The notes under the pieces: generated by a model
What the model saw: the letters and a program-made list of their open reading frames with translations, nothing else
What the model was told of the DNA's origin: nothing
The model's database searches: none
In this document: piece by piece, positions 1 through 64,000 of the stretch
Position numbering within the stretch: the stretch's first letter is position 1
Layout: the number at the start of each line of letters is the position of its first letter
Source: Palaeococcus pacificus DY20341
GTDB taxonomy: Archaea; Methanobacteriota_B; Thermococci; Thermococcales; Thermococcaceae
Direction: 5' to 3'
Assembly: GCF_000725425.1 (NCBI RefSeq)
Contig: NZ_CP006019.1
Coordinates: 1,054,001-1,118,000, forward strand
DNA: 64,000 nucleotides
Program-made: the position numbers and the translations under genes

Positions 1-1320
1 GTTATTTTTGAGAACTTTAAGGTGAACAAAGAGAAGGGCATTTTTAAGGGGAACATATATCCAGTTAACCCAAAGCTTACAGAGATTGAAGGTGTTAAGT
101 GCTATCCAAGCATCAAAGACGTCCCAGAGGATGCAGATTTAGCCGTCATATCAATCCCAGCCAAGTTTGTGCCAGCCACAATGAAAGACATTGCTGAGAA
201 AGGCATAAAGAGCGTCATAATCATCACAGGCGGCTTTGGAGAACTCGGTGAAGAAGGAAAGAGAATGGAGCAGGAGATACTTCAAATAGCAAGAGAAAAC
301 GGGATAAGAATTGTCGGGCCAAACTGTGTTGGTGTTTATGTCCCAGAAACCGGTGTTGATACTGTTTTCTTGCCTGAGACAAAGATGGACAGGCCAGAAA
401 CAGGAGCGATAGCATTCGTTACCCAAAGCGGTGCTTTTGCAGCGGCTATGCTTGATTGGGCAGCAATGGCTAACATAGGAATAGGAAAGATGGTCAGCTA
501 TGGAAACAAGCTCGATGTGGATGATGCAGACTTAATGGAGTATTTCATGTATGATGATCAGATTAGGGTTATAACCTTCTACATTGAGGGAGTTAAAGAC
601 GGTAGAAAATTCATAGAGACCGCGAGAAAAGTCACACCCCACAAGCCTATAATCGCTTTAAAGAGTGGAAGAACCGAATACGGTGCTAAAGCCGCTTCAT
701 CTCACACGGGAAGCTTAGCGGGTGCGGATACAATTTATGATGCTGTCTTCAAGCAAACGGGTATTTTGAGAGCTGAGGACTTTGAGCACATGTTCGACAT
801 GGCAAAGGCCTTTGCAAAATGCAAGCTTCCAAAGGGAGACAGGATAGGGATAATCACAGATGGTGGCGGAGCAGGAGTTATGGCAAGTGATGCTGTTGCT
901 AAGTTCGGTCTTAAAATGGCTGAGCTTAGCGAGGAGACACTCAAATATATGAAGGAGAAATTCCCACCACACGCAGTTGCAGGCAACCCAACCGATGTTG
1001 TTGGAGATACAGACGCTCAAAGATACAAAATTGCAATTGAAGCTTTTGTAAATGATCCGAATGTGGACGTTATAGTGGTCATAACACTGTTCCAAGTTCC
1101 TCTCTTGGATGAGATGGAGCTAATTGACATCCTAGCGGAATATGCAAAGAAGAGCGACAAGCCAATCATTGCAGTTGCTATGGGTGGTAAAAAGACAGAG
1201 TATTATGCAAAGATTCTCGAGGATAAGGGAGTTCCAGTATACCTAACACCTGAGAGGGGAGTTAGGGCGGCAGCGGCTTTAGTTCAATACGTAAAATATT
1301 TGGAGAAGCTCAAGGAGTGA
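1..1320 (+). CDS. Acyl-CoA synthetase (ADP-forming), alpha subunit, 5' end missing
   Basis: The reading frame is open from base 1, so the true start lies before the window; the first ATG-like start inside (22) is not the real one. The product is the CoA-binding alpha subunit of an ADP-forming acetyl/acyl-CoA synthetase, which converts acyl-CoA, ADP and phosphate into acid, CoA and ATP; in Thermococcales this is the main substrate-level ATP step of peptide and sugar fermentation. Seen: the Rossmann-type segment GNIYPVNPK near the start, GPNCVGVY, TQSGAFA, and the SSHTGSLAG motif (about 691-717) that holds the phosphohistidine. The beta subunit follows 38 bases downstream. Which acyl substrates this paralogue prefers cannot be told from sequence. 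Confidence 0.93.
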   Translation, partial: VIFENFKVNKEKGIFKGNIYPVNPKLTEIEGVKCYPSIKDVPEDADLAVISIPAKFVPATMKDIAEKGIKSVIIITGGFGELGEEGKRMEQEILQIARENGIRIVGPNCVGVYVPETGVDTVFLPETKMDRPETGAIAFVTQSGAFAAAMLDWAAMANIGIGKMVSYGNKLDVDDADLMEYFMYDDQIRVITFYIEGVKDGRKFIETARKVTPHKPIIALKSGRTEYGAKAASSHTGSLAGADTIYDAVFKQTGILRAEDFEHMFDMAKAFAKCKLPKGDRIGIITDGGGAGVMASDAVAKFGLKMAELSEETLKYMKEKFPPHAVAGNPTDVVGDTDAQRYKIAIEAFVNDPNVDVIVVITLFQVPLLDEMELIDILAEYAKKSDKPIIAVAMGGKKTEYYAKILEDKGVPVYLTPERGVRAAAALVQYVKYLEKLKE

Positions 1321-1358
1321 GCTTCTTTACTTTTTACTCTTAAAATGGGGGGAAAAGT

Positions 1359-2066
1359 ATGAAGGAAGAGGCTTTGAAGATTATTAACGAAGTTTTGGCG
1401 CAAGGTAGGAAATCTTTGGTTGAATACGAAGCAAAGCAGGTTTTAAAATCTTACGGTTTGCCTGTGCCGGAGGAGAAGCTTGCTAAGACCGTGGATGAGG
1501 CCATCAAATATGCAGAAGAGCTTGGATATCCGGTTGTTCTGAAGCTCATGTCACCGCAAATACTCCACAAGAGCGATGCCAGGGTTATTGCCCTCAAGAT
1601 TAAGGATGAGGAAGAGTTAAAGAAAAAGTGGGAAGAAATCCACGAGAATGCCAAAAAATACCGCCCAGATGCAGAGATTTTAGGTGTTCTCGTTGCACCA
1701 ATGCTCAAGCCCGGAAGGGAGATTATCATCGGTATTACAGAAGACCCCCAATTTGGACACGCAATAATGTTTGGTCTCGGTGGTATATTCGTCGAGATAC
1801 TCAAGGATGTAACCTTCAGGATTATTCCAATTGAGGAGAAGGACGCTTGGGCAATGATACGGAACATCAAAGGCTATCCAATTCTCGCAGGAGCAAGGGG
1901 AGAAGAGCCAGCGGACATGAAGGCAATAGTTGACATGATGCTCAAGGTTTCCCAATTGGTTGATGATCTCAAGGACTACCTTAAAGAGATGGACTTAAAC
2001 CCAGTGTTCGTTTACAACGAAGGCGAAGGTGCAATGATTGTTGATGCAAGAATCATCTTGAAGTGA
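1359..2066 (+). CDS. Acyl-CoA synthetase (ADP-forming), beta subunit
   Basis: A 235-residue ATP-grasp protein that pairs with the alpha subunit just upstream; it carries the nucleotide through the phosphohistidine relay. Family features seen: VLKLMSPQILHKSD (ATP-grasp lysine and HKSD motif, residues about 61-75), GREIIIGITEDPQFG, MFGLGGIFVEILKDV and the metal-binding end MDLNPVFVY. The length is usual for stand-alone beta subunits. The start is supported by a GGGGGGA ribosome site 8 bases before ATG. The 38-base gap from the alpha gene contains a T-rich run, so the two may be partly uncoupled, but co-transcription is likely. Confidence 0.93.
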   Translation: MKEEALKIINEVLAQGRKSLVEYEAKQVLKSYGLPVPEEKLAKTVDEAIKYAEELGYPVVLKLMSPQILHKSDARVIALKIKDEEELKKKWEEIHENAKKYRPDAEILGVLVAPMLKPGREIIIGITEDPQFGHAIMFGLGGIFVEILKDVTFRIIPIEEKDAWAMIRNIKGYPILAGARGEEPADMKAIVDMMLKVSQLVDDLKDYLKEMDLNPVFVYNEGEGAMIVDARIILK

Positions 2067-2097
2067 TTTTATTCCCTTATTTGTTCTTTATTTTAAA
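2067..2097 (+). terminator. T-rich terminator after the acyl-CoA synthetase genes
   Basis: Several T runs follow the beta-subunit stop directly, and the next gene is convergent. Archaeal transcription ends at T-rich runs without needing a hairpin. Inference only. Confidence 0.4.
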
Positions 2098-2118
2098 AAT
2101 GTCTGGAAGATTGTGATA

Positions 2119-3219
2119 TTAAGCCTCTCTTCTCGATTTAAGCTTTAGGAGAAAAACTCCCAATGCAAAGATTGCAAATGTGCCCACAAAAGCAAAGCCG
2201 AGCTTAAAGCCCAAAAATCCAACGATTATCGGCCCTAAAGCTTGCCCGATGTCTTTTATGCTCTCCAGGAAGCCTAATGCCGTTCCTTTGAGCTTTGAGA
2301 TCTCAGTTGCCAGAGGCTTCGTTGAGGCTTCACTTATTGAAGCGCCGAGAGAAAACAAAACTGCACCAAAAATTACCAGGTACAAGGACTTTGAAAAAGC
2401 AAAGATAAACATGGCGAAGCTTACCAATCCCATACCAAAGATTATTGGCTTTATTCTTCCAATTTTGTCGCTTAAATAGCCGGCGTATGGCTTTACAATT
2501 GCCATTATTGAAATCTCTATGGTTAAAATCAGTCCGGAGAGCCAGGCTTTGTTTTCAAGGAAGTAGAAGAGGGGCAAAAAGGTCTCAATGCTCTGGTACG
2601 CCATGTAAACTGAAGCATCTAAAAGCCCCAGCAGGAGCAAATCAAAGCTGAAGGAGAACTCGAACTTTTTGAGCTCTTTCCCAGTATCTGGAAACGTGAG
2701 AGTTAGCGCAAAAACAAGAAAGCCAAAGAAGGAACATAGAAGAAAAACTATCCAAAAGCCAGCAAAGTAAATTAGAGTTCCGGCCAACAGAGGGGCTAAA
2801 GCTCTCCCTATAAGTGTGGAGGAGCTTAAAATTCCCATAAAAGCGCCCTTCCTTTCGGGGTAGAGGTCACTTATTAACGCGAGAGAAACGGGGACAAAAA
2901 TGGCGGTTGCAATTCCATAGTAAGCTCTCACCAAAGCCAAGCTCAGAGCATCATCGGCGAGGAAGTAAAGGAGGGGAGCGCTTAGAAACACAAAACCGCT
3001 GATATTGAGGAGCTTCTTTCTCCCATAGATGTCGCTCAAAAGCCCAGAGGCAAAGTTCACAAAAATTCCAGTGATTGTTGATGCTGAAGCTATGAGGCCA
3101 ATTTCTCCTTTGCCCAACCCCAGACTTTGAGCATAAAGCGGCAAAGTAGGGGATTTGCTCATGGTCGAGGAGAGAATTGCGAAGAAGCCTGCGGCCAGGA
3201 TGAGGTAGAGCTTTTTCAT
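2119..3219 (-). CDS. MFS transporter
   Basis: A 366-residue membrane protein with about 10-12 hydrophobic segments, of the major facilitator superfamily. The loop between segments 2 and 3 reads GLLSDIYGRKK, the standard MFS motif A, and a second copy, GYLSDKIGR, follows in the C-terminal half. No substrate can be assigned. The gene is convergent with the acyl-CoA synthetase genes. A TATA-like element (3241-3250) lies about 25 bases before the ATG and there is no clear ribosome site, so the mRNA is probably leaderless. It resembles the drug/sugar efflux groups of MFS only in a general way. Confidence 0.85.
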   Translation of the reverse strand: MKKLYLILAAGFFAILSSTMSKSPTLPLYAQSLGLGKGEIGLIASASTITGIFVNFASGLLSDIYGRKKLLNISGFVFLSAPLLYFLADDALSLALVRAYYGIATAIFVPVSLALISDLYPERKGAFMGILSSSTLIGRALAPLLAGTLIYFAGFWIVFLLCSFFGFLVFALTLTFPDTGKELKKFEFSFSFDLLLLGLLDASVYMAYQSIETFLPLFYFLENKAWLSGLILTIEISIMAIVKPYAGYLSDKIGRIKPIIFGMGLVSFAMFIFAFSKSLYLVIFGAVLFSLGASISEASTKPLATEISKLKGTALGFLESIKDIGQALGPIIVGFLGFKLGFAFVGTFAIFALGVFLLKLKSRREA

Positions 3220-3305
3220 AAATCAAATTTGGATGTTAGGGTTAAAAATGTTGTCCGCTATATGTAAGGACAAAGCTTTTATTTTTTCAAAACGTAAGTT
3301 GTAGT

Positions 3306-5081
3306 ATGTGCAAATTGGAAGAACATTATGGAAATTGTGATGAAGGTACAAGAAACAATGAGTACTGTATTTTTCACAAGCCGAATAAGGATGAGAAAGA
3401 TGCGAAGGAGTTCTACAGGAAGTTTCTGGAGAGGTTCAAGCCGAGGGTTGAGGAGATTGGGGTTGATGGAGGGAAGAAAAAGAGGTTTGTTTTTGAAGAC
3501 GACCTAAAGTGCCAGGGTTTTGTGTTTCCGGAGATTCCGAATGGGCCGATAGAGTACACTGATAAAGATGGAAACAAGTGGGAGGGAAAGTTTTCGTTTG
3601 AATATGCATTGTTCAAAAAAGATTGCAAGTTTTATAGGGCAAGGCTTTCTGGTATTAATTTTTCTAATGCACAGTTTTTAAACAAAGTATCCTTTTTTGA
3701 CGCTAGATTTTATTCTGTTATCTTCAAAGATGCAATATTCAAAGGATATGTGGACTTTGGAACATCACAGTTTTATGGGATATCAAACTTCAGAGGGGCA
3801 AAGTTTAAAAACGGTGCATCGTTCAGAGGAGCATATTTTAAAAAGGCAGAGTTTCAGGCGGCGGAATTTACAGGCCACACCAAGTTCACGGGAGCAACTT
3901 TAGACAATGCCTCTTTTGATTCTGCCACATTTAAGGGTATAGCTGAGTTCTATGGCACCACATTTAGAAATATGGCTACGTTTAGGGATACAACCTTTAA
4001 CCAGCAGGTATACTTTTCAGAAGACTCAGAAACAAACAAACCAGCAGTTTTTGAGGGTCAGGCAATTTTTGAGCGAGCTAAATTCTTGAGAAAAGCATAT
4101 TTCGAAAGAACTGAATTTAAGAGCATTGTTGGTTTCCGTAAAGCAAGGTTCAATGCTCTCGCGAATTTTTATAGGGCTACTTTTGAAGGAGAAGTTAATA
4201 CTTTTTCAGGGATAACTTTTGGTGGAGATGTTCAGTTTAGTGAAGTCACATTCAAGAATTTCGTGAGTTTTCAGGGATCCACTTTTGAGGGAACTGCACA
4301 ATTTATTGAAACAATATTTGAAGAAGAAAGCAATTTTTTAGATTGCGTATTTAGCAAGTTAGTTACCTTTTATAATGCTGTGTTTAAGGGGAATGTAATT
4401 TTCAAGGGTACCACTTTTGAGAGAATTGCACTCTTTACTGGAAAGCCTGACAAAGAGAAGTACAAGTTTTATGCTGATTTGGATTTTTCTAATTGTGACG
4501 TATATAAAGGAGTTGAAATTGATATTCCAAGTGAGTGGTTTAAACTATCTAAAGCTGAAGCAGAAGCAAGAAGAATTCAAAAAATAAGTTATGAAAGGCT
4601 TGGGTTGTACAGCAAAGCCGATGAGATGTTAGTAAAATACAAAAGAGTTCTTAGGAGGGAAAAATCTAACCTTCACGCGTTTTTGGAGTGGTTATTTTTG
4701 GATCTACCTTCTGAGTATTTAACTAACCCAAAAAAGGTAATTTATACCTCTGTTATAATTATCATCGCCTTTTCAATAATGTATTGGATTGGTGGATATT
4801 ATTCTGAACATTGTTGGTTAACTGGTGGATTGAATATCCAAGGATACGTAATTTCAAATGGCAATATTTGTATAGGAACCCTCCAAAAACCGTCAACAGG
4901 TAAACCAATCCAAGACTTATTGAATTCATTATATTATAGCATCGTTACATTTACAACTCTCGGGTATGGCGACATAAATCCTACTGGAATCATGAAAGCT
5001 CTCTCATCACTAGAAGCACTATTAGGGGCATTACTAATAGCGACACTTGTATCTATTGGTGTGCAGAAGATTACACGATGA
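3306..5081 (+). CDS. Pentapeptide-repeat protein with C-terminal potassium-channel pore
   Basis: A 591-residue protein with three parts. Residues 1-25 hold C..C..C..H spacing (MCKLEEHYGNC then EYCIFH), a possible zinc site. Residues about 95-385 are roughly 30 pentapeptide-type units with F at the centre (F..A.F), which fold as a right-handed quadrilateral beta-helix. After a charged linker come a hydrophobic segment (IYTSVIIIIAFSIMYWIGGYY), the pore loop TFTTLGYGD (filter codons 4953-4973) and a final hydrophobic helix, i.e. a two-TM potassium channel module. The helix probably serves as a cytoplasmic sensing or assembly domain; the ligand is unknown. The gene is AT-richer than the next one. 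It stands alone, with no partner gene in an operon. Confidence 0.85.
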   Translation: MCKLEEHYGNCDEGTRNNEYCIFHKPNKDEKDAKEFYRKFLERFKPRVEEIGVDGGKKKRFVFEDDLKCQGFVFPEIPNGPIEYTDKDGNKWEGKFSFEYALFKKDCKFYRARLSGINFSNAQFLNKVSFFDARFYSVIFKDAIFKGYVDFGTSQFYGISNFRGAKFKNGASFRGAYFKKAEFQAAEFTGHTKFTGATLDNASFDSATFKGIAEFYGTTFRNMATFRDTTFNQQVYFSEDSETNKPAVFEGQAIFERAKFLRKAYFERTEFKSIVGFRKARFNALANFYRATFEGEVNTFSGITFGGDVQFSEVTFKNFVSFQGSTFEGTAQFIETIFEEESNFLDCVFSKLVTFYNAVFKGNVIFKGTTFERIALFTGKPDKEKYKFYADLDFSNCDVYKGVEIDIPSEWFKLSKAEAEARRIQKISYERLGLYSKADEMLVKYKRVLRREKSNLHAFLEWLFLDLPSEYLTNPKKVIYTSVIIIIAFSIMYWIGGYYSEHCWLTGGLNIQGYVISNGNICIGTLQKPSTGKPIQDLLNSLYYSIVTFTTLGYGDINPTGIMKALSSLEALLGALLIATLVSIGVQKITR

Positions 5082-5211
5082 TTTCTTGGTCATTGACCTA
5101 ATAAATGAATGCACTGGCTTTTTTACTGTTTGCCTTTTTCTCCTCGCCGTCCCTTTAAACACGGCAAACTTTAAGTTCTTTCAGTACCAAACTCAATATT
5201 TAGGTGGTAGC

Positions 5212-6945
5212 ATGAAGGTTAGCTATAATGATAAACTCCTCCTTGGAATTGGGACAGGCATTCTGCTCGCTTCGACGTTGAGGATCTTCGTGGCCGGAGC
5301 GTATTCCAGCTTGGAAAAGACCTTCTTTTATGGGGTAAAGTTCCCCTCGGCACTTGGCATAGTCCTCTTTGTATTTTTCGCTTATCTCGTGGGAAAGACG
5401 AGCAGGAAGGCGGGAGCCATTGTCATGGCCACCTATGCAATAGCCTCGCTCTTCACAGACATGACTGAATACTTCCACCTCATAGCGGCCATAGCTTTAC
5501 CCGTCGCTCTGGCGCTCGTCAAGGAGCTCGACGTTAAATACCTCTCGATCGGCCTCGTGGCCGACTTAAGTTTGAGAGTTTTGGCCGTTGGCGGCGAACC
5601 CATAGACTTCCCGCACACAAGGATCATTCTGGCGGTTCTGGTGCTCCTCGGAGCCTTCGCGCTCTGGAAGGAGGAGGGTCAGCTCAAGAGTCCTGGCTTC
5701 GGCCTCTACGCCTTCGCGGCTTTAATCGAGCTGGGATTGATATACCCAAACGCCGTCCTCAGGTATTCGGGGATTAGGGTATATTACCTCCCTCAGTTCA
5801 TCGGCTACTCCTTCGTTATTGCCCTCGCCATCCTAATTGGCCCATACCTCTCTAAGAAACCCAGCATCGCATCTCTTCTGCTGGTTCTTGGTGCAGCGAC
5901 GCTCTTCATACCCCCAATAAGTTTGCTTGGCCTTCCACTCGCGCTGGCCTCTTCAATAGCGCTCCTTGAGAGTGCTAAGGGGAGCCGCTTTGGTGTGGTG
6001 GGTTCGGTTTACCTTGTCCTCACCGCGGTTTTGGCTTTGGGTGCATACGTAGGAAGGGACATAGGTCTAGCTTTCATGGAAGACAGACTTGAGGCGCTGA
6101 TTTTAGGGGCTTCAATAGTCTACGCTCTCTCGGCGCAGAGGAAGGTCAAAGTTAAGCTTCCAAGCGTCAAAGAGATTGTATATCCCCTTCTTGTTCTCTT
6201 GGTGGTCTCAATCGCTGTCATGGCAATCTTCAACGCGGGACCGAGCTATGTGGAGGCTAAAAGGGAGATACTCCTCTGGAGCTACAACGTCCACCAGGGC
6301 TTTGGGCCCTACGATGGAGCTTTCAATGGTTATGAACTAACCCACTTGCTAAAGGAGAAGAACCCCGACGTGATAGCCATGCAGGAAGTTGTGGGAGGAA
6401 TGATAGGAAACGGCTACCAGGACGTCCCTCTGATGGTTTCAGCTTATCTCGGCTACTCCTACGAGTACAAGCCGGCCGTGGAGGGGACGTATGGTGTGGC
6501 GCTCTTTTCCCGCTGGCACATGAAGACCGAGGAAGAGCTAAACCTCAAGAGCGTCGGCCAGGCGAGGCCAGCTCAGAAGGTAACTATCAAGGAGCTTGGC
6601 TTAACTATTGTCAACGTCCACATGGGCCTCTCACCTGAGGAAAGGGCAATGCAGGCAGAAGAGCTCCTCAAGTTCGCCAAGGCGGAACCAACGACCCAAA
6701 TAATCGCCGGAGATACCAACGCCGAGCTCGATGAAAAGGCCATCGAGATACTCACGCGCGATTATTACGATGCCTTCACCCAAAGGCCGCCTTACACCTT
6801 CAACTGGGGGAACATCGACATCGAGAACATTGACTACATCCTGCTCAAGAAGGGCTGGCTGGCAAATGTGAAGGACTACGGCTGCCTCTGCGACGTCGAG
6901 GTCTCCGACCACAGGCCAATATGGGTGGTTATAGAGCTTTCATGA
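5212..6945 (+). CDS. Membrane-anchored endonuclease/exonuclease/phosphatase family protein
   Basis: Start chosen at 5212 because AGGTGG precedes it and an upstream frame overlaps the channel gene. The 577-residue product begins with about 10-12 hydrophobic segments (residues 1-340), then a metal-dependent EEP domain (about 350-577). The EEP motifs are all present: SYNVHQG, MQEVVGG (metal-binding Glu), VNVHMGLS, IAGDTNAE (D..N), IDYILLKK and SDHRPIWV (catalytic Asp-His). EEP enzymes cleave phosphodiesters in DNA, RNA, inositol phosphates or sphingomyelin; the target here is unknown, but the membrane part suggests a lipid or extracellular substrate. The gene is noticeably GC-richer than both neighbours, which could mean transfer from a high-GC Thermococcus. 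Confidence 0.88.
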   Translation: MKVSYNDKLLLGIGTGILLASTLRIFVAGAYSSLEKTFFYGVKFPSALGIVLFVFFAYLVGKTSRKAGAIVMATYAIASLFTDMTEYFHLIAAIALPVALALVKELDVKYLSIGLVADLSLRVLAVGGEPIDFPHTRIILAVLVLLGAFALWKEEGQLKSPGFGLYAFAALIELGLIYPNAVLRYSGIRVYYLPQFIGYSFVIALAILIGPYLSKKPSIASLLLVLGAATLFIPPISLLGLPLALASSIALLESAKGSRFGVVGSVYLVLTAVLALGAYVGRDIGLAFMEDRLEALILGASIVYALSAQRKVKVKLPSVKEIVYPLLVLLVVSIAVMAIFNAGPSYVEAKREILLWSYNVHQGFGPYDGAFNGYELTHLLKEKNPDVIAMQEVVGGMIGNGYQDVPLMVSAYLGYSYEYKPAVEGTYGVALFSRWHMKTEEELNLKSVGQARPAQKVTIKELGLTIVNVHMGLSPEERAMQAEELLKFAKAEPTTQIIAGDTNAELDEKAIEILTRDYYDAFTQRPPYTFNWGNIDIENIDYILLKKGWLANVKDYGCLCDVEVSDHRPIWVVIELS

Positions 6946-6962
6946 AGCACTAAATGAGATAA

Positions 6963-7286
6963 CTACTCTTCAACAACCTCTCCTTCTTCTTTCCCTTGCC
7001 CAAAAAGCCCCACCAAATCGTGGATTATCACAAAGTCAATCAATGCACTTATTCCAGCTCCAAGAGAGCCGGCCATAAGCATTAAAATCGAGAAGAACAG
7101 ATCAATACCTTTGTAGATGAGCGTAGCCTTAACAGCTCTTCTCTCGCCTCTAATAAGTCCCCACGCAAGGACGAAGTTCAATACGCCGAAAGCCAAGTAT
7201 GTGTAAGCGCTCACTCCACTCGCTTTGATAAAGTAGTACAGCAAAAAGAAGGCTTGAAGGAAAAGCAAATAGATGCTAAGCTTCAC
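6963..7286 (-). CDS. Small membrane protein of unknown function
   Basis: A 107-residue protein with about three or four hydrophobic helices and an acidic C-terminal tail (KEEGEVVEE). It starts with GTG inside the ATGTGA end of the upstream cysteine-synthase-like gene (4-base overlap) after a GGGGTGA site, so the two are translationally coupled. I do not recognise the family. It converges on the EEP gene with only 17 bases between them. Confidence 0.7.
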   Translation of the reverse strand: MKLSIYLLFLQAFFLLYYFIKASGVSAYTYLAFGVLNFVLAWGLIRGERRAVKATLIYKGIDLFFSILMLMAGSLGAGISALIDFVIIHDLVGLFGQGKEEGEVVEE

Positions 7287-8189
7287 ATCTCACCCCTCAA
7301 ATAAGCCTCAAAGGCCTCAACGTATTTAAACCCATCGTCCGGGAAGATTAGGACATAAGTTCCCTCCCCGAGCTTATCTATGACTTTCTCGAAAGCCTTG
7401 ACCACTGCTCCCGAGCTTAACCCTATCAACAGCCCGTCCCTGCGTGCAACTTCAATTGCACCCTCGATGGCCTCTCTCTTCGTAACTTCAATGACCTCAT
7501 CAATCTCTACTTGGAAGAACCACTTTGGTTTTGTCTCTAAGCGCTTTATGCCAGGAATGCTCTCTCCCTCTGCTGGAACAACGCCTATGACTTTCGTATC
7601 GTAGCGCTCTTTGAAATACTTTGCCAGCCCTCCGATGTGGCCTGAAGTTCCTATTCCCGCTATTATCGCTGTAGGTCTTTTTCCAATGCTCTTAAGCTGC
7701 TCGTCTATTTCTTTGGCTGTGTACTTATAGTGGGCCTCGAAGTTGTCGTCGTTTTCGAATTGGTTTAAATTGACTGCCCCTGCTTTTTTGGCCTCCTCCA
7801 CAACATAGCTCACCATTGTGGGGTCAATGGTCTCAAAATCAGTCCTAACAACCTCGGCACCCAAAACTCCAAGCAAAACTTCCGTGGTCTTTGGTGTAGG
7901 TTTGGGTAAATACGCCCTAAAATCAATCCCCATCACGTTGGAGAGCGCTGCCATGGAAATGCCGACATTTCCTGAGGTAGCCTCAAAAAGCCTGTTGTTC
8001 CCGTTGATGTCGCCCCTTCTCTTAGCGTTCATAAGCATGTTAAAAACAGCTCTGTCCTTAATGCTCCTGCTGAACGGGTTAAAGAACTCTAGTTTGGCAA
8101 AATACATCCCCCCTTTCAATTGAAAGCCTAACTAGGGGGGTTGGCTTGAATTTCTCGTATAACTCTAAAGTGCTGTTAAACACATTCAT
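7283..8189 (-). CDS. Cysteine synthase family PLP enzyme, apparent frameshift near N terminus
   Basis: Fold-type II PLP enzyme of the cysteine synthase / cystathionine beta-synthase group. The main frame (7283-8119) shows SIKDRAVFNM with the PLP-binding Lys, TSGNVGISM, GIGTSGHIGG (phosphate loop) and GLSSGA, but opens only at a TTG and lacks the family's N-terminal NTPLVRL part. That part is present upstream in another frame: ATG at 8189 after GGTGAT encodes about 27 residues with KPTPLVRLS. The two frames join if one G is removed from the G6 run at 8108-8113. So this is one gene with a frameshift: real, a sequencing slip, or recoded. A TATA box (about 8219-8228) fits the upstream start. Substrate (O-acetylserine or O-phosphoserine) is not determined. 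Confidence 0.82.
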
Positions 8190-8261
8190 TTGCATCACCG
8201 ATTGGCACTCTGAAAAAGGCTTAATAAATGTTTTGTTCGAGGCAATGTTATACAAAATTGA

Positions 8262-8588
8262 CTAATAAAGTATTTCCCTTCTTGCCTCGTCACTTGTAAT
8301 TATTACCAACGTAATGGCCGCGAGAAAGGTCAGGCTAGCTGAAGCGGGCTCAAAACTCACGATAACCCAGATAATTCCGAATATAAGGTCTAAAAGCGTT
8401 ATATAAGTCCCGGCCTGAAGTGAGAGCTCTTTCCCGAAGAATATTCCTAGGGCTATTAAAATGTGTACTAGGCCGATTATTCCAAATCCCACAGATGTTG
8501 GAGTATCTCCCAAGCTCAATACACCCATTCCCAAAAAATAGAGACCCATTAAAATAAAAAATGTTAGAAGGATAGGCTTAAGCCTCAT
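8262..8588 (-). CDS. Small membrane protein of unknown function
   Basis: A 108-residue protein with four hydrophobic helices (for example LLTFFILMGLYFLGMGVL at the N terminus). The start at 8588 (MRLKPILL) is preferred over a TTG at 8594 because GGAG lies at usable spacing. It overlaps the end of the upstream MFS gene by 11 bases, so it is probably in the same transcript. Its build (four helices, about 110 residues) resembles that of the other small membrane protein at 6963-7286, but I see no strong sequence match. Family not recognised. Confidence 0.65.
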   Translation of the reverse strand: MRLKPILLTFFILMGLYFLGMGVLSLGDTPTSVGFGIIGLVHILIALGIFFGKELSLQAGTYITLLDLIFGIIWVIVSFEPASASLTFLAAITLVIITSDEARREILY

Positions 8589-9780
8589 CCCCAAGCTCCT
8601 CCACGGGCATTTTCATTCTAGACACTGCTATTAAGGTCATTATGCCCAAAATAGGCATGAATGCAAGCTCTGCCAAAGCTAGGGCCTCACTCTGTCTTGC
8701 CAAAATTTCCGTGATTGATGGCGCTATGGCATTGGCTGAGTTTGAGATTAGGCCCAAAGCGAAGGACGCTCTTGGGAATATGCTCTTTGGATATGTAGCT
8801 GGAGCTGAAGTCCAGAATGCTGGTCCAGTTCCTTGAAGAGCACCTATTAAAATAACTGAGGCTAATGCAAGTGAATAATTGCCATCAAGCATAGCTTTGG
8901 AGTAGAGAGCAAGGCCTACAAAGGCTATAGCGTAGGATATTATCATCACCTGCACGATAGCCTTGAATAATCCTTTTGCAGTTGGATTCTTCTTTGAGAG
9001 GAGGTAACCAGCATAACCCATGCTTATGCTCCAGAGCGCTTTTGATATGTTAAGGGAAGTGCTGAGTGTAGTTACGTGGTCTTTAGTCCAGCCCATCTGA
9101 TAACCGAGTGAAGCGGAAAAGCCTATAATTGTGAAGATAACCCATAGGGCCGGGAAGAAGGTAAAGCCGAGTACCCATGTGAACTTCATCTTCCAAACGT
9201 TGACGTTTGCAGCTCCACCCTTCTTGTGGACTATCTCAAAATCCTCAACAAAGAGCCACCATAGTAAGAGCACAGCATACATTATCGCAACGGTCACCAA
9301 GAACGCTCCCTTCCACCCAAAAGCCTGGACGGCATATTTAGCACTCATTGAGCCAAAAACACCACCCCAAAAGATTCCCGAGAGAACTATACCCTTTGCA
9401 AAGGGCCTCTCAGCTACAAAGAAGTTCGCTATTTGGGTGCTGAAGAGCGGCACGAGCGTCACGACGAAACCCTGGATGAACCTTAAAAACACCACCGCAT
9501 GCCAGCTGGGCATGTATGGGATTAATGCTTGAGGTATTGCAGCCCAGCTCAATGCTATGGCAACACTTCTCTTGAAGCTGCCTTCATAGAGCTTTGTGTG
9601 GCCCAGGAGGAATGCCACGAAGAGACCAAAAACATAGGCAATGTGCTGCATGTCGTAAGCTTCAGCGCTTATTCCAAAGTGAGCTATTATATCCGGCTTA
9701 GCGACGCTCATCATGCTTAAAGTTCCAAAACCCGCAGTCATGACAAGGGTGTCAAGGAGTACAGACTTCCAGCGCTTCAT
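8578..9780 (-). CDS. MFS transporter
   Basis: A 400-residue, roughly 12-helix major facilitator protein. The start is set at ATG 9780 (MKRWKSVLL) because GAGGTGG sits 5 bases before it; an in-frame GTG at 9789 lies inside that site. Hydrophobic segments run through the protein, with the basic loop VSRMKMPVEE at the C terminus. The general form resembles nitrate/cyanate or oxalate/formate MFS groups, but no substrate can be given. It forms a head-to-tail group with the small membrane protein downstream and the GDT1-type gene 15 bases upstream. Confidence 0.82.
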   Translation of the reverse strand: MKRWKSVLLDTLVMTAGFGTLSMMSVAKPDIIAHFGISAEAYDMQHIAYVFGLFVAFLLGHTKLYEGSFKRSVAIALSWAAIPQALIPYMPSWHAVVFLRFIQGFVVTLVPLFSTQIANFFVAERPFAKGIVLSGIFWGGVFGSMSAKYAVQAFGWKGAFLVTVAIMYAVLLLWWLFVEDFEIVHKKGGAANVNVWKMKFTWVLGFTFFPALWVIFTIIGFSASLGYQMGWTKDHVTTLSTSLNISKALWSISMGYAGYLLSKKNPTAKGLFKAIVQVMIISYAIAFVGLALYSKAMLDGNYSLALASVILIGALQGTGPAFWTSAPATYPKSIFPRASFALGLISNSANAIAPSITEILARQSEALALAELAFMPILGIMTLIAVSRMKMPVEELGDEA

Positions 9781-9795
9781 TATTTCCACCTCACC

Positions 9796-10059
9796 TTAGA
9801 TCTTTCCAAAGAACATTAGTATGCCAAATATTATGAACAAGATACCTGCTCCTTTGTGGATTAACTCTATGGGGAGAGCATCGCCAATTTTATCCCCAAT
9901 GAATGCCCCAATCAAATTCACCAGAGCCAGTCCAAAAATCGCTCCGACAAAAGCTTTAGCCCAGCCGTACTTTGAAGCAAATGCCATAGTGGCTAACTGC
10001 GTCTTATCTCCAAGCTCTGCTAGGAATATTGCCACAAAGACATAGATTATCTCTTTCAT
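9796..10059 (-). CDS. TMEM165/GDT1 (UPF0016) family membrane protein
   Basis: An 87-residue, three-helix protein carrying the signature AELGDKTQLA (E-x-G-D-K-T) near residue 14. It has one copy of the domain, whereas many bacterial and eukaryotic members have two; single-domain archaeal forms are thought to act as dimers. The family moves Mn2+ or Ca2+. Start at ATG 10059 after GGTGGGGG. It is 15 bases upstream of the MFS gene and probably co-transcribed with it. Confidence 0.88.
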   Translation of the reverse strand: MKEIIYVFVAIFLAELGDKTQLATMAFASKYGWAKAFVGAIFGLALVNLIGAFIGDKIGDALPIELIHKGAGILFIIFGILMFFGKI

Positions 10060-10096
10060 TGTCTCCCCCACCTGTGAATAAACAAATGAGAAAAAA

Positions 10097-11272
10097 TCAA
10101 AGCTCTTCTAAAGCTGTTTTCATTCTCTCAAGGGCTTCAATGAGTTTGTTTTTCTTGGTTGCGTAGGATATTCTTATGTAACCCTCTCCATTCTTTCCAA
10201 ATGCAGTGCCGGGTATGACAACGACTCCAGCCTTCTCTAACAACCACTCCGCAAACTCTTCGCTCTTCATGCCTGTCTCTTTAATGTTGGCAAAGACGTA
10301 GAATGCTCCTTTTGGTTCAAAAGCGCTTATGTAAGGCATCTCCTTGATGTAGTCGAGCACTATTCTGCGCCTCTCTGCATATGTGTCTCTCATCTGCTTA
10401 ACTGCATCCCAGCTTTCCTTCTCCCTTAAAGCTGCGACTCCCGCTATTTGGATGAATGATGCCACGTTCCCTATAACATAAGCGTGAAGCTTTATCATGT
10501 CTCTAATAATTTGCTCTGGGGCAATTGTGAACCCTAAGCGCCAGCCAGTCATTGCGAAGGTCTTAGAAAAGCTGTTTGCTAGAACTGTATTGTCTGGGGC
10601 GTACTTGAGCATTGGAGTGTGTTTAGCGTTTTCATAGAGGAAGTGCTCATAGGGCTCATCACTCAGGATGTAAATGTTGTAGTCTTGAGCTATATCTGCT
10701 ATTGCTTTAGCGGTTTCTTCGTCCAGCGTTGCTCCTGTGGGATTGTTTGGATAGTTTACCACTATCATTCTGGTCCTTTTTGTTATGAGCTCCAAAAGTT
10801 CATCTGGATCGGGCTGAAATCCATTCTCCTCTTTAAGGGGCAATCTTATCGATTTTGCTTCTGCAACTTTAGCATCCTCTACGTAACACACGAATGCAGG
10901 ATCGGGAATAATAACCTCATCTCCATCTTCTAAAAGCGTTTCAAAGGCAAGATATGTAGCTTCATAAGCTCCCACAGTAACTATAACCTTTTCCATTGGA
11001 ATTTCAATACCATATGTGTTTTTGTAGTATTCAGCAATAGCTTCCCTAAATTCAGGTATTCCCGCATTGGGTGTATAGTGTGTCCATCCTTCGTCTAAGG
11101 CCCTTTTTGCAGCCTCTTTAATATTTTGTGGAGTATCAAAATCAGGCTCTCCTATGCCGAGGGAAATCACGTTTTTCATCTTTGAAGCCCTTTCAAAGAG
11201 CTCCCTAATTTTTGAGCGCTGTATTAGGTTAATACGCCCTGCTATGAAATATTTACGGCTTTTATAGCGCAT
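10097..11272 (-). CDS. Pyridoxal-phosphate aminotransferase, class I/II
   Basis: A 391-residue fold-type I aminotransferase of the aspartate/aromatic group. Seen: SLGIGEPDFDTP, TVGAYEA, VNYPNNPTGA, SDEPYEHF and SFSKTFAMTGWRLG, where the Lys binds PLP; GYIRISYA near the end holds the substrate-binding Arg. The start at 11272 (MRYKSRKYF) is chosen because GAGGTGAT stands 4 bases before it; the longer frame from 11290 includes that site. Thermococcales have several such enzymes for amino acid breakdown with 2-oxoglutarate, and the exact substrate is not clear from sequence. Confidence 0.88.
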   Translation of the reverse strand: MRYKSRKYFIAGRINLIQRSKIRELFERASKMKNVISLGIGEPDFDTPQNIKEAAKRALDEGWTHYTPNAGIPEFREAIAEYYKNTYGIEIPMEKVIVTVGAYEATYLAFETLLEDGDEVIIPDPAFVCYVEDAKVAEAKSIRLPLKEENGFQPDPDELLELITKRTRMIVVNYPNNPTGATLDEETAKAIADIAQDYNIYILSDEPYEHFLYENAKHTPMLKYAPDNTVLANSFSKTFAMTGWRLGFTIAPEQIIRDMIKLHAYVIGNVASFIQIAGVAALREKESWDAVKQMRDTYAERRRIVLDYIKEMPYISAFEPKGAFYVFANIKETGMKSEEFAEWLLEKAGVVVIPGTAFGKNGEGYIRISYATKKNKLIEALERMKTALEEL

Positions 11273-11411
11273 AAGCATCACCTCGAGCATTTTAAGGGTG
11301 AATGCTTTTTCTTATAAATCTATCGAAGATATTTTTTGACAATTAAATATGTTACGACGGAAAATCTTCATAAAAAAGAGACTATTAAGAAAAAATTTGC
11401 TAAACTTTCTC

Positions 11412-11834
11412 TCACAAAACATCCACGATTGCTGAGAGTTCCATTAAACTTTTAGCCTTATCCTTGCTGCAATCCTCAATAGGCACTGTTTTTAGATTGT
11501 TCTTTTGTATAAATTCTCTCAGATGATTGGATGCATTTTCTCCAAATGCAACTATGAAATTTTCTCCCTCCTTAACACCCGCTTTTCTTATAGCCTCATG
11601 AATTTGGAGAGTTCCCACCAATCTAATTAAAATCTCTCCCCTCACTGTTTTCGCTTTATTCGTCTTTCTTTCGGCAGATTTTAGTGCTAATATGGTTGCA
11701 AATGCCAGCTGTTCCCAGCACGCCACGTTTGCTATTTGCATATTATCTTCAAGTTTGCTGAGTATTTCAGATATATCATTTACTACAACTCTCTCAATGG
11801 CAATTTCATTTTTGTTCCATTGAATTACTTTCAT
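11412..11834 (-). CDS. cgi121: KEOPS complex subunit Cgi121
   Basis: A 140-residue protein matching the Cgi121/TPRKB family. The diagnostic stretch is ACWEQLAFATILALKSAERK, then EILIRLVGTLQIHEAI (residues about 68-83), and the late GENFIVAFGEN strand. Cgi121 binds Bud32 and helps the KEOPS complex make the tRNA N6-threonylcarbamoyladenosine modification; it also recruits tRNA through its CCA end. Start at ATG 11834 behind GGGGGAT; a GTG directly upstream is possible. No other KEOPS gene is adjacent. Confidence 0.8.
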   Translation of the reverse strand: MKVIQWNKNEIAIERVVVNDISEILSKLEDNMQIANVACWEQLAFATILALKSAERKTNKAKTVRGEILIRLVGTLQIHEAIRKAGVKEGENFIVAFGENASNHLREFIQKNNLKTVPIEDCSKDKAKSLMELSAIVDVL

Positions 11835-12039
11835 CACTATCCCCCTATAGAGACTAAATTTTAACGGTTATAATCCTTTTACTTCCCAATTTTGAGTACT
11901 GTTAAAAAATTTTTATAATTTTCATTTAATAATAAAAATTTTTTAAAATTAATATTATCTGGATATTAATATGAACAAAAAAGTATTTAACTAAATAATA
12001 TACATTTATGTATTAGCAATTGTCTATGGTGATATCAGC

Positions 12040-12231
12040 ATGCCACGAAAGATGAAGATAATCAGTGTCCAACTGCCGCAGAGCCTCATAAATGCCATTG
12101 ATACCCTTGTGAGGAGGGGTGTTTATCCTAATAGAAGCGAGGCGATAAGAACTGCAATTAGGGATCTGGTCAAAAAAGAGCTCTATCAAACAGAGATCGA
12201 AGAAGAGAGACCTGAATATGTTGTAGAGTAA
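12040..12231 (+). CDS. Ribbon-helix-helix (CopG/Arc-type) transcriptional regulator
   Basis: A 63-residue protein that is almost entirely one RHH domain: strand MKIISVQLPQ, helices SLINAIDTLVRRG and SEAIRTAIRDLVKKEL with YPNRSEAIR between them. Such proteins bind DNA as dimers. It lies 21 bases before ftsZ, and GGTGAT sits 6 bases before its ATG. The 202 bases upstream are very AT-rich and include TATA-like sequence near 11984-12000. The position suggests it controls its own operon, possibly ftsZ expression; that is inference. Confidence 0.85.
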   Translation: MPRKMKIISVQLPQSLINAIDTLVRRGVYPNRSEAIRTAIRDLVKKELYQTEIEEERPEYVVE

Positions 12232-12252
12232 TAAATATGGGGGGTAAAGGGG

Positions 12253-13473
12253 ATGGTATTTAAGCTTTTAGAACAGGCTGGACTTAATATATTTGATGAT
12301 GAAGAGAATGGCAAGAGTAATCCACGAAGTCCTGTTAATATTAAAGTAATTGGAGTTGGAGGGAGTGGAAACAACACCATAACTAGGCTTTATGACATAG
12401 GTGTTAACGGTGCCGAGCTCATAGCTATGAATACTGATTCTCAGCAGCTTCAAAGGACGAAAGCTGAAAAGAAGATACTTCTCGGACCGAACATCACATA
12501 TGGAAAAGGTGCTGGTGGAAGCCCGATGGTGGCTTATAGGGCTGCTGAGGCGAGTGCTCAGGAGATAGCTGATGTTGTTAAGGATGCGGATTTGGTTTTT
12601 ATAACTGCAGGCATGGGTGGAGGAACTGGAACCGGAGCCGCTCCGGTGGTGGCGAGAGTTACTAAGGAAGTTGCCAAGAACAGTGGAAAGCTTCAAGAAC
12701 CTCTCGTTGTGGGTGTAGTAACCTTCCCATTCAAAATGGAGGGACAAATTAAGCTTGAGAAGGCGAGAGCTGGTGTTAGAGAATTAATGAAGTACGCTGA
12801 CACTGTCATCGTTGTCGACAACAACAAGCTTTTGGACTTAGTTCCAAACTTGCCAATTACTCAGGCCTTTAGAGTTGCAGATGAAGTTATAGCAAGAATG
12901 GTTAAAGGATTGAGTGAAACCATAAACCAAGATTCAATGGTAAACATTGACTATGCAGACGTCTATACGGTTATGAAGAAAGGAGGAACAGCCCTTATTG
13001 GCATTGGAGAGTCTAACTCCAAGAATAGAGCCGTTGATGCAGTTTTGGATGCTCTAAACAACAAAATGCTTGATGTTGAGTACGACGGTGGAAAAGCCGC
13101 TTTGGTTCACTTCACGATGGGTCCCGACGTCAAGCTCGATGAGATAAACAAAGCTATGGAAGAGGTCAACAAGAGGCTCGGCTCAAGGAGCGAAATAATT
13201 TGGGGAGCAAGAATAGATGATGAGCTTGAGGGCTACGTTAGGGTTATGGTCATAATGACTGGCGTTAGATCTCCTTACATCTATGGAAGTGCCGAGGCTC
13301 TTCAAGAAGAGAACAGCATAATCCCAGAGCCAACTCCCAACTTGGAGTACTCTTCAAGAGATGCATATATAGACAGGGATATTGAATTCAACAGGGACTT
13401 CTACAGCGAGGATCAAAGGCCTCTGTATCCGAGGAGGCGTCAGTTTAGATTAGATAACATACCAGAGCTTTGA
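12253..13473 (+). CDS. ftsZ: Cell division GTPase FtsZ (FtsZ2-like)
   Basis: A 406-residue tubulin-family GTPase that polymerises into the division ring. The nucleotide-binding glycine loop GVGGSGNNT is near residue 37 and the tubulin signature [13 protein letters not shown] near 125; the C-terminal domain ends in a variable arginine-rich tail ([15 protein letters not shown]). SGNNTITRL in place of AGCNTVNRM points to the FtsZ2 type of euryarchaea rather than FtsZ1. Start after AAAGGGG. It is downstream of the RHH regulator and upstream of a ParA-like ATPase, which is an unusual meeting of division and partition genes. Confidence 0.93.
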
Positions 13474-13505
13474 GCTATTTTTTATTAATTTTCGTGGTGA
13501 ACAAA

Positions 13506-14279
13506 ATGGCAGTGGTAGTTAGCATAGCTAATCAGAAAGGGGGAGTTGGTAAGACCACGCTCACATTAAACCTTGGGCATGCTTTAGCGAATAGAGGAAA
13601 AAGAGTTCTCTTGATCGATGTGGATCCGCAGTTCAACTTAACCTTTGGCTTAGTTAGCTTGGATGTCCTCAAATATGAAAACAGCAACGTGGGGACTCTT
13701 TTAACCAAGGAGAGTGAAGTTACAGAGACCATAATTGAGGTCAAGGAGAATCTCCACTTGATACCCTCTCATCTAAACCTATCCCAAAAGGAGATTGAAA
13801 TCATAAACTCCTACAACCGAGAACGGAGGCTGGAAAAAGCGCTAAAACCAATATTGCCCGATTATGACTATGTGCTGATTGACAATCCTCCAAGTATGGG
13901 AATATTTTTGGTAAATTCCCTAACGACTTCTGATTACGTTTTAATCCCTCTAGAGCTGAGCTATTTTGGAGTTATTGGAATGCAGCTCATGTTCAACTTA
14001 ATGAGGATGATAAAAGAGGAAACGAATGAACAGCTCTCCCTTTTAGGAATAGTTCCAAACAAGTTTACGAGGCAGACTAAAGTTCCAAAGACGCGCTTAA
14101 AGGAGCTTAAAGAGACTTATCCAAATGCTCCGCTTTTGACGACAATTCCTCAATCAGTGGCATTAGAGAAGGCGCAGTCTCAAGGATTAAGCATATTTGA
14201 GTTTGATGGAGATGGGAGGGCTGCAAAAGCATTTTTAAAATTAGCCAATGAGGTGATTAATCTTGTCGAGAGAAGGTAA
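13506..14279 (+). CDS. ParA/Soj-family ATPase
   Basis: A 257-residue deviant Walker ATPase of the ParA/MinD group. The signature lysine-containing P loop KGGVGKTT is at residues about 10-17, Walker A' region RVLLIDVDPQFNLT and Walker B DYVLIDNPPS follow. These ATPases cycle between ATP-bound DNA- or membrane-binding dimers and free monomers to place DNA or protein cargo. Start at ATG 13506 because GTGGTGA precedes it; a longer in-frame start would run into ftsZ. The next gene starts inside its last codons, as a ParB-type partner often does. Confidence 0.88.
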   Translation: MAVVVSIANQKGGVGKTTLTLNLGHALANRGKRVLLIDVDPQFNLTFGLVSLDVLKYENSNVGTLLTKESEVTETIIEVKENLHLIPSHLNLSQKEIEIINSYNRERRLEKALKPILPDYDYVLIDNPPSMGIFLVNSLTTSDYVLIPLELSYFGVIGMQLMFNLMRMIKEETNEQLSLLGIVPNKFTRQTKVPKTRLKELKETYPNAPLLTTIPQSVALEKAQSQGLSIFEFDGDGRAAKAFLKLANEVINLVERR

Positions 14280-14595
14280 AATCCCAAAGCTTTTTTCTGG
14301 TTCAATTGATGAGTTAACTCAACCAGCTAAAATCGAGAAGGATCAAAAGAGAAAAGACCTAAAGAAAGTCAAGAAGCAGAAGACTCTATTTGTGAGTCAG
14401 GATATGAACCTCAAACTGATAGAGCTCTATGCCCATGAAGGAAGGAGGCAGAGCATTATCGTTGAAGACGCAGTAAACCTCTACTATTACTTGAAGAAGG
14501 CACTTGGGGAGAGGAAGTTTGGCGAACTGATGAGCGTCGTCCAAAGAGAGGACGAGGAGATGCTGAGGCAGTATTTGGAAAAGCTCACGCTTTAA
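14263..14595 (+). CDS. Small partner of the ParA-like ATPase, probable RHH fold
   Basis: A 110-residue basic protein starting at TTG with GAGGTGAT 5 bases upstream and overlapping the ParA gene by 17 bases. The first 45 residues are lysine-rich and likely disordered. Residues about 45-90 (KTLFVSQDMNLKLIELYAHEGRRQSIIVEDAVNLYYYL read as strand plus two helices) look like a ribbon-helix-helix DNA-binding domain. The place and build match the small centromere-binding partners of archaeal and plasmid ParA proteins. Family not named; function inferred from context. Confidence 0.72.
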   Translation: MSREGKIPKLFSGSIDELTQPAKIEKDQKRKDLKKVKKQKTLFVSQDMNLKLIELYAHEGRRQSIIVEDAVNLYYYLKKALGERKFGELMSVVQREDEEMLRQYLEKLTL

Positions 14596-14658
14596 ATATC
14601 ATCTGCTGGAATAAGAGCACTAAAATAAGCCGATAAAATCATATGTGCTAAAATAGAT

Positions 14659-15105
14659 CTACTCGCAGAAGTACTCTACAATCCTTTTTATTATTTTGCT
14701 GGTCTTCGCAACATCGCTTTTATATGAGAAGGGTATCCTAACGATTTCAGCATTAATGCCGCGCTTTTTGAGCTCTTCTTTAAGCCTAAGAACGTCAAAC
14801 TCTTGATCCGGCCCAAGGGCTATTACATCTGGGGCTAGCTTTTTTACGAGCTCAAAGCTAAAGTAGCCCGGCTCTCCTATAACAACATCATCCACTACCC
14901 TTAAAGCCCTCAAAAGCTCAGCCCTATCATGCATTGAGTTTATTGGCATCCTTCCTTTCCTGCGCTTCACAGTCTCGTCATGTGCCACTATAACAATCAG
15001 CTCATCACCAAGCTTTTTAGCTTGGGTTAAAAAGTGGATGTGGCCAACGTGGAGGATGTCGAAGACACCTCCCACTACAACGCGGATTTTTTTGTTCTCC
15101 CCCAT
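14659..15105 (-). CDS. ribL: FAD synthetase RibL (archaeal cytidylyltransferase type)
   Basis: A 148-residue nucleotidyltransferase that adenylates FMN to FAD. Motifs: [17 protein letters not shown] with the HxGH site at residues about 20-23, [17 protein letters not shown], and the C-terminal [16 protein letters not shown] in place of the usual ISSTKI. The small size and the motif pattern fit archaeal RibL rather than bacterial RibF. Start at ATG 15105 because TGGTGG precedes it. Last gene of a minus-strand operon with the PUA protein, pyrF and the DUF4443 regulator. Confidence 0.85.
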
Positions 15106-15126
15106 TGGAACCACCAAAATTTAAGG

Positions 15127-15642
15127 TCAAACGGTAAGCTCCCAAATCTTGTCTTTAGCATGGTGGATATTTTTAACGGCCTTCCCTTTTTTCTTCTCTA
15201 CCATCTCTTTTCCGTCCATTAGAGCAATCCCAATTGCTAGGGGCCTTCCAAAATCCTCTTCCACAACGAAAACAAAGTCTCCTTCTTTTATCTCCTCATC
15301 GGCATCGGTTATTCCGGGCGCCATAACATCAGCACCGCCCAAAACGAATGGAACTGCTCCGGCATCAACTACTACCCGTCTCTTCCAAGTCCTTAAATCC
15401 TCCTCATTGGAGAGCTCATAGAGCGCTGCCACTAGAGGGAATATTAACCCCTCCCTCTTTATGAACCGAGCCTTTCCGTTTACCAGCACTATTTGAGTTT
15501 TCTTATCAATCTCCGCAATTTCAACATTGTCCTTCTTTTTTATAAGCCTTTGAGCGACATCTTCTCCAAAAATTTCTCCCATCTCTCTTATTATATTTTT
15601 GACATCTTTTTTGCTCAGGAACCGCCTGCTTTTAAGCTCCAT
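15127..15642 (-). CDS. PUA-domain RNA-binding protein
   Basis: A 171-residue protein with a C-terminal PUA domain (RRVVVDAGAVPFVLGGADVMAPGI, then GDFVFVV and PLAIGIALM, residues about 85-155) after an N-terminal domain of about 75 residues. This arrangement is conserved across archaea and recalls the MCT-1/pseudouridine-synthase-associated proteins, so a role with rRNA or tRNA is likely, with no catalytic motif seen. It overlaps pyrF by 11 bases and precedes ribL by 21. Confidence 0.82.
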   Translation of the reverse strand: MELKSRRFLSKKDVKNIIREMGEIFGEDVAQRLIKKKDNVEIAEIDKKTQIVLVNGKARFIKREGLIFPLVAALYELSNEEDLRTWKRRVVVDAGAVPFVLGGADVMAPGITDADEEIKEGDFVFVVEEDFGRPLAIGIALMDGKEMVEKKKGKAVKNIHHAKDKIWELTV

Positions 15643-16267
15643 TCTCTATCTCCTCCCAGATCTTTTTTGCACTCTCTCTAGGGTTTTTGCTCTTATATAT
15701 GGCTCTCCCGACGATTATATAGTCTGCACCCGCTTTTAAAGTTTCCACCGCACTTCCACCTTGTGCCCCAACTCCTGGGGTGAGGATTTTTATATCTTTA
15801 TCTACCTTTTCTCGTATGTATCTAACTCTCTCGGGCCTTGTTGCCGGAGCGATAATGCCAAAAGGCTTAATCTCGTTAGCTAGCTCTATGAGCTTATCCA
15901 CTGTGGGCTGTATGAACTCCTTTGCTCCCGGGTGGCTCATCTCAACCACAATGATTACTTCTCCTTCCTCTTGAATTGCCTTAATACTGTCTCTGCCCAC
16001 AAAGCCATGGGCAATTAGGTAGTCGGCACCGGCTTCAAAGGTTTTCTTGGCTATGAGTCTGTTTGTATTTGGTATGTCTGCCACCTTAAAATCGGCTATG
16101 ATTGGGAGTCCAGTTCTCTCTTTAAGCTCACTTATGATTGATATGCCGCTTCCTAAAATCAAAGGCCAATTAACCTTTATCGCCCAAAGGTAGTCCCTAA
16201 CTTCTTCGGCTATTCTTAGAGCGTCTTCCCTCTCATACACGTCCAGCGCTAAAATTAAGCGGCTCAT
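15632..16267 (-). CDS. pyrF: Orotidine 5'-phosphate decarboxylase
   Basis: A 211-residue TIM-barrel enzyme making UMP from OMP. Seen: LILALDVYERE (substrate-binding Asp), VNWPLILGSG (Lys), the catalytic D-x-K-x-x-D in ADFKVADIPNT (about residues 60-66) and the phosphate-binding end GADYIIVGRAIYKS. Length is usual for archaeal PyrF. The start has GAGGTGGTTGA before it, and its ATG overlaps the stop of the DUF4443 gene (ATGA), showing translational coupling. Confidence 0.93.
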   Translation of the reverse strand: MSRLILALDVYEREDALRIAEEVRDYLWAIKVNWPLILGSGISIISELKERTGLPIIADFKVADIPNTNRLIAKKTFEAGADYLIAHGFVGRDSIKAIQEEGEVIIVVEMSHPGAKEFIQPTVDKLIELANEIKPFGIIAPATRPERVRYIREKVDKDIKILTPGVGAQGGSAVETLKAGADYIIVGRAIYKSKNPRESAKKIWEEIENGA

Positions 16268-16863
16268 TCAACCACCTCTAGGATATCCCTCGGCAATTCT
16301 CCTTTCTTTAGGAAAAGTGCGACGTGGATGGCACTCTTCAGTGCGTGGGCTTTTTGAGGTGCCCATGTGATAACTATTAAGTCTCCTTCTTTTAGCTCTA
16401 AATTCTCTAAATCTTGCGCTATTTCCGGGAGGGTGTCCTTTAGAGGCCTACCATCTTCTGGAAATATTATCTGCCCTTTCTCATAAACCAAAATCATGGC
16501 TCCTTTTGCGAAGAACCTTATTGCCTCGTCTCTAAGATCAATGCTTTTGAATTCCGGCGGGTTGTGGATGAGTAAAGCATACGCAGGCATCCCTTCAATT
16601 TTTTCAATTTCTTTTGGCTCAGAGAACAGGGAGTTAATCTCTTTAAGCTTTTTTAGACCTTTTTCACTTAGGTAATGTCCTTTTTGTTTTGATTCGATTA
16701 ATTCGAGATGGGATAATTTCTTCAAAAGTGTCCTAACACTCCCCTCGCCTAGATTAAGCTCTTCAGAAATTTGTTTTCTTCCTTTTGCATCTTTTAGTAG
16801 AAAAACCGCCGCCACAACATCTTCAAGGCCAAACTCTGGATAAGCTCCCCTTTTCCAGCTCAT
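16264..16863 (-). CDS. Winged-helix regulator with DUF4443-type domain
   Basis: A 199-residue protein. Residues about 10-75 form a winged helix (GRKQISEELNLGEGSVRTLLKKLSHLELI then GHYLSEKGLKKL). The rest is a domain seen in Thermococcales regulators and listed as DUF4443, with PAYALLIHNPPEF and the ending GDLIVITWAP. It is first in the operon with pyrF, the PUA protein and ribL, so it might sense a nucleotide or flavin signal; this is inference. GAGGTGA precedes its ATG. Confidence 0.78.
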   Translation of the reverse strand: MSWKRGAYPEFGLEDVVAAVFLLKDAKGRKQISEELNLGEGSVRTLLKKLSHLELIESKQKGHYLSEKGLKKLKEINSLFSEPKEIEKIEGMPAYALLIHNPPEFKSIDLRDEAIRFFAKGAMILVYEKGQIIFPEDGRPLKDTLPEIAQDLENLELKEGDLIVITWAPQKAHALKSAIHVALFLKKGELPRDILEVVE

Positions 16864-17034
16864 ATTTTCACCTCTCGAACTAAATATCCTTTAGTGATAA
16901 ATAAAACTTGTGATGAACATGTCGCTTGTTCTTCAAATGCTTGATGAAAAGATGAGCTAGAATATCATCATAAACCTTCTTCATGCTTTTCCTAGTAGTT
17001 TGGATAATTTGGAAAAAGAGAAAAGACTGGATAT

Positions 17035-19206
17035 TCATTTAGCTCCTCTTTGCCATCTCTTCCTGTTGCAGTTCATATTAAGGCAGACCTCATACTCGCG
17101 GTTTCCTTCCTTAATCTTGACTATAGGTGCATTTCCACATTCGGGACACACTTTACCCGTCGGGATTATCTCGCCCCGTTGAAGGAGTGGATAAGTTACA
17201 TTACACTCCGGCCAGCTGGAGCAGCCCACAAACCTCTTCCCTGTCCTTCTGTTGTAGCGGACTACTAGGTCGCCGCCGCACTTAGGGCACTTTCCAACTA
17301 CAAGGTGCTTTTTACTCTTCTCTTCCCTCTCAACGGCTTTCTTTATCTCATCCTGCTCTTCTGGGCTTATCTCCTTTTCTTTGCCCGTGCTCCGCTTTGC
17401 AGTACTCTTTTTGGTCTCTCCTCCAATGAGCTTTTCCAAAAGTGCCCTCCCTATATCAAGTTCCTTAGCTTTAAACTCCGCTAAAATCTTGGTCAGCTGC
17501 TCTTTTGCGTCCTCAATTACTCTATCCTTGTCCATTCTGCGTGCCATAATCTCTTCCATCTTTTCCTCAAAGCTCCTCGTCAGCTCAACACTCACTATGC
17601 TGGGCACGCTATTTTCTAAGGCCTCAACGACTTTCATTCCCAGCGGTGTGACCTTGATCTTTTTTTTCCCTTCGATATACCCGCGGTTGTAGAGCGTCTC
17701 CAAGATTTGGGCACGTGTGGCTTTTGTCCCAATACCTAAATCTTCCATCTTCTTGATTACGCTGGCTGGAGAATAGCGCGCTGGAGGCTTGGTCTTCTTT
17801 TTCTCACGCTTAATCTGGAGGACTTTAACCGGCTCGCCATCTTTAAACGGGGGTAAAATTACTTCATCGAACTTCACATACCTGCCATAAACCTTGAGCC
17901 AGCCCTCCTTTAGCGTCCTCGCTCCGCTCAGGATAAAGCGGTGGTTGTTTGAGTTTATCACCACCTTCATGCTCTCCCTGAGGGCGGGCTCCATGAAGAG
18001 GGCCAGAAAACGTCTCACCACGAGGTCGTAGATGTTCTGCTCGTCCTTGGTGAGCTCCCCGTGTTTTGGAAGTTCTCCCGTCGGATAGATTGCTGGATGA
18101 GCAGGGTCGTCCTTTTTGCCCTCGACGGGTTTAAGTCTCTCCTTTCCCAAAAGCTCATGAGCAAAGGGCTTGTACTCCGGAAGCTTCGCAAGGCTTTGGA
18201 GTATGTTTCTAAAGTTTAAGTTCTTTGGAAGCTTTTGGGAGGAGGTTCTTGGATAGCTCGTCAATCCGCGCTCATACAGCTTCTGCGCGATTTCAAGCGT
18301 TTTCTTAGGTGAATAGCCAAATGCCGAGTATGCTTCTCTTTGAAGCGTTCCCAAATCGAAGGGATGAGGGGGATTCCTCTTCTGCTGCTTTACTTCAATC
18401 GCCTCAACAAAGGCTGGGCCTTTTTTGGCCTCTTCCACTATTCGTTTTGCCTCATTCTCATCAAAGATTTTCTCTTTTTCATAATTCGCAGTCAGTTTTT
18501 CCCCGTTCTTTTCGAGGAGCATTTTAATAACCCAATATGGTGTGGGCTTAAAGTTTGCAATCTCTTTCTCCCTCTCAACTAGAAACTTAAGCGTTGGGCC
18601 TTGAACCCTTCCAGTTGAAAGAACCATCCACTTTCCGCTCGCCCTTCTCAATGCGGAGCTTAAGGCCCTCGACAAATTAACTCCCCAGTACCAGTCCAAA
18701 ACATGTCTCGCTATTCCCGCATCAGCCATTCCAAAGTTTATCGTTGGTTCAAGGTTGTACCAAGCCTTTAAAAGGTCTTTTTTAGTCAAAGCAGAGAACT
18801 TCATTCTCTTTGCTTTTGAAGGATCAATCCCGCAGGCGTATTTTAAGGCTGTATAACCTATAACTTCTCCCTCTGTATCATAGTCACATGCTATAACGAA
18901 CTCGCTCGCTTGCTTGGCCAGCTGAGCTAAAGTTTTAACGTAGTCTCTAGCATAGCTCTTGCCTTTTTCGGCCTCATAGACTGGCACCCAGTGGATATCA
19001 AAGATTGGATAGCCCCACGTCTTAGCTTTTGGAGCGAGGGTGAATAAGTGGCCAACAGCAGGAGCAACTATTATCCTCTCCCCATCCCGCGTTAGCTCAT
19101 AATATGGGACTTTATTCAAGCTTTTCTTGATAGGTTTTCCTTCTGCCAATGCATAGGCAATTTTTCTCGCTACGTTGGGCTTCTCGGCAATTATAAGCGT
19201 TGTCAT
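17035..19206 (-). CDS. topA: DNA topoisomerase I (type IA)
   Basis: A 723-residue type IA topoisomerase that relaxes negative supercoils by passing one strand through another. [18 protein letters not shown] with catalytic Glu near residue 8, and CDYDTEGEV near 107-115. The active tyrosine is Tyr318 in [11 protein letters not shown]. The C terminus carries a four-cysteine zinc ribbon (CPKCGGDL ... CSSWPEC) and a second (CPECGNAPI ... CLNMNC). A 150-residue basic stretch precedes the zinc fingers. Start after TTGGTGCT. It is a single gene, not part of the upstream kinase transcript. Confidence 0.95.
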
Positions 19207-19257
19207 CTTAGCACCAACTTAACTTTTTATGAAAGATTAATAAGCCTTTCTCGCCTT

Positions 19258-20139
19258 TTATTCAAAGGGAAGCTCAAGCCCTAGTTTTTTTGCAGCCATC
19301 TTTATCTCTTCCAGTGGCACTATCGCACTCCGAGCACCTACTTTTTGAACCGTGAGATAAGCCAGCAGTGTTCCCAACAAAGCAGCTTTCTCAAGGCTCC
19401 ACCCCTTTAGAATGCCATAGATTATGCCAGCATCGAATGAATCTCCTGCTCCTGTAGTGTCCACTACTTCAGCATGAAGCCTCGGGGTTCTGCACACATC
19501 TCCTTTCTCGTTCCTAATTAATGCTCCCCCACCATTGAGTGTGACTATAATGTTCTTTGCCTTTACATCACTTATGTGCTCTAAGCTCCCAAATTTGCGC
19601 TTGAACTCGTCCTCGTTCATCAAAAGGTATGTTATCTTTTCTTCTATGCTCTCTGGAAGCTTCGCCTCACCTATGTCAAGAGAGACGCTTATTCCGTTCT
19701 CATAAGCAAAGTTAACAGCATTAATGATCAGCTTTTGTGGATTCGATGAGAGATGGATGTGCCTTGCTTTTGCTAAATACTCAAAGTCGAGCTCTCTAGA
19801 AGTGTTCGCACCGCTGAACTTCACTATCCTCTTATCTTCTCCTTTTATCATTGCCACCGCTACTCCAGAATAGCCTTCAACGACTTTTATTCTCGACGTG
19901 TCAACCCCTATTCTCTTGAAGTAGCTTATATGTGCCTCTCCTATTTCATCACTCCCAACAGCTCCAATAAAACCCGTCTTTAAACCCATCCGTGCGAGCC
20001 ATGAGATCGTATTGGCTGCAGCACCACCCAATCCAAAGAAAGCGTTTTTTGCAGGGAGTTTTTCATGGAATTCAGGAAATCTATCAACAAGCATAATGAT
20101 ATCGTAGTTCAAGTTTCCAATTCCCACAACATCAAACAT
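19258..20139 (-). CDS. PfkB-family carbohydrate/nucleoside kinase
   Basis: A 293-residue ribokinase-family enzyme. Signature 1: [17 protein letters not shown] (residues about 37-53). Signature 2: [16 protein letters not shown] (about 227-242), with the catalytic Asp in GAGDSFDAG. In Thermococcus kodakarensis a member of this family is the ADP-dependent ribose-1-phosphate kinase of the pentose bisphosphate (AMP salvage) pathway; this gene could be its counterpart, but I cannot prove it here. GGGGTGAGAGT precedes ATG. Divergent from the second PfkB gene at 20260 across a 120-base gap. Confidence 0.85.
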
Positions 20140-20259
20140 ACTCTCACCCCATTTATCAGCGCTGTTCTTAAACTATAAGTTTTTGGGAATTTAAGCTTTC
20201 CCCAAATACCTGCCCTTTAAAAAGACAACAATTAAAAAATTAGAGAACTAGGTAGAACT

Positions 20260-21105
20260 ATGAAAGTCTTAGTAATCGGGCACTTAACAAAGGACGTCAT
20301 CATAAAAGGGAGCGAGCGCTTTGAAAGAGTCGGAGGCGGCGTGTATTACTCTGCTTTAGCACTGGTCACATTTGGAGAAGTTAGCATTTTAACGAAAATT
20401 GGTGAAGACTTCCCAAAAGAAAAACTCTATGAACTGGAAAACTGTGGAATAAAAGTGATTGCACTTCCTTCAAAACAAACAACCACTTATGAGCTTAGAT
20501 ATCTAAACGAGGGCGAAAGAGTGCTGAAGCTTTTAGCGAGAGGCGAGGAGATGAAGCCAGAGGAGCTGCCCGAGTTGGGGGGCTTTGATGTAGTTTTAGC
20601 AAACCCTGTTGCGGGGGAAATTCCAAAAGAGACGCTGGAAATTTTAAAGAATGGAGAGCTAGCTTTGGACTTGCAGGGCATTGTCAGGGAGTTCAAAGAT
20701 GGGGTAAGGATAGGAAAAATCGATAGCGAGGTTTTAAGAGGCGTTAAAATTCTCCATGCGGATATAAATGAAATCCTGTCTTTAGGGAGCTTTGAAAAGG
20801 CTATTCAAATTTTGAAGGAGAACGTAGAAGTTGCCTTGATTTCCAATGGTGGGGAGAGAGGGATTGCAATTAAAAAGGGACAAATTTATGCTTACTACCC
20901 GCCGAGAACTAAGATTAAAGATGCCACAGGAGCAGGGGATACATTTTTAGCGGCGTTTACATATTTTTACAGAGAATGTCCTTTCATCCAAGCACTTAAG
21001 ATGGCAAATGCCTTTACAGCACTATTTCTTGAGAGGCGGAGCTATGACTTTTCAATGGAAGAAGTGTCAAAGAAGGCCATGGAAGTTAGGGTTGAGAGGG
21101 TTTAG
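20260..21105 (+). CDS. PfkB-family sugar kinase
   Basis: A 281-residue ribokinase-family protein, short for the group and without a clear lid domain. Seen: MKVLVIGHLTKDVI, RVGGGVYYSALALVTFG (signature 1 region) and DATGAGDTFLAAFTYF (signature 2 with catalytic Asp, about residues 225-240). Thermococcales have a related short kinase reported to act on myo-inositol; whether this is the same enzyme is uncertain. AGGT precedes the ATG. The two neighbouring PfkB genes are divergent and not close in sequence, so they are not a recent duplication. Confidence 0.82.
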   Translation: MKVLVIGHLTKDVIIKGSERFERVGGGVYYSALALVTFGEVSILTKIGEDFPKEKLYELENCGIKVIALPSKQTTTYELRYLNEGERVLKLLARGEEMKPEELPELGGFDVVLANPVAGEIPKETLEILKNGELALDLQGIVREFKDGVRIGKIDSEVLRGVKILHADINEILSLGSFEKAIQILKENVEVALISNGGERGIAIKKGQIYAYYPPRTKIKDATGAGDTFLAAFTYFYRECPFIQALKMANAFTALFLERRSYDFSMEEVSKKAMEVRVERV

Positions 21106-21107
21106 AG

Positions 21108-21230
21108 GTCAGCATCGCTGCTGGATTGACTGAAGTTGAAAAATTTAAAAACTTTTTTAAGAAAGGCTCAGCAACGTCGATCCCGGGCATCAAATACCCC
21201 AAAGGCCAATCTACATCATCGCCTAAATAG
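21108..21230 (+). pseudogene. Possible remnant reading frame after the PfkB gene
   Basis: A 40-codon open frame directly after the kinase stop has no start codon and ends at TAG 21228-21230. It reads like protein (AAGLTEVEKFKNFF, then SIPGIKYPKGQ) and may be a decayed 3' end of a gene. The family is not recognised and the frame could be chance. Confidence 0.2.
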
Positions 21231-21254
21231 AGTTAAGAAAGAGAGCTTAAAAGC

Positions 21255-22010
21255 CTATAGGACATTCAAGTACTTATGCACCTGAAAGCTCAGTCCAACG
21301 TTTTCCCTTCCCATAACCTTTGCTGCCGTGTTGTAGAGCTCCATGAGCCTCTCTTGAGAGATGTCAATCGGCTCTCTCGGTTGTATTGCCAAAGGAGCTA
21401 ACCCATTCAAAAGCTCGGCATACCATCTAACGTTTTCCACTTTTGTCTCCTTTGTAACGACAAGCTTTGCATAAGTCTTTGCTCCTGCTTCCCGGAAGAT
21501 TTTGATGCTCTCAACTTCTCTCAAAACGAGGTCGCGCCAATCTTTTGTCGCTTTAGCCGTCTCATCCTTTATATCAACGCTCGCGTAGTCAGTGAGATGG
21601 GCAATTTGTGCTATCTTCTCTGGCTGAGAGCCGTTGGTCTCTAAAAAGTTCTTGAAGCCGATTTCCCTCATTCGCTCCATCAATGCTTGTAAGTCATTGG
21701 TTTGTAAAGTTGGCTCGCCTCCTGTGTAGCTTATGGAGTGTATATCACCAGTGTCGAGCTTCAAAATTATATCCACTACGTCATCAAGCTTTGCAGGGTT
21801 TTCTTTGTAAGCAAACTTTCCAGAGAAGGGTTCTACCTCATAGCGGTATTTTGGAACTTGAGAAGCGATTAGAAAAGCGCTGCTGTCACACCACTCACAC
21901 CTAATGTCACAACCCGCAAACCTTACAAAAATTTGCCTCCTTCCAAAGGCTGAGCCTTCAACGCTTCCTCCCTCACCCTGCCAACTATTAAATATCTCCG
22001 CCAAAAACAA
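21255..22010 (-). CDS. queE: 7-carboxy-7-deazaguanine synthase QueE
   Basis: A 251-residue radical SAM enzyme that makes the deazapurine core of archaeosine from 6-carboxytetrahydropterin. Seen: NSWQGEGGSVEG, then the cluster-binding CDIRCEWC (CX3CX2C, residues about 34-41), SYTGGEPTLQ and the SAM-binding FLETNGSQ. Start at ATG 22010 with a run of hydrophobic residues MFLAEIF as in the family. It lies back to back with a minus-strand small gene and near mptA, which supplies the first step (opening of GTP) of pterin and deazapurine synthesis. Confidence 0.92.
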   Translation of the reverse strand: MFLAEIFNSWQGEGGSVEGSAFGRRQIFVRFAGCDIRCEWCDSSAFLIASQVPKYRYEVEPFSGKFAYKENPAKLDDVVDIILKLDTGDIHSISYTGGEPTLQTNDLQALMERMREIGFKNFLETNGSQPEKIAQIAHLTDYASVDIKDETAKATKDWRDLVLREVESIKIFREAGAKTYAKLVVTKETKVENVRWYAELLNGLAPLAIQPREPIDISQERLMELYNTAAKVMGRENVGLSFQVHKYLNVL

Positions 22011-22013
22011 TTC

Positions 22014-22367
22014 TCAAACCTCCATGAGTTTGACTTTGTTTGGCTTTAGTAATAGCCTCCAGTTTATATACTCTCCTATCTTTACGATGAGTAAATGCTT
22101 ATCGCTACTTTTAGAGGATATTATGAGCTTTGCATGCTCTAATCCTTTATTGGCTTCTAGCTCCCTAATTAGGCGTTTAAAAAGTTCTTCCTTCTCCTCA
22201 ATCATGTCATCCATCAGTGAGGCCTCATTCTCTTCACGAAGCTCTGTTATGGCGTCCTCCTCCCAGAGATCCTTAACAATGTCCGCTAAATTACTCATAA
22301 TTGCGTAGATTCTGTATATTTCCCCAAATTTATCTTCCCGTTCAAGTTTTACTTTTATAGTTGCCAT
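22014..22367 (-). CDS. Conserved small protein of unknown function
   Basis: A 117-residue protein, ATIKVKLERED at the start and LIISSKSSDKHLLIVKIGEYI near the end, predicted to be alpha/beta with an acidic, helical middle (DMIEEKEELFKRLIRELEANKG). Start set to ATG 22367 after GGGGAGGT. It is 3 bases upstream of queE and surely co-transcribed with it. I do not recognise a family; it is not QueD (no zinc-binding histidines). Confidence 0.7.
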   Translation of the reverse strand: MATIKVKLEREDKFGEIYRIYAIMSNLADIVKDLWEEDAITELREENEASLMDDMIEEKEELFKRLIRELEANKGLEHAKLIISSKSSDKHLLIVKIGEYINWRLLLKPNKVKLMEV

Positions 22368-22407
22368 ATACCTCCCCAATTAGAGGATCGTGCGCACTGT
22401 TTAAAGG

Positions 22408-22431
22408 GGTTTTGCAACAAAAAGCAAAACC
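22408..22431. promoter_or_regulatory. Inverted repeat between queE operon and mptA
   Basis: GGTTTTGC, an 8-base spacer and GCAAAACC form a perfect 8-bp inverted repeat. It lies between a TATA-like CTTTAAAC for the minus-strand genes (about 22400-22407) and one for mptA (about 22432-22440), so a bound regulator could control both directions. It could also fold in RNA. Confidence 0.4.
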
Positions 22432-22473
22432 TTAAAAGTTTGATTCTTTAGGTTTCCCTAAGAGGTGAGGTAA

Positions 22474-23280
22474 ATGCAAATTTTTGAAACCCAAGAAGAG
22501 AGGCCCACGATTAGAGAGAAGCTTCACAGAGTGGGAATTACCAATTTAAGGACGGTAGCGAAGATAAACTGGAAGGGGAAGACTTACACGTTTATTCCAA
22601 ATTTCGAGATAGCTATAGACGTTCCTGAGGAGAAGAAAGGCATACACATGAGCAGATTAGTTGAGAGCATAACCGAAACGATGAGTGAGGCAGTGGAGGA
22701 AGAGGTAATACAACCGCACACTTCTCTTGAGGAGCTTGAACTGGCAATAATAAAGCGCTTGGAGAAAAAACATCCACACAAGAGGGCGGAGGTTTGGATA
22801 AAGACCCAGCTAATTCTTGAAAGAGAAACTCCAGCGAGCAAGCGCAAATCTTTGGAGTCATATGACGTCGAGGTCGGCGTTATAAAGGAACCCGAAAAGG
22901 TGGAAAAGGTTCTCAGAGTGAAGGTCATAGGGAACACCGCCTGTCCACACGCGATGGCAAATAACCAGGGGAAAACCCACATCCAGAGGGCAGTTGCAAT
23001 GCTTGAGATTAGAACGGACTACGACGAAGGAATCGCCTTAGAGGATATGATTGAGGTCGTTGAAGGCTCATTTAGCTCTCCTACTTACACACTCCTAAAA
23101 ACTATTGACGAAAACGCTGTTGTACAGAGAATGTATGAAAATCCGAAGTTCGTAGAGGATGTTGCCAGGGAGATAATCTTCAAGGCAAAGCAGCGCTTTA
23201 AGGGCAAAATCCATGTTAAAGTCGTAAGCCATGAGAGCATACACAAGCACGATGTAATAGCTGAAACTTGGTATGTTTGA
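22474..23280 (+). CDS. mptA: GTP cyclohydrolase MptA (GTP cyclohydrolase IV)
   Basis: A 268-residue enzyme of the FolE2/MptA family that opens GTP to 7,8-dihydroneopterin 2',3'-cyclic phosphate or a related pterin. Seen: [11 protein letters not shown] near the start, [21 protein letters not shown] (residues about 40-60) and the metal-site segment [10 protein letters not shown] (about 155-164) with its Cys-His pair, then a C-terminal ESIHKHDV. Start after GAGGTGAGG. The HD-domain gene follows after 20 bases. With queE close by, the cluster points to pterin and archaeosine precursors. Confidence 0.9.
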
Positions 23281-23300
23281 TTTTCTTTTTGGTGGAGAGT

Positions 23301-24374
23301 ATGAAGGTTATTAGGGATGCGATACACGGGGACATAATCTTGGATGACTTCGCCGTGAGGCTGGTGGACACTCCTGAATTCCAGCGTCTTAGGCGAATTA
23401 CTCAATTGAGCTTTTCCTATTTGGCATATCCCTCTGCGAGGCATACACGCTTTGAACACAGCATTGGAACATATAGTATAGCCCAAAAGATTTACGAGAA
23501 CAATAGAGATACCGTGGAGGGCATAGTGGTTTATGCTGCTCTGCTTCACGATTTGGGGCACTATCCTTTCTCCCATGTTTTGGAGATTATTTACGGCAAC
23601 CACGAAGAGAACACGCGCCAAATAATAAAAAAGGGCGAAATAGGGGATGTAATAGGGGAAAATTACTCACTCAACGAGTTCTTACGTCTTTTAAAGCACC
23701 CTGTTGTCTCAGGGGATATCGATGCGGATAGGATGGACTACCTAATGAGAGACGCATATTATACCGGCGTTGCACACGGCCTGATTGATTTGGATAGACT
23801 CATTAGAAACCTTCACTACGATGGTGAGAAGCTCATCGTCAAGCAAAAGGGTATTATAGCTGCAGAATCACTATTGGTCGCAAGGAGCACCATGTACCCA
23901 ATCGTTTACCAGCATCATGTAAGCAGAATAGCAGCAAGCATGCTCGTTAAGGCCGTTGAAATAGAAGGGATTCCAAAAGGAGAAATAGCAAGAATGGACG
24001 AAATTGATTTAGTGGCGCGCTTAAGAGGGAGCGAGCATAGTGAGGTTAGAGAACTTATGAAGGCAATAGATGACAGAAAGCTCTACAAACGCGTATTGTA
24101 CACAAACACTCCTCTTGAAAATCCCAGTGAATTAAAGAAGGCACTTGAGGAGGAGTTCGGGCATTTGACATTGTTTGACTACCCAAGATACCCAAAGTTT
24201 GAGGAAAGCCAAACCTACGTTGAATTTAGTGGGGAGATAAAACGCTTAAACGAAGTATCCCCCCTTGTGAGAAGTTTGGTAGAGCTCAAGGACAAGTACT
24301 GGAAGTGGGGAGTGTATGCAAGACGGGACAAGGTAGAAGAGGTTGGGGCATTTTTAGAAAGGCTAATTTTTTAG
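23301..24374 (+). CDS. HD-domain phosphohydrolase (SAMHD1/dNTPase-like)
   Basis: A 357-residue metal-dependent phosphohydrolase. The HD residues are in RFEHSIGTY (first His) and LLHDLGHYPFSH (His-Asp, about residues 82-93), with the last Asp in DIDADRMDYLMRDAYYTG. The RRITQLSFSYLAYPSARHTRFEHS stretch, read piecewise, is typical of the COG1078 group related to SAMHD1, which removes triphosphate from dNTPs. The start at 23301 follows GGTGGAGAGT; a longer frame overlaps mptA. Its 3' end overlaps the convergent KaiC-like gene by 12 bases. Confidence 0.88.
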   Translation: MKVIRDAIHGDIILDDFAVRLVDTPEFQRLRRITQLSFSYLAYPSARHTRFEHSIGTYSIAQKIYENNRDTVEGIVVYAALLHDLGHYPFSHVLEIIYGNHEENTRQIIKKGEIGDVIGENYSLNEFLRLLKHPVVSGDIDADRMDYLMRDAYYTGVAHGLIDLDRLIRNLHYDGEKLIVKQKGIIAAESLLVARSTMYPIVYQHHVSRIAASMLVKAVEIEGIPKGEIARMDEIDLVARLRGSEHSEVRELMKAIDDRKLYKRVLYTNTPLENPSELKKALEEEFGHLTLFDYPRYPKFEESQTYVEFSGEIKRLNEVSPLVRSLVELKDKYWKWGVYARRDKVEEVGAFLERLIF

Positions 24375-25118
24375 CACTATTCCTCTTTTTGTTATCTCAA
24401 AAGGCACCCACGTTGAGGAGTGAATGGTTCTCCTCATACCGTAAACTCTGAGGTATCTTTCCAACGTTTTGTCCTCTTCTGTTAGCTTTAGTTCTATAAT
24501 GCCATCAGCAATCGCATTTATCGCAGCCTCAACATCAGGAACTTCAGTATTTGAGTTCATCTCAACGAACCATACTTGTTTAGCCCTCTTTGCTAAGTCT
24601 TTCAAATTGTTAAAGAATTCATAAACGAGGCTTTTCTCCATTCCAAAGAATAGAGAGTTTATTGAAGAAACCCAACCGGCTATATATGGCTGGTCCTGTT
24701 TGAGTATAAACTCGAGGGTTATATCTTTAATTATGCTCATAAACTCGAGGATATCGTAAGGATTTGTGATTATAGGGTCTTCTTCCCACACACTTTTTTT
24801 CCTTATCCTTTTAGAAAAAATATCTACTAAACGTACTTTATCCCCATAACGCAAGAAGTCCCATCCAAATTCACGAGTATTTTGGAGAAACTCTTCCTTA
24901 GGCTCGTCAGCAAGAATTCCAATTATAGGAACCCCTTGGCGGAGTTGATTGTATAAAATTTGATTTATAAACAGACTTTTTCCAGATTTTGGATTTCCTT
25001 TTATGAGAATTATGCTTCCAATAGGGATACCGCCTTCAATTAACTCATCGATTATACCTGTATTGATTCTAGGTACCTCCCTTACTAAGTGGTTCAATTT
25101 TACCCCTCCGATTCTCAT
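24363..25118 (-). CDS. KaiC/RecA-like ATPase
   Basis: A 251-residue RecA-fold ATPase. Walker A KGNPKSGKS lies at residues about 40-48 after GIIDELIEGGIPIGSIILI, the KaiC-type lead-in; a helicase-like B segment is QVWFVEMNSN, and the Glu after ILADEP is also typical. Thermococcales have many single-domain KaiC-like proteins of unknown role; some act in signalling or in the archaellum. No archaellum genes are near. Divergent from tldD. Confidence 0.78.
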   Translation of the reverse strand: MRIGGVKLNHLVREVPRINTGIIDELIEGGIPIGSIILIKGNPKSGKSLFINQILYNQLRQGVPIIGILADEPKEEFLQNTREFGWDFLRYGDKVRLVDIFSKRIRKKSVWEEDPIITNPYDILEFMSIIKDITLEFILKQDQPYIAGWVSSINSLFFGMEKSLVYEFFNNLKDLAKRAKQVWFVEMNSNTEVPDVEAAINAIADGIIELKLTEEDKTLERYLRVYGMRRTIHSSTWVPFEITKRGIVLKN

Positions 25119-25276
25119 TTAATTTGATTCTTTTTATATTTTTAGGGTGCTTTTAAAATGTGGGTTATTCTGCAATGCCCTCAAATGGTGAGGATAGCTT
25201 TTCAATTACCATCGAAACGAAACGATTTTATACTTCAAGAGAGGACATGTTTATGCATTGGTATGGGGTGATGTGC

Positions 25277-26695
25277 ATGCATGAACTTGTAGAATTTGCC
25301 GTGGAAAAGGCCCAAGAACTTGGGGCCAAATATGCGGAGGCAAGATTTGAAGAGAAAGATGGCACTGAGATCGTCATGAAGAACGGCAACCCGGAAGGAC
25401 TCGCGGTTTTGGCTGATAGAGGTATAGCTATTAGGGTTTTAGTTAATGGTGGAATGGGTTTTGCTTCTACAAATGTCCTAACTAAAGAGAGCGTTCTTGA
25501 AGCGGTTAAAAAAGCAGTAAAGCTTGCAAAAGCGGCCTCAAAAGTGAGGAACAAACCAATTGAATTCAGTGAGGAGATGTTTCACGAAGTTTCTTATGAA
25601 GTTAGGATGAAAAAGGACTTTAGAGACATAAGCGCTGAGGAGAAAATGGATTATCTAAAACAAATCGAGGAAGTAATCGCAGGGAGCGGAATAACCGTTC
25701 CAATGCGCTTTTTAGCATATAGAGACTTTATGTGGCACAAGTATTTCGTGAATAATGAGGGAGCAAAGGTTGAGAGCTTCATACCGAGGGTGTCCATAAC
25801 CTACAATCTAGTTGTCCTTGAGGAAGGACAAATGGAGCAGGCGCCTTTTGTGCAGAGGGCTTTTTCAGGGGGATTGGAACTTATTGAAAGAGATAAACCT
25901 TGGGAGAGGGCTTTGAACGATGTGAAAGTGCTTCAACGGCTTATTAAAGAGGGCCAAAAGCCTCCTGAAGGTAAAGTTGATGTTGTAATCTCTCCAGAGG
26001 TTGCTGGAATAGCTGTCCATGAAAGCGTTGGGCATCCATATGAGCTCGACAGGATAATGGGAAGAGAAGCGGCCCAAGCAGGAGAAAGCTTTGTAAAGCC
26101 CGAGATGCTCGGAGAGAGGATTGGTAGTGAGGTGGTAACGGTTATAGAAGACCCAACAATTCCAAACAGCTGGGGATTCTACTTATACGACGATGAGGGC
26201 GTTAAAGCAAGACCGCGCTATTTGATAAGGGAGGGCATAATTAACGAGTTTTTAATGAACAGAGAGTACGCCTATTATCTAGGAACCCACTCAAACGCCT
26301 CTGCGAGAGCAATAAACTATGACAGGGAGCCTATAGTTAGAATGGCGAACACTTACTTGGCTCCAGGTGATTATTCCTTCGAAGAGCTGATTGAAGATAT
26401 AAAGCTCGGTGTTTATATGGTGAGCTTCAACGAGTGGAACATTGACGATAGGAGATACCAGCAGCGTTATATCGGAAGGGAAGCTTATCTCATTGAAAAC
26501 GGTGAGATAAAGTATCCCGTAAGAAAGCCCATCCTTGAGATAACCACAAAGGGGCTTTGGAGTAGCGTTGATGCTGTAGGCAAAGAAATTGAGTTCCACC
26601 CGGGTACATGTGGAAAAGGCGAACCTGGCCAAGGAGTGCCCGTGTGGATGGGGGGAGCGCACGCGAGGTTAAGAGAGGTCGTTTTAAGGAGGTGA
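25277..26695 (+). CDS. tldD: Metalloprotease TldD
   Basis: A 472-residue zinc protease subunit of the TldD/TldE heterodimer, which degrades unfolded small peptides and in bacteria matures microcin B17 and CcdA. The zinc site HESVGHPYELD (HExxxH) is at residues about 248-258; a further conserved block is HSNASARAIN. The start is set to ATG 25277, because GGGGTGA stands 5 bases before it and MHELVEF is the usual N terminus; the longer frame reaching to 25160 is not supported. It is 5 bases before tldE. Confidence 0.9.
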   Translation: MHELVEFAVEKAQELGAKYAEARFEEKDGTEIVMKNGNPEGLAVLADRGIAIRVLVNGGMGFASTNVLTKESVLEAVKKAVKLAKAASKVRNKPIEFSEEMFHEVSYEVRMKKDFRDISAEEKMDYLKQIEEVIAGSGITVPMRFLAYRDFMWHKYFVNNEGAKVESFIPRVSITYNLVVLEEGQMEQAPFVQRAFSGGLELIERDKPWERALNDVKVLQRLIKEGQKPPEGKVDVVISPEVAGIAVHESVGHPYELDRIMGREAAQAGESFVKPEMLGERIGSEVVTVIEDPTIPNSWGFYLYDDEGVKARPRYLIREGIINEFLMNREYAYYLGTHSNASARAINYDREPIVRMANTYLAPGDYSFEELIEDIKLGVYMVSFNEWNIDDRRYQQRYIGREAYLIENGEIKYPVRKPILEITTKGLWSSVDAVGKEIEFHPGTCGKGEPGQGVPVWMGGAHARLREVVLRR

Positions 26696-26700
26696 GAAAA

Positions 26701-28026
26701 ATGTTTGATATTAACGAATTCATCTTGAAGAAAGCTAAAGAACTTGGCTTTGGGGATGTGGTTGTTTTAGGCTATGAAAACAATAGAAGGCAAGTGCGCT
26801 TTGCAAACAATGAAATAACTGTGGCTAAAAATTGGCACTATCAAAAGGCTGAGCTCTTTGTAGAGTATGAAAAAAGGCTTGCCGTAACCACAATAACGAC
26901 TTTCGACAAAGAGACGATAGAAAAGACCCTCAAAACTCTCTTGGCGAGTGTTAAGACGATGGCCCCTAAAGAGGACTATTTTGGAATAGCAGATGGTCCA
27001 TTTAAGTATAACGACATCCCAGAAACCCTTGACAAGAGAATAGTTGAGCTTGATGAACCGAATGAGTATGTGGAAAGGGCCATAAATGCTGCCATTGAAG
27101 AAGGGGCTAAAAGAGTTGCTGGAGTCCTCTATACAGACCACAACAAAATCCACCTCACTACGAGCAACGGCGTTGAGGCTTTCGACGAGGGAACGGGTAT
27201 TGAGATTAGCGTTAGAGCGTTTATAGGTGACGAGGAGAGCGGACATGGAACGAGCTCTTCGAGGGTGTTAGACAAGTTTGACCCAGAGAGTGCAGGAAGA
27301 AAAGCTGGAGAGATAGCGAAGTTAGCACAAAACCCAACTCAAGGCGAGGCTGGAACTTTCGATGTGATCTTCGACCCCTTAGCCTTCGCAAACTTAATGA
27401 GCTACATGAGCTTCATGACATCGGCTTTTGCTGTTGAGGCTGGCTTCAGCTTCCTCGTGGGCAAGCTCGATCAAAAAGTTGCAAATGAGAACGTAACGAT
27501 TAAGGATGTTGGAAACATGCCAAATGCCTACCGTTCAAGGAAGTTCGATGATGAGGGTGTGCCCACAAGGGAGACGACGATAATTGAGAACGGAACCCTA
27601 AAGACGTATCTCCTCAATACGAGCTTTGCAAGAAAGTACAAAACAGAGACAACGGCAAATGCAGGTTTAATAGTGCCCCGCGCTTGGAACGTCTATCTTG
27701 AGCCGGGGGACTATACGAAAGAAGAGCTCTTCGGTGAGGTCAAGAAGGGTATTTACATTACGAACGTGTGGTATACGCGCTTCCAAAACTATGTTACTGG
27801 TGATTTCTCAACAATTCCAAGAGATGGGGCCTTTCTCGTAGAAAATGGTGAAATTGTAAAGCCTGTAAAGAATATTAGGGTAAGCGACAACTTCCAAAAA
27901 ATCTTGGAGAACATAGCCGCTTTGGGCAGAGACCTCTACCACATCCATTGGTGGGAGGTTACTACTCCGGTCTTTACGCCTTACGTGCTTGTGAAAGACG
28001 TTGGAATAACGAAAGCGACTAAGTAG
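26701..28026 (+). CDS. tldE: TldE/PmbA family protein, partner of TldD
   Basis: A 441-residue member of the same fold as TldD, but without the HExxxH zinc site, so it is the non-catalytic partner. Seen: FADNEIT-like RQVRFANNEIT near residues 24-35, DPLAFANLMSYM where TldD has its metal site, and TTANAGLIVPRAWN late in the protein. Start at 26701 with GGAGGTGAG before it; a longer frame from 26608 overlaps tldD in another frame and is a shadow. Surely an operon with tldD. Confidence 0.9.
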   Translation: MFDINEFILKKAKELGFGDVVVLGYENNRRQVRFANNEITVAKNWHYQKAELFVEYEKRLAVTTITTFDKETIEKTLKTLLASVKTMAPKEDYFGIADGPFKYNDIPETLDKRIVELDEPNEYVERAINAAIEEGAKRVAGVLYTDHNKIHLTTSNGVEAFDEGTGIEISVRAFIGDEESGHGTSSSRVLDKFDPESAGRKAGEIAKLAQNPTQGEAGTFDVIFDPLAFANLMSYMSFMTSAFAVEAGFSFLVGKLDQKVANENVTIKDVGNMPNAYRSRKFDDEGVPTRETTIIENGTLKTYLLNTSFARKYKTETTANAGLIVPRAWNVYLEPGDYTKEELFGEVKKGIYITNVWYTRFQNYVTGDFSTIPRDGAFLVENGEIVKPVKNIRVSDNFQKILENIAALGRDLYHIHWWEVTTPVFTPYVLVKDVGITKATK

Positions 28027-28062
28027 CTTTCGTTTTTCAACATTTCTTTACCTTTTAATGAG
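28027..28062 (+). terminator. T-rich terminator after tldE
   Basis: Several T runs follow the tldE stop and the next gene converges. They suit archaeal termination for the plus strand. Inference only. Confidence 0.4.
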
Positions 28063-28094
28063 AGCTATTTGAAAATCTATAAAAAGATGAAAAA

Positions 28095-28823
28095 CTACCA
28101 CTTCAGAATTTTGATTGGGCCGTTCGTTGTGCTGACCGTTAGGGTATTCCTCCCCTCCCCAAGGGCACCTGATGCTGTTTTAGGTCCGAAGCGCTTGTTT
28201 GTCTTTACAACTTTGATCTCCTCAAAATCGCTTTTTATCCCCCCGTTTGTGGTGCTTATCTCTATCCTGCCGTTAAACGTAGGGTGCAGGTGGAGGTTTA
28301 TGGGCCCGTTCACTGTGCTGATTTTAACGTCATCCCCTATTGCTCTGAGATAGACCTCAATCATGCCGTTGATGGTTTTGATGTTTCCTATTAGCCTTTC
28401 AGCCTTCACGTTAATCTTCCCGTTAACAGTTTTGATGTCCTTTGCACACTCGACGTCTAGGGATATAGGGCCGTTGACGGTTTTTGCCTCCATGCACCCT
28501 GAAACGCCCGTTATAATTATGCTGCCGTTTACACTCGCCACGCGGTTTACCTCGACCTCTTTGGGCACCAGAATTTCAAAATTGACCTTTGAACCCCCCA
28601 GATCTATGTTAAGTCCTTTTCTGTGCTCTGTAAATATTTTAAAAAACTCTCCTTTCTTTCTAATCTTAACTTTTGGTTCGCTGCCCAGAAGGCCCCAGCT
28701 CTTCTCTATTCTAAGCTTGAGCGTCTTTCCATCATACCCTTTGATTTTTATTGTCCCATTCACATTTTCAAGCTCGAGCTTAACTTTTCCCACTTCATAC
28801 TCTCTTTCATACACCTCAATCAT
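28095..28823 (-). CDS. DUF4097-type beta-repeat protein
   Basis: A 242-residue protein of repeated short beta strands (VNGTIKIKG, VNGPISLDV, VNGKINVKA, TINGMIEVYL, VNGPINLHL, TTNGGIKSDF, TNGPIKILKW), about one NG turn every 18-25 residues. This is the pattern of the DUF4097 putative adhesin / auto-transporter-like beta-helix family. No signal peptide or membrane helix is visible with the start at 28823 (after GGTGGTAATT). Function is unknown; in bacteria such proteins sit with anti-sigma or membrane-stress genes. Confidence 0.8.
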   Translation of the reverse strand: MIEVYEREYEVGKVKLELENVNGTIKIKGYDGKTLKLRIEKSWGLLGSEPKVKIRKKGEFFKIFTEHRKGLNIDLGGSKVNFEILVPKEVEVNRVASVNGSIIITGVSGCMEAKTVNGPISLDVECAKDIKTVNGKINVKAERLIGNIKTINGMIEVYLRAIGDDVKISTVNGPINLHLHPTFNGRIEISTTNGGIKSDFEEIKVVKTNKRFGPKTASGALGEGRNTLTVSTTNGPIKILKW

Positions 28824-28887
28824 AATTACCACCTGATATATACTTGTGTGGTCAAGAGACATCTCTTATGTGGTCACTCTTGAGCAC

Positions 28888-30168
28888 CTAAAATTTGAGC
28901 TTGGCCTTTGCGTTCACTTTTTTCCAAACTCGTCCATAAAGCAGAGGGAGCTTTTTAATTCCCACCTTGCTTTCCCACATTTCCAGGAGCTTGGCTTCTT
29001 CCTCAAATGCCGATAGCGTTAATGCTAAGAGCTCCTCCTTTGAAGCCTTTCCTCTAATCTCCTTCTCATTCTCAATGAGCTCTTTCTGTATCTCAGCTAT
29101 GTCTCTTGAAAACTCTTCAATGTGCTCTTTATAGCTTGTCTGGAACTTCCTGTGGAATGCCTCAAATCTCCACCAGTAGCTCTTTGGATTGAATTCGTTC
29201 GTTGGCTCATCACCCAATTTGGGAAGGCCGGCCTCAATATAGACCGGCTTAAATAAGCTCAGGCACGGAAGTGATGTCCCCGTAAACCAGTGAACGTTTA
29301 TCCTTCCAAGCTCGGATATTTGAGACGAAGCTGTTTGAGACGGTCTTGTTAAGCCACCGTAATGCATGCAAATGTCTCTCATTGAGCCGTTTGCCGGTTC
29401 AAAAGGCTCTCTTTGATGTGAGCGGAGAATTTGCATCATGTATTCAAGCGTGATCTCTCCCTCTTTTTCTTTGAGCTTTTTATACGTAAAAGCCCTTCTC
29501 TCCCTGCCGTGAGCAAAGTGGGTATAGAATTTATCGGAAAAATATTTGGCAAAGCTAAAGCCCTTTCTCTCCTTAGCGAGCCGTTCAACACTTTCAGATG
29601 CTAAATCCCAGTCGTCTTCAATCGTTAGGGCATTTGAAATAGAGTAAACGCCCTCAACTTTTTTGGCCACCCAGTGCTTTCCAGCGGTCTCAAGAACCCA
29701 CGCCTCTTTGGGGTCGGCTATTATAAAAGAGTTGTGATAAAGGAGTTTATGCCCGTAGCTCCCGTTTCCTCCTTGACCATAATTTTCAATGAGTGAGATT
29801 ACGAACTCAAGGGCTTCCCTCGAAGTTTTTGTCCTCTCTAAAGCCAAGCGTATCATATCCATTCCTAAAATTCCCGTCTTGGGAACTTTTATTTTGGTGA
29901 AGACGGCGGTATTTCCAATGGTTAAACCGAACTCGTTTGCGCCCATCTCCGCCCCCCACATCCACCAAGGTCTCGAGAGAAGGACGGCATAAGTCTCCCT
30001 TACTTGCGGAAACTCGACGTAGGTAAGCTTGACTTTTTCTGCTTCATGCTTTTTTCTCGGGATGAACTCTAAGATTTGGGCCTCGTTTGGCTCTCTATCG
30101 CTGTTTTTAGCAAAAATCATTTCTCTATTTTTTGTTGCGCTAGGGGTGGCAATCAAAACATCGCACAT
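28888..30168 (-). CDS. C69/U34-family dipeptidase
   Basis: A 426-residue peptidase of family C69 (formerly U34), related to secernins. The catalytic Cys is residue 2 (MCDVLIATPSATK), exposed after Met removal as an N-terminal nucleophile; downstream blocks FAKNSDREPNEAQ, GANEFGLTIGNTA and the DPKEAWVLETAGKHW stretch are all family landmarks. A role in peptide breakdown fits a proteolytic hyperthermophile. It is separated from the DUF4097 gene by 64 bases holding two TGTGGTCA direct repeats. Confidence 0.85.
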   Translation of the reverse strand: MCDVLIATPSATKNREMIFAKNSDREPNEAQILEFIPRKKHEAEKVKLTYVEFPQVRETYAVLLSRPWWMWGAEMGANEFGLTIGNTAVFTKIKVPKTGILGMDMIRLALERTKTSREALEFVISLIENYGQGGNGSYGHKLLYHNSFIIADPKEAWVLETAGKHWVAKKVEGVYSISNALTIEDDWDLASESVERLAKERKGFSFAKYFSDKFYTHFAHGRERRAFTYKKLKEKEGEITLEYMMQILRSHQREPFEPANGSMRDICMHYGGLTRPSQTASSQISELGRINVHWFTGTSLPCLSLFKPVYIEAGLPKLGDEPTNEFNPKSYWWRFEAFHRKFQTSYKEHIEEFSRDIAEIQKELIENEKEIRGKASKEELLALTLSAFEEEAKLLEMWESKVGIKKLPLLYGRVWKKVNAKAKLKF

Positions 30169-30257
30169 GATAACACCTAATATTTAAATTGTCGTGAGAG
30201 CTTTTATGCTTTGGGTTAGCTTTTTAAATATATTGGACAAATAATCCATCGATAACT

Positions 30258-31256
30258 ATGAGGCGCATCTTCACTTTGATCATTGTATCTGTGGCTGTGA
30301 TGGTTATTGGAATTTCAATAGGCTCTGTTAATCTTCCCTTTTCTCAGGTTATTGCTTCTTTTGCCTTTAAAAACATCAAACTCGTTCTGGAAAACCCTAA
30401 AGCGTTGGGAACCACAGAGACCATAATCCTTCAAATAAGGCTCCCACGCGTTCTTCTTGCATACTTAGTTGGATTAAGCCTTGCCTCCGCAGGTACAGCT
30501 TCTCAAGCACTCTTTAAAAACCCCCTAGCGGATCCGTATATATTGGGCATAAGTGGCGGTGCATCTGTAGGCGCGGCAATAGCGGCAGTTTACTTCCCAC
30601 GCTATATAGGACCATTTGCCTTAGCTTCTGCCCTTGTGTCGGTGTATATCGTTTATAGAATCTCAAAAATTGACGGCCACATACCAATAGACACCCTTCT
30701 ATTGGCTGGAATAGCTTTTGGCTTTTTTTCAAGTGCAATAACGTCATATCTACTTTATGTTGGGCGTGAAAGGATACATAACGTCATATTTTGGCTTATG
30801 GGGACTTTCAACGGTGCGGAGTGGGGAGATGTGAAACTGGTTTTGATTTCATCTGCGGTAGGGTTTGCCTTCTTAATGACCCACTGGAGAGAGCTCAATC
30901 TCCTTTTATTTGGAGAGGAAAGCGTAGCCCTCGGATTGGACATAGGCTTTTATAGAAAAGCTGTCATTTTTGTAATTTCACTATTAACTGCATTTGCTGT
31001 TGCAACGAGCGGCATAATCGGCTTCGTAGGATTGGTAAGCCCCCACGCAATGCGCATAATTTTTGGGCCGAGTCATAAAAAGCTTCTCCCGGCATCAGCT
31101 CTCTTTGGAGGAATTTTAATGGTCTTTGCAGACTTACTCGCTCGCATTTTGTTAAAGCCTGCCGAAATCCCCGTTGGGATCGTTACTGCTCTCTTTGGGG
31201 CTCCTTTCTTCTTGTATCTTCTAGTTAAACGGAAGAGGGGTGAGCTCTATGCATGA
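30258..31256 (+). CDS. FecCD-type ABC transporter permease
   Basis: A 332-residue, roughly 10-helix permease of the BtuC/FecCD family for iron-siderophore, haem or cobalamin uptake. Seen: RLPRVLLAYLVGLSLASAG, NPLADPYILGISGGASVGA, and the late FVGLVSPHAMRIIFGPSHK loop that docks with the ATPase. A TATA-like element lies about 25 bases before the ATG and no ribosome site is clear, so the mRNA may be leaderless. It overlaps the ATPase gene by 8 bases. No substrate-binding protein gene is adjacent. Confidence 0.9.
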   Translation: MRRIFTLIIVSVAVMVIGISIGSVNLPFSQVIASFAFKNIKLVLENPKALGTTETIILQIRLPRVLLAYLVGLSLASAGTASQALFKNPLADPYILGISGGASVGAAIAAVYFPRYIGPFALASALVSVYIVYRISKIDGHIPIDTLLLAGIAFGFFSSAITSYLLYVGRERIHNVIFWLMGTFNGAEWGDVKLVLISSAVGFAFLMTHWRELNLLLFGEESVALGLDIGFYRKAVIFVISLLTAFAVATSGIIGFVGLVSPHAMRIIFGPSHKKLLPASALFGGILMVFADLLARILLKPAEIPVGIVTALFGAPFFLYLLVKRKRGELYA

Positions 31257-31977
31257 GCGAACTTTAAAGGTTCGCCTCTCCTTCTCATACGGCGAGAGGG
31301 AGATTTTAAAAAACGTTGAGTTTTCGGCAAAAAAAGGGGAGCTTTTAGCTATCATAGGGCCCAACGGCGCTGGAAAATCCACTCTCTTAAAGTGCCTTGT
31401 GGGAATTTTAAAGCCTCAAGGAGAGGTTAAGTTCAATGGTTTCGACCTTCTTCAGCTAAAGCCAAAAGAAAGAGCCCGATTTGTGACTTATGTGCCCCAA
31501 AGCTCCGTTCCAGAGTTTGCGTTTACCATAGAAGAATTTGTCGAGATGGGTGCGTATGCGACTAGGGGTGACACCGAGAGTGCCCTAAAGAGGGTTGGTC
31601 TTTGGGAGAGGAGGAGAGAGTTCGTGACGAACTTAAGCGGTGGTGAATACCAGCTCGTTCTGATAGCAAGGGCTTTGGCACAGGAAAGCGAGATAATCCT
31701 TTTGGATGAGCCAACATCTCATTTGGATATAAACCATGCACTCCAGATAATGGAGATTTTAAATGCACTCAAAGATGAAAAGATTGTAATAGTGGTGATG
31801 CACGACCTCAACTTGGCCCTAAAGTATGCTGATAGGTTACTCCTTCTCAATAAAGGCACGATAGAGTGGGAAGGAACACCAAGCAGCCTTAGAGGAGATA
31901 TTTTGGAAAATGTTTATGGTATTAAAGCGAAGATTGTGGAAATTGATGGAGCTTCCTTACTCATCACAAGCCTCTAA
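31249..31977 (+). CDS. ABC transporter ATP-binding protein (FecE/BtuD type)
   Basis: A 242-residue ATPase for the FecCD permease. Walker A GPNGAGKST, the signature LSGGEYQLVLIARAL, Walker B IILLDEPTSHLD and the switch His in VVMHDLNLALKYA are all present; NHALQ and the KPQGEVKFNGFD segment fit the BtuD/FhuC group. Start at ATG 31249, 4 bases after GGGGTGAG. Its last 21 bases overlap the reading frame on the other strand at 31957. Confidence 0.92.
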   Translation: MHERTLKVRLSFSYGEREILKNVEFSAKKGELLAIIGPNGAGKSTLLKCLVGILKPQGEVKFNGFDLLQLKPKERARFVTYVPQSSVPEFAFTIEEFVEMGAYATRGDTESALKRVGLWERRREFVTNLSGGEYQLVLIARALAQESEIILLDEPTSHLDINHALQIMEILNALKDEKIVIVVMHDLNLALKYADRLLLLNKGTIEWEGTPSSLRGDILENVYGIKAKIVEIDGASLLITSL

Positions 31978-32340
31978 ATGTGCATCTATCCACCCCAAAA
32001 GAGCTTCAGGCTTCACAAGGCTAACTCTCATTCTCAGTTCGTTTTCAATGAAATCCATAATCCAGCTGTTCTTTAAGGGATTGTTGTTAAAGGGATATAC
32101 AAGGATCAGGTGTTTAAAGCCCGCCCTATGAGCTTTTAAGGCATTGTAAAGTGTCCTCTGCTTTATCCACTTGTAGGAGTTCTCAAATTCAACAGCCGCT
32201 ATCTTTTCATCGTTTTTTCCAAAAATGGCCAGATCTATGCGGGTTCCATCGGCAGTGCGGAACTCCTCAATGGCTTTAAAGCCTCGAGAGGAACATTTGT
32301 CCTTTATCTCCCTTGAAAGCGCTTTAATCCTTATTCCTAT
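31957..32340 (-). pseudogene. PD-(D/E)XK nuclease-like reading frame without a normal start
   Basis: A clean, protein-like frame of about 127 codons fills the gap between the ABC gene and the nucleotidyltransferase but has no ATG, GTG or TTG before its last third. It reads EEFRTADGTRIDLAIFG, then KIAAVEFENSYKW: an Asp and an E-x-E spaced as in the PD-(D/E)XK fold. It then continues AHRAGFKHLILVYPFNNN, typical of small archaeal endonuclease-like proteins. The frame is the same as that of the upstream gene, right after its TGA at 32365-32367. The start may have decayed (ATA at 32340 follows a G6 run), or use a rare codon. Called a pseudogene with doubt. Confidence 0.5.
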
Positions 32341-32364
32341 CCCCCCAGAAAAAGAGAAATGGAA

Positions 32365-33606
32365 TCAGAAGAGCCATTGGTTCTCAATACACTCATCGCA
32401 TGGGGGCTTTTCCCCGGCCATGGCCTTGAACTTCTTGTAAATGCACTCTGGAAGTCCAAGTGGGCATCTGTCTGGCGTGAGCTCGGGCCTAACCTTGGTT
32501 GGGTCGAGCTTGAGCTTGAGCCAAGCCTCATACTCCTCTACCTTCTTCCATGGAAGCACCTTAGCACTGTAGATTACCAAGTTGTCGTAAATCTTTGCGT
32601 AGTCTCCTATTACAGCGTTCTCTTTAACTATGACGTTCTGCCCAATAACAACGCCTTCACCGAGTATTGAGTCTTTAATTTCGCTCTTCTCTTTGATTAT
32701 GTCGCTTCCGATAAGTATTGCCCTCTTTAAGTAGGCCTTTTCTTTAATTATGGTGTTCGGTCCAATGTATGTATAGGCTTTTATCTTAACGCCTTTCCCG
32801 ACCTTTGCCCCCCTATCTATGTACGCAGGCCCCTGTATTTCGACATCCTCTGCGACTTCTGCACCCTCTTTTATGGTGTAGTAACCGTTCTCCTTGGTTA
32901 TCTCATCAAGGATTATCTGGTGGGCGTAGAACAGGTCTTCGGGAGTTCCGAGGTCAACCCAATATGTATCCCTCGCCATCTTATAGCCGTAAACTAGTCC
33001 CTGGCTCACATATTTTGGAAGTATCTCCCTCTCAAAGTAGATTTCTTTGTTCTTTGGAACATCCTTTAAGACTTCCTTGTTCACAACGTATATTCCAGCG
33101 TCGATTGTGTTTGTCTTGGGTCTTCTAGGCTTCTCTTCGAACTCCACAACTTTTCCTTCCTCGTTTAGCTCAACCACACCGTACTTCTCTGGGTCATATA
33201 CTTTTGTAACGGCAACAGTGACTAAGCCACCGTTCTTTTTGTGGGCTTCTATGAGCTCCCCAAAGTCAAAGTTTGTAAACACATCTCCGTAGATGACCAA
33301 AAAGTCCTCGCTAACGAATTCTTCAACATTTTTGAGTGCTCCTCCTGTTTCGAGAGGCATTGGGTCGTTTACAAAGCGGATGTCTTTTGGGTAATCCGCC
33401 ATATTATCCTCTATGAACTCTCTGATTTCTCCCTTCATGTAATGAACTGAGAGAATTATTTCGTCAATTTCTTTAACTTTTTCTAAGCTCTCCAAGAGAT
33501 ATTGGAGGTTTGGCTTTCCGAGAACAGGTACCATCGGCTTTGGTCTTGTGGATGAAATTGGCCTTAACCTCGTTCCGAATCCTCCAGCAAGAATAACTGC
33601 TTTCAT
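32365..33606 (-). CDS. Sugar-1-phosphate nucleotidyltransferase
   Basis: A 413-residue enzyme of the mannose-1-phosphate guanylyltransferase / GlcNAc-1-phosphate uridylyltransferase type. The NTP-binding motif VILAGGFGTRLRPISSTRPKPM is at the N terminus (read as AGGFGTRLRP and RPKPM), the metal motif YGDVFTNFD in the middle, and after residue 240 come hexapeptide repeats of a left-handed beta-helix (GPAYIDRGAKVGKGVKI and following). A Cys-rich end (CPLGLPECIY ... CDECIENQW) is added. Start at 33606 after GGTGATATC. It makes activated sugar for glycans or compatible solutes. Confidence 0.88.
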   Translation of the reverse strand: MKAVILAGGFGTRLRPISSTRPKPMVPVLGKPNLQYLLESLEKVKEIDEIILSVHYMKGEIREFIEDNMADYPKDIRFVNDPMPLETGGALKNVEEFVSEDFLVIYGDVFTNFDFGELIEAHKKNGGLVTVAVTKVYDPEKYGVVELNEEGKVVEFEEKPRRPKTNTIDAGIYVVNKEVLKDVPKNKEIYFEREILPKYVSQGLVYGYKMARDTYWVDLGTPEDLFYAHQIILDEITKENGYYTIKEGAEVAEDVEIQGPAYIDRGAKVGKGVKIKAYTYIGPNTIIKEKAYLKRAILIGSDIIKEKSEIKDSILGEGVVIGQNVIVKENAVIGDYAKIYDNLVIYSAKVLPWKKVEEYEAWLKLKLDPTKVRPELTPDRCPLGLPECIYKKFKAMAGEKPPCDECIENQWLF

Positions 33607-33687
33607 GATATCACCAATTATAATTAACAGTAGAAAGCTTATATATTTTACGGCCATTAAATATGGATAACGATGAACGCTTTTATT

Positions 33688-33711
33688 ATAATGTTCATTT
33701 TTGAACATTAT
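33688..33711. promoter_or_regulatory. Perfect 10-bp inverted repeat between the feo operon and the nucleotidyltransferase
   Basis: ATAATGTTCA, TTTT, TGAACATTAT: a perfect 10-bp inverted repeat. It straddles the stop of the FeoC-like gene and sits about 40 bases upstream of the TATA box (about 33641-33650) of the nucleotidyltransferase. It could be an operator or a fold at the end of the feo transcript; it is not followed by a T run in the transcript direction, so a classic terminator is unlikely. Confidence 0.4.
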
Positions 33712-33964
33712 CTTTGGAATCCTTTTTACTCACTTGATAGAGCGTCCCTTTAAACTGAATACAGCTCCCCGGACAGATTTCCTTTAGAGGACAACTCCCG
33801 CATGAGGAGCTTCCGAGTTCCACTTTTTCTATGTATCCCAAGCTCTCAAGAATTTTTATTATCCCCTCTACCTCTTTTTCGTCTATACCGAGCTTTTCCC
33901 CAATCTCTCTTGGATTTGTTGCCCCTCTTTTTATCAGCTCCAAAACTTCGTCGAGCTTTCCCAT
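33695..33964 (-). CDS. FeoC-like winged-helix protein with four cysteines
   Basis: An 89-residue protein. Residues 1-50 form a winged helix (GATNPREIGEKLGIDEKEVEGIIKILESLGYI in parts). The C-terminal part has a cysteine cluster CGSCPLKEICPGSC, the spacing expected for an iron-sulfur or zinc site, as in FeoC. It lies directly after feoB (overlap of 23 bases is only with longer starts; this start at 33964 leaves 22 bases). GGGGGTTTT precedes the ATG. Role inferred: control or sensing for FeoB. Confidence 0.75.
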   Translation of the reverse strand: MGKLDEVLELIKRGATNPREIGEKLGIDEKEVEGIIKILESLGYIEKVELGSSSCGSCPLKEICPGSCIQFKGTLYQVSKKDSKDNVQK

Positions 33965-33986
33965 CTCAAAACCCCCTAAAAATAAA

Positions 33987-36032
33987 TTAAAAGCCAAGTA
34001 AAAGGCCTATGTGGTAAGTTAATATCCCTATGATGCTTGCCAGGGCCAAGTTGTAAACTACTGCGACGAAAGCCCATTTATTGCCTCCTTCGGCTCTTAT
34101 AGCACCAATTGTAGCTATGCATGGTAGGTATAGGGTAGTCACTATGCCCAAGACAAATGCCTGGAGGGGTGTCATTGCGCCTCTCATTAGCATTGCTAAA
34201 GCCTCTTCACTTTCGCCCACGCCATAGATTATTCCGTAAGTTGCGATAACATTTTCTTTAGCGATTATTCCGAATATTAAGCTTACTGCAGCCTTCCAAT
34301 CCAACCCCATAAGCATGGTAAATGGCTCAAAAGCCCTTCCAAGCTGTTCTGAATAGCTTAAACCTCCTCCAATTGGTTCTGGATAGTTGCTCAAATACCA
34401 AATAGCTATTGCACCGATTAGGATTACTGTTCCTGCTTTTCTCAGGAATTCCTTGCTTCTCTCCCATGAATGGAGCACTACAGTTTTCCATGATGGAAGG
34501 AGATAGTCAGGCAGCTCAATTATAAATGGGCTCTCTTCTCCTTTGATTACAAATTTGCCAAGGAGCAGGCCTGAGAGCAGAGCTAGGAATATTGAAACGG
34601 TGTATATGGATACGGCTATTAAGGCTTGATGCTCTGTGAAAAATGCCCCTGCTAGGAAAGTTATTACCACCATTCTTGCACTGCACGGCACGAGAGGATT
34701 AATCAGCATCGTTAAAATCCTATCCCTCTCATCCTCCAAAGTTCTTGTGGCCATTATTGCAGGGACATTACACCCAAAGGCGAGCACCATTGGGATAAAG
34801 CTCTTTCCGGGCAGGCCGAACTTTTTCATTACCTTCTCCATAACAACTGCCACTCTGGCCATATAGCCTGTGTCCTCTAATATTGCCATTGCTATAAACA
34901 GCAAGAAGACCAATGGGAAAAAGCTCAGCACTGCACCAACGCCGCCTATGATACCCTCCACAATTAATCCTCTTAGAGCTTCGTTAGCGATATATGGTGC
35001 TATTGATTCTCCAAGTGAGGCGAAAAAGCTGTCTAGGAACTCTTGCATTGGAGTACCTAATGTGAATACGAACTTAAATAAAGCATAGAAAACTGCCAGC
35101 AGACTCAAAAAGCCGTAAAGAGGATGGGTTAGAATTCTATCGAGCTGATCGCTCAGTGTTTCTCTAACTTCCCCAAAGTGTGTCACAAATTGGTGCATTA
35201 GCCTATCTATGAACTCGTACTTTTGGTTTGCTATTACTATATCGAGAGAGCGCTTGTAATGAACCTCAAGTTCGCTTATATGCTGCAGAATCTCGTCCAT
35301 TTTTGTCTGTCCTAGATACTTCAAGACGAGCTTTATGACTTCTTGGTCTCTTGTTAAGAGCTTTACGGCAAGCCACCTAATATTATACTGCTCTGCTAAA
35401 GGTGTCCCTTCTAAAACCCGGCTTACATGCTCTATTTCCCTTTCAATTGGCTCCTCATAGACCGGAATCACTGGATTTGTGCTTATTTTTCTTTCCGCCA
35501 TTGCAGCTATTGTCCTCTTTAGCTCCTCAAGGCCTGTACCTTCTTTAGCGTTTGTGGGAATTATGGGAATCCCAAGCACTTTTTCCATCTTTTTTATGTC
35601 GAACTTTGCCCCTTTCTTCTTTGCAATATCTATCTTGTTGAGGGCCAGTACAACATTTTTAACCCCCATTTCAAGTATTTCCATCGTTAGGAAAAGATTC
35701 CTCATAAGGCATGAGGCATCAACAACATCAACTATAACTTCTGCATTTCCTTTGAGGATGAAGTTCCTTGCAATGAGCTCATCTATAGAGTGGGCTGTTA
35801 GTGAGTAAGTTCCCGGTAAATCGACAACGAGAAACTCCTCATTTTTATACTTCATTATGCCCTCTTTTTTCTCAACGGTTACACCGGGCCAATTTCCAAC
35901 ATGCTGTCTCAAGCCGGTTAGAGCATTAAAGATAGTCGTTTTACCTACATTTGGATTTCCAGCTAACGCTACCACCATTAAACCTTGCTTCTTTTTGTTA
36001 GGGATGTCGTTCCTCTCACAGCAGGACGCCAT
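33987..36032 (-). CDS. feoB: Ferrous iron transporter FeoB
   Basis: A 681-residue Fe2+ uptake protein. N-terminal G domain: GNPNVGKTT (G1, residues about 25-33), DLPGTYSL (G3) and NKID (G4). Then the FeoB helical linker (residues about 170-280) and 8-9 membrane segments with two Gate motifs: FIPMVLAFGCNVPAIMATRTLE and the second half with TLYLPCIATIG. An N-terminal MASCCERND with two cysteines is odd but seen in related proteins. ATG shares one base with the stop of feoA (TAATG). Confidence 0.95.
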   Translation of the reverse strand: MASCCERNDIPNKKKQGLMVVALAGNPNVGKTTIFNALTGLRQHVGNWPGVTVEKKEGIMKYKNEEFLVVDLPGTYSLTAHSIDELIARNFILKGNAEVIVDVVDASCLMRNLFLTMEILEMGVKNVVLALNKIDIAKKKGAKFDIKKMEKVLGIPIIPTNAKEGTGLEELKRTIAAMAERKISTNPVIPVYEEPIEREIEHVSRVLEGTPLAEQYNIRWLAVKLLTRDQEVIKLVLKYLGQTKMDEILQHISELEVHYKRSLDIVIANQKYEFIDRLMHQFVTHFGEVRETLSDQLDRILTHPLYGFLSLLAVFYALFKFVFTLGTPMQEFLDSFFASLGESIAPYIANEALRGLIVEGIIGGVGAVLSFFPLVFLLFIAMAILEDTGYMARVAVVMEKVMKKFGLPGKSFIPMVLAFGCNVPAIMATRTLEDERDRILTMLINPLVPCSARMVVITFLAGAFFTEHQALIAVSIYTVSIFLALLSGLLLGKFVIKGEESPFIIELPDYLLPSWKTVVLHSWERSKEFLRKAGTVILIGAIAIWYLSNYPEPIGGGLSYSEQLGRAFEPFTMLMGLDWKAAVSLIFGIIAKENVIATYGIIYGVGESEEALAMLMRGAMTPLQAFVLGIVTTLYLPCIATIGAIRAEGGNKWAFVAVVYNLALASIIGILTYHIGLLLGF

Positions 36033-36262
36033 TAAGCTTCCCTCCTCAGGAGAATTCTATCGGCAACGCCTCTACCTAGGGCAAGGCGCATGTTTCCAAT
36101 CGCAATAATAAATGGGCCGGGTTTTCCTGATTTTATGACTACAATTCGCGCCCCTGGAGTTATTCCCATTCCAATAAGCTTTTGTCTAACGCCTATTCCT
36201 CCTTGAATGTCTACAACAACTCCTTTCTCTCCTTCCCTCATCTGAGTCAAACGTACATACAT
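36032..36262 (-). CDS. feoA: FeoA-domain protein
   Basis: A 76-residue SH3-like protein of the FeoA family: EGEKGVVVDIQGGIGVRQKLIGMGITPGARI (in pieces) and a hydrophobic finish. It supports FeoB function. The start at 36262 is chosen because GGTGAT stands 4 bases before it; two ATGs upstream lie in that site. The promoter (TATA near 36293-36300) carries a DtxR-like palindrome between TATA and the ribosome site. Confidence 0.9.
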   Translation of the reverse strand: MYVRLTQMREGEKGVVVDIQGGIGVRQKLIGMGITPGARIVVIKSGKPGPFIIAIGNMRLALGRGVADRILLRREA

Positions 36263-36273
36263 GAGCATCACCG

Positions 36274-36287
36274 TTAGGTTACCCTAA
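36274..36287. promoter_or_regulatory. DtxR-like operator of feoAB
   Basis: TTAGGTTACCCTAA is a 5-4-5 inverted repeat, close to DtxR-family sites (TTAGGTTAGCCTAACCTAA). It lies just downstream of the TATA box and before the ribosome site of feoA, so a bound protein would block transcription. Position overlaps the expected start of the mRNA. Confidence 0.65.
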
Positions 36288-36322
36288 TTCGATTATAAGA
36301 TGCGTAGGATGCCTTAAAAACG

Positions 36323-36336
36323 TTTGGTTAGCCTAA
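36323..36336. promoter_or_regulatory. Second DtxR-like site upstream of feoA
   Basis: TTTGGTTAGCCTAA matches the first site with one imperfect half. It lies about 35 bases further upstream of the TATA box, between the feo operon and the end of the radical SAM gene, so it may act as an auxiliary site. Confidence 0.5.
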
Positions 36337-36386
36337 TGATTAAGATAAGTTTGAAAAGAAAACCTAAAAGATTGGAAAATAGAAAA

Positions 36387-37337
36387 TCATGCTCTGCTTT
36401 TGAGCTTTCTCATGTAGAACTTCTTACCTTCATACTCAAGCTCGATGAGCTTTCCCTCCCCTAGAAGTGCTTCCACAATGCTCCAATCGGCATTGGCTTT
36501 CTTTAAGAGTTCTCTAACAGCGTCTTCGCGCATTGGATGCACGGAAGTTATTGAGAGCAAATCTTCCTCAATGTTTCCCGTAAATGCGAATGCGTTTCCT
36601 TCGTAGCCCATTAAATATTCAACTCTATCTTCGCCGAGGGCTTTGGCAAAGGTTTGGAAAGCGTGATTTATTGCTTCCTCCTTAGCCGGTTTCACCCACT
36701 CCTCTGCTGGAGGCCGTGTGGGAATGCCTATGTAAGCCACATCAGGCTTAAGCTCCCTCAAAAATTCGGCAATCTTTTCTAACTCATCGCTATAATTAAT
36801 GCCGTCAATGAGCATTGTTTCCGTTACGAGCTTTCCCCTAAACTCTCCCCTAAATTCGAGCATTCCCTCAAGTATTTTTTCGAGCTTTAAGCTTTTATGC
36901 GGTCTGTCGATTTTCTTCCATAGCTCTTCACTCACAGCATCGAGCTTTAGAGAAACAAAGTCAAATTTTAGCAAGTTTTCCCTAACGTCTTCATGCCAAA
37001 TTAGCGAGGCGTTTGTTAAGATAGCCAAAGGAACTCCGAGTTTCCTCAAGAGGTCAATTTCTTCTCCAAGGTTCGCATCGAGGGTTGGTTCTCCATCTGG
37101 AACGAAGGTGATGTAGTCTATTTTTTCGTCTCTTGCTTTAGCATTATCCACCTTCTTCTTAGCTTCCTCAAAGATTAGCTCCGGAGGATAGAATGCTCTC
37201 CTCTCGACTTCCATCCTCAATGTTCTTCCAATTTGGCAATAAACGCAAGCATAGGAGCAGACTTTATCAGGGATATTGTTTATGCCCAAACTCCTGCCAA
37301 GCCTTCTTGAAGGAACCGGACCAAAAGCTATTGACAT
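36387..37337 (-). CDS. Radical SAM protein
   Basis: A 316-residue enzyme with the cluster motif CSYACVYC (CX3CX2C, residues about 27-34) and PSRRLGRSLGIN before it, matching the archaeal COG0731 group that is distantly related to TYW1. FVPDGEPTLD (GGEP-like motif) and LTNASLI follow. The C-terminal 80 residues contain a winged helix-like part (EDAVRELLKKANADWSIVEALL). Its promoter carries a DtxR-like palindrome identical in arrangement to that of feoA, so its expression appears iron-linked. Confidence 0.82.
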   Translation of the reverse strand: MSIAFGPVPSRRLGRSLGINNIPDKVCSYACVYCQIGRTLRMEVERRAFYPPELIFEEAKKKVDNAKARDEKIDYITFVPDGEPTLDANLGEEIDLLRKLGVPLAILTNASLIWHEDVRENLLKFDFVSLKLDAVSEELWKKIDRPHKSLKLEKILEGMLEFRGEFRGKLVTETMLIDGINYSDELEKIAEFLRELKPDVAYIGIPTRPPAEEWVKPAKEEAINHAFQTFAKALGEDRVEYLMGYEGNAFAFTGNIEEDLLSITSVHPMREDAVRELLKKANADWSIVEALLGEGKLIELEYEGKKFYMRKLKSRA

Positions 37338-37353
37338 TATTTATCACCAAGTG

Positions 37354-37367
37354 TTAGGTTGACCTAA
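37354..37367. promoter_or_regulatory. DtxR-like operator upstream of the radical SAM gene
   Basis: TTAGGTTGACCTAA is a 5-4-5 inverted repeat, lying between the TATA box (about 37371-37378) and the GGTGAT ribosome site, exactly as at feoA. It is also upstream of the divergent MFS gene. Confidence 0.62.
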
Positions 37368-37494
37368 AATAGTATAAACCTTTTGGAATTTTCTGCTTGT
37401 CTTGGGATTTTTCAAAGTTTATTTCAATCCTTTTATTCTTACCCAAAACTTTATAAACTCAATGTACACCACCCCGCCCCTCAAGGTGAAAAAA

Positions 37495-38787
37495 ATGAGT
37501 CAAAGAGTGGTCTCCTCATCAAGAAAGAATCATGCGAACATGGTGACAAAACGGAGGTATAGCTTTCACTATGGGGTATTTAAGATACCGAATTGGTTTT
37601 ACTCCTTCGTGCCATTTAAAATTGCCACGGGCGGCAGTTCTGTCCTAATGCCCTTATATCTCCTCCAATTGGGTGGAAGTGCCCAGCTGGTTGGTGTTAT
37701 GAACTCTTTGGCGAGCTTAGCGTCAATGATTGGGACGCTGTTTTGGGGCAGACTCTCAGATAAAACGCTAAAGAGAAGGCTATTTATAACGCTCGGATTC
37801 TCAAGTGTCAGCATATTCCTGGCTCTCCTCGCAATTGTGGGAAGTGCCGGTGAGCTTATCATCCTCAATACTCTCTATGCATTTTTCCTCGCTACAACTA
37901 TCTCCGTACCTGTTGTTTTAGCGCTGAGGAGTGTTAGAAAGACATATTGGGACTTTGGACTTGGAAAGTTCAGCGAAATAGGCGGCTGGGGCTGGACGTT
38001 CGGCTTGGTTTTAGGCCTTGCGCTCTCCAAATATCTAAGCATAAGCGCTCTATTGCTACTCTTCGCTATCATTAACTTTCCCTCCATTTTATTAGGTGCG
38101 TCTCTCATTAGGGAAATCCCGATATACGTAAACAGAGAGAGCATAGCCCTATTTAGAAACGCAGTTGTCCAAAAGGCACGCTATGCTCCAAGCTTCGTTC
38201 TCCACATACCCAGTACACTCAAAGGGTTTAGAAGGTTCTCAAAGTGCAGGGCTTTTTATGCACATTCTTTCCTATTTTGGATAGCCACTGGCCTTTACTT
38301 CTCCCAAGTACCTGTCTTCTTGACGTTTAGCGGTTTCAGCAGAGAAAAAATTTATTTAATTGCCATTGCAAACTCTGCGATCTCCGCTTTCATGTACACT
38401 CGGGTGGGTTTAATGCTAAAGAATGACAACCTCTTCAAGGTCTTAAGGAGGGGCTTGCTCCTTAGATTCCTGGGAATAGCGGCAATTTTCATAGCAGTTG
38501 TTGGAGCGAGAGGTGTATTCATATTAGCTCTAGCTTCGTACTTGTTAGCGGGCCTCTCATGGTCATTTATAAGCATCTCGGGCACTTCCTTGGTCGGAAG
38601 GTTGGCAGGCGAAAAAGAGAAGGGAACAGCTATGGGAATTTACAACCTCGTGAACTCTTTAGGTTTGATAGTGGGCAGTCTCTCAAGCGGATTTATCGTG
38701 GAAGGCTTTGGCTTCGGTGTTGAGTATGCCTTGGCTTTGCTCTTTGTCCTTTTAAGCCTGCTTCCGATTAGGACTAAAGCTCTATGA
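37495..38787 (+). CDS. MFS transporter
   Basis: A 430-residue, roughly 12-helix major facilitator protein. Motif A is seen in WGRLSDKTLKRR between helices 2 and 3; AGLSWSFISISG and the C-terminal helices complete the fold. Start set to ATG 37495 (MSQRVVSS) with AAGGTG before it; a longer frame up to 37402 includes a region of TATA-like sequence. The 3' end overlaps the convergent metallo-beta-lactamase gene by 14 bases. Substrate unknown. Confidence 0.82.
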   Translation: MSQRVVSSSRKNHANMVTKRRYSFHYGVFKIPNWFYSFVPFKIATGGSSVLMPLYLLQLGGSAQLVGVMNSLASLASMIGTLFWGRLSDKTLKRRLFITLGFSSVSIFLALLAIVGSAGELIILNTLYAFFLATTISVPVVLALRSVRKTYWDFGLGKFSEIGGWGWTFGLVLGLALSKYLSISALLLLFAIINFPSILLGASLIREIPIYVNRESIALFRNAVVQKARYAPSFVLHIPSTLKGFRRFSKCRAFYAHSFLFWIATGLYFSQVPVFLTFSGFSREKIYLIAIANSAISAFMYTRVGLMLKNDNLFKVLRRGLLLRFLGIAAIFIAVVGARGVFILALASYLLAGLSWSFISISGTSLVGRLAGEKEKGTAMGIYNLVNSLGLIVGSLSSGFIVEGFGFGVEYALALLFVLLSLLPIRTKAL

Positions 38788-39589
38788 CCTTTCCAACATA
38801 GAGAGGCTCAAAGCTTTCGCCAAAGGTCATTTTAAATTGCGCCATTGCATCGAAGCCGGTGCAGTGGCCAGCATAGAGCTTTTGAACTTCCATATCTTTT
38901 AATCCTTTTATGGCCTCGTTTATTATCCTATTTTTAGCGTTAATTAGGTGAAATCCTCCTATCAAGGCTTTCAATGGCTTCCCCATAACATCTCGAGCGT
39001 GCATAGCTATGTTTAAAATCCCGCTGTGGCCGCACCCAGTTATTGCAGCTATTCCATCATCCAAGTCCAAAATTAGGGCCATGTCGTCTCTAACGTCATC
39101 TTTAATTAGCTTTCCTTCTCTAATTTTATATCCAACTGTCCTGTCCCAAGTCCTTCTCTCTATTTCGCCGCTACCCCAAATTCCCTCAACTATCTCAAAG
39201 GGATTACTTACTAAAATAAACTCCGCCCCCAAATCCTTGAGTTCTTCGCGCCTGAAAGGAAGGCTTATGTCCCTTAAGCGAGGCTTTAGAGCAACACGCT
39301 TGGAGAAAACATCTGGATGCGCTATTATTGGCAGTTTTTCCTCCCTTACCTCCAAAAGCGATTTTATGCCATAGGTGTGGTCGTAGTGTCCGTGGGTTAG
39401 GAATAGGTAGTCTACATCATTTGGGTTAACTCCAAGGGATTTCATGTTTTTGAGCAAAACTTTACCATCTACTCCAGTATCGACTAAAATCTTGTGACCT
39501 TTATGCTCCACCAAAACCGAAAATCCGTGCCCTCCAAAGAGACCTTTCCTAAAGCCGCTGTGGTTCTCAAATATTACCGTGATTTTCAT
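38774..39589 (-). CDS. Metallo-beta-lactamase-fold hydrolase
   Basis: A 271-residue MBL-fold protein of the COG1237 group (annotated in other species as a 7,8-dihydropterin-6-methyl-4-(beta-D-ribofuranosyl)-aminobenzene-5'-phosphate synthase). The zinc motif HGHYDHTYG (HxHxDH) lies near residue 68; further ligands are in ITGCGHSGI and AGHCTGFDA. VLVDTG and VDYLFLTHGHYDH are textbook for this group. Start at 39589 after GGTGA. The reaction is not certain from sequence. Confidence 0.85.
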   Translation of the reverse strand: MKITVIFENHSGFRKGLFGGHGFSVLVEHKGHKILVDTGVDGKVLLKNMKSLGVNPNDVDYLFLTHGHYDHTYGIKSLLEVREEKLPIIAHPDVFSKRVALKPRLRDISLPFRREELKDLGAEFILVSNPFEIVEGIWGSGEIERRTWDRTVGYKIREGKLIKDDVRDDMALILDLDDGIAAITGCGHSGILNIAMHARDVMGKPLKALIGGFHLINAKNRIINEAIKGLKDMEVQKLYAGHCTGFDAMAQFKMTFGESFEPLYVGKVIEL

Positions 39590-39693
39590 GTCATTCACCA
39601 AAAAATTGTATTCTTTAAGGTGTTTAAAGTTATCCTCAATCAAAGCGAAAAGTAAAAGTAGGGCTTGTTCCAAAGAAATGTTCGGGGGTAGCG

Positions 39694-40464
39694 ATGGAAA
39701 TAGGCGAATTTAGAGAACTCATCTCTAAAGCGGATGAGCTCCACCAGAATTTTGGGAAAAAGTTTGCAAAGCTGTTTGAACCGGGAATAGTGAGTCATGT
39801 TGAGGATTTAAGGGGGATTCTGCATGAGCTTTATTCACTCGCAGAGGAGAAGTTCAACATTTCTTCTCAAATTTACAAAGCGGCATTCATCTATGGTTTG
39901 GAGAACGAGGCTAAAGAGCTCCAAAAGAATGAGCACCAAATGAAGTTTAGGCTTGAGGAAGTTTTAGCGGCCTTAACATCTGCTCTTGAGAGCTATAGTG
40001 AGAGGACTAAGCTTAACTCAACACTTCAGAGGCTTTTGCAGTTTTATCGCGTTTACGATTACTCCGCACATCGGGCACTCCAAGCTTTGAGTGCTGAAGT
40101 TGAGGGTTTAACCTTGATTGGAAGAAGCGAAAAAGAGAAAAAGCTTCCCGGTGGAATACTCGAACGTATAAATAAAATAAGTAAGCTAGAAGAAGACTTT
40201 AACACTCTCTTAAGGTTCACTTATCACCTTTATACTCACCCCTCTTGGGTCCATAAAGTTGAAGAAGCTTTGAGAGAGTGGCACTCAATGGGTCTGCTTT
40301 GGGTGGAAGCGAGAAATGTTGAGAAAAAGAGTGGGGTTGAGAGAGACAGCGCCAGCGAGATACTCGAAGGTTTGATGCTCATTGGTCTTGTGGAAAAGAA
40401 GATGAGAGGTGGTGAAAGTGTCTACAAACTCAGAGGTTTCGGTGAGGATAAGGGGAATATATAG
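39694..40464 (+). CDS. Helical protein with C-terminal winged-helix segment, unknown function
   Basis: A 256-residue, largely alpha-helical protein with long amphipathic segments (for example [23 protein letters not shown]). The last 50 residues ([28 protein letters not shown]) resemble a winged helix. GGGGTAGC precedes the ATG. It overlaps the FAU-1 gene by 47 bases, so the pair is coupled; the family is not recognised. Confidence 0.7.
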
Positions 40465-41872
40465 CACAGCACTGACGAAGCTGCTATTAGACAAGGGCTT
40501 CAAAATAAGCCAGCCGAGCAAGAAGACAGCTGAGAGACTCAATTTGGAAAAGACATATGAAGAATTTGATGTGGATATATACAACAAGAAGGATGAGCAG
40601 GGTGTTGTTTTAGTAGGCACTAAAGTTGAGGCCGTTAAGGAAGCCTTGGAAGAAGAATTAATTGATGTGTTTTTCAGAAAGATGCCCTACCAGCTCTACG
40701 GCATATATAAAGGAATAGTGGTGAACAGAGACGAGCAGTACATATACGTCGATATCGGAGATGCCATAGGGACAGTACTCATCGAAGAACTTCCCGATGC
40801 TGTCGAAGGAGATGAGGTTTTAGTTCAGGTTAAGAAGTACAACGTTTTGCCGCACTTGAGCATTTTGCTCACGATACCCGGAGACTATGCTGTGTTGATC
40901 CCTAAGCCTATTGGAGCTCAGAAGCATGTTAAGATATCGAGAAAGATTAGGGACAGAGAAGAGAGGGATAGGCTCAAAATACTTGGTTTAAGCATTGATC
41001 TTGGAGAATGGGGGGTTCTGTGGAGAACAGCCGCTGCATATAAGGATTGGAATCTTTTGAAGGAAGAACTTGTAAAGCTCTCGGAACTGGCCGATAGGCT
41101 CAAAGATGCTGAGAACTACTCTGCTCCAACTAAGATAATTGATGGAAGGAACATCTATGAAGTAGAGTTTGGAGGAGGGGCGAAGAAGAAGCTGGATGCA
41201 ATTAGAAATGAAGTTATTCCTACAATAGAAGGACACCATCAGTTCAAAGCCTACGATCCGGAGTTTAGGTTTGCAGTTGAAGTTGCGGAGGCTATATTGG
41301 GTAAAGTTGGCCAAAGAGCAAAAGTCAAAGAGGGCTTTTTGGAGGCGGTTGTTAAAAACAAGGGGCCAAAAGTTGGATGGCTCTTTAGCTTGGAGCATGT
41401 TAAGCCAGATGGCCAGAAAGTAAAAATTGGTCCTGGAGAAGTTGTTGATATTTCATTCGACCCATTTAAGGTCGTTGTTAAAAGGCGCTTAAAACCGGGT
41501 AAGTTCTACGACGGCCTTGAGATGCCCATTGAGTACGGAGACTATGCAATAACAGAGCTCGGAGAAGGTAAGTGGTGGTTTGTACACAGGTATTACAACA
41601 AAGACGGCGAGCTTAAGGGAGAGTACTACAACATAAACACTCCCATTGAGATATACCCGGATAAGGCTAGATACATAGACTTAGAGGTGGACATCGTTAG
41701 ATGGCCCGATGGAAAGAAGGAGATAATCGACAAAGATGAACTAACAAGGCATTATGAAGATGGAATAATAAGTGAAAAGCTCTACAAGGCTGTCCTTAAG
41801 ATAACGCAGGAAGTGTTTGAGCGTATTGATGCTGAAGAAGTGAAAGAAGTCGAGGAAGTTAACGAGGAGTAG
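40418..41872 (+). CDS. fau-1: Probable ribonuclease FAU-1 (RNase E/G-like, DUF402)
   Basis: A 484-residue protein matching the FAU-1 family, first found in Pyrococcus as an AU-rich RNA-binding protein and related to RNase E/G. Residues about 85-150 form an S1-like domain ([33 protein letters not shown] in parts). The DUF402 domain, which folds like a nucleoside phosphate hydrolase, is in the C-terminal third ([18 protein letters not shown]). Start at GTG 40418 (MSTNSEVS) because GAGGTGGT precedes it; two earlier GTGs overlap that site. It likely acts in rRNA maturation or RNA turnover. Confidence 0.82.
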
Positions 41873-41873
41873 T

Positions 41874-41890
41874 CTTTTTCCCTCTTTTTT
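41874..41890 (+). terminator. T-rich terminator after FAU-1
   Basis: CTTTTTCCCTCTTTTTT follows the stop, before the convergent scpA gene. Typical archaeal T-run terminator by position. Confidence 0.45.
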
Positions 41891-41936
41891 AAATTATAAT
41901 CGAGTGCTTCTAAGGATAAAAAAGTGTTGAGGGAAT

Positions 41937-42608
41937 TTAATTTCCTTTCAATGCTTCTATAGGGAGTATGTAGATTTCACCGAAGGGCTCTTCTTGGATT
42001 ATCTCCACTTTCCCCATATTCGCTAGGAAGAGGATGTAGAGGAATGTCCTTGCCACTATCTTTGGGCGTGGGTCAAATACAAGATCCCAAAAGCTTATCT
42101 TATCCTTGGTCTCCTCATAGGCCTCCTTCACTATCTCGTATAAACGGTTAACGTGCTTTTCGATATCAACCCTAAAATCATCAACGACGAATATCTCTTC
42201 CTCTATTTTGACCTTCTTTCTCTTTCTTGGTTTTTTGCGTTCCGCCTCTTCGAGAGCGTCCATGAGGGCATCTATGAGATCCTCCAAGGTATAGTGGCGT
42301 TCAACTCTTCTAATGGGCGGTACTATTGGATCGACCTCAACGTGAATGCGCTCTTTTGCTTCTTCCTTATCCTCATCCTTTTCATCACCGTAGAGGAGCG
42401 CTTCAGTTTTCATCCTAAGCAAAATCGATGCTGCTAAAATAGCTCTCGCCGAGACCCTTAGGTCTAGGTCTTTCATCTCCCTAAGCCTCTCGATATACTT
42501 CTCCGTCAGGTCAGCTATGTCAATGTTCCATGGGTCAACTTTTCCCATCATGACAAGCTGGAGTAGTATATCAACGGGAGTTATTTCCTCCTCCATTCTA
42601 TGCTCCAT
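41937..42608 (-). CDS. scpA: Segregation and condensation protein ScpA
   Basis: A 223-residue kleisin that joins SMC heads. N-terminal helix TPVDILLQLVMMGKVDPWNIDIADLTEKYI (in pieces), then the kleisin core ASILLRMKTEALL, an acidic linker (DEKDEDKEEAKER) and the C-terminal winged helix (KISFWDLVFDPRPKIVARTFLYILFLANMGKVEI in parts). GGAGGC precedes the ATG by 8 bases. It is the downstream member of the smc-scpA operon, 37 bases after smc. Confidence 0.9.
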   Translation of the reverse strand: MEHRMEEEITPVDILLQLVMMGKVDPWNIDIADLTEKYIERLREMKDLDLRVSARAILAASILLRMKTEALLYGDEKDEDKEEAKERIHVEVDPIVPPIRRVERHYTLEDLIDALMDALEEAERKKPRKRKKVKIEEEIFVVDDFRVDIEKHVNRLYEIVKEAYEETKDKISFWDLVFDPRPKIVARTFLYILFLANMGKVEIIQEEPFGEIYILPIEALKGN

Positions 42609-42645
42609 TTCAAAGCCTCCAATTAAAGGTTTTTAAAATTAAAAA

Positions 42646-45600
42646 CTAAAGGCCTAAAGCATTTTTCTGCCTTGCCTTTTCAATGTACTCCATGGCCTTC
42701 TCCAAGCTCAAGCTGACGACCCTTGAAATGCCCTCACGCATTGAGACACCGATTATCTTATCGGCATTGGCCATCATCACGTCTCTAAGCGTTATCACGA
42801 TGAACTGGCTCGTCTGTGAGCCTTCTTTAATTAGGTCAGCCACACGCTTAACGTTGGCGTCATCGAGGTGTGCATCAATTTCGTCGAAGAGGTAGAATGG
42901 AGCTGGCTTGTAGTGCTGGATGGCGAAGACGAACGCCAATGCCGTCAAAGCTTTTTCACCGCCGCTCATAGCCTCTATCCTCTTTACCTCTTTCCCTGCG
43001 GGTTTTGCTTCAATCTCAAGTCCTCCGCTGAATGGATCCTCCTCATTCTCCAGCTTAAGCTTGGCCTCTCCTCCGGGGCTCAGCTTAGCGAAGAGCTTGG
43101 AGAAGTTTTCGGCTATGGCATTGAGTGTTGCCATGAAAACGCTCTTCTTTTGAGACTCTATCTCATCTATGAACTCCACAATGCTGTCCTTCTCAGCCTC
43201 TAACTTTTCTCTCTTTGACTTAAGCTCGAGATAGCGCGTCTCTACGACCTCGTAGTCCTCAATAGCCTTCATGTTGACAGGTTCGAGTCTCTTAATCTCT
43301 TCTTCCATCTCGTCTATCTCATCTCTAAGCTTTTCCAAATCGAGGGGGATTTCTTTAACGAGCTTTACGTCGTGGTGCTTGAGCTCACGGTTAAGCTCTT
43401 GGAGCTTGGCGTTGTATTGTGCTACCTGTATCTTCAACGTGTTTGCTTCTATTCCCAGCTTTTGAAGTTCCTCTCTAAGCTTGTCCTTCTCTTCCCTTAA
43501 TGATATGAGCTTTGTCTTTAGCTTTTCTCTCTTATCCCTTAGGCCTTTCACGTCCTCTTTCAACTTTGACTCCTCTTCTTGAAGCTTCTGGAGCTCTTTA
43601 CCTAAGACCTCGATATCTTCTTCATTTTTGGTTATGCTCTGTTTAAATGCGTTTATCTTGTTGGCTAAGCCCTCAATCTCCTCTTCTAAATCCGCTCTCC
43701 TGGGGATGAGCTCCTCGTTAATTCTAATGTCCAAACTTTCGAGCTTTGATTCAACCTTGCTCAGCTCTTCCTTAAGCTTTGTGAGCTCATGCTCAACTTC
43801 CCTTATCTTCTGGTTCAATTCTCTTGCCTCTGGGTTGTCCAAAGCTTTTCTGAGCTTTTCCTTCTTCTTTTCTAAGCGCTCAATCCTTCCTTCAAGCTTT
43901 GCCATCTCTCCCTTCGTGTCCTTTATCCTCTTTTTGAGCTCTTCTATAAGCTTTTCACTCTCTTCAATCTCTTCGCTCGCAAGCTTATCTTCCCCTAGAA
44001 GCCTCATCATGTCCTTTTGGAGGACTTCCAAGTCCTTTGAGACGTCGCTTTTCTTTACTCTAAGCTCAAACAGTTCTCTCTCAAGTCCTCTATGCTCCAC
44101 CTTCAGCGCGTTTAAAATAGATTCCATACTCTCTTTTTGGGTTTCGAGAGCTTGAACCTTTGCTCTAACTTCCTCAATGTTTCCAATGCTTATCCTCTGC
44201 CTCGGTCTATAGTGCCCTCCAACTATTGCACCGCTCCTCTCAAGGAGTTCACCGCCAAGGGTTACCATTCTTGCCTTGCCTATCCCTATTCTCCGCGCTT
44301 CGTTCATGTCTTCAACTACGAGGGTATCCCCGAGGGCAAAAGAAACTGCGTTCTCATATCTCGGATTGTACTCCACCAATTCAATCGCTGGGATTCCGCC
44401 GCCAACACTCGGCGCTTTTCTCGGCTTTATCTTATTGAGAGGGAGAAAAGTTAAACGTCCAAGTTTGTTACGTTTGAGGAACTTTATTGCCTCCTCTGCA
44501 ACCTTATCATCTTCCACAACGAGGTTATCGAAGTGAGATCCTAAAGCAACATCTACAGCCGTTAGATACTTCTCATCAACTACTTTAATCAATTCACCAA
44601 GGGCACCATGAATGCCCCGTATTCCAGAACGCTTTAGGGCTTCAATAGCTCTGTTCTTACTTCCTTGGGCTTCCTGCCTTGCCTCTAACTTAATGAGTTC
44701 TTTCTTGGCACTTTCCAATTCAGCAGTAATTTTTTGCAACTCCCTCTGCTTCTCCTCTATTTCCTTTTCGAGCTTTCTTAATTTGCTCTCTCCCCTCTGC
44801 ATACTGTTTTCTATTTTGCTCTGCTCTTCTTTTTTCTCCTCTATTTTTACTTTGAGCTCCTGAATCTTGTTCTTTAGTGAGAGCTTTTTGGCCTTCAACT
44901 GGCTTATCCTGACCTGTAAACGCTCGATATTTTCATTGAACTTTGTGATATCGTTTTCTTTTTGGTAGTATTGGCGTTTGAGGTTTTCAAGCTCATCTGT
45001 GGTTTTATCGAACTCCTGCTTTGCTATCGTGAAGTTTTTGTCTATCTCACCGAGCTTGACTACAAGTTCATTCCTCTCTTTCTCCTTCTCTTGAATTTGT
45101 GCTATCAACTTCTCCCTGCGCTTTTTCCACCTTTCTATTGCACCTTTGCTCCTTTCTATCTCTTCAGAAACTTTCTTTAGCTCATCTTTGGCTTTGGCCA
45201 TCCTAAATCTGCTGTCCTCTATCTCTTTCTTTGCAAGCTCAATGTTCCTCTTAGCAACCTCTATCTTCGACTGGACCTCACTCATCTTTCTCGTTAGCTC
45301 TAAAAGCTCTTCACCGCTCTCGCTTTCAAGTGTGGCTTCAACCCTCTGGAGTTCCTTTTCTGTCTCTACAATCTCTTTAGCTATTCCACTCAAGCGTTTC
45401 TCTATTTCGCTTTCTTTACTTTGAAGTTCAGCTTCTTTCTTTTCGCTTTCATTTATCAAGCGCTCGAGCTTCTTAATCTCACCAACCAAAAGCGTAACTT
45501 TAGCCTTTTCCAGCCTTTCCTTTAAATCGAGATACCGCAAAGCGTCGTTTCTCTCTTTTTCAAGCTTATCGAGTTGTTTTTTAACCTCACTTATAAGCAA

Positions 45601-46182
45601 ATCAACCCTCGCTAAATTCTCTTCCGCCTGCTTGAGCTCTTCCATGGCCCTCTTCTTCTTCTCATCGTATTCAGCAATTCCTGAAATTTCATCGATTATT
45701 AAACGTCTCTCAGTTGGACTCATCTTGATGAACTTTGTGATATCTCCTTGGAGCACTAAGTTGTAGCCCTCTGGGGAAATCATCGCTGCGCTCAGCAAGT
45801 CTAAAATATCACTTCTGCTTGTTCTCTTTCCATTGAGCTTGTAGATACTCCTTCCATCGAGATAAACTCTTCTCGTTATCACAACTTCGTCCTCATCAAT
45901 GGGAAAGCCCCTATCTTCGTTGTTGAAGTAGAGGGTTACCTCAGCATATTTTGCAGGAGGCTCTTTCTTAGTCCCTGCGAAGATTAAATCACTTATCCTG
46001 GTAGCTCTCATTGCTTTTGCGGAGAGTCCGCCGAGAACGAAAAGCATAGCATCGCCCACATTGCTCTTACCGCTCCCGTTTGCCCCCACTATTGCTGTGA
46101 ACCCCTTGGAGAAAGGTATTACGACTTTTCTGTTGCCATATGATTTGAAACCTTTCATTTCAAGCTTCTCTATGTACGGCAT
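42646..46182 (-). CDS. smc: Chromosome segregation ATPase SMC
   Basis: A 1178-residue SMC protein. Walker A GANGSGKSN is at residues about 33-41; the QGDITKFIKMSP segment is the Q loop region; two long coiled coils (about 170-500 and 665-1010) flank the hinge (IRGIHGALGELI ... GGGIPAIELVEYN), about residues 520-640. The ABC signature LSGGEKALTAL is seen as MSGGEKALTAL, and Walker B FYLFDEIDAHLDD closes the head. Length is usual for archaeal SMC. It forms the condensin complex with ScpA. Confidence 0.95.
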   Translation of the reverse strand: MPYIEKLEMKGFKSYGNRKVVIPFSKGFTAIVGANGSGKSNVGDAMLFVLGGLSAKAMRATRISDLIFAGTKKEPPAKYAEVTLYFNNEDRGFPIDEDEVVITRRVYLDGRSIYKLNGKRTSRSDILDLLSAAMISPEGYNLVLQGDITKFIKMSPTERRLIIDEISGIAEYDEKKKRAMEELKQAEENLARVDLLISEVKKQLDKLEKERNDALRYLDLKERLEKAKVTLLVGEIKKLERLINESEKKEAELQSKESEIEKRLSGIAKEIVETEKELQRVEATLESESGEELLELTRKMSEVQSKIEVAKRNIELAKKEIEDSRFRMAKAKDELKKVSEEIERSKGAIERWKKRREKLIAQIQEKEKERNELVVKLGEIDKNFTIAKQEFDKTTDELENLKRQYYQKENDITKFNENIERLQVRISQLKAKKLSLKNKIQELKVKIEEKKEEQSKIENSMQRGESKLRKLEKEIEEKQRELQKITAELESAKKELIKLEARQEAQGSKNRAIEALKRSGIRGIHGALGELIKVVDEKYLTAVDVALGSHFDNLVVEDDKVAEEAIKFLKRNKLGRLTFLPLNKIKPRKAPSVGGGIPAIELVEYNPRYENAVSFALGDTLVVEDMNEARRIGIGKARMVTLGGELLERSGAIVGGHYRPRQRISIGNIEEVRAKVQALETQKESMESILNALKVEHRGLERELFELRVKKSDVSKDLEVLQKDMMRLLGEDKLASEEIEESEKLIEELKKRIKDTKGEMAKLEGRIERLEKKKEKLRKALDNPEARELNQKIREVEHELTKLKEELSKVESKLESLDIRINEELIPRRADLEEEIEGLANKINAFKQSITKNEEDIEVLGKELQKLQEEESKLKEDVKGLRDKREKLKTKLISLREEKDKLREELQKLGIEANTLKIQVAQYNAKLQELNRELKHHDVKLVKEIPLDLEKLRDEIDEMEEEIKRLEPVNMKAIEDYEVVETRYLELKSKREKLEAEKDSIVEFIDEIESQKKSVFMATLNAIAENFSKLFAKLSPGGEAKLKLENEEDPFSGGLEIEAKPAGKEVKRIEAMSGGEKALTALAFVFAIQHYKPAPFYLFDEIDAHLDDANVKRVADLIKEGSQTSQFIVITLRDVMMANADKIIGVSMREGISRVVSLSLEKAMEYIEKARQKNALGL

Positions 46183-46318
46183 CCTTCACACCTAAATTAT
46201 AACAAAAGTCAAAGGATATTATATATCTTGCCCTCATCGTCTAATGTCCTAAAAATGCTCACTTCAAAATAAATAGTTCTTACAGAGTATATTCAAAAGT
46301 AAGGAGAAAAGAAAAGGC

Positions 46319-48004
46319 TCAGAATATTAATGGAGCTCTGTATTCTCCCCAAACTTCTCTGAGGACATCTGTGACTTCTCCTAATGTTGCCAAGTGCTTG
46401 TGGGCCTCTATGATGTATGGCATTAGGTTGACATCCTCTTTCTCTGCAGCCTTTCTAAGAGCGTCTAATGCTTCTTGGACCTTCTTGTTGTCTCTTGAAG
46501 CCTTAAGCTTCTTGAGCCTCTCAATCTGCTTCTCCCTTATGCTTGGGTCAACCTTAAGTATTTCAACATCGAGCTCTTCTTCAACGACGAACTCATTAAC
46601 GCCAACTATGATGCGCTTCTTCTCCTCAACTTCTCTCTGGTACTTGTAAGCGCTGTCAGCAATCTCCTTTTGAATATATCCGCGCTCAATGGCCCTCATC
46701 ATTCCGCCCATGGCTTCAATCTTCTCGATGTACTTCATGGCTTCCTCTTCGATGTGGTCGGTGAGCCACTCTATGTAATAGCTGCCTCCAAGTGGGTCGA
46801 TTGTGTCAACAACGCCGCTCTCGTAGGCTATGATTTGCTGTGTTCTAAGGGCTATCCTAACGCTCTTCTCCGTTGGGAGTGAAAGAGCTTCATCATAGCT
46901 GTTTGTGTGTAATGATTGAGTTCCACCCAAAACAGCAGCCAAAGCTTGGATGGCAACCCTAACTATGTTGTTCTCTGGCTGTTGGGCCGTCAAGGTGGAG
47001 CCTCCCGTTTGAGTGTGGAATCTTAAGAGCATTGATTTTGGATTCTTGGCATTGAACTTCTCCTTCATTATCTTTGCCCATAATCTCCTTGCGGCCCTGA
47101 ACTTGGCAATCTCCTCAAGGAAGTTGTTGTGAGCGTTGAAGAAGAAGCTCAACCTTGGAGCGAACTTGTCAACGTCCATACCCCTCGCGATGACAGCTTT
47201 GACGTATTCAATACCATCCGCTAATGTGAACGCTACCTCTTGGACCGCATTTGCACCAGCTTCCCTAATGTGGTAACCACTTATTGAGATTGGGTTCCAT
47301 TTTGGAACGTTCTCGGCACAGTACATAATAACATCAGTGGCCAAACGCATTGACGGCTTTGGCGGGAAGATGTAAGTTCCCCTCGCGATGTACTCTTTGA
47401 GGAGATCGTTTTGGACTGTACCTCTGAGGATATTTTGGGGAACACCTTGCTTTTGGGCAACCAATATGTACATAGCTAAGAGGTTTGCCGCTGTGGCGTT
47501 AATTGTCATCGAAGTTGAGACCTTATCTAAAGGAATTCCATCGAAAAGAATTTCCATATCCCATAAAGAGTCTATCGCAACACCAACTTTACCCACTTCT
47601 CCCTCAGACATTGGGTGGTCGCTATCATAACCAATTTGTGTGGGCAAGTCAAAAGCAACACTCAATCCTGTTTGTCCTTGGGAGAGGAGGTATTTATACC
47701 TTTTATTGCTCTCTTCAGCGGTTCCAAACCCTGCGTACTGCCTCATCGTCCAAAATCTTCCCCTATACATCGTTGGGTAAACGCCCCTCGTGAAGGGATA
47801 TTGACCAGGGAAGTTGAGCTTTTCTAAGTAGTCCCATTCTTCCAAATCCGCGGGGGTGTAAGTCCTTTTAATCTCAAAGCCGTCGTCTGTCATGAATTTT
47901 TCCCTTCTCTCGGGTCTCTTAGCGATGAGCGGTTTTACAGCTTTTTCTTCCCATTCCTGTTCAGCTTTCTTAATCTCTTCCACCTTTTTCTTATCAAAAG
48001 TCAT
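46319..48004 (-). CDS. Methylmalonyl-CoA mutase large subunit
   Basis: A 561-residue substrate-binding chain of methylmalonyl-CoA mutase, which interconverts methylmalonyl-CoA and succinyl-CoA with adenosylcobalamin. Seen: [55 protein letters not shown] and [12 protein letters not shown]. There is no B12-binding domain, which in archaea is a separate small gene; none is in this window. Start at ATG 48004 after AGGGTGGT. It stands alone, not in the smc operon (136-base gap). Confidence 0.93.
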
Positions 48005-48126
48005 GAGCACCACCCTAACTCATTATGTTTTAAGCCTATAAAAACCTTTTACATTTTAAAAGGTGGCGCTTTGTGTTGGATAAATTGTCCAAGAAAGGGA
48101 AAACCCTTGAAAACTTAAAAAGAGTA

Positions 48127-50286
48127 TTATCCAATCTTCTTTTCCAACATGATTGCGGCTATTAAAAGGGCTAAGAGCCCTAAAACTGCCAAATAAACTT
48201 CTTTGGTGCTGAGTTCTTCTACTCTCAACCCTCTGCTTTTAACATTAAAGCTTAAAGCCACGTTTCCCTCTCCCCTTACAACCACAGCCAAAAAGTCCTC
48301 GTCACTCCTAACATTTATCTCGCCTTTGATGCTGTTTCCCCTTACAGTAAAGATAGCCTTTTTAATGTCTGTAGAGAGTGAATCAAAGTCCTCCCTTTCG
48401 CTGTTGAGTGTGAAGTAGTAAGCCCTAAGCTCAACTTTTTCCTTTGATTCCGCTTTTACTTCCAGTGTTTTCCCCCTAAGCCTTGTGGCATTGATAATGA
48501 AAACCTTTAATCCTTCTCCGAAATCCCTTCTTTTGAGCTCAAAGGATACGTTTCTCGGGTAGTTCATATAATCTGCGACCAAGAGAATGCCCTCAAAGTA
48601 ACCTTTGCCCTCCACCATCACCATAAAGTTGCTTTCGTTGAAGACTATGTAATCCGCTTGTCCCTTTGGCTGTTGTGAGGAAGCTAATATCTCTCCATAG
48701 GCGTTTAGGAGGTGGAGTCTTAAATCGCTGCCCTGTTTAACGTATCTGCCGTACAGGAACGCTATAAGCTCTCCATCTCCCTTTTCAAACACGTATGGGG
48801 GAGTTATATCCCTTCCGATAACTCTGTAGGGAACGGCTATATGGTGGACTTCACTTGTGTAATTTATTTTTGCGAGCCAGTTATCCCCGTAAATTGGTAA
48901 AATGCCTCCTCCTTTAATTTCGAGCTTCAATGGGACTTTAATATTGTTTACAGTTAGGTTGAACTCTACGATATCATTTATTTTAAACTCTTGAGGAAAG
49001 CTCGGAAGGCTCAAAACCAGAGCTACTTGAGCACTGCCTGGAATTTCAAGCTCATCTACCTGAATCTCGTTATAGTAAAAGTTTGCCTTAATGCTCTTTG
49101 GAAGCCCCTCAACGCCAAGCTTTATCCTTCCATCCCCTGTAATTGAGATGAGATAATTTGCACTTCCCCCTAAGAATGCTTTTGCATAGGTGTTCAAAGC
49201 CTTAACTTCAAGCCCTCTTTCAAGGGCTATGGGAACTGTTGTGGAGAACTCCTTTGAGGAAATAACAACAGTTAAATAAGAAACCTCCCCCGAAACTTTA
49301 AACTCAACGCTGACTTCCTCGTTGGGCTTAATCTTAACGCTTTGATAGAGAGGCTCTCCTACAATAACGGAGTTCTGCATCACGCTGACTTTCCCAACAA
49401 AAGTTCTTCCTTCATTTTTGAGCCAGATCTTAACTTTATCTCCTATCCTCTCAGCTTTTAAAACTGAAACCTCAGGAGGCTCAAAATAAAAGCTCTCCTG
49501 CTTTAAAATGCCGTAGTCGAGCAAAATTGTCCCTTGGTCTATATCGCTCTCAAACACTACATCTCTTTCTTCTTTCTCCTTTAACTCAACTTTTTTGGTC
49601 TCAACAATTAGGCCGTTGAAGGAGAGCTTGAGCGTAGCATTTACACTTTCGTTTCCATTGTTCTTTAAGAGGACGTGAACTTTTTCGTCTTTCCAGATTT
49701 TCTCAACGCTCACAAGGGGCTTCAGCTCTTCCACAAAAACGCTTTTGCTTATCTTCGATTCCTCAAGTGTAAATGTAAAGACGTTTGAAGGCGGGTTTTT
49801 GATTTTTATAGCTATTCCTTCACCGCGCTTCAAGCTTAAGGGCAATTCTTTCAAAATTAAACTCCCTGAGGTAATTGTCAGCGTATCGTTTAAATCTGAG
49901 TAGCCGGTGTTTTTGACCTCAAACTTAACATATGCATCAAAGCTCTCTAAAACTTTAATGTTGAGGTCTTTTTTCTTTAAAACCTTCGCTTGAGAGTAGT
50001 TCCCAAACAAATGAAGCGTTAAAATCAGAGTTTGGGCATCAAAATGTCCAATCGTGTAGTTTACTCCATCCACATACAAGCTTTCGCCGAAGGTTAGGGG
50101 CTTTGAAATTGTGCCGTTTGGAGTTTCCACCATCAAAAGGATTAAGCTTGGGTTGTTCTGTGCTACATCAAAAGTTACGGTGCTATTATCTACAAGCAGG
50201 ACCTCGTTTATCCCGAGTTCTATGGATGATGCATAGACACTTCCAAGGAAAAAGGACAGGATTAAGAGGATAATGATCCTTTTCAT
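48127..50286 (-). CDS. Large secreted or membrane-anchored protein of an ABC exporter operon
   Basis: A 719-residue protein with an N-terminal signal peptide (MKRIIILLILSFFLGSVYA) and one C-terminal membrane helix (VYLAVLGLLALLIAAIMLEKKIG), so the bulk is outside the cell. It consists of repeated beta-rich segments of about 90-100 residues, with N-glycosylation sequons NST, NGT, NNT-like in plenty, resembling the NEW3/COG1470 type of archaeal surface proteins. It follows the ABC permease after 3 bases and so likely works with it. No enzyme motif seen. Confidence 0.72.
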   Translation of the reverse strand: MKRIIILLILSFFLGSVYASSIELGINEVLLVDNSTVTFDVAQNNPSLILLMVETPNGTISKPLTFGESLYVDGVNYTIGHFDAQTLILTLHLFGNYSQAKVLKKKDLNIKVLESFDAYVKFEVKNTGYSDLNDTLTITSGSLILKELPLSLKRGEGIAIKIKNPPSNVFTFTLEESKISKSVFVEELKPLVSVEKIWKDEKVHVLLKNNGNESVNATLKLSFNGLIVETKKVELKEKEERDVVFESDIDQGTILLDYGILKQESFYFEPPEVSVLKAERIGDKVKIWLKNEGRTFVGKVSVMQNSVIVGEPLYQSVKIKPNEEVSVEFKVSGEVSYLTVVISSKEFSTTVPIALERGLEVKALNTYAKAFLGGSANYLISITGDGRIKLGVEGLPKSIKANFYYNEIQVDELEIPGSAQVALVLSLPSFPQEFKINDIVEFNLTVNNIKVPLKLEIKGGGILPIYGDNWLAKINYTSEVHHIAVPYRVIGRDITPPYVFEKGDGELIAFLYGRYVKQGSDLRLHLLNAYGEILASSQQPKGQADYIVFNESNFMVMVEGKGYFEGILLVADYMNYPRNVSFELKRRDFGEGLKVFIINATRLRGKTLEVKAESKEKVELRAYYFTLNSEREDFDSLSTDIKKAIFTVRGNSIKGEINVRSDEDFLAVVVRGEGNVALSFNVKSRGLRVEELSTKEVYLAVLGLLALLIAAIMLEKKIG

Positions 50287-50289
50287 AGC

Positions 50290-51078
50290 TCATCCCTCAT
50301 ACTCCTTCCGGTATATGCCCACTAGAGTCAATATGAGGCTGATTAGGATTATGCTTAAGAAGAAGAGGGCGCTCATGTTGGGGTCGCCTTTATACGCATC
50401 GAGTCCGGTGTGAAGGCTAAAGCCCTTCTTTAAAAGCACTCCTACTTGATAGCTCAGGTTAAAGCGCTCTGGGTTGTCAAAGAATGGAAGGGAGGGGATT
50501 ATAAATTGGGCTATGAAAACTACTGCAAAGCTCGCGAGTGAAGCGTAGAGCGGCCTCGCCACTATAATGGATAGAAACATTGCAAAAGCTCCTAAGCTCC
50601 CAAGCAGGAGTAGAGTGACTCCCAAAGCAAAGAGAAAGTCGTTGAGAGTTGATGTAAATCCTTCAAAGCCGGATTTATAGAGCAAAACTCCATAAATCTG
50701 CATGGTTAAGTAAGGTATACCGTATAAAACCGCTAGGGCTGTCATCCCGGCGGAGAACTTTCCTATTACAATCTCGCTTTTTCTTATGGGCTTTGTCAAA
50801 AGCAATCTCATTGTCCCCTTATCTATCTCACTCGCTAAGAGGTCGCTCATGAGGATTATAACTATTAGCTGTCCAATTACGCCCATCCAAAAGTTGATCA
50901 TAAACTCGGACATATTTATTTGAAAAGACCTTTCCAACGCTTTAACACCATATTCGGTGATTTCTTCATGCGTAAAGAAGTAAACAACCACAGGGAGGAG
51001 CATTACCGATAGCATAACCTTAAACCGCCTAGATTTTAGGAGCCTAATGATTTCGTTTTGATAGAGTATGGAAATCAT
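50290..51078 (-). CDS. ABC-2 type transporter permease
   Basis: A 262-residue, six-helix permease. The N-terminal part (NEIIRLLKSRRFKVMLSVMLL) and the DKGTMRLLLTKPIRKSEIVIGK block (ABC-2 hallmark: E-x-x-x-GT--LL-TKP--R--) identify ABC-2 family exporters. It starts inside the end of the ATPase gene (ATGA overlap, GAGGTGAGCTC before it), so the two are coupled. Substrate unknown; surface glycan, lipid or peptide export are all possible. Confidence 0.86.
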   Translation of the reverse strand: MISILYQNEIIRLLKSRRFKVMLSVMLLPVVVYFFTHEEITEYGVKALERSFQINMSEFMINFWMGVIGQLIVIILMSDLLASEIDKGTMRLLLTKPIRKSEIVIGKFSAGMTALAVLYGIPYLTMQIYGVLLYKSGFEGFTSTLNDFLFALGVTLLLLGSLGAFAMFLSIIVARPLYASLASFAVVFIAQFIIPSLPFFDNPERFNLSYQVGVLLKKGFSLHTGLDAYKGDPNMSALFFLSIILISLILTLVGIYRKEYEG

Positions 51079-52010
51079 GAGCTCACCTCAATGTTAAACT
51101 TCTCCATCAAAATTCTCTCCAGCGGACTTGTGTGAGGCCTAAAGAGCTTAAGCCTAATTCCTTCTTTAGCCAAATATTTTGGAAACTGCAGGAAAAACTC
51201 ATCCAAAAACTTCAGCTCCACCTTTACGCGAATAATGCCATCTTCCTCCCAAACTTCCCTGATGTAAGGCCTCTCCTTCAAGAACTCGATGATATCAGGA
51301 TTGTGCGATGTTAGGATGTCGTATTCGTCCTCTTCAATTTTTGTGAGTTCTGAAATTTTTCCTTGGGCTATGAGGCGGCCTTGGTTGATTAGTCCTACAT
51401 AGTTGCACATCTTTTCAATTTCGCTCACTATATGCGAGCTTACGAATATCGTTTTGCCTTCTTTTCTGGAGAGCTCTAAAATCCTGCCGATGAGCTCAAT
51501 TCTTCCCAAGGGATCCAAATTAGCAGTCGGCTCATCAAGTATTAGGAGGGAAGGATTTCCAATCAATGCCGCGGCAAAGGATACCCTCTGCTTCTGCCCG
51601 GAGGAGAGCTCTTTAATCTTGTTTAAAGCTAATCTCCCAACACCAACGTACTGCATTAGGTCTTTAGCTTTTTCTCTCGCTTCCTCCTTTTTCAAGCCCG
51701 AGAGTCTTCCTATATAAATCAGGAATTCAAAAATGGTCATGTTCTCATAAGCTATAGGATATTCGGGCATATATCCAACGTTTTTCATTATTTTAACTCT
51801 TTTCTCAGGCATCTTTAAGCCAAAAATCTCTATATCTCCGTAGGTGGGCCTTAAAGCTGCTGTGAGCATCTTTATTGTGGTGGTTTTTCCTGCACCGTTT
51901 GGCCCCAAAAACCCGTAGACCGCTCCTTCAGGCACTTTAAGGTTTAGGTGATACACGATATTCCGCTTTCCAAAAAATTTGGTGAGCTTTCGGGTTTTTA
52001 TTACATACAT
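51075..52010 (-). CDS. ABC transporter ATP-binding protein
   Basis: A 311-residue ABC-2 type exporter ATPase. Walker A GPNGAGKTT (residues about 35-43), signature LSSGQKQRVSFAAAL, Walker B LLILDEPTANLDP, switch His in VSSHIVSEIEK. The C-terminal 80 residues carry the extra domain typical of export ATPases. First in its operon; AGG 5 bases before ATG. It powers the permease downstream. Confidence 0.92.
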   Translation of the reverse strand: MYVIKTRKLTKFFGKRNIVYHLNLKVPEGAVYGFLGPNGAGKTTTIKMLTAALRPTYGDIEIFGLKMPEKRVKIMKNVGYMPEYPIAYENMTIFEFLIYIGRLSGLKKEEAREKAKDLMQYVGVGRLALNKIKELSSGQKQRVSFAAALIGNPSLLILDEPTANLDPLGRIELIGRILELSRKEGKTIFVSSHIVSEIEKMCNYVGLINQGRLIAQGKISELTKIEEDEYDILTSHNPDIIEFLKERPYIREVWEEDGIIRVKVELKFLDEFFLQFPKYLAKEGIRLKLFRPHTSPLERILMEKFNIEVSS

Positions 52011-52316
52011 TCCTAACCACTCTCTATGATATACATCTTAACTCCATGATGTTAATCTGAAAGAAAATTATAAATAGCTTTCGGAAGTGTGCAAGATATC
52101 TGAAAGCAAATTTGACAAAACATAATTGAAGTCGAAAAAATCTCTGTGAAAAGCTTTTGGGAAAGAGTTCATGGGGACCGAGTACGGCCGCAAGCTCATC
52201 GAGGACGTTGCAATAGAGATAAAGAAATTATGCATCATTAATGAGCTGCCTTAGTTTTGTATTTTTAACAAAAATTTTATTTATGGAAAAAGAATAGCTA
52301 TGCTTAGTGATAGAGG
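52011..52316. other. Intergenic stretch with a short remnant frame
   Basis: AT-rich except for a short GC-rich patch at about 52151-52254 that can be read on the plus strand as AFGKEFMGTEYGRKLIEDV then AIEIKKL and a stop at 52252-52254. It may be the tail of a lost gene; no full gene is present. A TATA-like element for the next gene lies at about 52273-52283. Confidence 0.35.
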
Positions 52317-52979
52317 ATGTTATACACCGCTCAAAGGGCAATATACCATAAGAAGCGATTTAAAAAACTGGCAGTCATCACTCTCATACTTTTCATATTA
52401 TTCTTGGTTCACCCTATATTCATGTATTTGGGATTTTTCACGCTAATTTTCACTCTTAGAGAATACAACAGACACATAACTTGGAAAAAAGGCTTTGAAG
52501 GGGAATTTAGAGTTATTGAAGAGTTCAACTATCCTGAAAGCGTTATCCTCTCAGACATTCACTTACCAAATAGGAGGGGCAACATAGACCATGTAATCGT
52601 GAATTCAAAAGGGATATTTGTTCTTGAAACTAAGAACTATTCTGGAGAATATTATGTTAATGGTGATGTTTGGACAATTGGAAGTTCAAAGAAACGCAAA
52701 AGACGAATACGAAGCCCAACAATAGAAGCCAAAAGAGAAGCATCTGCCATATCCTCCCTTCTAAAAAGAGTTCTCAAAAAAGAGTATTATGTCCAGCCTT
52801 TAATAGTGCTTACAGGAGATGCCATAATTTGGGAAAAAACGAAATCTACAGTCCCTATTTTTGAATTAGAAAAGCTTGATGCATATCTTAACCAATTCCC
52901 TAACAGACTTACTAAAGAAGAGGTCTTAAAGATTGTATCTGTACTAGAGAAGTATGCTCAGCATGTAAAGGAAACCTGA
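52317..52979 (+). CDS. NERD-domain nuclease-like membrane protein
   Basis: A 220-residue protein. Two hydrophobic stretches near the N terminus (LAVITLILFILFLVHPIFMYLGFFTLIF, read as two helices) anchor it. Then the NERD domain: GFEGEFRVIEEF, NIDHVIVNSKGIFVLETKNYSGEYY, with Asp and E-x-K (ETKNY) of the PD-(D/E)XK fold. NERD proteins occur in plasmids and defence islands. The start at 52317 is uncertain; a near in-frame ATG is not available and TATA spacing fits a short leader. Confidence 0.8.
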   Translation: MLYTAQRAIYHKKRFKKLAVITLILFILFLVHPIFMYLGFFTLIFTLREYNRHITWKKGFEGEFRVIEEFNYPESVILSDIHLPNRRGNIDHVIVNSKGIFVLETKNYSGEYYVNGDVWTIGSSKKRKRRIRSPTIEAKREASAISSLLKRVLKKEYYVQPLIVLTGDAIIWEKTKSTVPIFELEKLDAYLNQFPNRLTKEEVLKIVSVLEKYAQHVKET

Positions 52980-53002
52980 AATAATTAACGTGGTGCGGAA
53001 TT

Positions 53003-53221
53003 ATGAAGTTGTTTAAGATTCACGTGGTGAATTACGGTGAAGAGGAAGACAGTAAAGCATTTGCAACATTTCTAGTGCTAGCAAGAGACGAAGGAAGGGT
53101 CGAGCTATTGGTCAGAGAATATATCAAAAAAGAAGAATTGCTAAAAGGAGATGTAGAGATATTAGATGTTAAAGAAGTGCCAACAGACAAAGAACAAGTA
53201 CTAGGGGTTATTCTTGACTGA
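53003..53221 (+). CDS. Small protein of unknown function
   Basis: A 72-residue protein, alternating strands (MKLFKIHVVNYGEE, FATFLVLARDEGRVELLV) with a C-terminal acidic half. GTGGTG precedes the ATG by 7 bases. Not recognised; the 23-base distance from the NERD gene makes one transcript likely. Confidence 0.6.
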   Translation: MKLFKIHVVNYGEEEDSKAFATFLVLARDEGRVELLVREYIKKEELLKGDVEILDVKEVPTDKEQVLGVILD

Positions 53222-53227
53222 GGGGAG

Positions 53228-53444
53228 ATGACATAATTTGCCTTTGGAGTTTCTTTTTATCTCCTTGCTAAAACAATTATGGAGCAAATGAAGGCCTATT
53301 TTTAGGAGTGCTGAAGATTATTTAACCACGATTAAAGCCATTGTCGGTTTTCTGCTTGAGGGTGTTGAGAGTAGTGGAGCGGTTGAAGAGGATGAAGGGA
53401 TGAACTGGAAGAGGAAGATGAGTGGGGATTCTAATGTTCCTTAA
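53228..53444 (+). pseudogene. Decayed short membrane-protein gene
   Basis: After GGGGAG, ATG ACA is followed by an in-frame TAA. The frame then reads FAFGVSFYLLAKTIMEQMKAYF to a stop, and on skipping one T in the T5 run near 53309 continues RSAEDYLTTIKAIVGFLLEG to TAA 53442-53444. Joined, it would give about 70 residues with a hydrophobic helix. Two lesions suggest a pseudogene; the family is unknown. The rest of the gap up to 53605 holds only a 29-codon frame with no start. Confidence 0.3.
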
Positions 53445-53605
53445 TACTTCCCCCATTTATCATCTCGGCTATTATAAATTCATCCTAGTGACTCAAAGAG
53501 GGGTTCTCATTTGAGGAGTATGCAAGATTGGAAAAGGAAAAAATTGAAGAGGAAATCTTAAGATTTTTAAACTTTTATCAAAAATAATGAAATAGAGTGA
53601 GAAAA

Positions 53606-54811
53606 ATGAACAAGAGAAAAAAACTTGAATGGATACAAATTGAAAATTTTAGAGGAATAAAAAAAGTTAAACTACAAGAATTTGGAGATATAAATGTGTT
53701 TATTGGGAAAAACAATACAGGTAAAAGCACTGTTTTAGAGGCAATCTATTTAAATGTAACTAATGGGCACCTAGATTTACTTGGCAGAATACCATTCGAG
53801 CTTGTGTTTTATAGAAGGGGATTAAATCCTAGAGATATTACAGATACGGAGAAAGCTGATGTTGAGGAATACATGGAATATATACTAAGCTATCTCTTCA
53901 ATAGCCTTAGTAATAAAAACTATATTAGAATACAATCTAATGTTTCACAATATGAGTTAGTATTAAAACAAGGAAGCGAGGTATCCCCCGACTTTATAGA
54001 GGAGTATATTTCTGGATATCAAACTGCAATATCAGTTACTAAAAAAATCCTTGAAGCACTTACCCAAGATCAAGAGTCAAAAGATGAAAAAATTTTGGAA
54101 ATGTTAAATCAACTGGCAGTAGAAGGTTTACATCCCGAATTTGTCTTGATGACCCCTAAAGGTAGGATTGTAATGGCAGTCATAAAATTTAAACATAAAG
54201 GATTCGTAGATTACCAGATTTTCTTAGAACGCAATCCAGAGACAGGACGTGCTAATGCAATTTTAATAGATGAGTATCTAACTAGAGGATATCTTGGTAC
54301 TACAGCCAAGTTCTCAAAATTATTAAAGAGATTGGATAGAATTTTCAAACCTAAACTAGAGTCTGTTAAAGAACTTTTAGCTCAGCAGATTACACTCGAA
54401 ATTCAGAACATTATAGAAACACTATCAGAATTTTATATCATAACAAAAGATGGAAAGGCCATACCTGTAAGTCTTTTAGGAGATGGAACAAAGACCTCTT
54501 TAATATATTTCTATGTATTATCTGGTAAAGGCAATTATATCCTCCTCGAAGAGCCAGAGAATCATCTTCACGCTGGATTAATGAATAAAGTAATTAATAT
54601 GATTCTTGAGGCTTCAAGATATAACCAAATATTCATTACAACACATAGTCTTGAGTTTCTCGAGAAACTACTAGATATGGCAGTCCAAAAGAAAACAGAC
54701 TTAAGGATCTTTAGATTCGAAAAATGGGATAAAGGAATTCCAAAAATTGAATCCTATGATCTTAATGAAGCTAATGCAGCAGTGAACAAAATAGGGGTAG
54801 ACCTAAGATGA
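53606..54811 (+). CDS. OLD-like AAA ATPase (candidate defence protein)
   Basis: A 401-residue ABC/SMC-like ATPase of the AAA_15/AAA_21 type. N-terminal strand WIQIENFRGIKKVKL, Walker A GKNNTGKST (about residues 35-43), signature-like SLLGDGTKTSLIYF, Walker B YILLEEPENHLHAG and the H-motif FITTHSLEFLEKLL are all visible. There is no TOPRIM domain at the C terminus, which ends after the ATPase core; the TOPRIM is in the next gene, overlapping by 4 bases. This matches split OLD-type and PARIS-like two-gene systems. Start at ATG 53606 after GAGTGA. Confidence 0.82.
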   Translation: MNKRKKLEWIQIENFRGIKKVKLQEFGDINVFIGKNNTGKSTVLEAIYLNVTNGHLDLLGRIPFELVFYRRGLNPRDITDTEKADVEEYMEYILSYLFNSLSNKNYIRIQSNVSQYELVLKQGSEVSPDFIEEYISGYQTAISVTKKILEALTQDQESKDEKILEMLNQLAVEGLHPEFVLMTPKGRIVMAVIKFKHKGFVDYQIFLERNPETGRANAILIDEYLTRGYLGTTAKFSKLLKRLDRIFKPKLESVKELLAQQITLEIQNIIETLSEFYIITKDGKAIPVSLLGDGTKTSLIYFYVLSGKGNYILLEEPENHLHAGLMNKVINMILEASRYNQIFITTHSLEFLEKLLDMAVQKKTDLRIFRFEKWDKGIPKIESYDLNEANAAVNKIGVDLR

Positions 54812-55491
54812 TCCTCATTGTATTTGAGGGATTCAATGATTTACAGTTTTTCAAAAGCTTTCTGATTAAAGTAAAGGAATATAACGAGGGCACAAATAGG
54901 AATTCCAACTTAAAAGATCAGTTTAACAAACTTTTTGAAAAGAATCCTGGCGGAACTAGGATAGATATCTTAGAGCATACAAATCCAGAAAAGGTAATTC
55001 TTCTTAGCATTGGAGGAAAACAATATTTCAAAGATGTCGCTGAGGCCTCAAAAGCACTAGTTAAAATTGTGGGAATCTCAAAAATACTCCTAATTGGAGA
55101 TAAAGACGGGGAAGAAGATATTATTACAGCCAAGAATGAAATAATCAAAAAAGAGCTTAATATTCCTGTGGAGGTTATTGTATACAGAGGATGTTTGGAA
55201 GATTTAATATTCAGTGTTGTAGACCTTATCAATCCTCTCATTCCCCAAAGAGATAAAGATGTGTTAAACAAAATATTTCGAATTCTATCTGAAAATTATT
55301 CTAATGAAGAAAACAGCGAAAGTAACCGAGAAATGAGTATTTTTAAAAAACGAAAAACCGGAATCATACATACTATTCTTGGTCCTCGATGTTGGGGTCA
55401 CCTATTTGACGAATTATTTAGCAAATTTTGTGAGGAAGATATTGATAAAATTGAGGAACTAGAAAAGGTAAAAATATTCTTAGAGTTATAA
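54808..55491 (+). CDS. TOPRIM-like nuclease partner (DUF3226/DUF4435-like)
   Basis: A 227-residue protein beginning MILIVFEGFNDLQFF, where the Glu followed by an Asp a few residues on is the first TOPRIM acidic motif. The second is LLIGDKDGEED (D-x-D). VILLSIGGKQYF lies between, and YRGCLEDLIFSVV is like the GxLEDLL seen in DUF3226 proteins. It starts in the ATGA end of the ATPase gene, so the two are made together. TOPRIM partners of OLD-like ATPases cut or nick nucleic acid in several phage-defence systems; this one is unstudied. Confidence 0.75.
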   Translation: MILIVFEGFNDLQFFKSFLIKVKEYNEGTNRNSNLKDQFNKLFEKNPGGTRIDILEHTNPEKVILLSIGGKQYFKDVAEASKALVKIVGISKILLIGDKDGEEDIITAKNEIIKKELNIPVEVIVYRGCLEDLIFSVVDLINPLIPQRDKDVLNKIFRILSENYSNEENSESNREMSIFKKRKTGIIHTILGPRCWGHLFDELFSKFCEEDIDKIEELEKVKIFLEL

Positions 55492-55885
55492 TAGATGTTC
55501 TCTCTCAAACCAATTATATGCTCAAGACTCTGGATCTATCCTTATTGAGCCAACAGGAACACCAATTTTGTCTTCAATCTCTTCTATAAACTCTCTTTGG
55601 CAGCTTATCATAGTCTGTAACTTCAAAAGCCTCCTTGTCATATTTGTCAAGCATCGTGATTACGAGCATTATAGCACCCTTGAAAGAAATCTCATTATGA
55701 ATTAAAGAAGCTCTTAAAAAGATATTCTTAGGACATATGGTCTAGAATCAGGAAAAACAATAACGGATAGTGGAACCCTTGGCAAAATTTCAAGCAAAGT
55801 TATATGTGAACGGGCGCAATGCCCTCCAATAGAAATAGAGACAAAGAGACACTCATATACAAAGGGTCTTTATTTTTTGCATAGA
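55492..55885. other. Intergenic stretch with gene remnants
   Basis: 394 bases without an intact gene. On the minus strand there is a decayed purA 3' fragment (listed apart). On the plus strand, from about 55713 to TAA near 55891, an open frame of about 59 codons with no start reads TITDSGTLGKISSKVICERAQCPPIEI, then RHSYTKGLYFLH, protein-like but not recognised. Confidence 0.4.
55522..55695 (-). pseudogene. purA: Remnant of the 3' end of purA (adenylosuccinate synthetase)
   Basis: Minus-strand translation gives [21 protein letters not shown], split by a frameshift from [19 protein letters not shown] and a stop at 55522. The pattern Y-x-x-LP-x-x-A-x-x-FIE-x-IE-x-x-x-GVPV is the C-terminal signature of PurA. 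The rest of the gene is missing and the two frames do not join, so it is a fragment. Recognition is by memory of the motif, not by search. Confidence 0.5.
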
Positions 55886-56458
55886 TCACCAAATCCCTAA
55901 AGTTCTCATGATTTTCTCTGCCTCAACTTCCATATCTTTTGCCTCTATATATGTCAATTCCCAATTCCAATCGTCGGAATTTTTAAGTTCAATTCCACCA
56001 AGCTTAGATATGGCACCATTATAGTCAAAAACAACATCTAGTGAATTTTTGATTTCCTCAAAGTTTGAATTCACTCCATACTTTTCAAAGATTCTATCAA
56101 TTTGTTCAAAAGTGACAAAATATTGTCCTCTTTTGTAATACTTTGATAACTCTTTTAATAATCTCCAATAAAATCCCCAAGCTAAGTCCACCCATGTTAT
56201 ATGTGACTTATACGGCAGTTCTAACTTGAGAGCATGGTATACCAAAAAATTCAACATTTCCTCGCCCTCTTCTATCATTACATTTATGTCAGGAATAAAA
56301 ATATGATAAATGCCATCCAATCCATCAATTCTAACTTGAATATCCCCAATATTTCGCTTGAAATTCGTAACCACCTTGTAGCTAACAACTTTATCAAGTC
56401 GTACGAATCTGCTGATGAGTTTCCCCTCTCCAACGAATTCCCAAACCTCTAGCCACAT
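55886..56458 (-). CDS. Hypothetical protein
   Basis: A 190-residue soluble protein starting at ATG 56458, with GAGGTGAC 4 bases upstream. It is rich in aromatic residues (WVDLAWGFYWRLL, DWNWELTYIEA) and acidic. No domain recognised. It is on the minus strand, 67 bases downstream of the CoiA-like gene, and may share its transcript. Confidence 0.6.
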   Translation of the reverse strand: MWLEVWEFVGEGKLISRFVRLDKVVSYKVVTNFKRNIGDIQVRIDGLDGIYHIFIPDINVMIEEGEEMLNFLVYHALKLELPYKSHITWVDLAWGFYWRLLKELSKYYKRGQYFVTFEQIDRIFEKYGVNSNFEEIKNSLDVVFDYNGAISKLGGIELKNSDDWNWELTYIEAKDMEVEAEKIMRTLGIW

Positions 56459-56525
56459 ATAAGTCACCTCGAGGGGGTATTGACGTTTTTAACTTTCTAT
56501 AAAATTAATCCTGCCTCAAAATTTA

Positions 56526-58022
56526 TTAAGTTTTTTTGCTGATCTTAAGGCTTTTTCTTTGTTTACTCTTCTTAGACTGGCTATTTTCTATTTTTTCAAT
56601 ATTTTCGAATTTTAGGGCACCGATACTCTTAAGGAATAGTAAATCCTCTTCGATAAATACCATCTTTGGGTATTTATGTTCCCAAAATTCAGAGAACGTG
56701 ATACCTAAAAAATACCCAACTCCAAGTTTGTGATTCCAAGCCAGTAGGGGTTGATTCAAAATCTCAGAAGGCACATTATCTCTCAGCTTTCTCTTCAGGT
56801 TATCAAGGACTAAGTAAAACATTCTGTAAAGATCTTTGCGAGTTAACAGCTTTTCTTCTGGCCAAGAATCTGATACAGATATAATCCACTTCCATGATTT
56901 TCCGTATCTCTTCCAATAAAGAGGTATCACACCCCACCAATACTTTTTCCCTTTTCTTAGATAGAATCTGTGAGCAATCCCACTGCCAATTGATATACCC
57001 AGACGAATTCTGTATCCTCTCTTTTCAAAGTAATATCCAAGAATTGCCACGTGTTTCTGAGGATATGCGTTACTTACCAAAGCTATCTTAAAAGGCCCAT
57101 TTATAACTTTCCCATCTGGCCAACGTTTCACTTTCTTTAGATCCTTGAACTTAAAGGATAGCTCAAGGGGTTGTTTATAATTTAGAACCCATGGCATAAG
57201 TCCCAAAAGAGAGCCACTGTTATCATCCCACAATAAGTGCATAGCCACGACAGAATAAGGGTCACCCGATATAGTAGGCTCATCCTCAAAGAAAAGTATT
57301 ATCCCTCTGTTAAGAGCATGGATTAAGCGGAAAAGACTGTCCTTACGAAACATCCTTTTGTTTACCTTCTGCTCATTAAGAGATGCCCTCGCAAGATCTG
57401 TAACTGTTACACCATCACTTCTTTTGAACTTCCAGTAAAAAATCCAGAGGACATAAATATCTTGCTCAGCATATCTCCTCGACTTCTCTAATATTTCCTC
57501 TTTAGTCCTTGGTGAGCTTACAACAACCTCAACAGCCACCTTTCTTCCACCAGTTTCGAAGTAGAGATCCGGAATTAGTTTGTACTTATTAAAGTCCATA
57601 ATCTCCTCAGCCTCAACCTTAATTCTCTGGATACTCAAACGCTCTTTAAGCCAGAGCTTAAACTCATCATGAAGCTCCTCGGCCCATTCCTCCTTCTCAG
57701 ACCAATAATAGTACTCACAACCATTTTTAGTGGGGACATGAGAAAAATACCATCGACCACTCTTGCTCTTCCTCAGCGAAACTTCCATCTTACAGGCCGG
57801 ACATACAAACCGCTTCTCAACATAAGCTTGGTGCCTTGCCTCATAAGATTCTCCAACCTTCCTCGCAGCTTCGCTCGCAGTTATCCGTTCTCCAGTCTTG
57901 GTGTCAAGGGCTCTCCACATATCTTTCCCCCCAATCAAAAGAGGAGCCCCATAAATGTCCTTCCAAATAGTTACATTTATCGCTCTATCTTTGGCCATCA
58001 GATCATCTAAGCATACCCACAT
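56526..58022 (-). CDS. CoiA-like nuclease with zinc finger
   Basis: A 498-residue protein. Residues about 73-105 form a treble-clef-like zinc site (VCPACKMEV ... YFSHV ... NGCEYY). The nuclease core follows: IPDLYFETGGRKVAVEVVVS, with Asp and E-x-V (PD-(D/E)XK type, as in CoiA), then KSRRYAEQDIYVLWIFYW. The C-terminal half is unknown. CoiA-family proteins act in DNA uptake or mobile elements. A TATA-like sequence lies at about 58021-58030, so the first ATG might be upstream of the mRNA start, and ATG 57998 (MAKDRAINV) is an alternative start. Confidence 0.72.
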   Translation of the reverse strand: MWVCLDDLMAKDRAINVTIWKDIYGAPLLIGGKDMWRALDTKTGERITASEAARKVGESYEARHQAYVEKRFVCPACKMEVSLRKSKSGRWYFSHVPTKNGCEYYYWSEKEEWAEELHDEFKLWLKERLSIQRIKVEAEEIMDFNKYKLIPDLYFETGGRKVAVEVVVSSPRTKEEILEKSRRYAEQDIYVLWIFYWKFKRSDGVTVTDLARASLNEQKVNKRMFRKDSLFRLIHALNRGIILFFEDEPTISGDPYSVVAMHLLWDDNSGSLLGLMPWVLNYKQPLELSFKFKDLKKVKRWPDGKVINGPFKIALVSNAYPQKHVAILGYYFEKRGYRIRLGISIGSGIAHRFYLRKGKKYWWGVIPLYWKRYGKSWKWIISVSDSWPEEKLLTRKDLYRMFYLVLDNLKRKLRDNVPSEILNQPLLAWNHKLGVGYFLGITFSEFWEHKYPKMVFIEEDLLFLKSIGALKFENIEKIENSQSKKSKQRKSLKISKKT

Positions 58023-58066
58023 ATAAAGTTACAAACAATAAAGTTTTAGAATGTCGTGCTTAAATA

Positions 58067-58082
58067 AATTACGATCGTAATT
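58067..58082. promoter_or_regulatory. 16-bp perfect palindrome
   Basis: AATTACGATCGTAATT is a perfect 16-bp palindrome about 45 bases upstream of the CoiA-like gene start. A second, shorter palindrome ATCACGTGAT is at about 58218-58227. They may be regulator sites of the element. Confidence 0.4.
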
Positions 58083-58273
58083 ATTACTCTCATTTTTCGT
58101 GTTGTGATTTTACTCCTCAAATTCAGCTTACCGACACCGTAGATATTCGAGTAATATGATAAGCCCTATAAACAATAACATACTATGTATGACGTAGTGG
58201 ATACATTAACATACGTAATCACGTGATGACAACACAGAGTGAGGAAATTCGTGTGAAAATCATGGTGGTTAGT

Positions 58274-58642
58274 ATGGCCATTTTTAAAACAAAATGGCGA
58301 AAAATAAGAGCCAAAGACAATATCAAACGCCTAAAAGGTATGATGCAAATCCTCGGCGTCCTCTATGAAAAAACAGACGAAGGAGAAGACATCTATATTG
58401 GCAAATATCTTGTGGTCAAACACTATATGGCCGATGGAAATGAATATTTAGAGATTTACGAGAGAACACGCGACAAAAGAGGCGTTAAAGGTCGGAACGA
58501 GTTAGCTCTTATAAGATGGGATCCAATAGAAGACACGTGGGAATACACCAACAAAAACCTAAGCTCTAACTGGCACAACAAATACCGCATCTTATGGGGA
58601 AAAGAAAAGGACTGGATACGAGAGGAATACTTCAAAGTCTAG
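58274..58642 (+). CDS. Hypothetical protein of the mobile region
   Basis: A 122-residue basic protein, mostly strands and short helices (KYLVVKHYMADGNEYLEIYERTRDKR in parts, DTWEYTNKNLSSNW). Start at ATG 58274 because GGTGGTTAGT precedes it; an earlier frame opening at 58223 is possible. Not recognised. It lies just before the integrase. Confidence 0.55.
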   Translation: MAIFKTKWRKIRAKDNIKRLKGMMQILGVLYEKTDEGEDIYIGKYLVVKHYMADGNEYLEIYERTRDKRGVKGRNELALIRWDPIEDTWEYTNKNLSSNWHNKYRILWGKEKDWIREEYFKV

Positions 58643-58699
58643 CAAAAATCTCTTTAAGCTAGTAAGATTATAAACATATTCAAAGTTTGGTGAAAATGA

Positions 58700-58897
58700 A
58701 TGGCCAAAGTGTCCAAAGTGGCCACTGAAAATAGCGGCTCTCATTCGTCTCAAAATGCTTCAAAACGGCGAAAGACACGCATTCATATTGCCATTGATGA
58801 AGAAGTGGGCGAAGTTCTTGAGAAAGCGTCATTCAACAAGTCCAAACTTATCAATATGCCCCTTAGATGTTTGTTTTTTGGGAGTGTGAGAACATGA
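58700..58897 (+). CDS. N-terminal part of the integrase (RHH-like), frameshifted
   Basis: A 65-codon frame: MAKVSKVATENSG, then KTRIHIAIDEEVGEVLEKASFNKSKLI, a ribbon-helix-helix-like segment, running to a stop at 58895-58897. The following frame (integrase C-terminal part) is shifted by one base at the T6 run 58874-58879, so the two look like pieces of a single SSV-type integrase. Either this is an intact gene with a slip (real or sequencing), or a separate small DNA-binding protein that precedes int. Confidence 0.55.
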   Translation: MAKVSKVATENSGSHSSQNASKRRKTRIHIAIDEEVGEVLEKASFNKSKLINMPLRCLFFGSVRT

Positions 58898-60024
58898 ACT
58901 TCATAGAATCGTTATGGTGGGCCCGCGGGGATTCGAACCCCGGACCTTCGCCGTGTGAGGGCATGAATGGAAAGGAGACGGGTTTATTTAGTCTGAACAG
59001 GGCATATAATGCTCCAAACTTTAATAGCACATTCTCTAGTACATTTGCTTACCAGAGTATAAGAGAGTATAATAGTGACATGTTTAACATAAAGGGTACA
59101 TACAATCTAAACACTGAAACTGTAACCAATACGTTTAATAAACAAAGCTCAAGTTTAACCTCACATTCATTAAGATTGGAGTTTGAAAATGTCATTGCCT
59201 ATGATGAGTTAAGGCTTGATTTTATTACTTGGATTAAAGCCCGCGTTAGTGAGGGTGTTGCTAGAGATTATATTAGTAATTTGGACAGATACGTAAGTGG
59301 GGAGGTTATTTCGGCCCCTGCTGATGTGTTTAGAATAATGAACAAGGCTGAGCGGGGTAAAGACCACTTGGGGAAGGGCCTTAGGAATTTAATTAATTAT
59401 TGCGTCGAGAATGAAATAGTTAGTGAAGAATTTGCGAGGAAATTAAAGAGAGCTATTAAAATCAAACCGAGCGGTGTCGATTTGTATGTTCCGACAAATG
59501 ACGAAGTTAAGGAGTGGCTTAAACGGGCGGATAGGGACGATGTTAGATTGGCGGTTTTATTGGTTGCTTTTAGTGGACTAAGGATTAAAGAAGTCGTTAG
59601 AATCTTGGAAACGTTTGAAAGAAGCCGGTTAAAGTTTGAAACACTTAATGGTGTTGAAATTGCATATTATGAGCTTGGTTGGAGAAGGGGTTCAAAGCAG
59701 GCGAATTATTGTTTTATGCCGGCATGGCTTGGGAGTGAGTTAAAAAGGTTCGACACAAGTTATCACAAAGTACAGTCCTACGCTGTGAAAAGAGGTATTA
59801 AAATGAAGTATTTACGAAAATGGTTCATTAACAAGATGGTTGAGTTCCAAGTCCCAGAAAGTGTAGTTAAGTTCATGGTTGGGCATAGTCAAGGCCGGAA
59901 TATAATGGGCCTTCATTATTTGGATTTATTTAACCAAGCCAAAAGATATTATTCGATGAGTTTAAGTAGATTGCAGGGCTCTGTTGGGCTTGATGGGAGC
60001 TTAGAGCTTACTAAGGCCGGTTAA
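58894..60024 (+). CDS. int: Tyrosine recombinase (SSV-type integrase), C-terminal catalytic part
   Basis: A 376-residue protein. The first residues (MNFIESLWWARGDSNPGPSPCEG) are the reverse reading of a tRNA 3' half, the mark of SSV-type integrases whose att site lies inside int. The catalytic domain follows: SGLRIKEVVRIL (first Arg), KYLRKWFINKM (K-x-x-R), MVGHSQGRN and LHYLDLFNQAKRYY, where Tyr of HYLDL is the likely nucleophile. GGAGTGTGAG before ATG 58894 could also act as a ribosome site. The upstream 65 codons probably belong to the same gene. Confidence 0.85.
   Translation: MNFIESLWWARGDSNPGPSPCEGMNGKETGLFSLNRAYNAPNFNSTFSSTFAYQSIREYNSDMFNIKGTYNLNTETVTNTFNKQSSSLTSHSLRLEFENVIAYDELRLDFITWIKARVSEGVARDYISNLDRYVSGEVISAPADVFRIMNKAERGKDHLGKGLRNLINYCVENEIVSEEFARKLKRAIKIKPSGVDLYVPTNDEVKEWLKRADRDDVRLAVLLVAFSGLRIKEVVRILETFERSRLKFETLNGVEIAYYELGWRRGSKQANYCFMPAWLGSELKRFDTSYHKVQSYAVKRGIKMKYLRKWFINKMVEFQVPESVVKFMVGHSQGRNIMGLHYLDLFNQAKRYYSMSLSRLQGSVGLDGSLELTKAG
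58915..58962 (-). other. Integrase att site: 3' half of tRNA-Val(CAC)
   Basis: On the minus strand the sequence folds as a tRNA 3' half. From anticodon position 29 to CCA: GCC, loop CTCACAC (anticodon CAC), GGCGA, AGGTC, T arm CGGGG TTCGAAT CCCCG, acceptor CGGGCCC, A, CCA. The 5' half (D arm and acceptor partner) is not present, so this is an att core and not a working tRNA. It lies inside the integrase frame and marks the element attachment sequence (attP type). Confidence 0.8.
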
Positions 60025-60508
60025 AGTTTGGAAAGTCTTTTTTGCCCGTTTAAAAATTGTGCTAGGTTTAATGTTTCTGGCCCCCAGAATTATTGGACAT
60101 GATGAAATCACGCGTTTTTATTAAAAGATTCTAAGAGGACTCGCTTTCAAGTGTGAGGCTCGTTGTTAGCTCAACGGTATATCATTATTTGCAAAAATTT
60201 TCACTTGAGGGCCAAGCCAGTTCAAAATAACCCCCATTTTGTTCAAAGCTAATCGATGGACACCTTACAAAAGAACCTCCAAAAATGGCTTTCTTAATGA
60301 AAAGAAGATGTAATTGGTTTTTGATGTTTAAATATGCTTTTTTATTGTTTTGTTCTTGTATTAGGGGCCGAAGTAGGTTTTGTTTGATTGGAGTTTAATG
60401 CTTTTATCGCTTGAAAAATTGAGAGAAGATTTATCGTAGGTGTTAGTACTCTCGTGCTCTTCCTATTATTATGAAATTTATTTTATAAAAACAAAACCGG
60501 GGAGGTAG
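60025..60508. other. Intergenic stretch without recognised gene
   Basis: 484 bases of AT-rich sequence downstream of int. No open frame of size, no repeat array seen. A TATA-like ATTTTATAAAAA at about 60480-60491 is placed for the next gene. Positions about 60164-60180 resemble a tRNA D arm but do not fold as a tRNA. Confidence 0.5.
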
Positions 60509-61552
60509 ATGTGGTTGATATGTGGTAATAATTGTGGTAAATATGATTATACAGACTGCAAGAGTAGGAGAAGTAAAACCTTACTAAAACAGCTTCAAGA
60601 GTATTTTGGGGACGATTATCTGTGCAAAGAGTTCAAATCAATGGTATATACAAAAGGGATAATAAAGGGCCTTTGTCTAAGGGATTTGAAAACTGTGATA
60701 GCAGAGAGTGTTAAGGAACTGAGTGAATTATATGGGCTAAATAACAAACAATTGGGTGTTAAAATCGAGAAAAAGGATGATAGAACCGTCAAAAGATTAT
60801 TAGAAGATCTTGAATTGCTCGAAGCGTGGGAGTATTATCGCCTTAATAATCCTAACGAGTTAAGTGCTACAGAAAAAGGAGAAATTGCAGAGAGACTTGT
60901 TTATTTTGGAACTTTGTATACGTTAGAGCCATCTATTGAGAGAGGGAGAGCTATAGTGATTCCCCTTTTTAAGCTTCGCAGAAGGAAGGATAGGAGGCAC
61001 TATGTGGACTTAATTGTAATTTTAAAAGACTTCGGAACAGTGTTTTTGATTGAGATAAAACATAGGATTGTTCACACAATCCTTGACGAAAAGAATCTTA
61101 TTTCAAATAGCAAAAAGGAGGACAATGTAATAAAGAAATTCAAAAACACTGAGAGAGGTCTTCTAAAATTGCTTAGATATTATATTGCTGCTTATAAACC
61201 CGGAGAAATTAAGAGCGCGTTGATCACTAAGGGAGAATTGGATGCGAAACAACTTGAAGAGGATCAGATACGCTATTTAAAAGAGCAGGGGATTAATAGT
61301 TTCGATTTGAGGAACTTTACTTTTGTAAAAGCGTTGCTGATTATTGGAAATGGATTACTGGAAAATAGCACTCAGGAAAAGCTTGAGGAAAGTGATGTCA
61401 GGGTGTATTGGTACCAGCATCCGTTGGAATATACTATTGAAGGGTTTTATAGTGCCACATTAATAATGCTTGAGCTGTTTGTAAAGGGACTTTATGATGA
61501 AGAGGATAAATATTATGCGATAATTCCTGAACCTGCTAAGACCACTCCCTAA
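60509..61552 (+). CDS. Hypothetical protein with PD-(D/E)XK-like motif
   Basis: A 347-residue protein. Residues about 160-190 contain HYVDLIVILKDFGTVFLIEIKHRI, with Asp and E-x-K spaced as in PD-(D/E)XK nucleases. The N-terminal part (TAESVKELSELYGLN-like helices) looks like winged-helix DNA binding, with a Cys-rich start (CGNNCGKYDYTDC). GGGGAGGTAG precedes the ATG. It is typical of genes on Thermococcales plasmids but I do not know a name. Confidence 0.62.
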   Translation: MWLICGNNCGKYDYTDCKSRRSKTLLKQLQEYFGDDYLCKEFKSMVYTKGIIKGLCLRDLKTVIAESVKELSELYGLNNKQLGVKIEKKDDRTVKRLLEDLELLEAWEYYRLNNPNELSATEKGEIAERLVYFGTLYTLEPSIERGRAIVIPLFKLRRRKDRRHYVDLIVILKDFGTVFLIEIKHRIVHTILDEKNLISNSKKEDNVIKKFKNTERGLLKLLRYYIAAYKPGEIKSALITKGELDAKQLEEDQIRYLKEQGINSFDLRNFTFVKALLIIGNGLLENSTQEKLEESDVRVYWYQHPLEYTIEGFYSATLIMLELFVKGLYDEEDKYYAIIPEPAKTTP

Positions 61553-61637
61553 CTTTATTTTTTATTTCCATGTGTACTGATCTCTAGTGTACATTAAAGA
61601 TTTAATTAAATCCTCAAAAAATGAATTGGTGACAAAT

Positions 61638-62048
61638 ATGGAGGAAAGAGGGGGTAAAAAGATTAATTTAACACTAAAGCTAGTGACTGCGGACAAAAGT
61701 TCTAGTGAATTTGTTTCCATAACCAAACATTCGAGTCGTAATAGATATGGTATTCGTATTTCAGCTAAGTTAAGTAGACGTATTGCTAAGGAACTAGGAT
61801 TTGAACCTCAGTATGTAGAGTTTTATACGGTGAATGACAATGATGGGGAGGAGTGTCTCGGGTTTGCATTTAAGTTCTTAAAAGAGAAAATACCCCATGC
61901 GGTCAAGATTTCCAAGCGCGAAAAAGCAGGTTGGTATGTTGTTGTGAATGAGTACCTTTTGCAAAATCTTAATGGGATGGACAAGGTTGGATCTAGACTT
62001 GCGAATGTGCAGTTGAATAAAGATATGTTAATAGTGTTTTTTAAGTGA
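61638..62048 (+). CDS. Hypothetical protein of the mobile region
   Basis: A 136-residue protein. Start at ATG 61638 after GGTGAC; a longer frame opens at 61587. NLTLKLVTADKSSSEFVSI and RYGIRISAKLSRRIAKELG suggest an alpha/beta fold, with AbrB-like hints in the RISAKLSRRIAKELGF part. Not recognised. Confidence 0.55.
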   Translation: MEERGGKKINLTLKLVTADKSSSEFVSITKHSSRNRYGIRISAKLSRRIAKELGFEPQYVEFYTVNDNDGEECLGFAFKFLKEKIPHAVKISKREKAGWYVVVNEYLLQNLNGMDKVGSRLANVQLNKDMLIVFFK

Positions 62049-62270
62049 TTTTTGTTGTTTTTCCTTTGTTTAAGTTGCTAAGGGTCGTTATGGGCTTAAA
62101 ACATGATTGGGGCTTTTAGAAGCTGAATTTAATTTTTTAAGTGATTTACGTTTCATAAGATTGACAAGGAATGTCATTGAAGTGGTTAATTGGCTAGTAT
62201 CCTAATTAAACGGGTTATAAAGTCCACAAACATTAAATATTTGAATCTCGAACTTATATTGGTGAAAGTA

Positions 62271-62894
62271 ATGACATATAGAACTGGACAGGTTGTATTA
62301 TGTGGCTTGTTATTACTTTCTGTGATTATGCTACCATGGGCCACAATCACTTCTAGAGCAACAATGGGGCTACTTTCAACAGACATATACACCCATAAAG
62401 TCGTTTATAAGATGAATACCATAGATGGAAGCTGGGGAGAATCGTATTCTTTTACAGAATTGCTGATAAGGCTTTCAAGTACAAAAACTTCAATGAGAGA
62501 TCCAGAAGAACTTTTGATAAGGGGTTTTGTAGTTAATTATGGTGAAAAGATGTTCTATTTAGCTGGTGTCACATCTATATTGGCAATAATTGGAGTAATA
62601 ATGGGATTCATTCGACCATATGAAAAAAGGAAGACGAGGTGGATATTAATCGGAACGGGGTTCTTAGGGCTTTTTGTGAGTTTGTACTATCTCTATGTAT
62701 TCAAAAGTGTGTTAAGTATGATAGGATATGATTATCCACTAGTTGCAGTGATTACAGGAGCACCGTTATCAGGAGTTCTTGGAGGTTCTACTTTGAAAAT
62801 GACCTATGGGTGGTTTTTAGCTTTGATTTCATCGATTTCGTTGATAGTCTACGGAAACAGTTTGAAAGTGGGATACGTCCACAAAAGTTGGTAA
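62271..62894 (+). CDS. Hypothetical four-helix membrane protein
   Basis: A 207-residue membrane protein with four helices: QVVLCGLLLLSVIMLPWATI, YLAGVTSILAIIGVIMGF, WILIGTGFLGLFVSLYYLY and GWFLALISSISLIVYG. A large extracellular loop lies between the first two. Start at ATG 62271 after GGTGAAAGTA. Not recognised; similar four-helix proteins occur in Thermococcales plasmids. Confidence 0.62.
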   Translation: MTYRTGQVVLCGLLLLSVIMLPWATITSRATMGLLSTDIYTHKVVYKMNTIDGSWGESYSFTELLIRLSSTKTSMRDPEELLIRGFVVNYGEKMFYLAGVTSILAIIGVIMGFIRPYEKRKTRWILIGTGFLGLFVSLYYLYVFKSVLSMIGYDYPLVAVITGAPLSGVLGGSTLKMTYGWFLALISSISLIVYGNSLKVGYVHKSW

Positions 62895-62924
62895 CAGCTA
62901 AAAATGGCACTAGTGTGATAACCT

Positions 62925-63449
62925 ATGCTAAACAAGGATTATGAGAGGGAGCTTAGGGAGAAAATAAAGGATTTGGGCCGTAAGTTAGGTTTTGAAGTGG
63001 CCGAGGAATGGACGCCGGAACCGTTAAGAAAAGAAGATAGGAGAGAGGTTTATATCCCAAGAATTGATGTTGTTTGGTATAAACGGGCCGATCCAAGGTT
63101 TGTTAAGTTTTTAAAGGCCATTAATGGGAAGATGAAAGAGAGAATGAGCGTTAATGATGGAGAGGAATGGCTTGGGATTTTACCGAAATATCGTGATGTT
63201 GATAAGGAGGTTGTTATTGGATTTGAGCTAGAATTAAGCGACAGGCCGACTAAATATATTTTGGGGGATATTGCTAACTTGTCTAGAATGTGCGATTATG
63301 GGTTTATTGTGATTAAAGACGTCGAGAATTTGGTTAAAAGAAGCATTAAGGCATCGAGAGCATTTAGTATATTGCATGGGGCCTCAAATGTGTTTGTGAT
63401 AAGTCCTGAAGAGCTAGAGGAAGTAATTAAAAAAATAGTTTTAAGGTGA
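62925..63449 (+). CDS. Hypothetical protein, possible PD-(D/E)XK-type nuclease
   Basis: A 174-residue protein with YIPRIDVVWYKR and VVIGFELELSDRPTKYILGDIANLSR, i.e. an Asp and an E-x-E with the spacing of the PD-(D/E)XK fold, and FIVIKDVENLVKRSIKASRAF after. It is a small, plasmid-type protein. No clear ribosome site precedes the ATG. It is followed 4 bases later by a membrane-protein gene, so one transcript is likely. Confidence 0.6.
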   Translation: MLNKDYERELREKIKDLGRKLGFEVAEEWTPEPLRKEDRREVYIPRIDVVWYKRADPRFVKFLKAINGKMKERMSVNDGEEWLGILPKYRDVDKEVVIGFELELSDRPTKYILGDIANLSRMCDYGFIVIKDVENLVKRSIKASRAFSILHGASNVFVISPEELEEVIKKIVLR

Positions 63450-63453
63450 TGCC

Positions 63454-64000
63454 ATGAGTAAAAGAAAAAAATCATCTAAGCACAACAAAGCCCCTAAAAC
63501 TACATCAGAAAATCCTGTTGATTCTAAGAAAAGACCACATAGATTGAAAAAGTTTACTTGGATAATCGTTGGAATTATACTTGGTTTAGTGTTATCCCCA
63601 CTACTTGAACCTGAGATATCATGGATGTATACAAAAATTGGAATATATGAAAAGCCAAACTTACGAGTTGAAATATTTTACAATCAACCAGAAACAGAAT
63701 CATATAAGATAGGAAAAGTCGTAGAGTCTTATGGAAACATTACCTGGAAAGATACGTATGAGATATATGCTGTCATGATAGAGAACAATGGCTACACACT
63801 TATCGAGGATTTTAGAATGAATATATATTTCCCAGGATGTGTTTTAACTTATGTTAAACTTCCCGTTGAAGGAACAGATTATGATATCATCTATCCCGGA
63901 TGGGCCAAAGTAATTATAAATGGAACAGAGTATTTTCCCAATTGTTATCAATCAATAAAGATATTCTCGGATGAGTTATCAAAAGAAGATGCTATTATAT
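63454..64000 (+). CDS. Membrane-anchored protein, 3' end missing
   Basis: ATG 63454, after GGTGATGCC, opens a frame to the window edge (182 codons). It starts with a basic stretch (MSKRKKSSKHNK ... KKRPHRLKKF), then one helix (TWIIVGIILGLVLSPLLE), then an extracellular beta-rich part (VFYNQP-like, NGYTLIEDFRMNIYFPG). It is cut at the right edge. Not recognised. Confidence 0.65.
   Translation, partial: MSKRKKSSKHNKAPKTTSENPVDSKKRPHRLKKFTWIIVGIILGLVLSPLLEPEISWMYTKIGIYEKPNLRVEIFYNQPETESYKIGKVVESYGNITWKDTYEIYAVMIENNGYTLIEDFRMNIYFPGCVLTYVKLPVEGTDYDIIYPGWAKVIINGTEYFPNCYQSIKIFSDELSKEDAII

Follow-up and report, generated by a model that had tools for sequence, protein, structure and literature searches.

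An integrase N half joined at a tRNA-Val(CAC) core to the C half of another element in Palaeococcus pacificus: a probable internal junction of two tandem SSV-type elements

The gene of a suicidal integrase is destroyed when the enzyme integrates its element. In the review PMC8371274, the persistence of these enzymes and the exchange of their specificity halves are presented as an open question. The review describes the chimeric suicidal integrase model (Badel et al. 2020), in which N and C halves are exchanged between co-integrated elements; it proposes that the TKV2 and TKV3 chimeras arose by homologous inversion between integrated relatives, and it cites Redder et al. 2009 for tandem integration at one locus. 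The genome of the deep-sea archaeon Palaeococcus pacificus DY20341, a single contig of 1,859,370 bp, was sequenced by Roche 454 pyrosequencing and closed by PCR; no extrachromosomal element was reported for it, and transposases, integrases, virus-related regions and mobile elements were stated to be absent (PMC4574382). As regards integrases and mobile elements this statement is wrong, since it is contradicted by two elements, named here A and B, and by a relic at tRNA-Val(TAC). In this work we analyzed positions 58700-60024 of a 64-kb window (bases 1054001-1118000 of the genome), and we conclude that this feature is very probably the internal junction of two different SSV-type elements that lie in tandem in one tRNA-Val(CAC) gene.

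Read from left to right, the feature comprises the N half of an integrase, the core of tRNA-Val(CAC) and the C half of an integrase, and the frame is shifted between the first two of these (Table 1). A preliminary description of this DNA had regarded it as one unsplit, frameshifted SSV-type integrase in a window without intact tRNA, and had offered free attP DNA, a tandem element or a stranded copy as its possible state; it had also proposed that the genome be searched for tRNA-Val(CAC), copies of the att core and the integrase halves. The 64-kb window indeed holds no tRNA according to ARAGORN, but an intact tRNA-Val(CAC) gene is found 500 bp past its right edge, on the minus strand (genome 1118500-1118577; 64500-64577 in window numbering; L013:6501-6578). 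The core GGTGGGCCCGCGGGGATTCGAACCCCGG recurs there at genome position 1118501, 501 bp past the window's edge, and the whole 51-bp att repeat has an identical copy at genome 1118497-1118547 (64497-64547 in window numbering), which bears out the assignment of the core to tRNA-Val(CAC). A 135-codon open frame reads into the intact tRNA gene and constitutes a second N half, int(N)A, in which the classical WWARGDSNPG segment is translated from the tRNA. Thus the search of the genome yielded the tRNA, the second att copy and a further integrase half, all to the right of the window.

Between the two 51-bp copies, with a core-to-core span of 5,585 bp, lie the catalytic half int(C)A and five genes, the last of which runs past the edge of the window and is followed by int(N)A and then by tRNA-Val(CAC). 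Given the presence of int(N)A and an intact tRNA about 500 bp beyond the edge, the right-hand part of the locus is an ordinary integrated element, A. This element is complete, with int(C) at the left and int(N) at the right in the usual SSV-type layout: the att site lies within the integrase gene, over the 3' part of the tRNA, and the halves are found at both ends. A search of the cargo of element A against PHROGs and Pfam gave no match.

Table 1. Features of the locus, in window positions
Feature	Position	Strand	Remarks
Gene for a CoiA-like nuclease of 498 aa, probably cargo of element B	56526..58022	-	PF06054/PF25164
139-aa gene (58223-58642) and DNA upstream of it, remnant of element B	58059..58642	+	
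int(N)B, N half of pT26-2/TKV type that runs into the core	58700..58962	+	profile match in two consecutive frames
ORF formed by the core and int(C)A	58867..60024	+	catalytic half 58963-60024; PF16795, E 1.9e-41
T6GGG stretch, site of the frameshift	58874..58882	+	one base short vs intact int(N) homologues
att repeat, left end of element A	58912..58962	+	51 bp; reverse complement of the tRNA-Val(CAC) 3' part
Element A gene, 347 aa	60509..61552	+	no family
Element A gene, 153 aa	61587..62048	+	no family
Element A gene, 234 aa, probably a membrane protein	62190..62894	+	
Element A gene, 174 aa	62925..63449	+	78% identity to the gene adjoining the int(N)A-type half in G005
Element A gene, 244 aa	63454..64000, continues to 64188	+	homologue adjoins the int(N)A-type half in G028

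The assignment of the integrase to the SSV type was confirmed by the Pfam match of the catalytic half and by the profile of the int(C)A family, which matches the SSV1 integrase structures 3uxu, 3vcf and 4dks with E values of about 1e-24. Residues R136, K174, R214, H237 and Y248 are invariant across nine C halves and are taken to be the catalytic residues. In a tree of 30 C halves, int(C)A groups with the C halves of G005 (1,738,505 bp; a genome that we take to be P. horikoshii) and G027, with supports of 100/96 and 95/96, and is placed apart from the clade formed by pT26-2, pGE2 and G023 (2,088,737 bp; presumably T. kodakarensis); its identity to the integrases of the two plasmids is about 27%. 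In G005, G027 and G021 the A-type C half at one end of the element is paired with an AbrB-like N half at the opposite end, and int(N)A is of this AbrB-like type, with 57-63% identity to its relatives. From this pairing of types, together with the 78% match of the cargo gene, int(N)A is the N half that belongs to element A. A scan of IMG/VR gave no relative of int(C)A, and for int(N)A it gave matches solely to the tRNA-derived segment; a single scan of genome contigs returned one relative, from a Thermococcus MAG.

Two further observations concern the A-type family. In G044 an A-type C half (C1:1100063) and an A-type N half (1582340) lie on opposite strands 480 kb apart, which suggests that an inversion ran through an integrated element. 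Most A-type elements use tRNA-Val(TAC), and at L068 (G089:C4:99761-100552) an A-type C half stands behind a core of the CAC type, a situation that points to target switching inside the family.

The N half of the feature was compared with a profile made from 15 homologous N halves, from which the window sequence was left out. The 65-codon frame at 58700-58897 matches positions 1-61 of the profile with 91 bits, and the frame at 58867-58962 matches positions 58-88 with 30 bits; given that the matches are consecutive, the two frames represent a single N half that has been broken once. The same profile also matches the integrases of pT26-2 and pGE2, and it is by profile only that int(N)B is linked to them, as a protein-level search of the plasmid collection gave no match for the 65-aa frame or for its intact homologue from G093. 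Homologues of the 65-codon frame are present in 48 of the 94 genomes of the family, and those inspected prove to be N halves whose frame continues into a tRNA core (Thr, Tyr, Val and others). Across int(N)B, the core and the tRNA, the DNA is 75-92% identical to that of G023, G080 and G078, and at tRNA-Val(CAC) of G023 an N half of the int(N)B type and a C half that belongs to the pT26-2 clade are separated by 23 kb. As judged from these comparisons, the stretch 58700-58962 is the pT26-2/TKV-type N half of another element, B, directed to the same tRNA. An N half, an exact core and a C half do therefore stand together, as had been proposed, but they do not make up one unsplit integrase: by the N-half profile and the C-half tree, the two halves are of different integrase types.

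The sequences to the left of int(N)B are also mobile-element DNA, probably cargo of element B. The CoiA-like nuclease gene has a single homologue (55%) among the 94 family genomes, which lies in G040 within the roughly 27 kb that separate an int(N) from an int(C). For the 139-aa gene, a 57% protein match was found in contig 203 of G046, a contig that ends in a pT26-2-type int(N) and that is also matched by the DNA upstream of the gene. A normal int(C) end, which the preliminary description had held against its own reading, is not what was found here, given that the 65-codon frame is an integrase N half and that mobile-element DNA lies next to it. A C half of the B (pT26-2) type is absent from the P. 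pacificus genome; the same search finds the C halves of G001 at 26% identity. The chromosome proper resumes by an ABC-transporter gene (51075-52010); the same gene adjoins tRNA-Val(CAC) in G080 and G078. Two other observations were made in this part of the window: an AAA ATPase gene overlaps a gene for a 227-aa protein (53597-55491), both of them matching the candidate defence pair PDC-M38, and a NERD-domain nuclease gene (52317-52979) is located between the ABC-transporter gene and the island.

The presence of an N half in front of a C half is rare. When both N types were sought within 900 bp upstream of 35 C-half loci, an N half was found directly upstream in three, i.e. the free plasmids pT26-2 and pGE2 and the window, so that among chromosomal C halves the window is the only case (1/33). 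In eight relatives of int(C)A the sequence that precedes the core is non-integrase and carries stop codons, except that at L063 the frame is open, also with no integrase N half. The locus is thus a rare natural example of N/C shuffling in suicidal integrases, of a kind that is already known.

The state that would have preceded the arrival of A can be seen in other genomes. In G080 and G078 an int(N)B scar lies directly against tRNA-Val(CAC), with no A element and with the ABC-transporter gene about 0.9 kb away, and when the flanks of the window are joined without A they align unbroken through the junction with G080, G078 and G023. We propose that element B, of the pT26-2/TKV type, would have integrated first at tRNA-Val(CAC) and would later have lost its C half and its left att copy, so that int(N)B remained next to the tRNA together with part of the cargo of B. 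The 5.6-kb element A, whose N half is unrelated to that of B, would then have integrated at the same att site, its integrase being split in the normal way, so that int(C)A would lie at the left end and int(N)A at the right end, next to the restored tRNA. By this event the int(N)B scar would be displaced to the far end of A. Since int(N)B adjoins the displaced att copy on the side away from A, the order at the left junction is int(N)B-core-int(C)A, and the resulting chimeric gene looks unsplit. Both types of half, both att copies, the intact tRNA and int(N)A are seen directly at the locus, and the scar state is seen directly in the relatives. The order of B before A, which rests on genomes of other genera instead of a close strain (the genus is represented by three species), is a probable one, as are the mode of decay of B and the view that no working integrase is expressed from the junction. 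Since the gene is frameshifted in the assembly, its product could be no more than int(C)A, translated from an internal start. Against the tandem reading, the left att copy of B is missing and a three-core array is not seen: no further core piece of at least 11 nt was found to the left of 58912, and the att copies found are two of the three expected for a tandem.

The surroundings of the two tRNA-Val genes of P. pacificus deserve a separate description. The genes for tRNA-Val(CAC) (C1:1118500-1118577) and tRNA-Val(TAC) (C1:1190659-1190735; L014:10660-10736) have their 5' flanks swapped in comparison with G001 and G023, the flanks in question being an aminotransferase gene and dph5, while each 3' flank keeps its anticodon. 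dph5 adjoins tRNA-Val(CAC) in nine genomes and tRNA-Val(TAC) in P. pacificus, G018 and G029; the aminotransferase gene flanks the CAC gene in P. pacificus and the TAC gene in G001. In P. pacificus 72 kb separate the two oppositely oriented tRNA genes, a layout consistent with an inversion whose breakpoints lie at the 5' ends of these genes. At tRNA-Val(TAC) there is also the relic of a second A-type element (L014:10710-12730, genome about 1190709-1192729); its int(N) end is nearly identical to that of A over about 60 bp, its decayed C half belongs to a different subclade of the A type, and between the two lies a gene whose product has an AbiJ N-terminal domain.

Several other origins of the N half-core-C half arrangement were considered. 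The same order is found in the integrases of the free plasmids pT26-2 and pGE2, and accordingly the feature could be one complete integrase gene, from a free plasmid or from an element inserted elsewhere, that acquired a frameshift and decayed in place. Such a frameshifted attP is very unlikely, because the N and C halves are of different integrase types, because int(N)A, the intact tRNA and an identical att copy lie 5.6 kb away on the same contig, just outside the window, and because the published genome has no extrachromosomal element (PMC4574382). These results also remove the free attP and the stranded copy from the states that had been offered for this DNA, and of those states it is the tandem element that agrees with an int(N)B scar and a complete A at the same tRNA-Val(CAC). 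A chimera produced when integrated elements recombine homologously or undergo inversion with each other, as proposed for TKV2/TKV3 (PMC8371274), has in its favor the relic of a second A-type element at tRNA-Val(TAC) and the exchange of the 5' flanks of the two tRNA-Val genes, which shows that some rearrangement did break the DNA within these genes or close to them. However, the 3' flanks have not moved (the ABC-transporter gene remains with CAC and DUF763 with TAC), so that N(B) and C(A) were not joined by the inversion; moreover, A is complete and has matching att copies, and the scar that precedes A is found in G080 and G078. We regard this origin as very improbable. The exchange of the 5' flanks is evidence of recombination at the site but leaves the chimera itself unexplained. 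The int(N)B remnant could also have been brought by another rearrangement, in a locus that also has a swapped 5' flank.

The nature of the frameshift bears on whether the chimeric gene is open. The frame is broken between the halves, as had been described, but the site is not the T6 run: about 20 homologues stay in one frame across the stretch, the intact ones read TTT GGG GAG, and the T6 run itself (58874-58879) is accounted for by a substitution, the missing base being located within T6GGG. Decay and a length error of 454 sequencing are both possible causes, the latter on account of the method by which the published genome was made. If it were a homopolymer error, the chimeric integrase gene N(B)-core-C(A) would be open on the chromosome; the break amounts to a one-base difference in the length of T6GGG, the sequencing was done with Roche 454 (PMC4574382), and the remainder of both halves is open. 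Nonetheless, element B is otherwise a decayed remnant, in which a real mutation is equally to be expected, and we see the sequencing error as a possible but rather doubtful explanation. An error combined with a chimeric integrase that is open, expressed and formed without homologous recombination has only a small chance of being the case. Of the decay or recoding suggested for the frameshift, decay may still apply. For recoding, i.e. programmed frameshifting that would join the two frames, the T6 run located at the break could be adduced, but the intact homologues all read through unshifted, the in-frame heptamer is G TTT TTT and the canonical slippery pattern, X XXY YYZ, does not occur in the required frame in the window, and half of the gene is the remnant of another element; we consider this explanation extremely unlikely.

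Under the tandem reading that we favor, the locus represents a sequence-level case in which the N half of one integrase type is joined at the att site to the C half of another type, and it suggests a simple route to chimeras without homologous recombination. If the chimeric gene were indeed open and expressed, the predicted integrase could recombine the tRNA-Val att sites and release element A, which would otherwise be locked, and tandem integration would offer a direct way of rebuilding suicidal integrases and shuffling their halves.

In comparison with the systems described so far, the locus shares with SSV1 Int and the SSV-type (type I, suicidal) integrases the PF16795 domain, an intragenic att site that covers the 3' half of a tRNA gene, and the split halves, and with element A the SSV-type suicidal elements gain a new member; the locus differs in that the C half is preceded by the N half of another element in place of plain chromosome. 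The closest relative of A is the 4.1-kb element of G005, with identities of 62% for the C half, 57% for the N half and 78% for the cargo gene, and with the same order; in contrast, that element targets tRNA-Val(TAC), and ordinary sequence with stop codons precedes its C half. The N half in the window is of the type found in the pT26-2/TKV integrases (pT26-2, pGE2 and the G023 element), and with the G023 element it also shares the use of the tRNA-Val(CAC) core; unlike these integrases, int(N)B is left without a C half of its own, and the adjoining int(C)A falls outside the pT26-2 clade. Finally, whereas the Badel model, as presented in PMC8371274, has N and C halves exchanged between co-integrated elements by homologous inversion (TKV2 and TKV3), the junction of P. 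pacificus would have been formed directly at the att site through successive integration.
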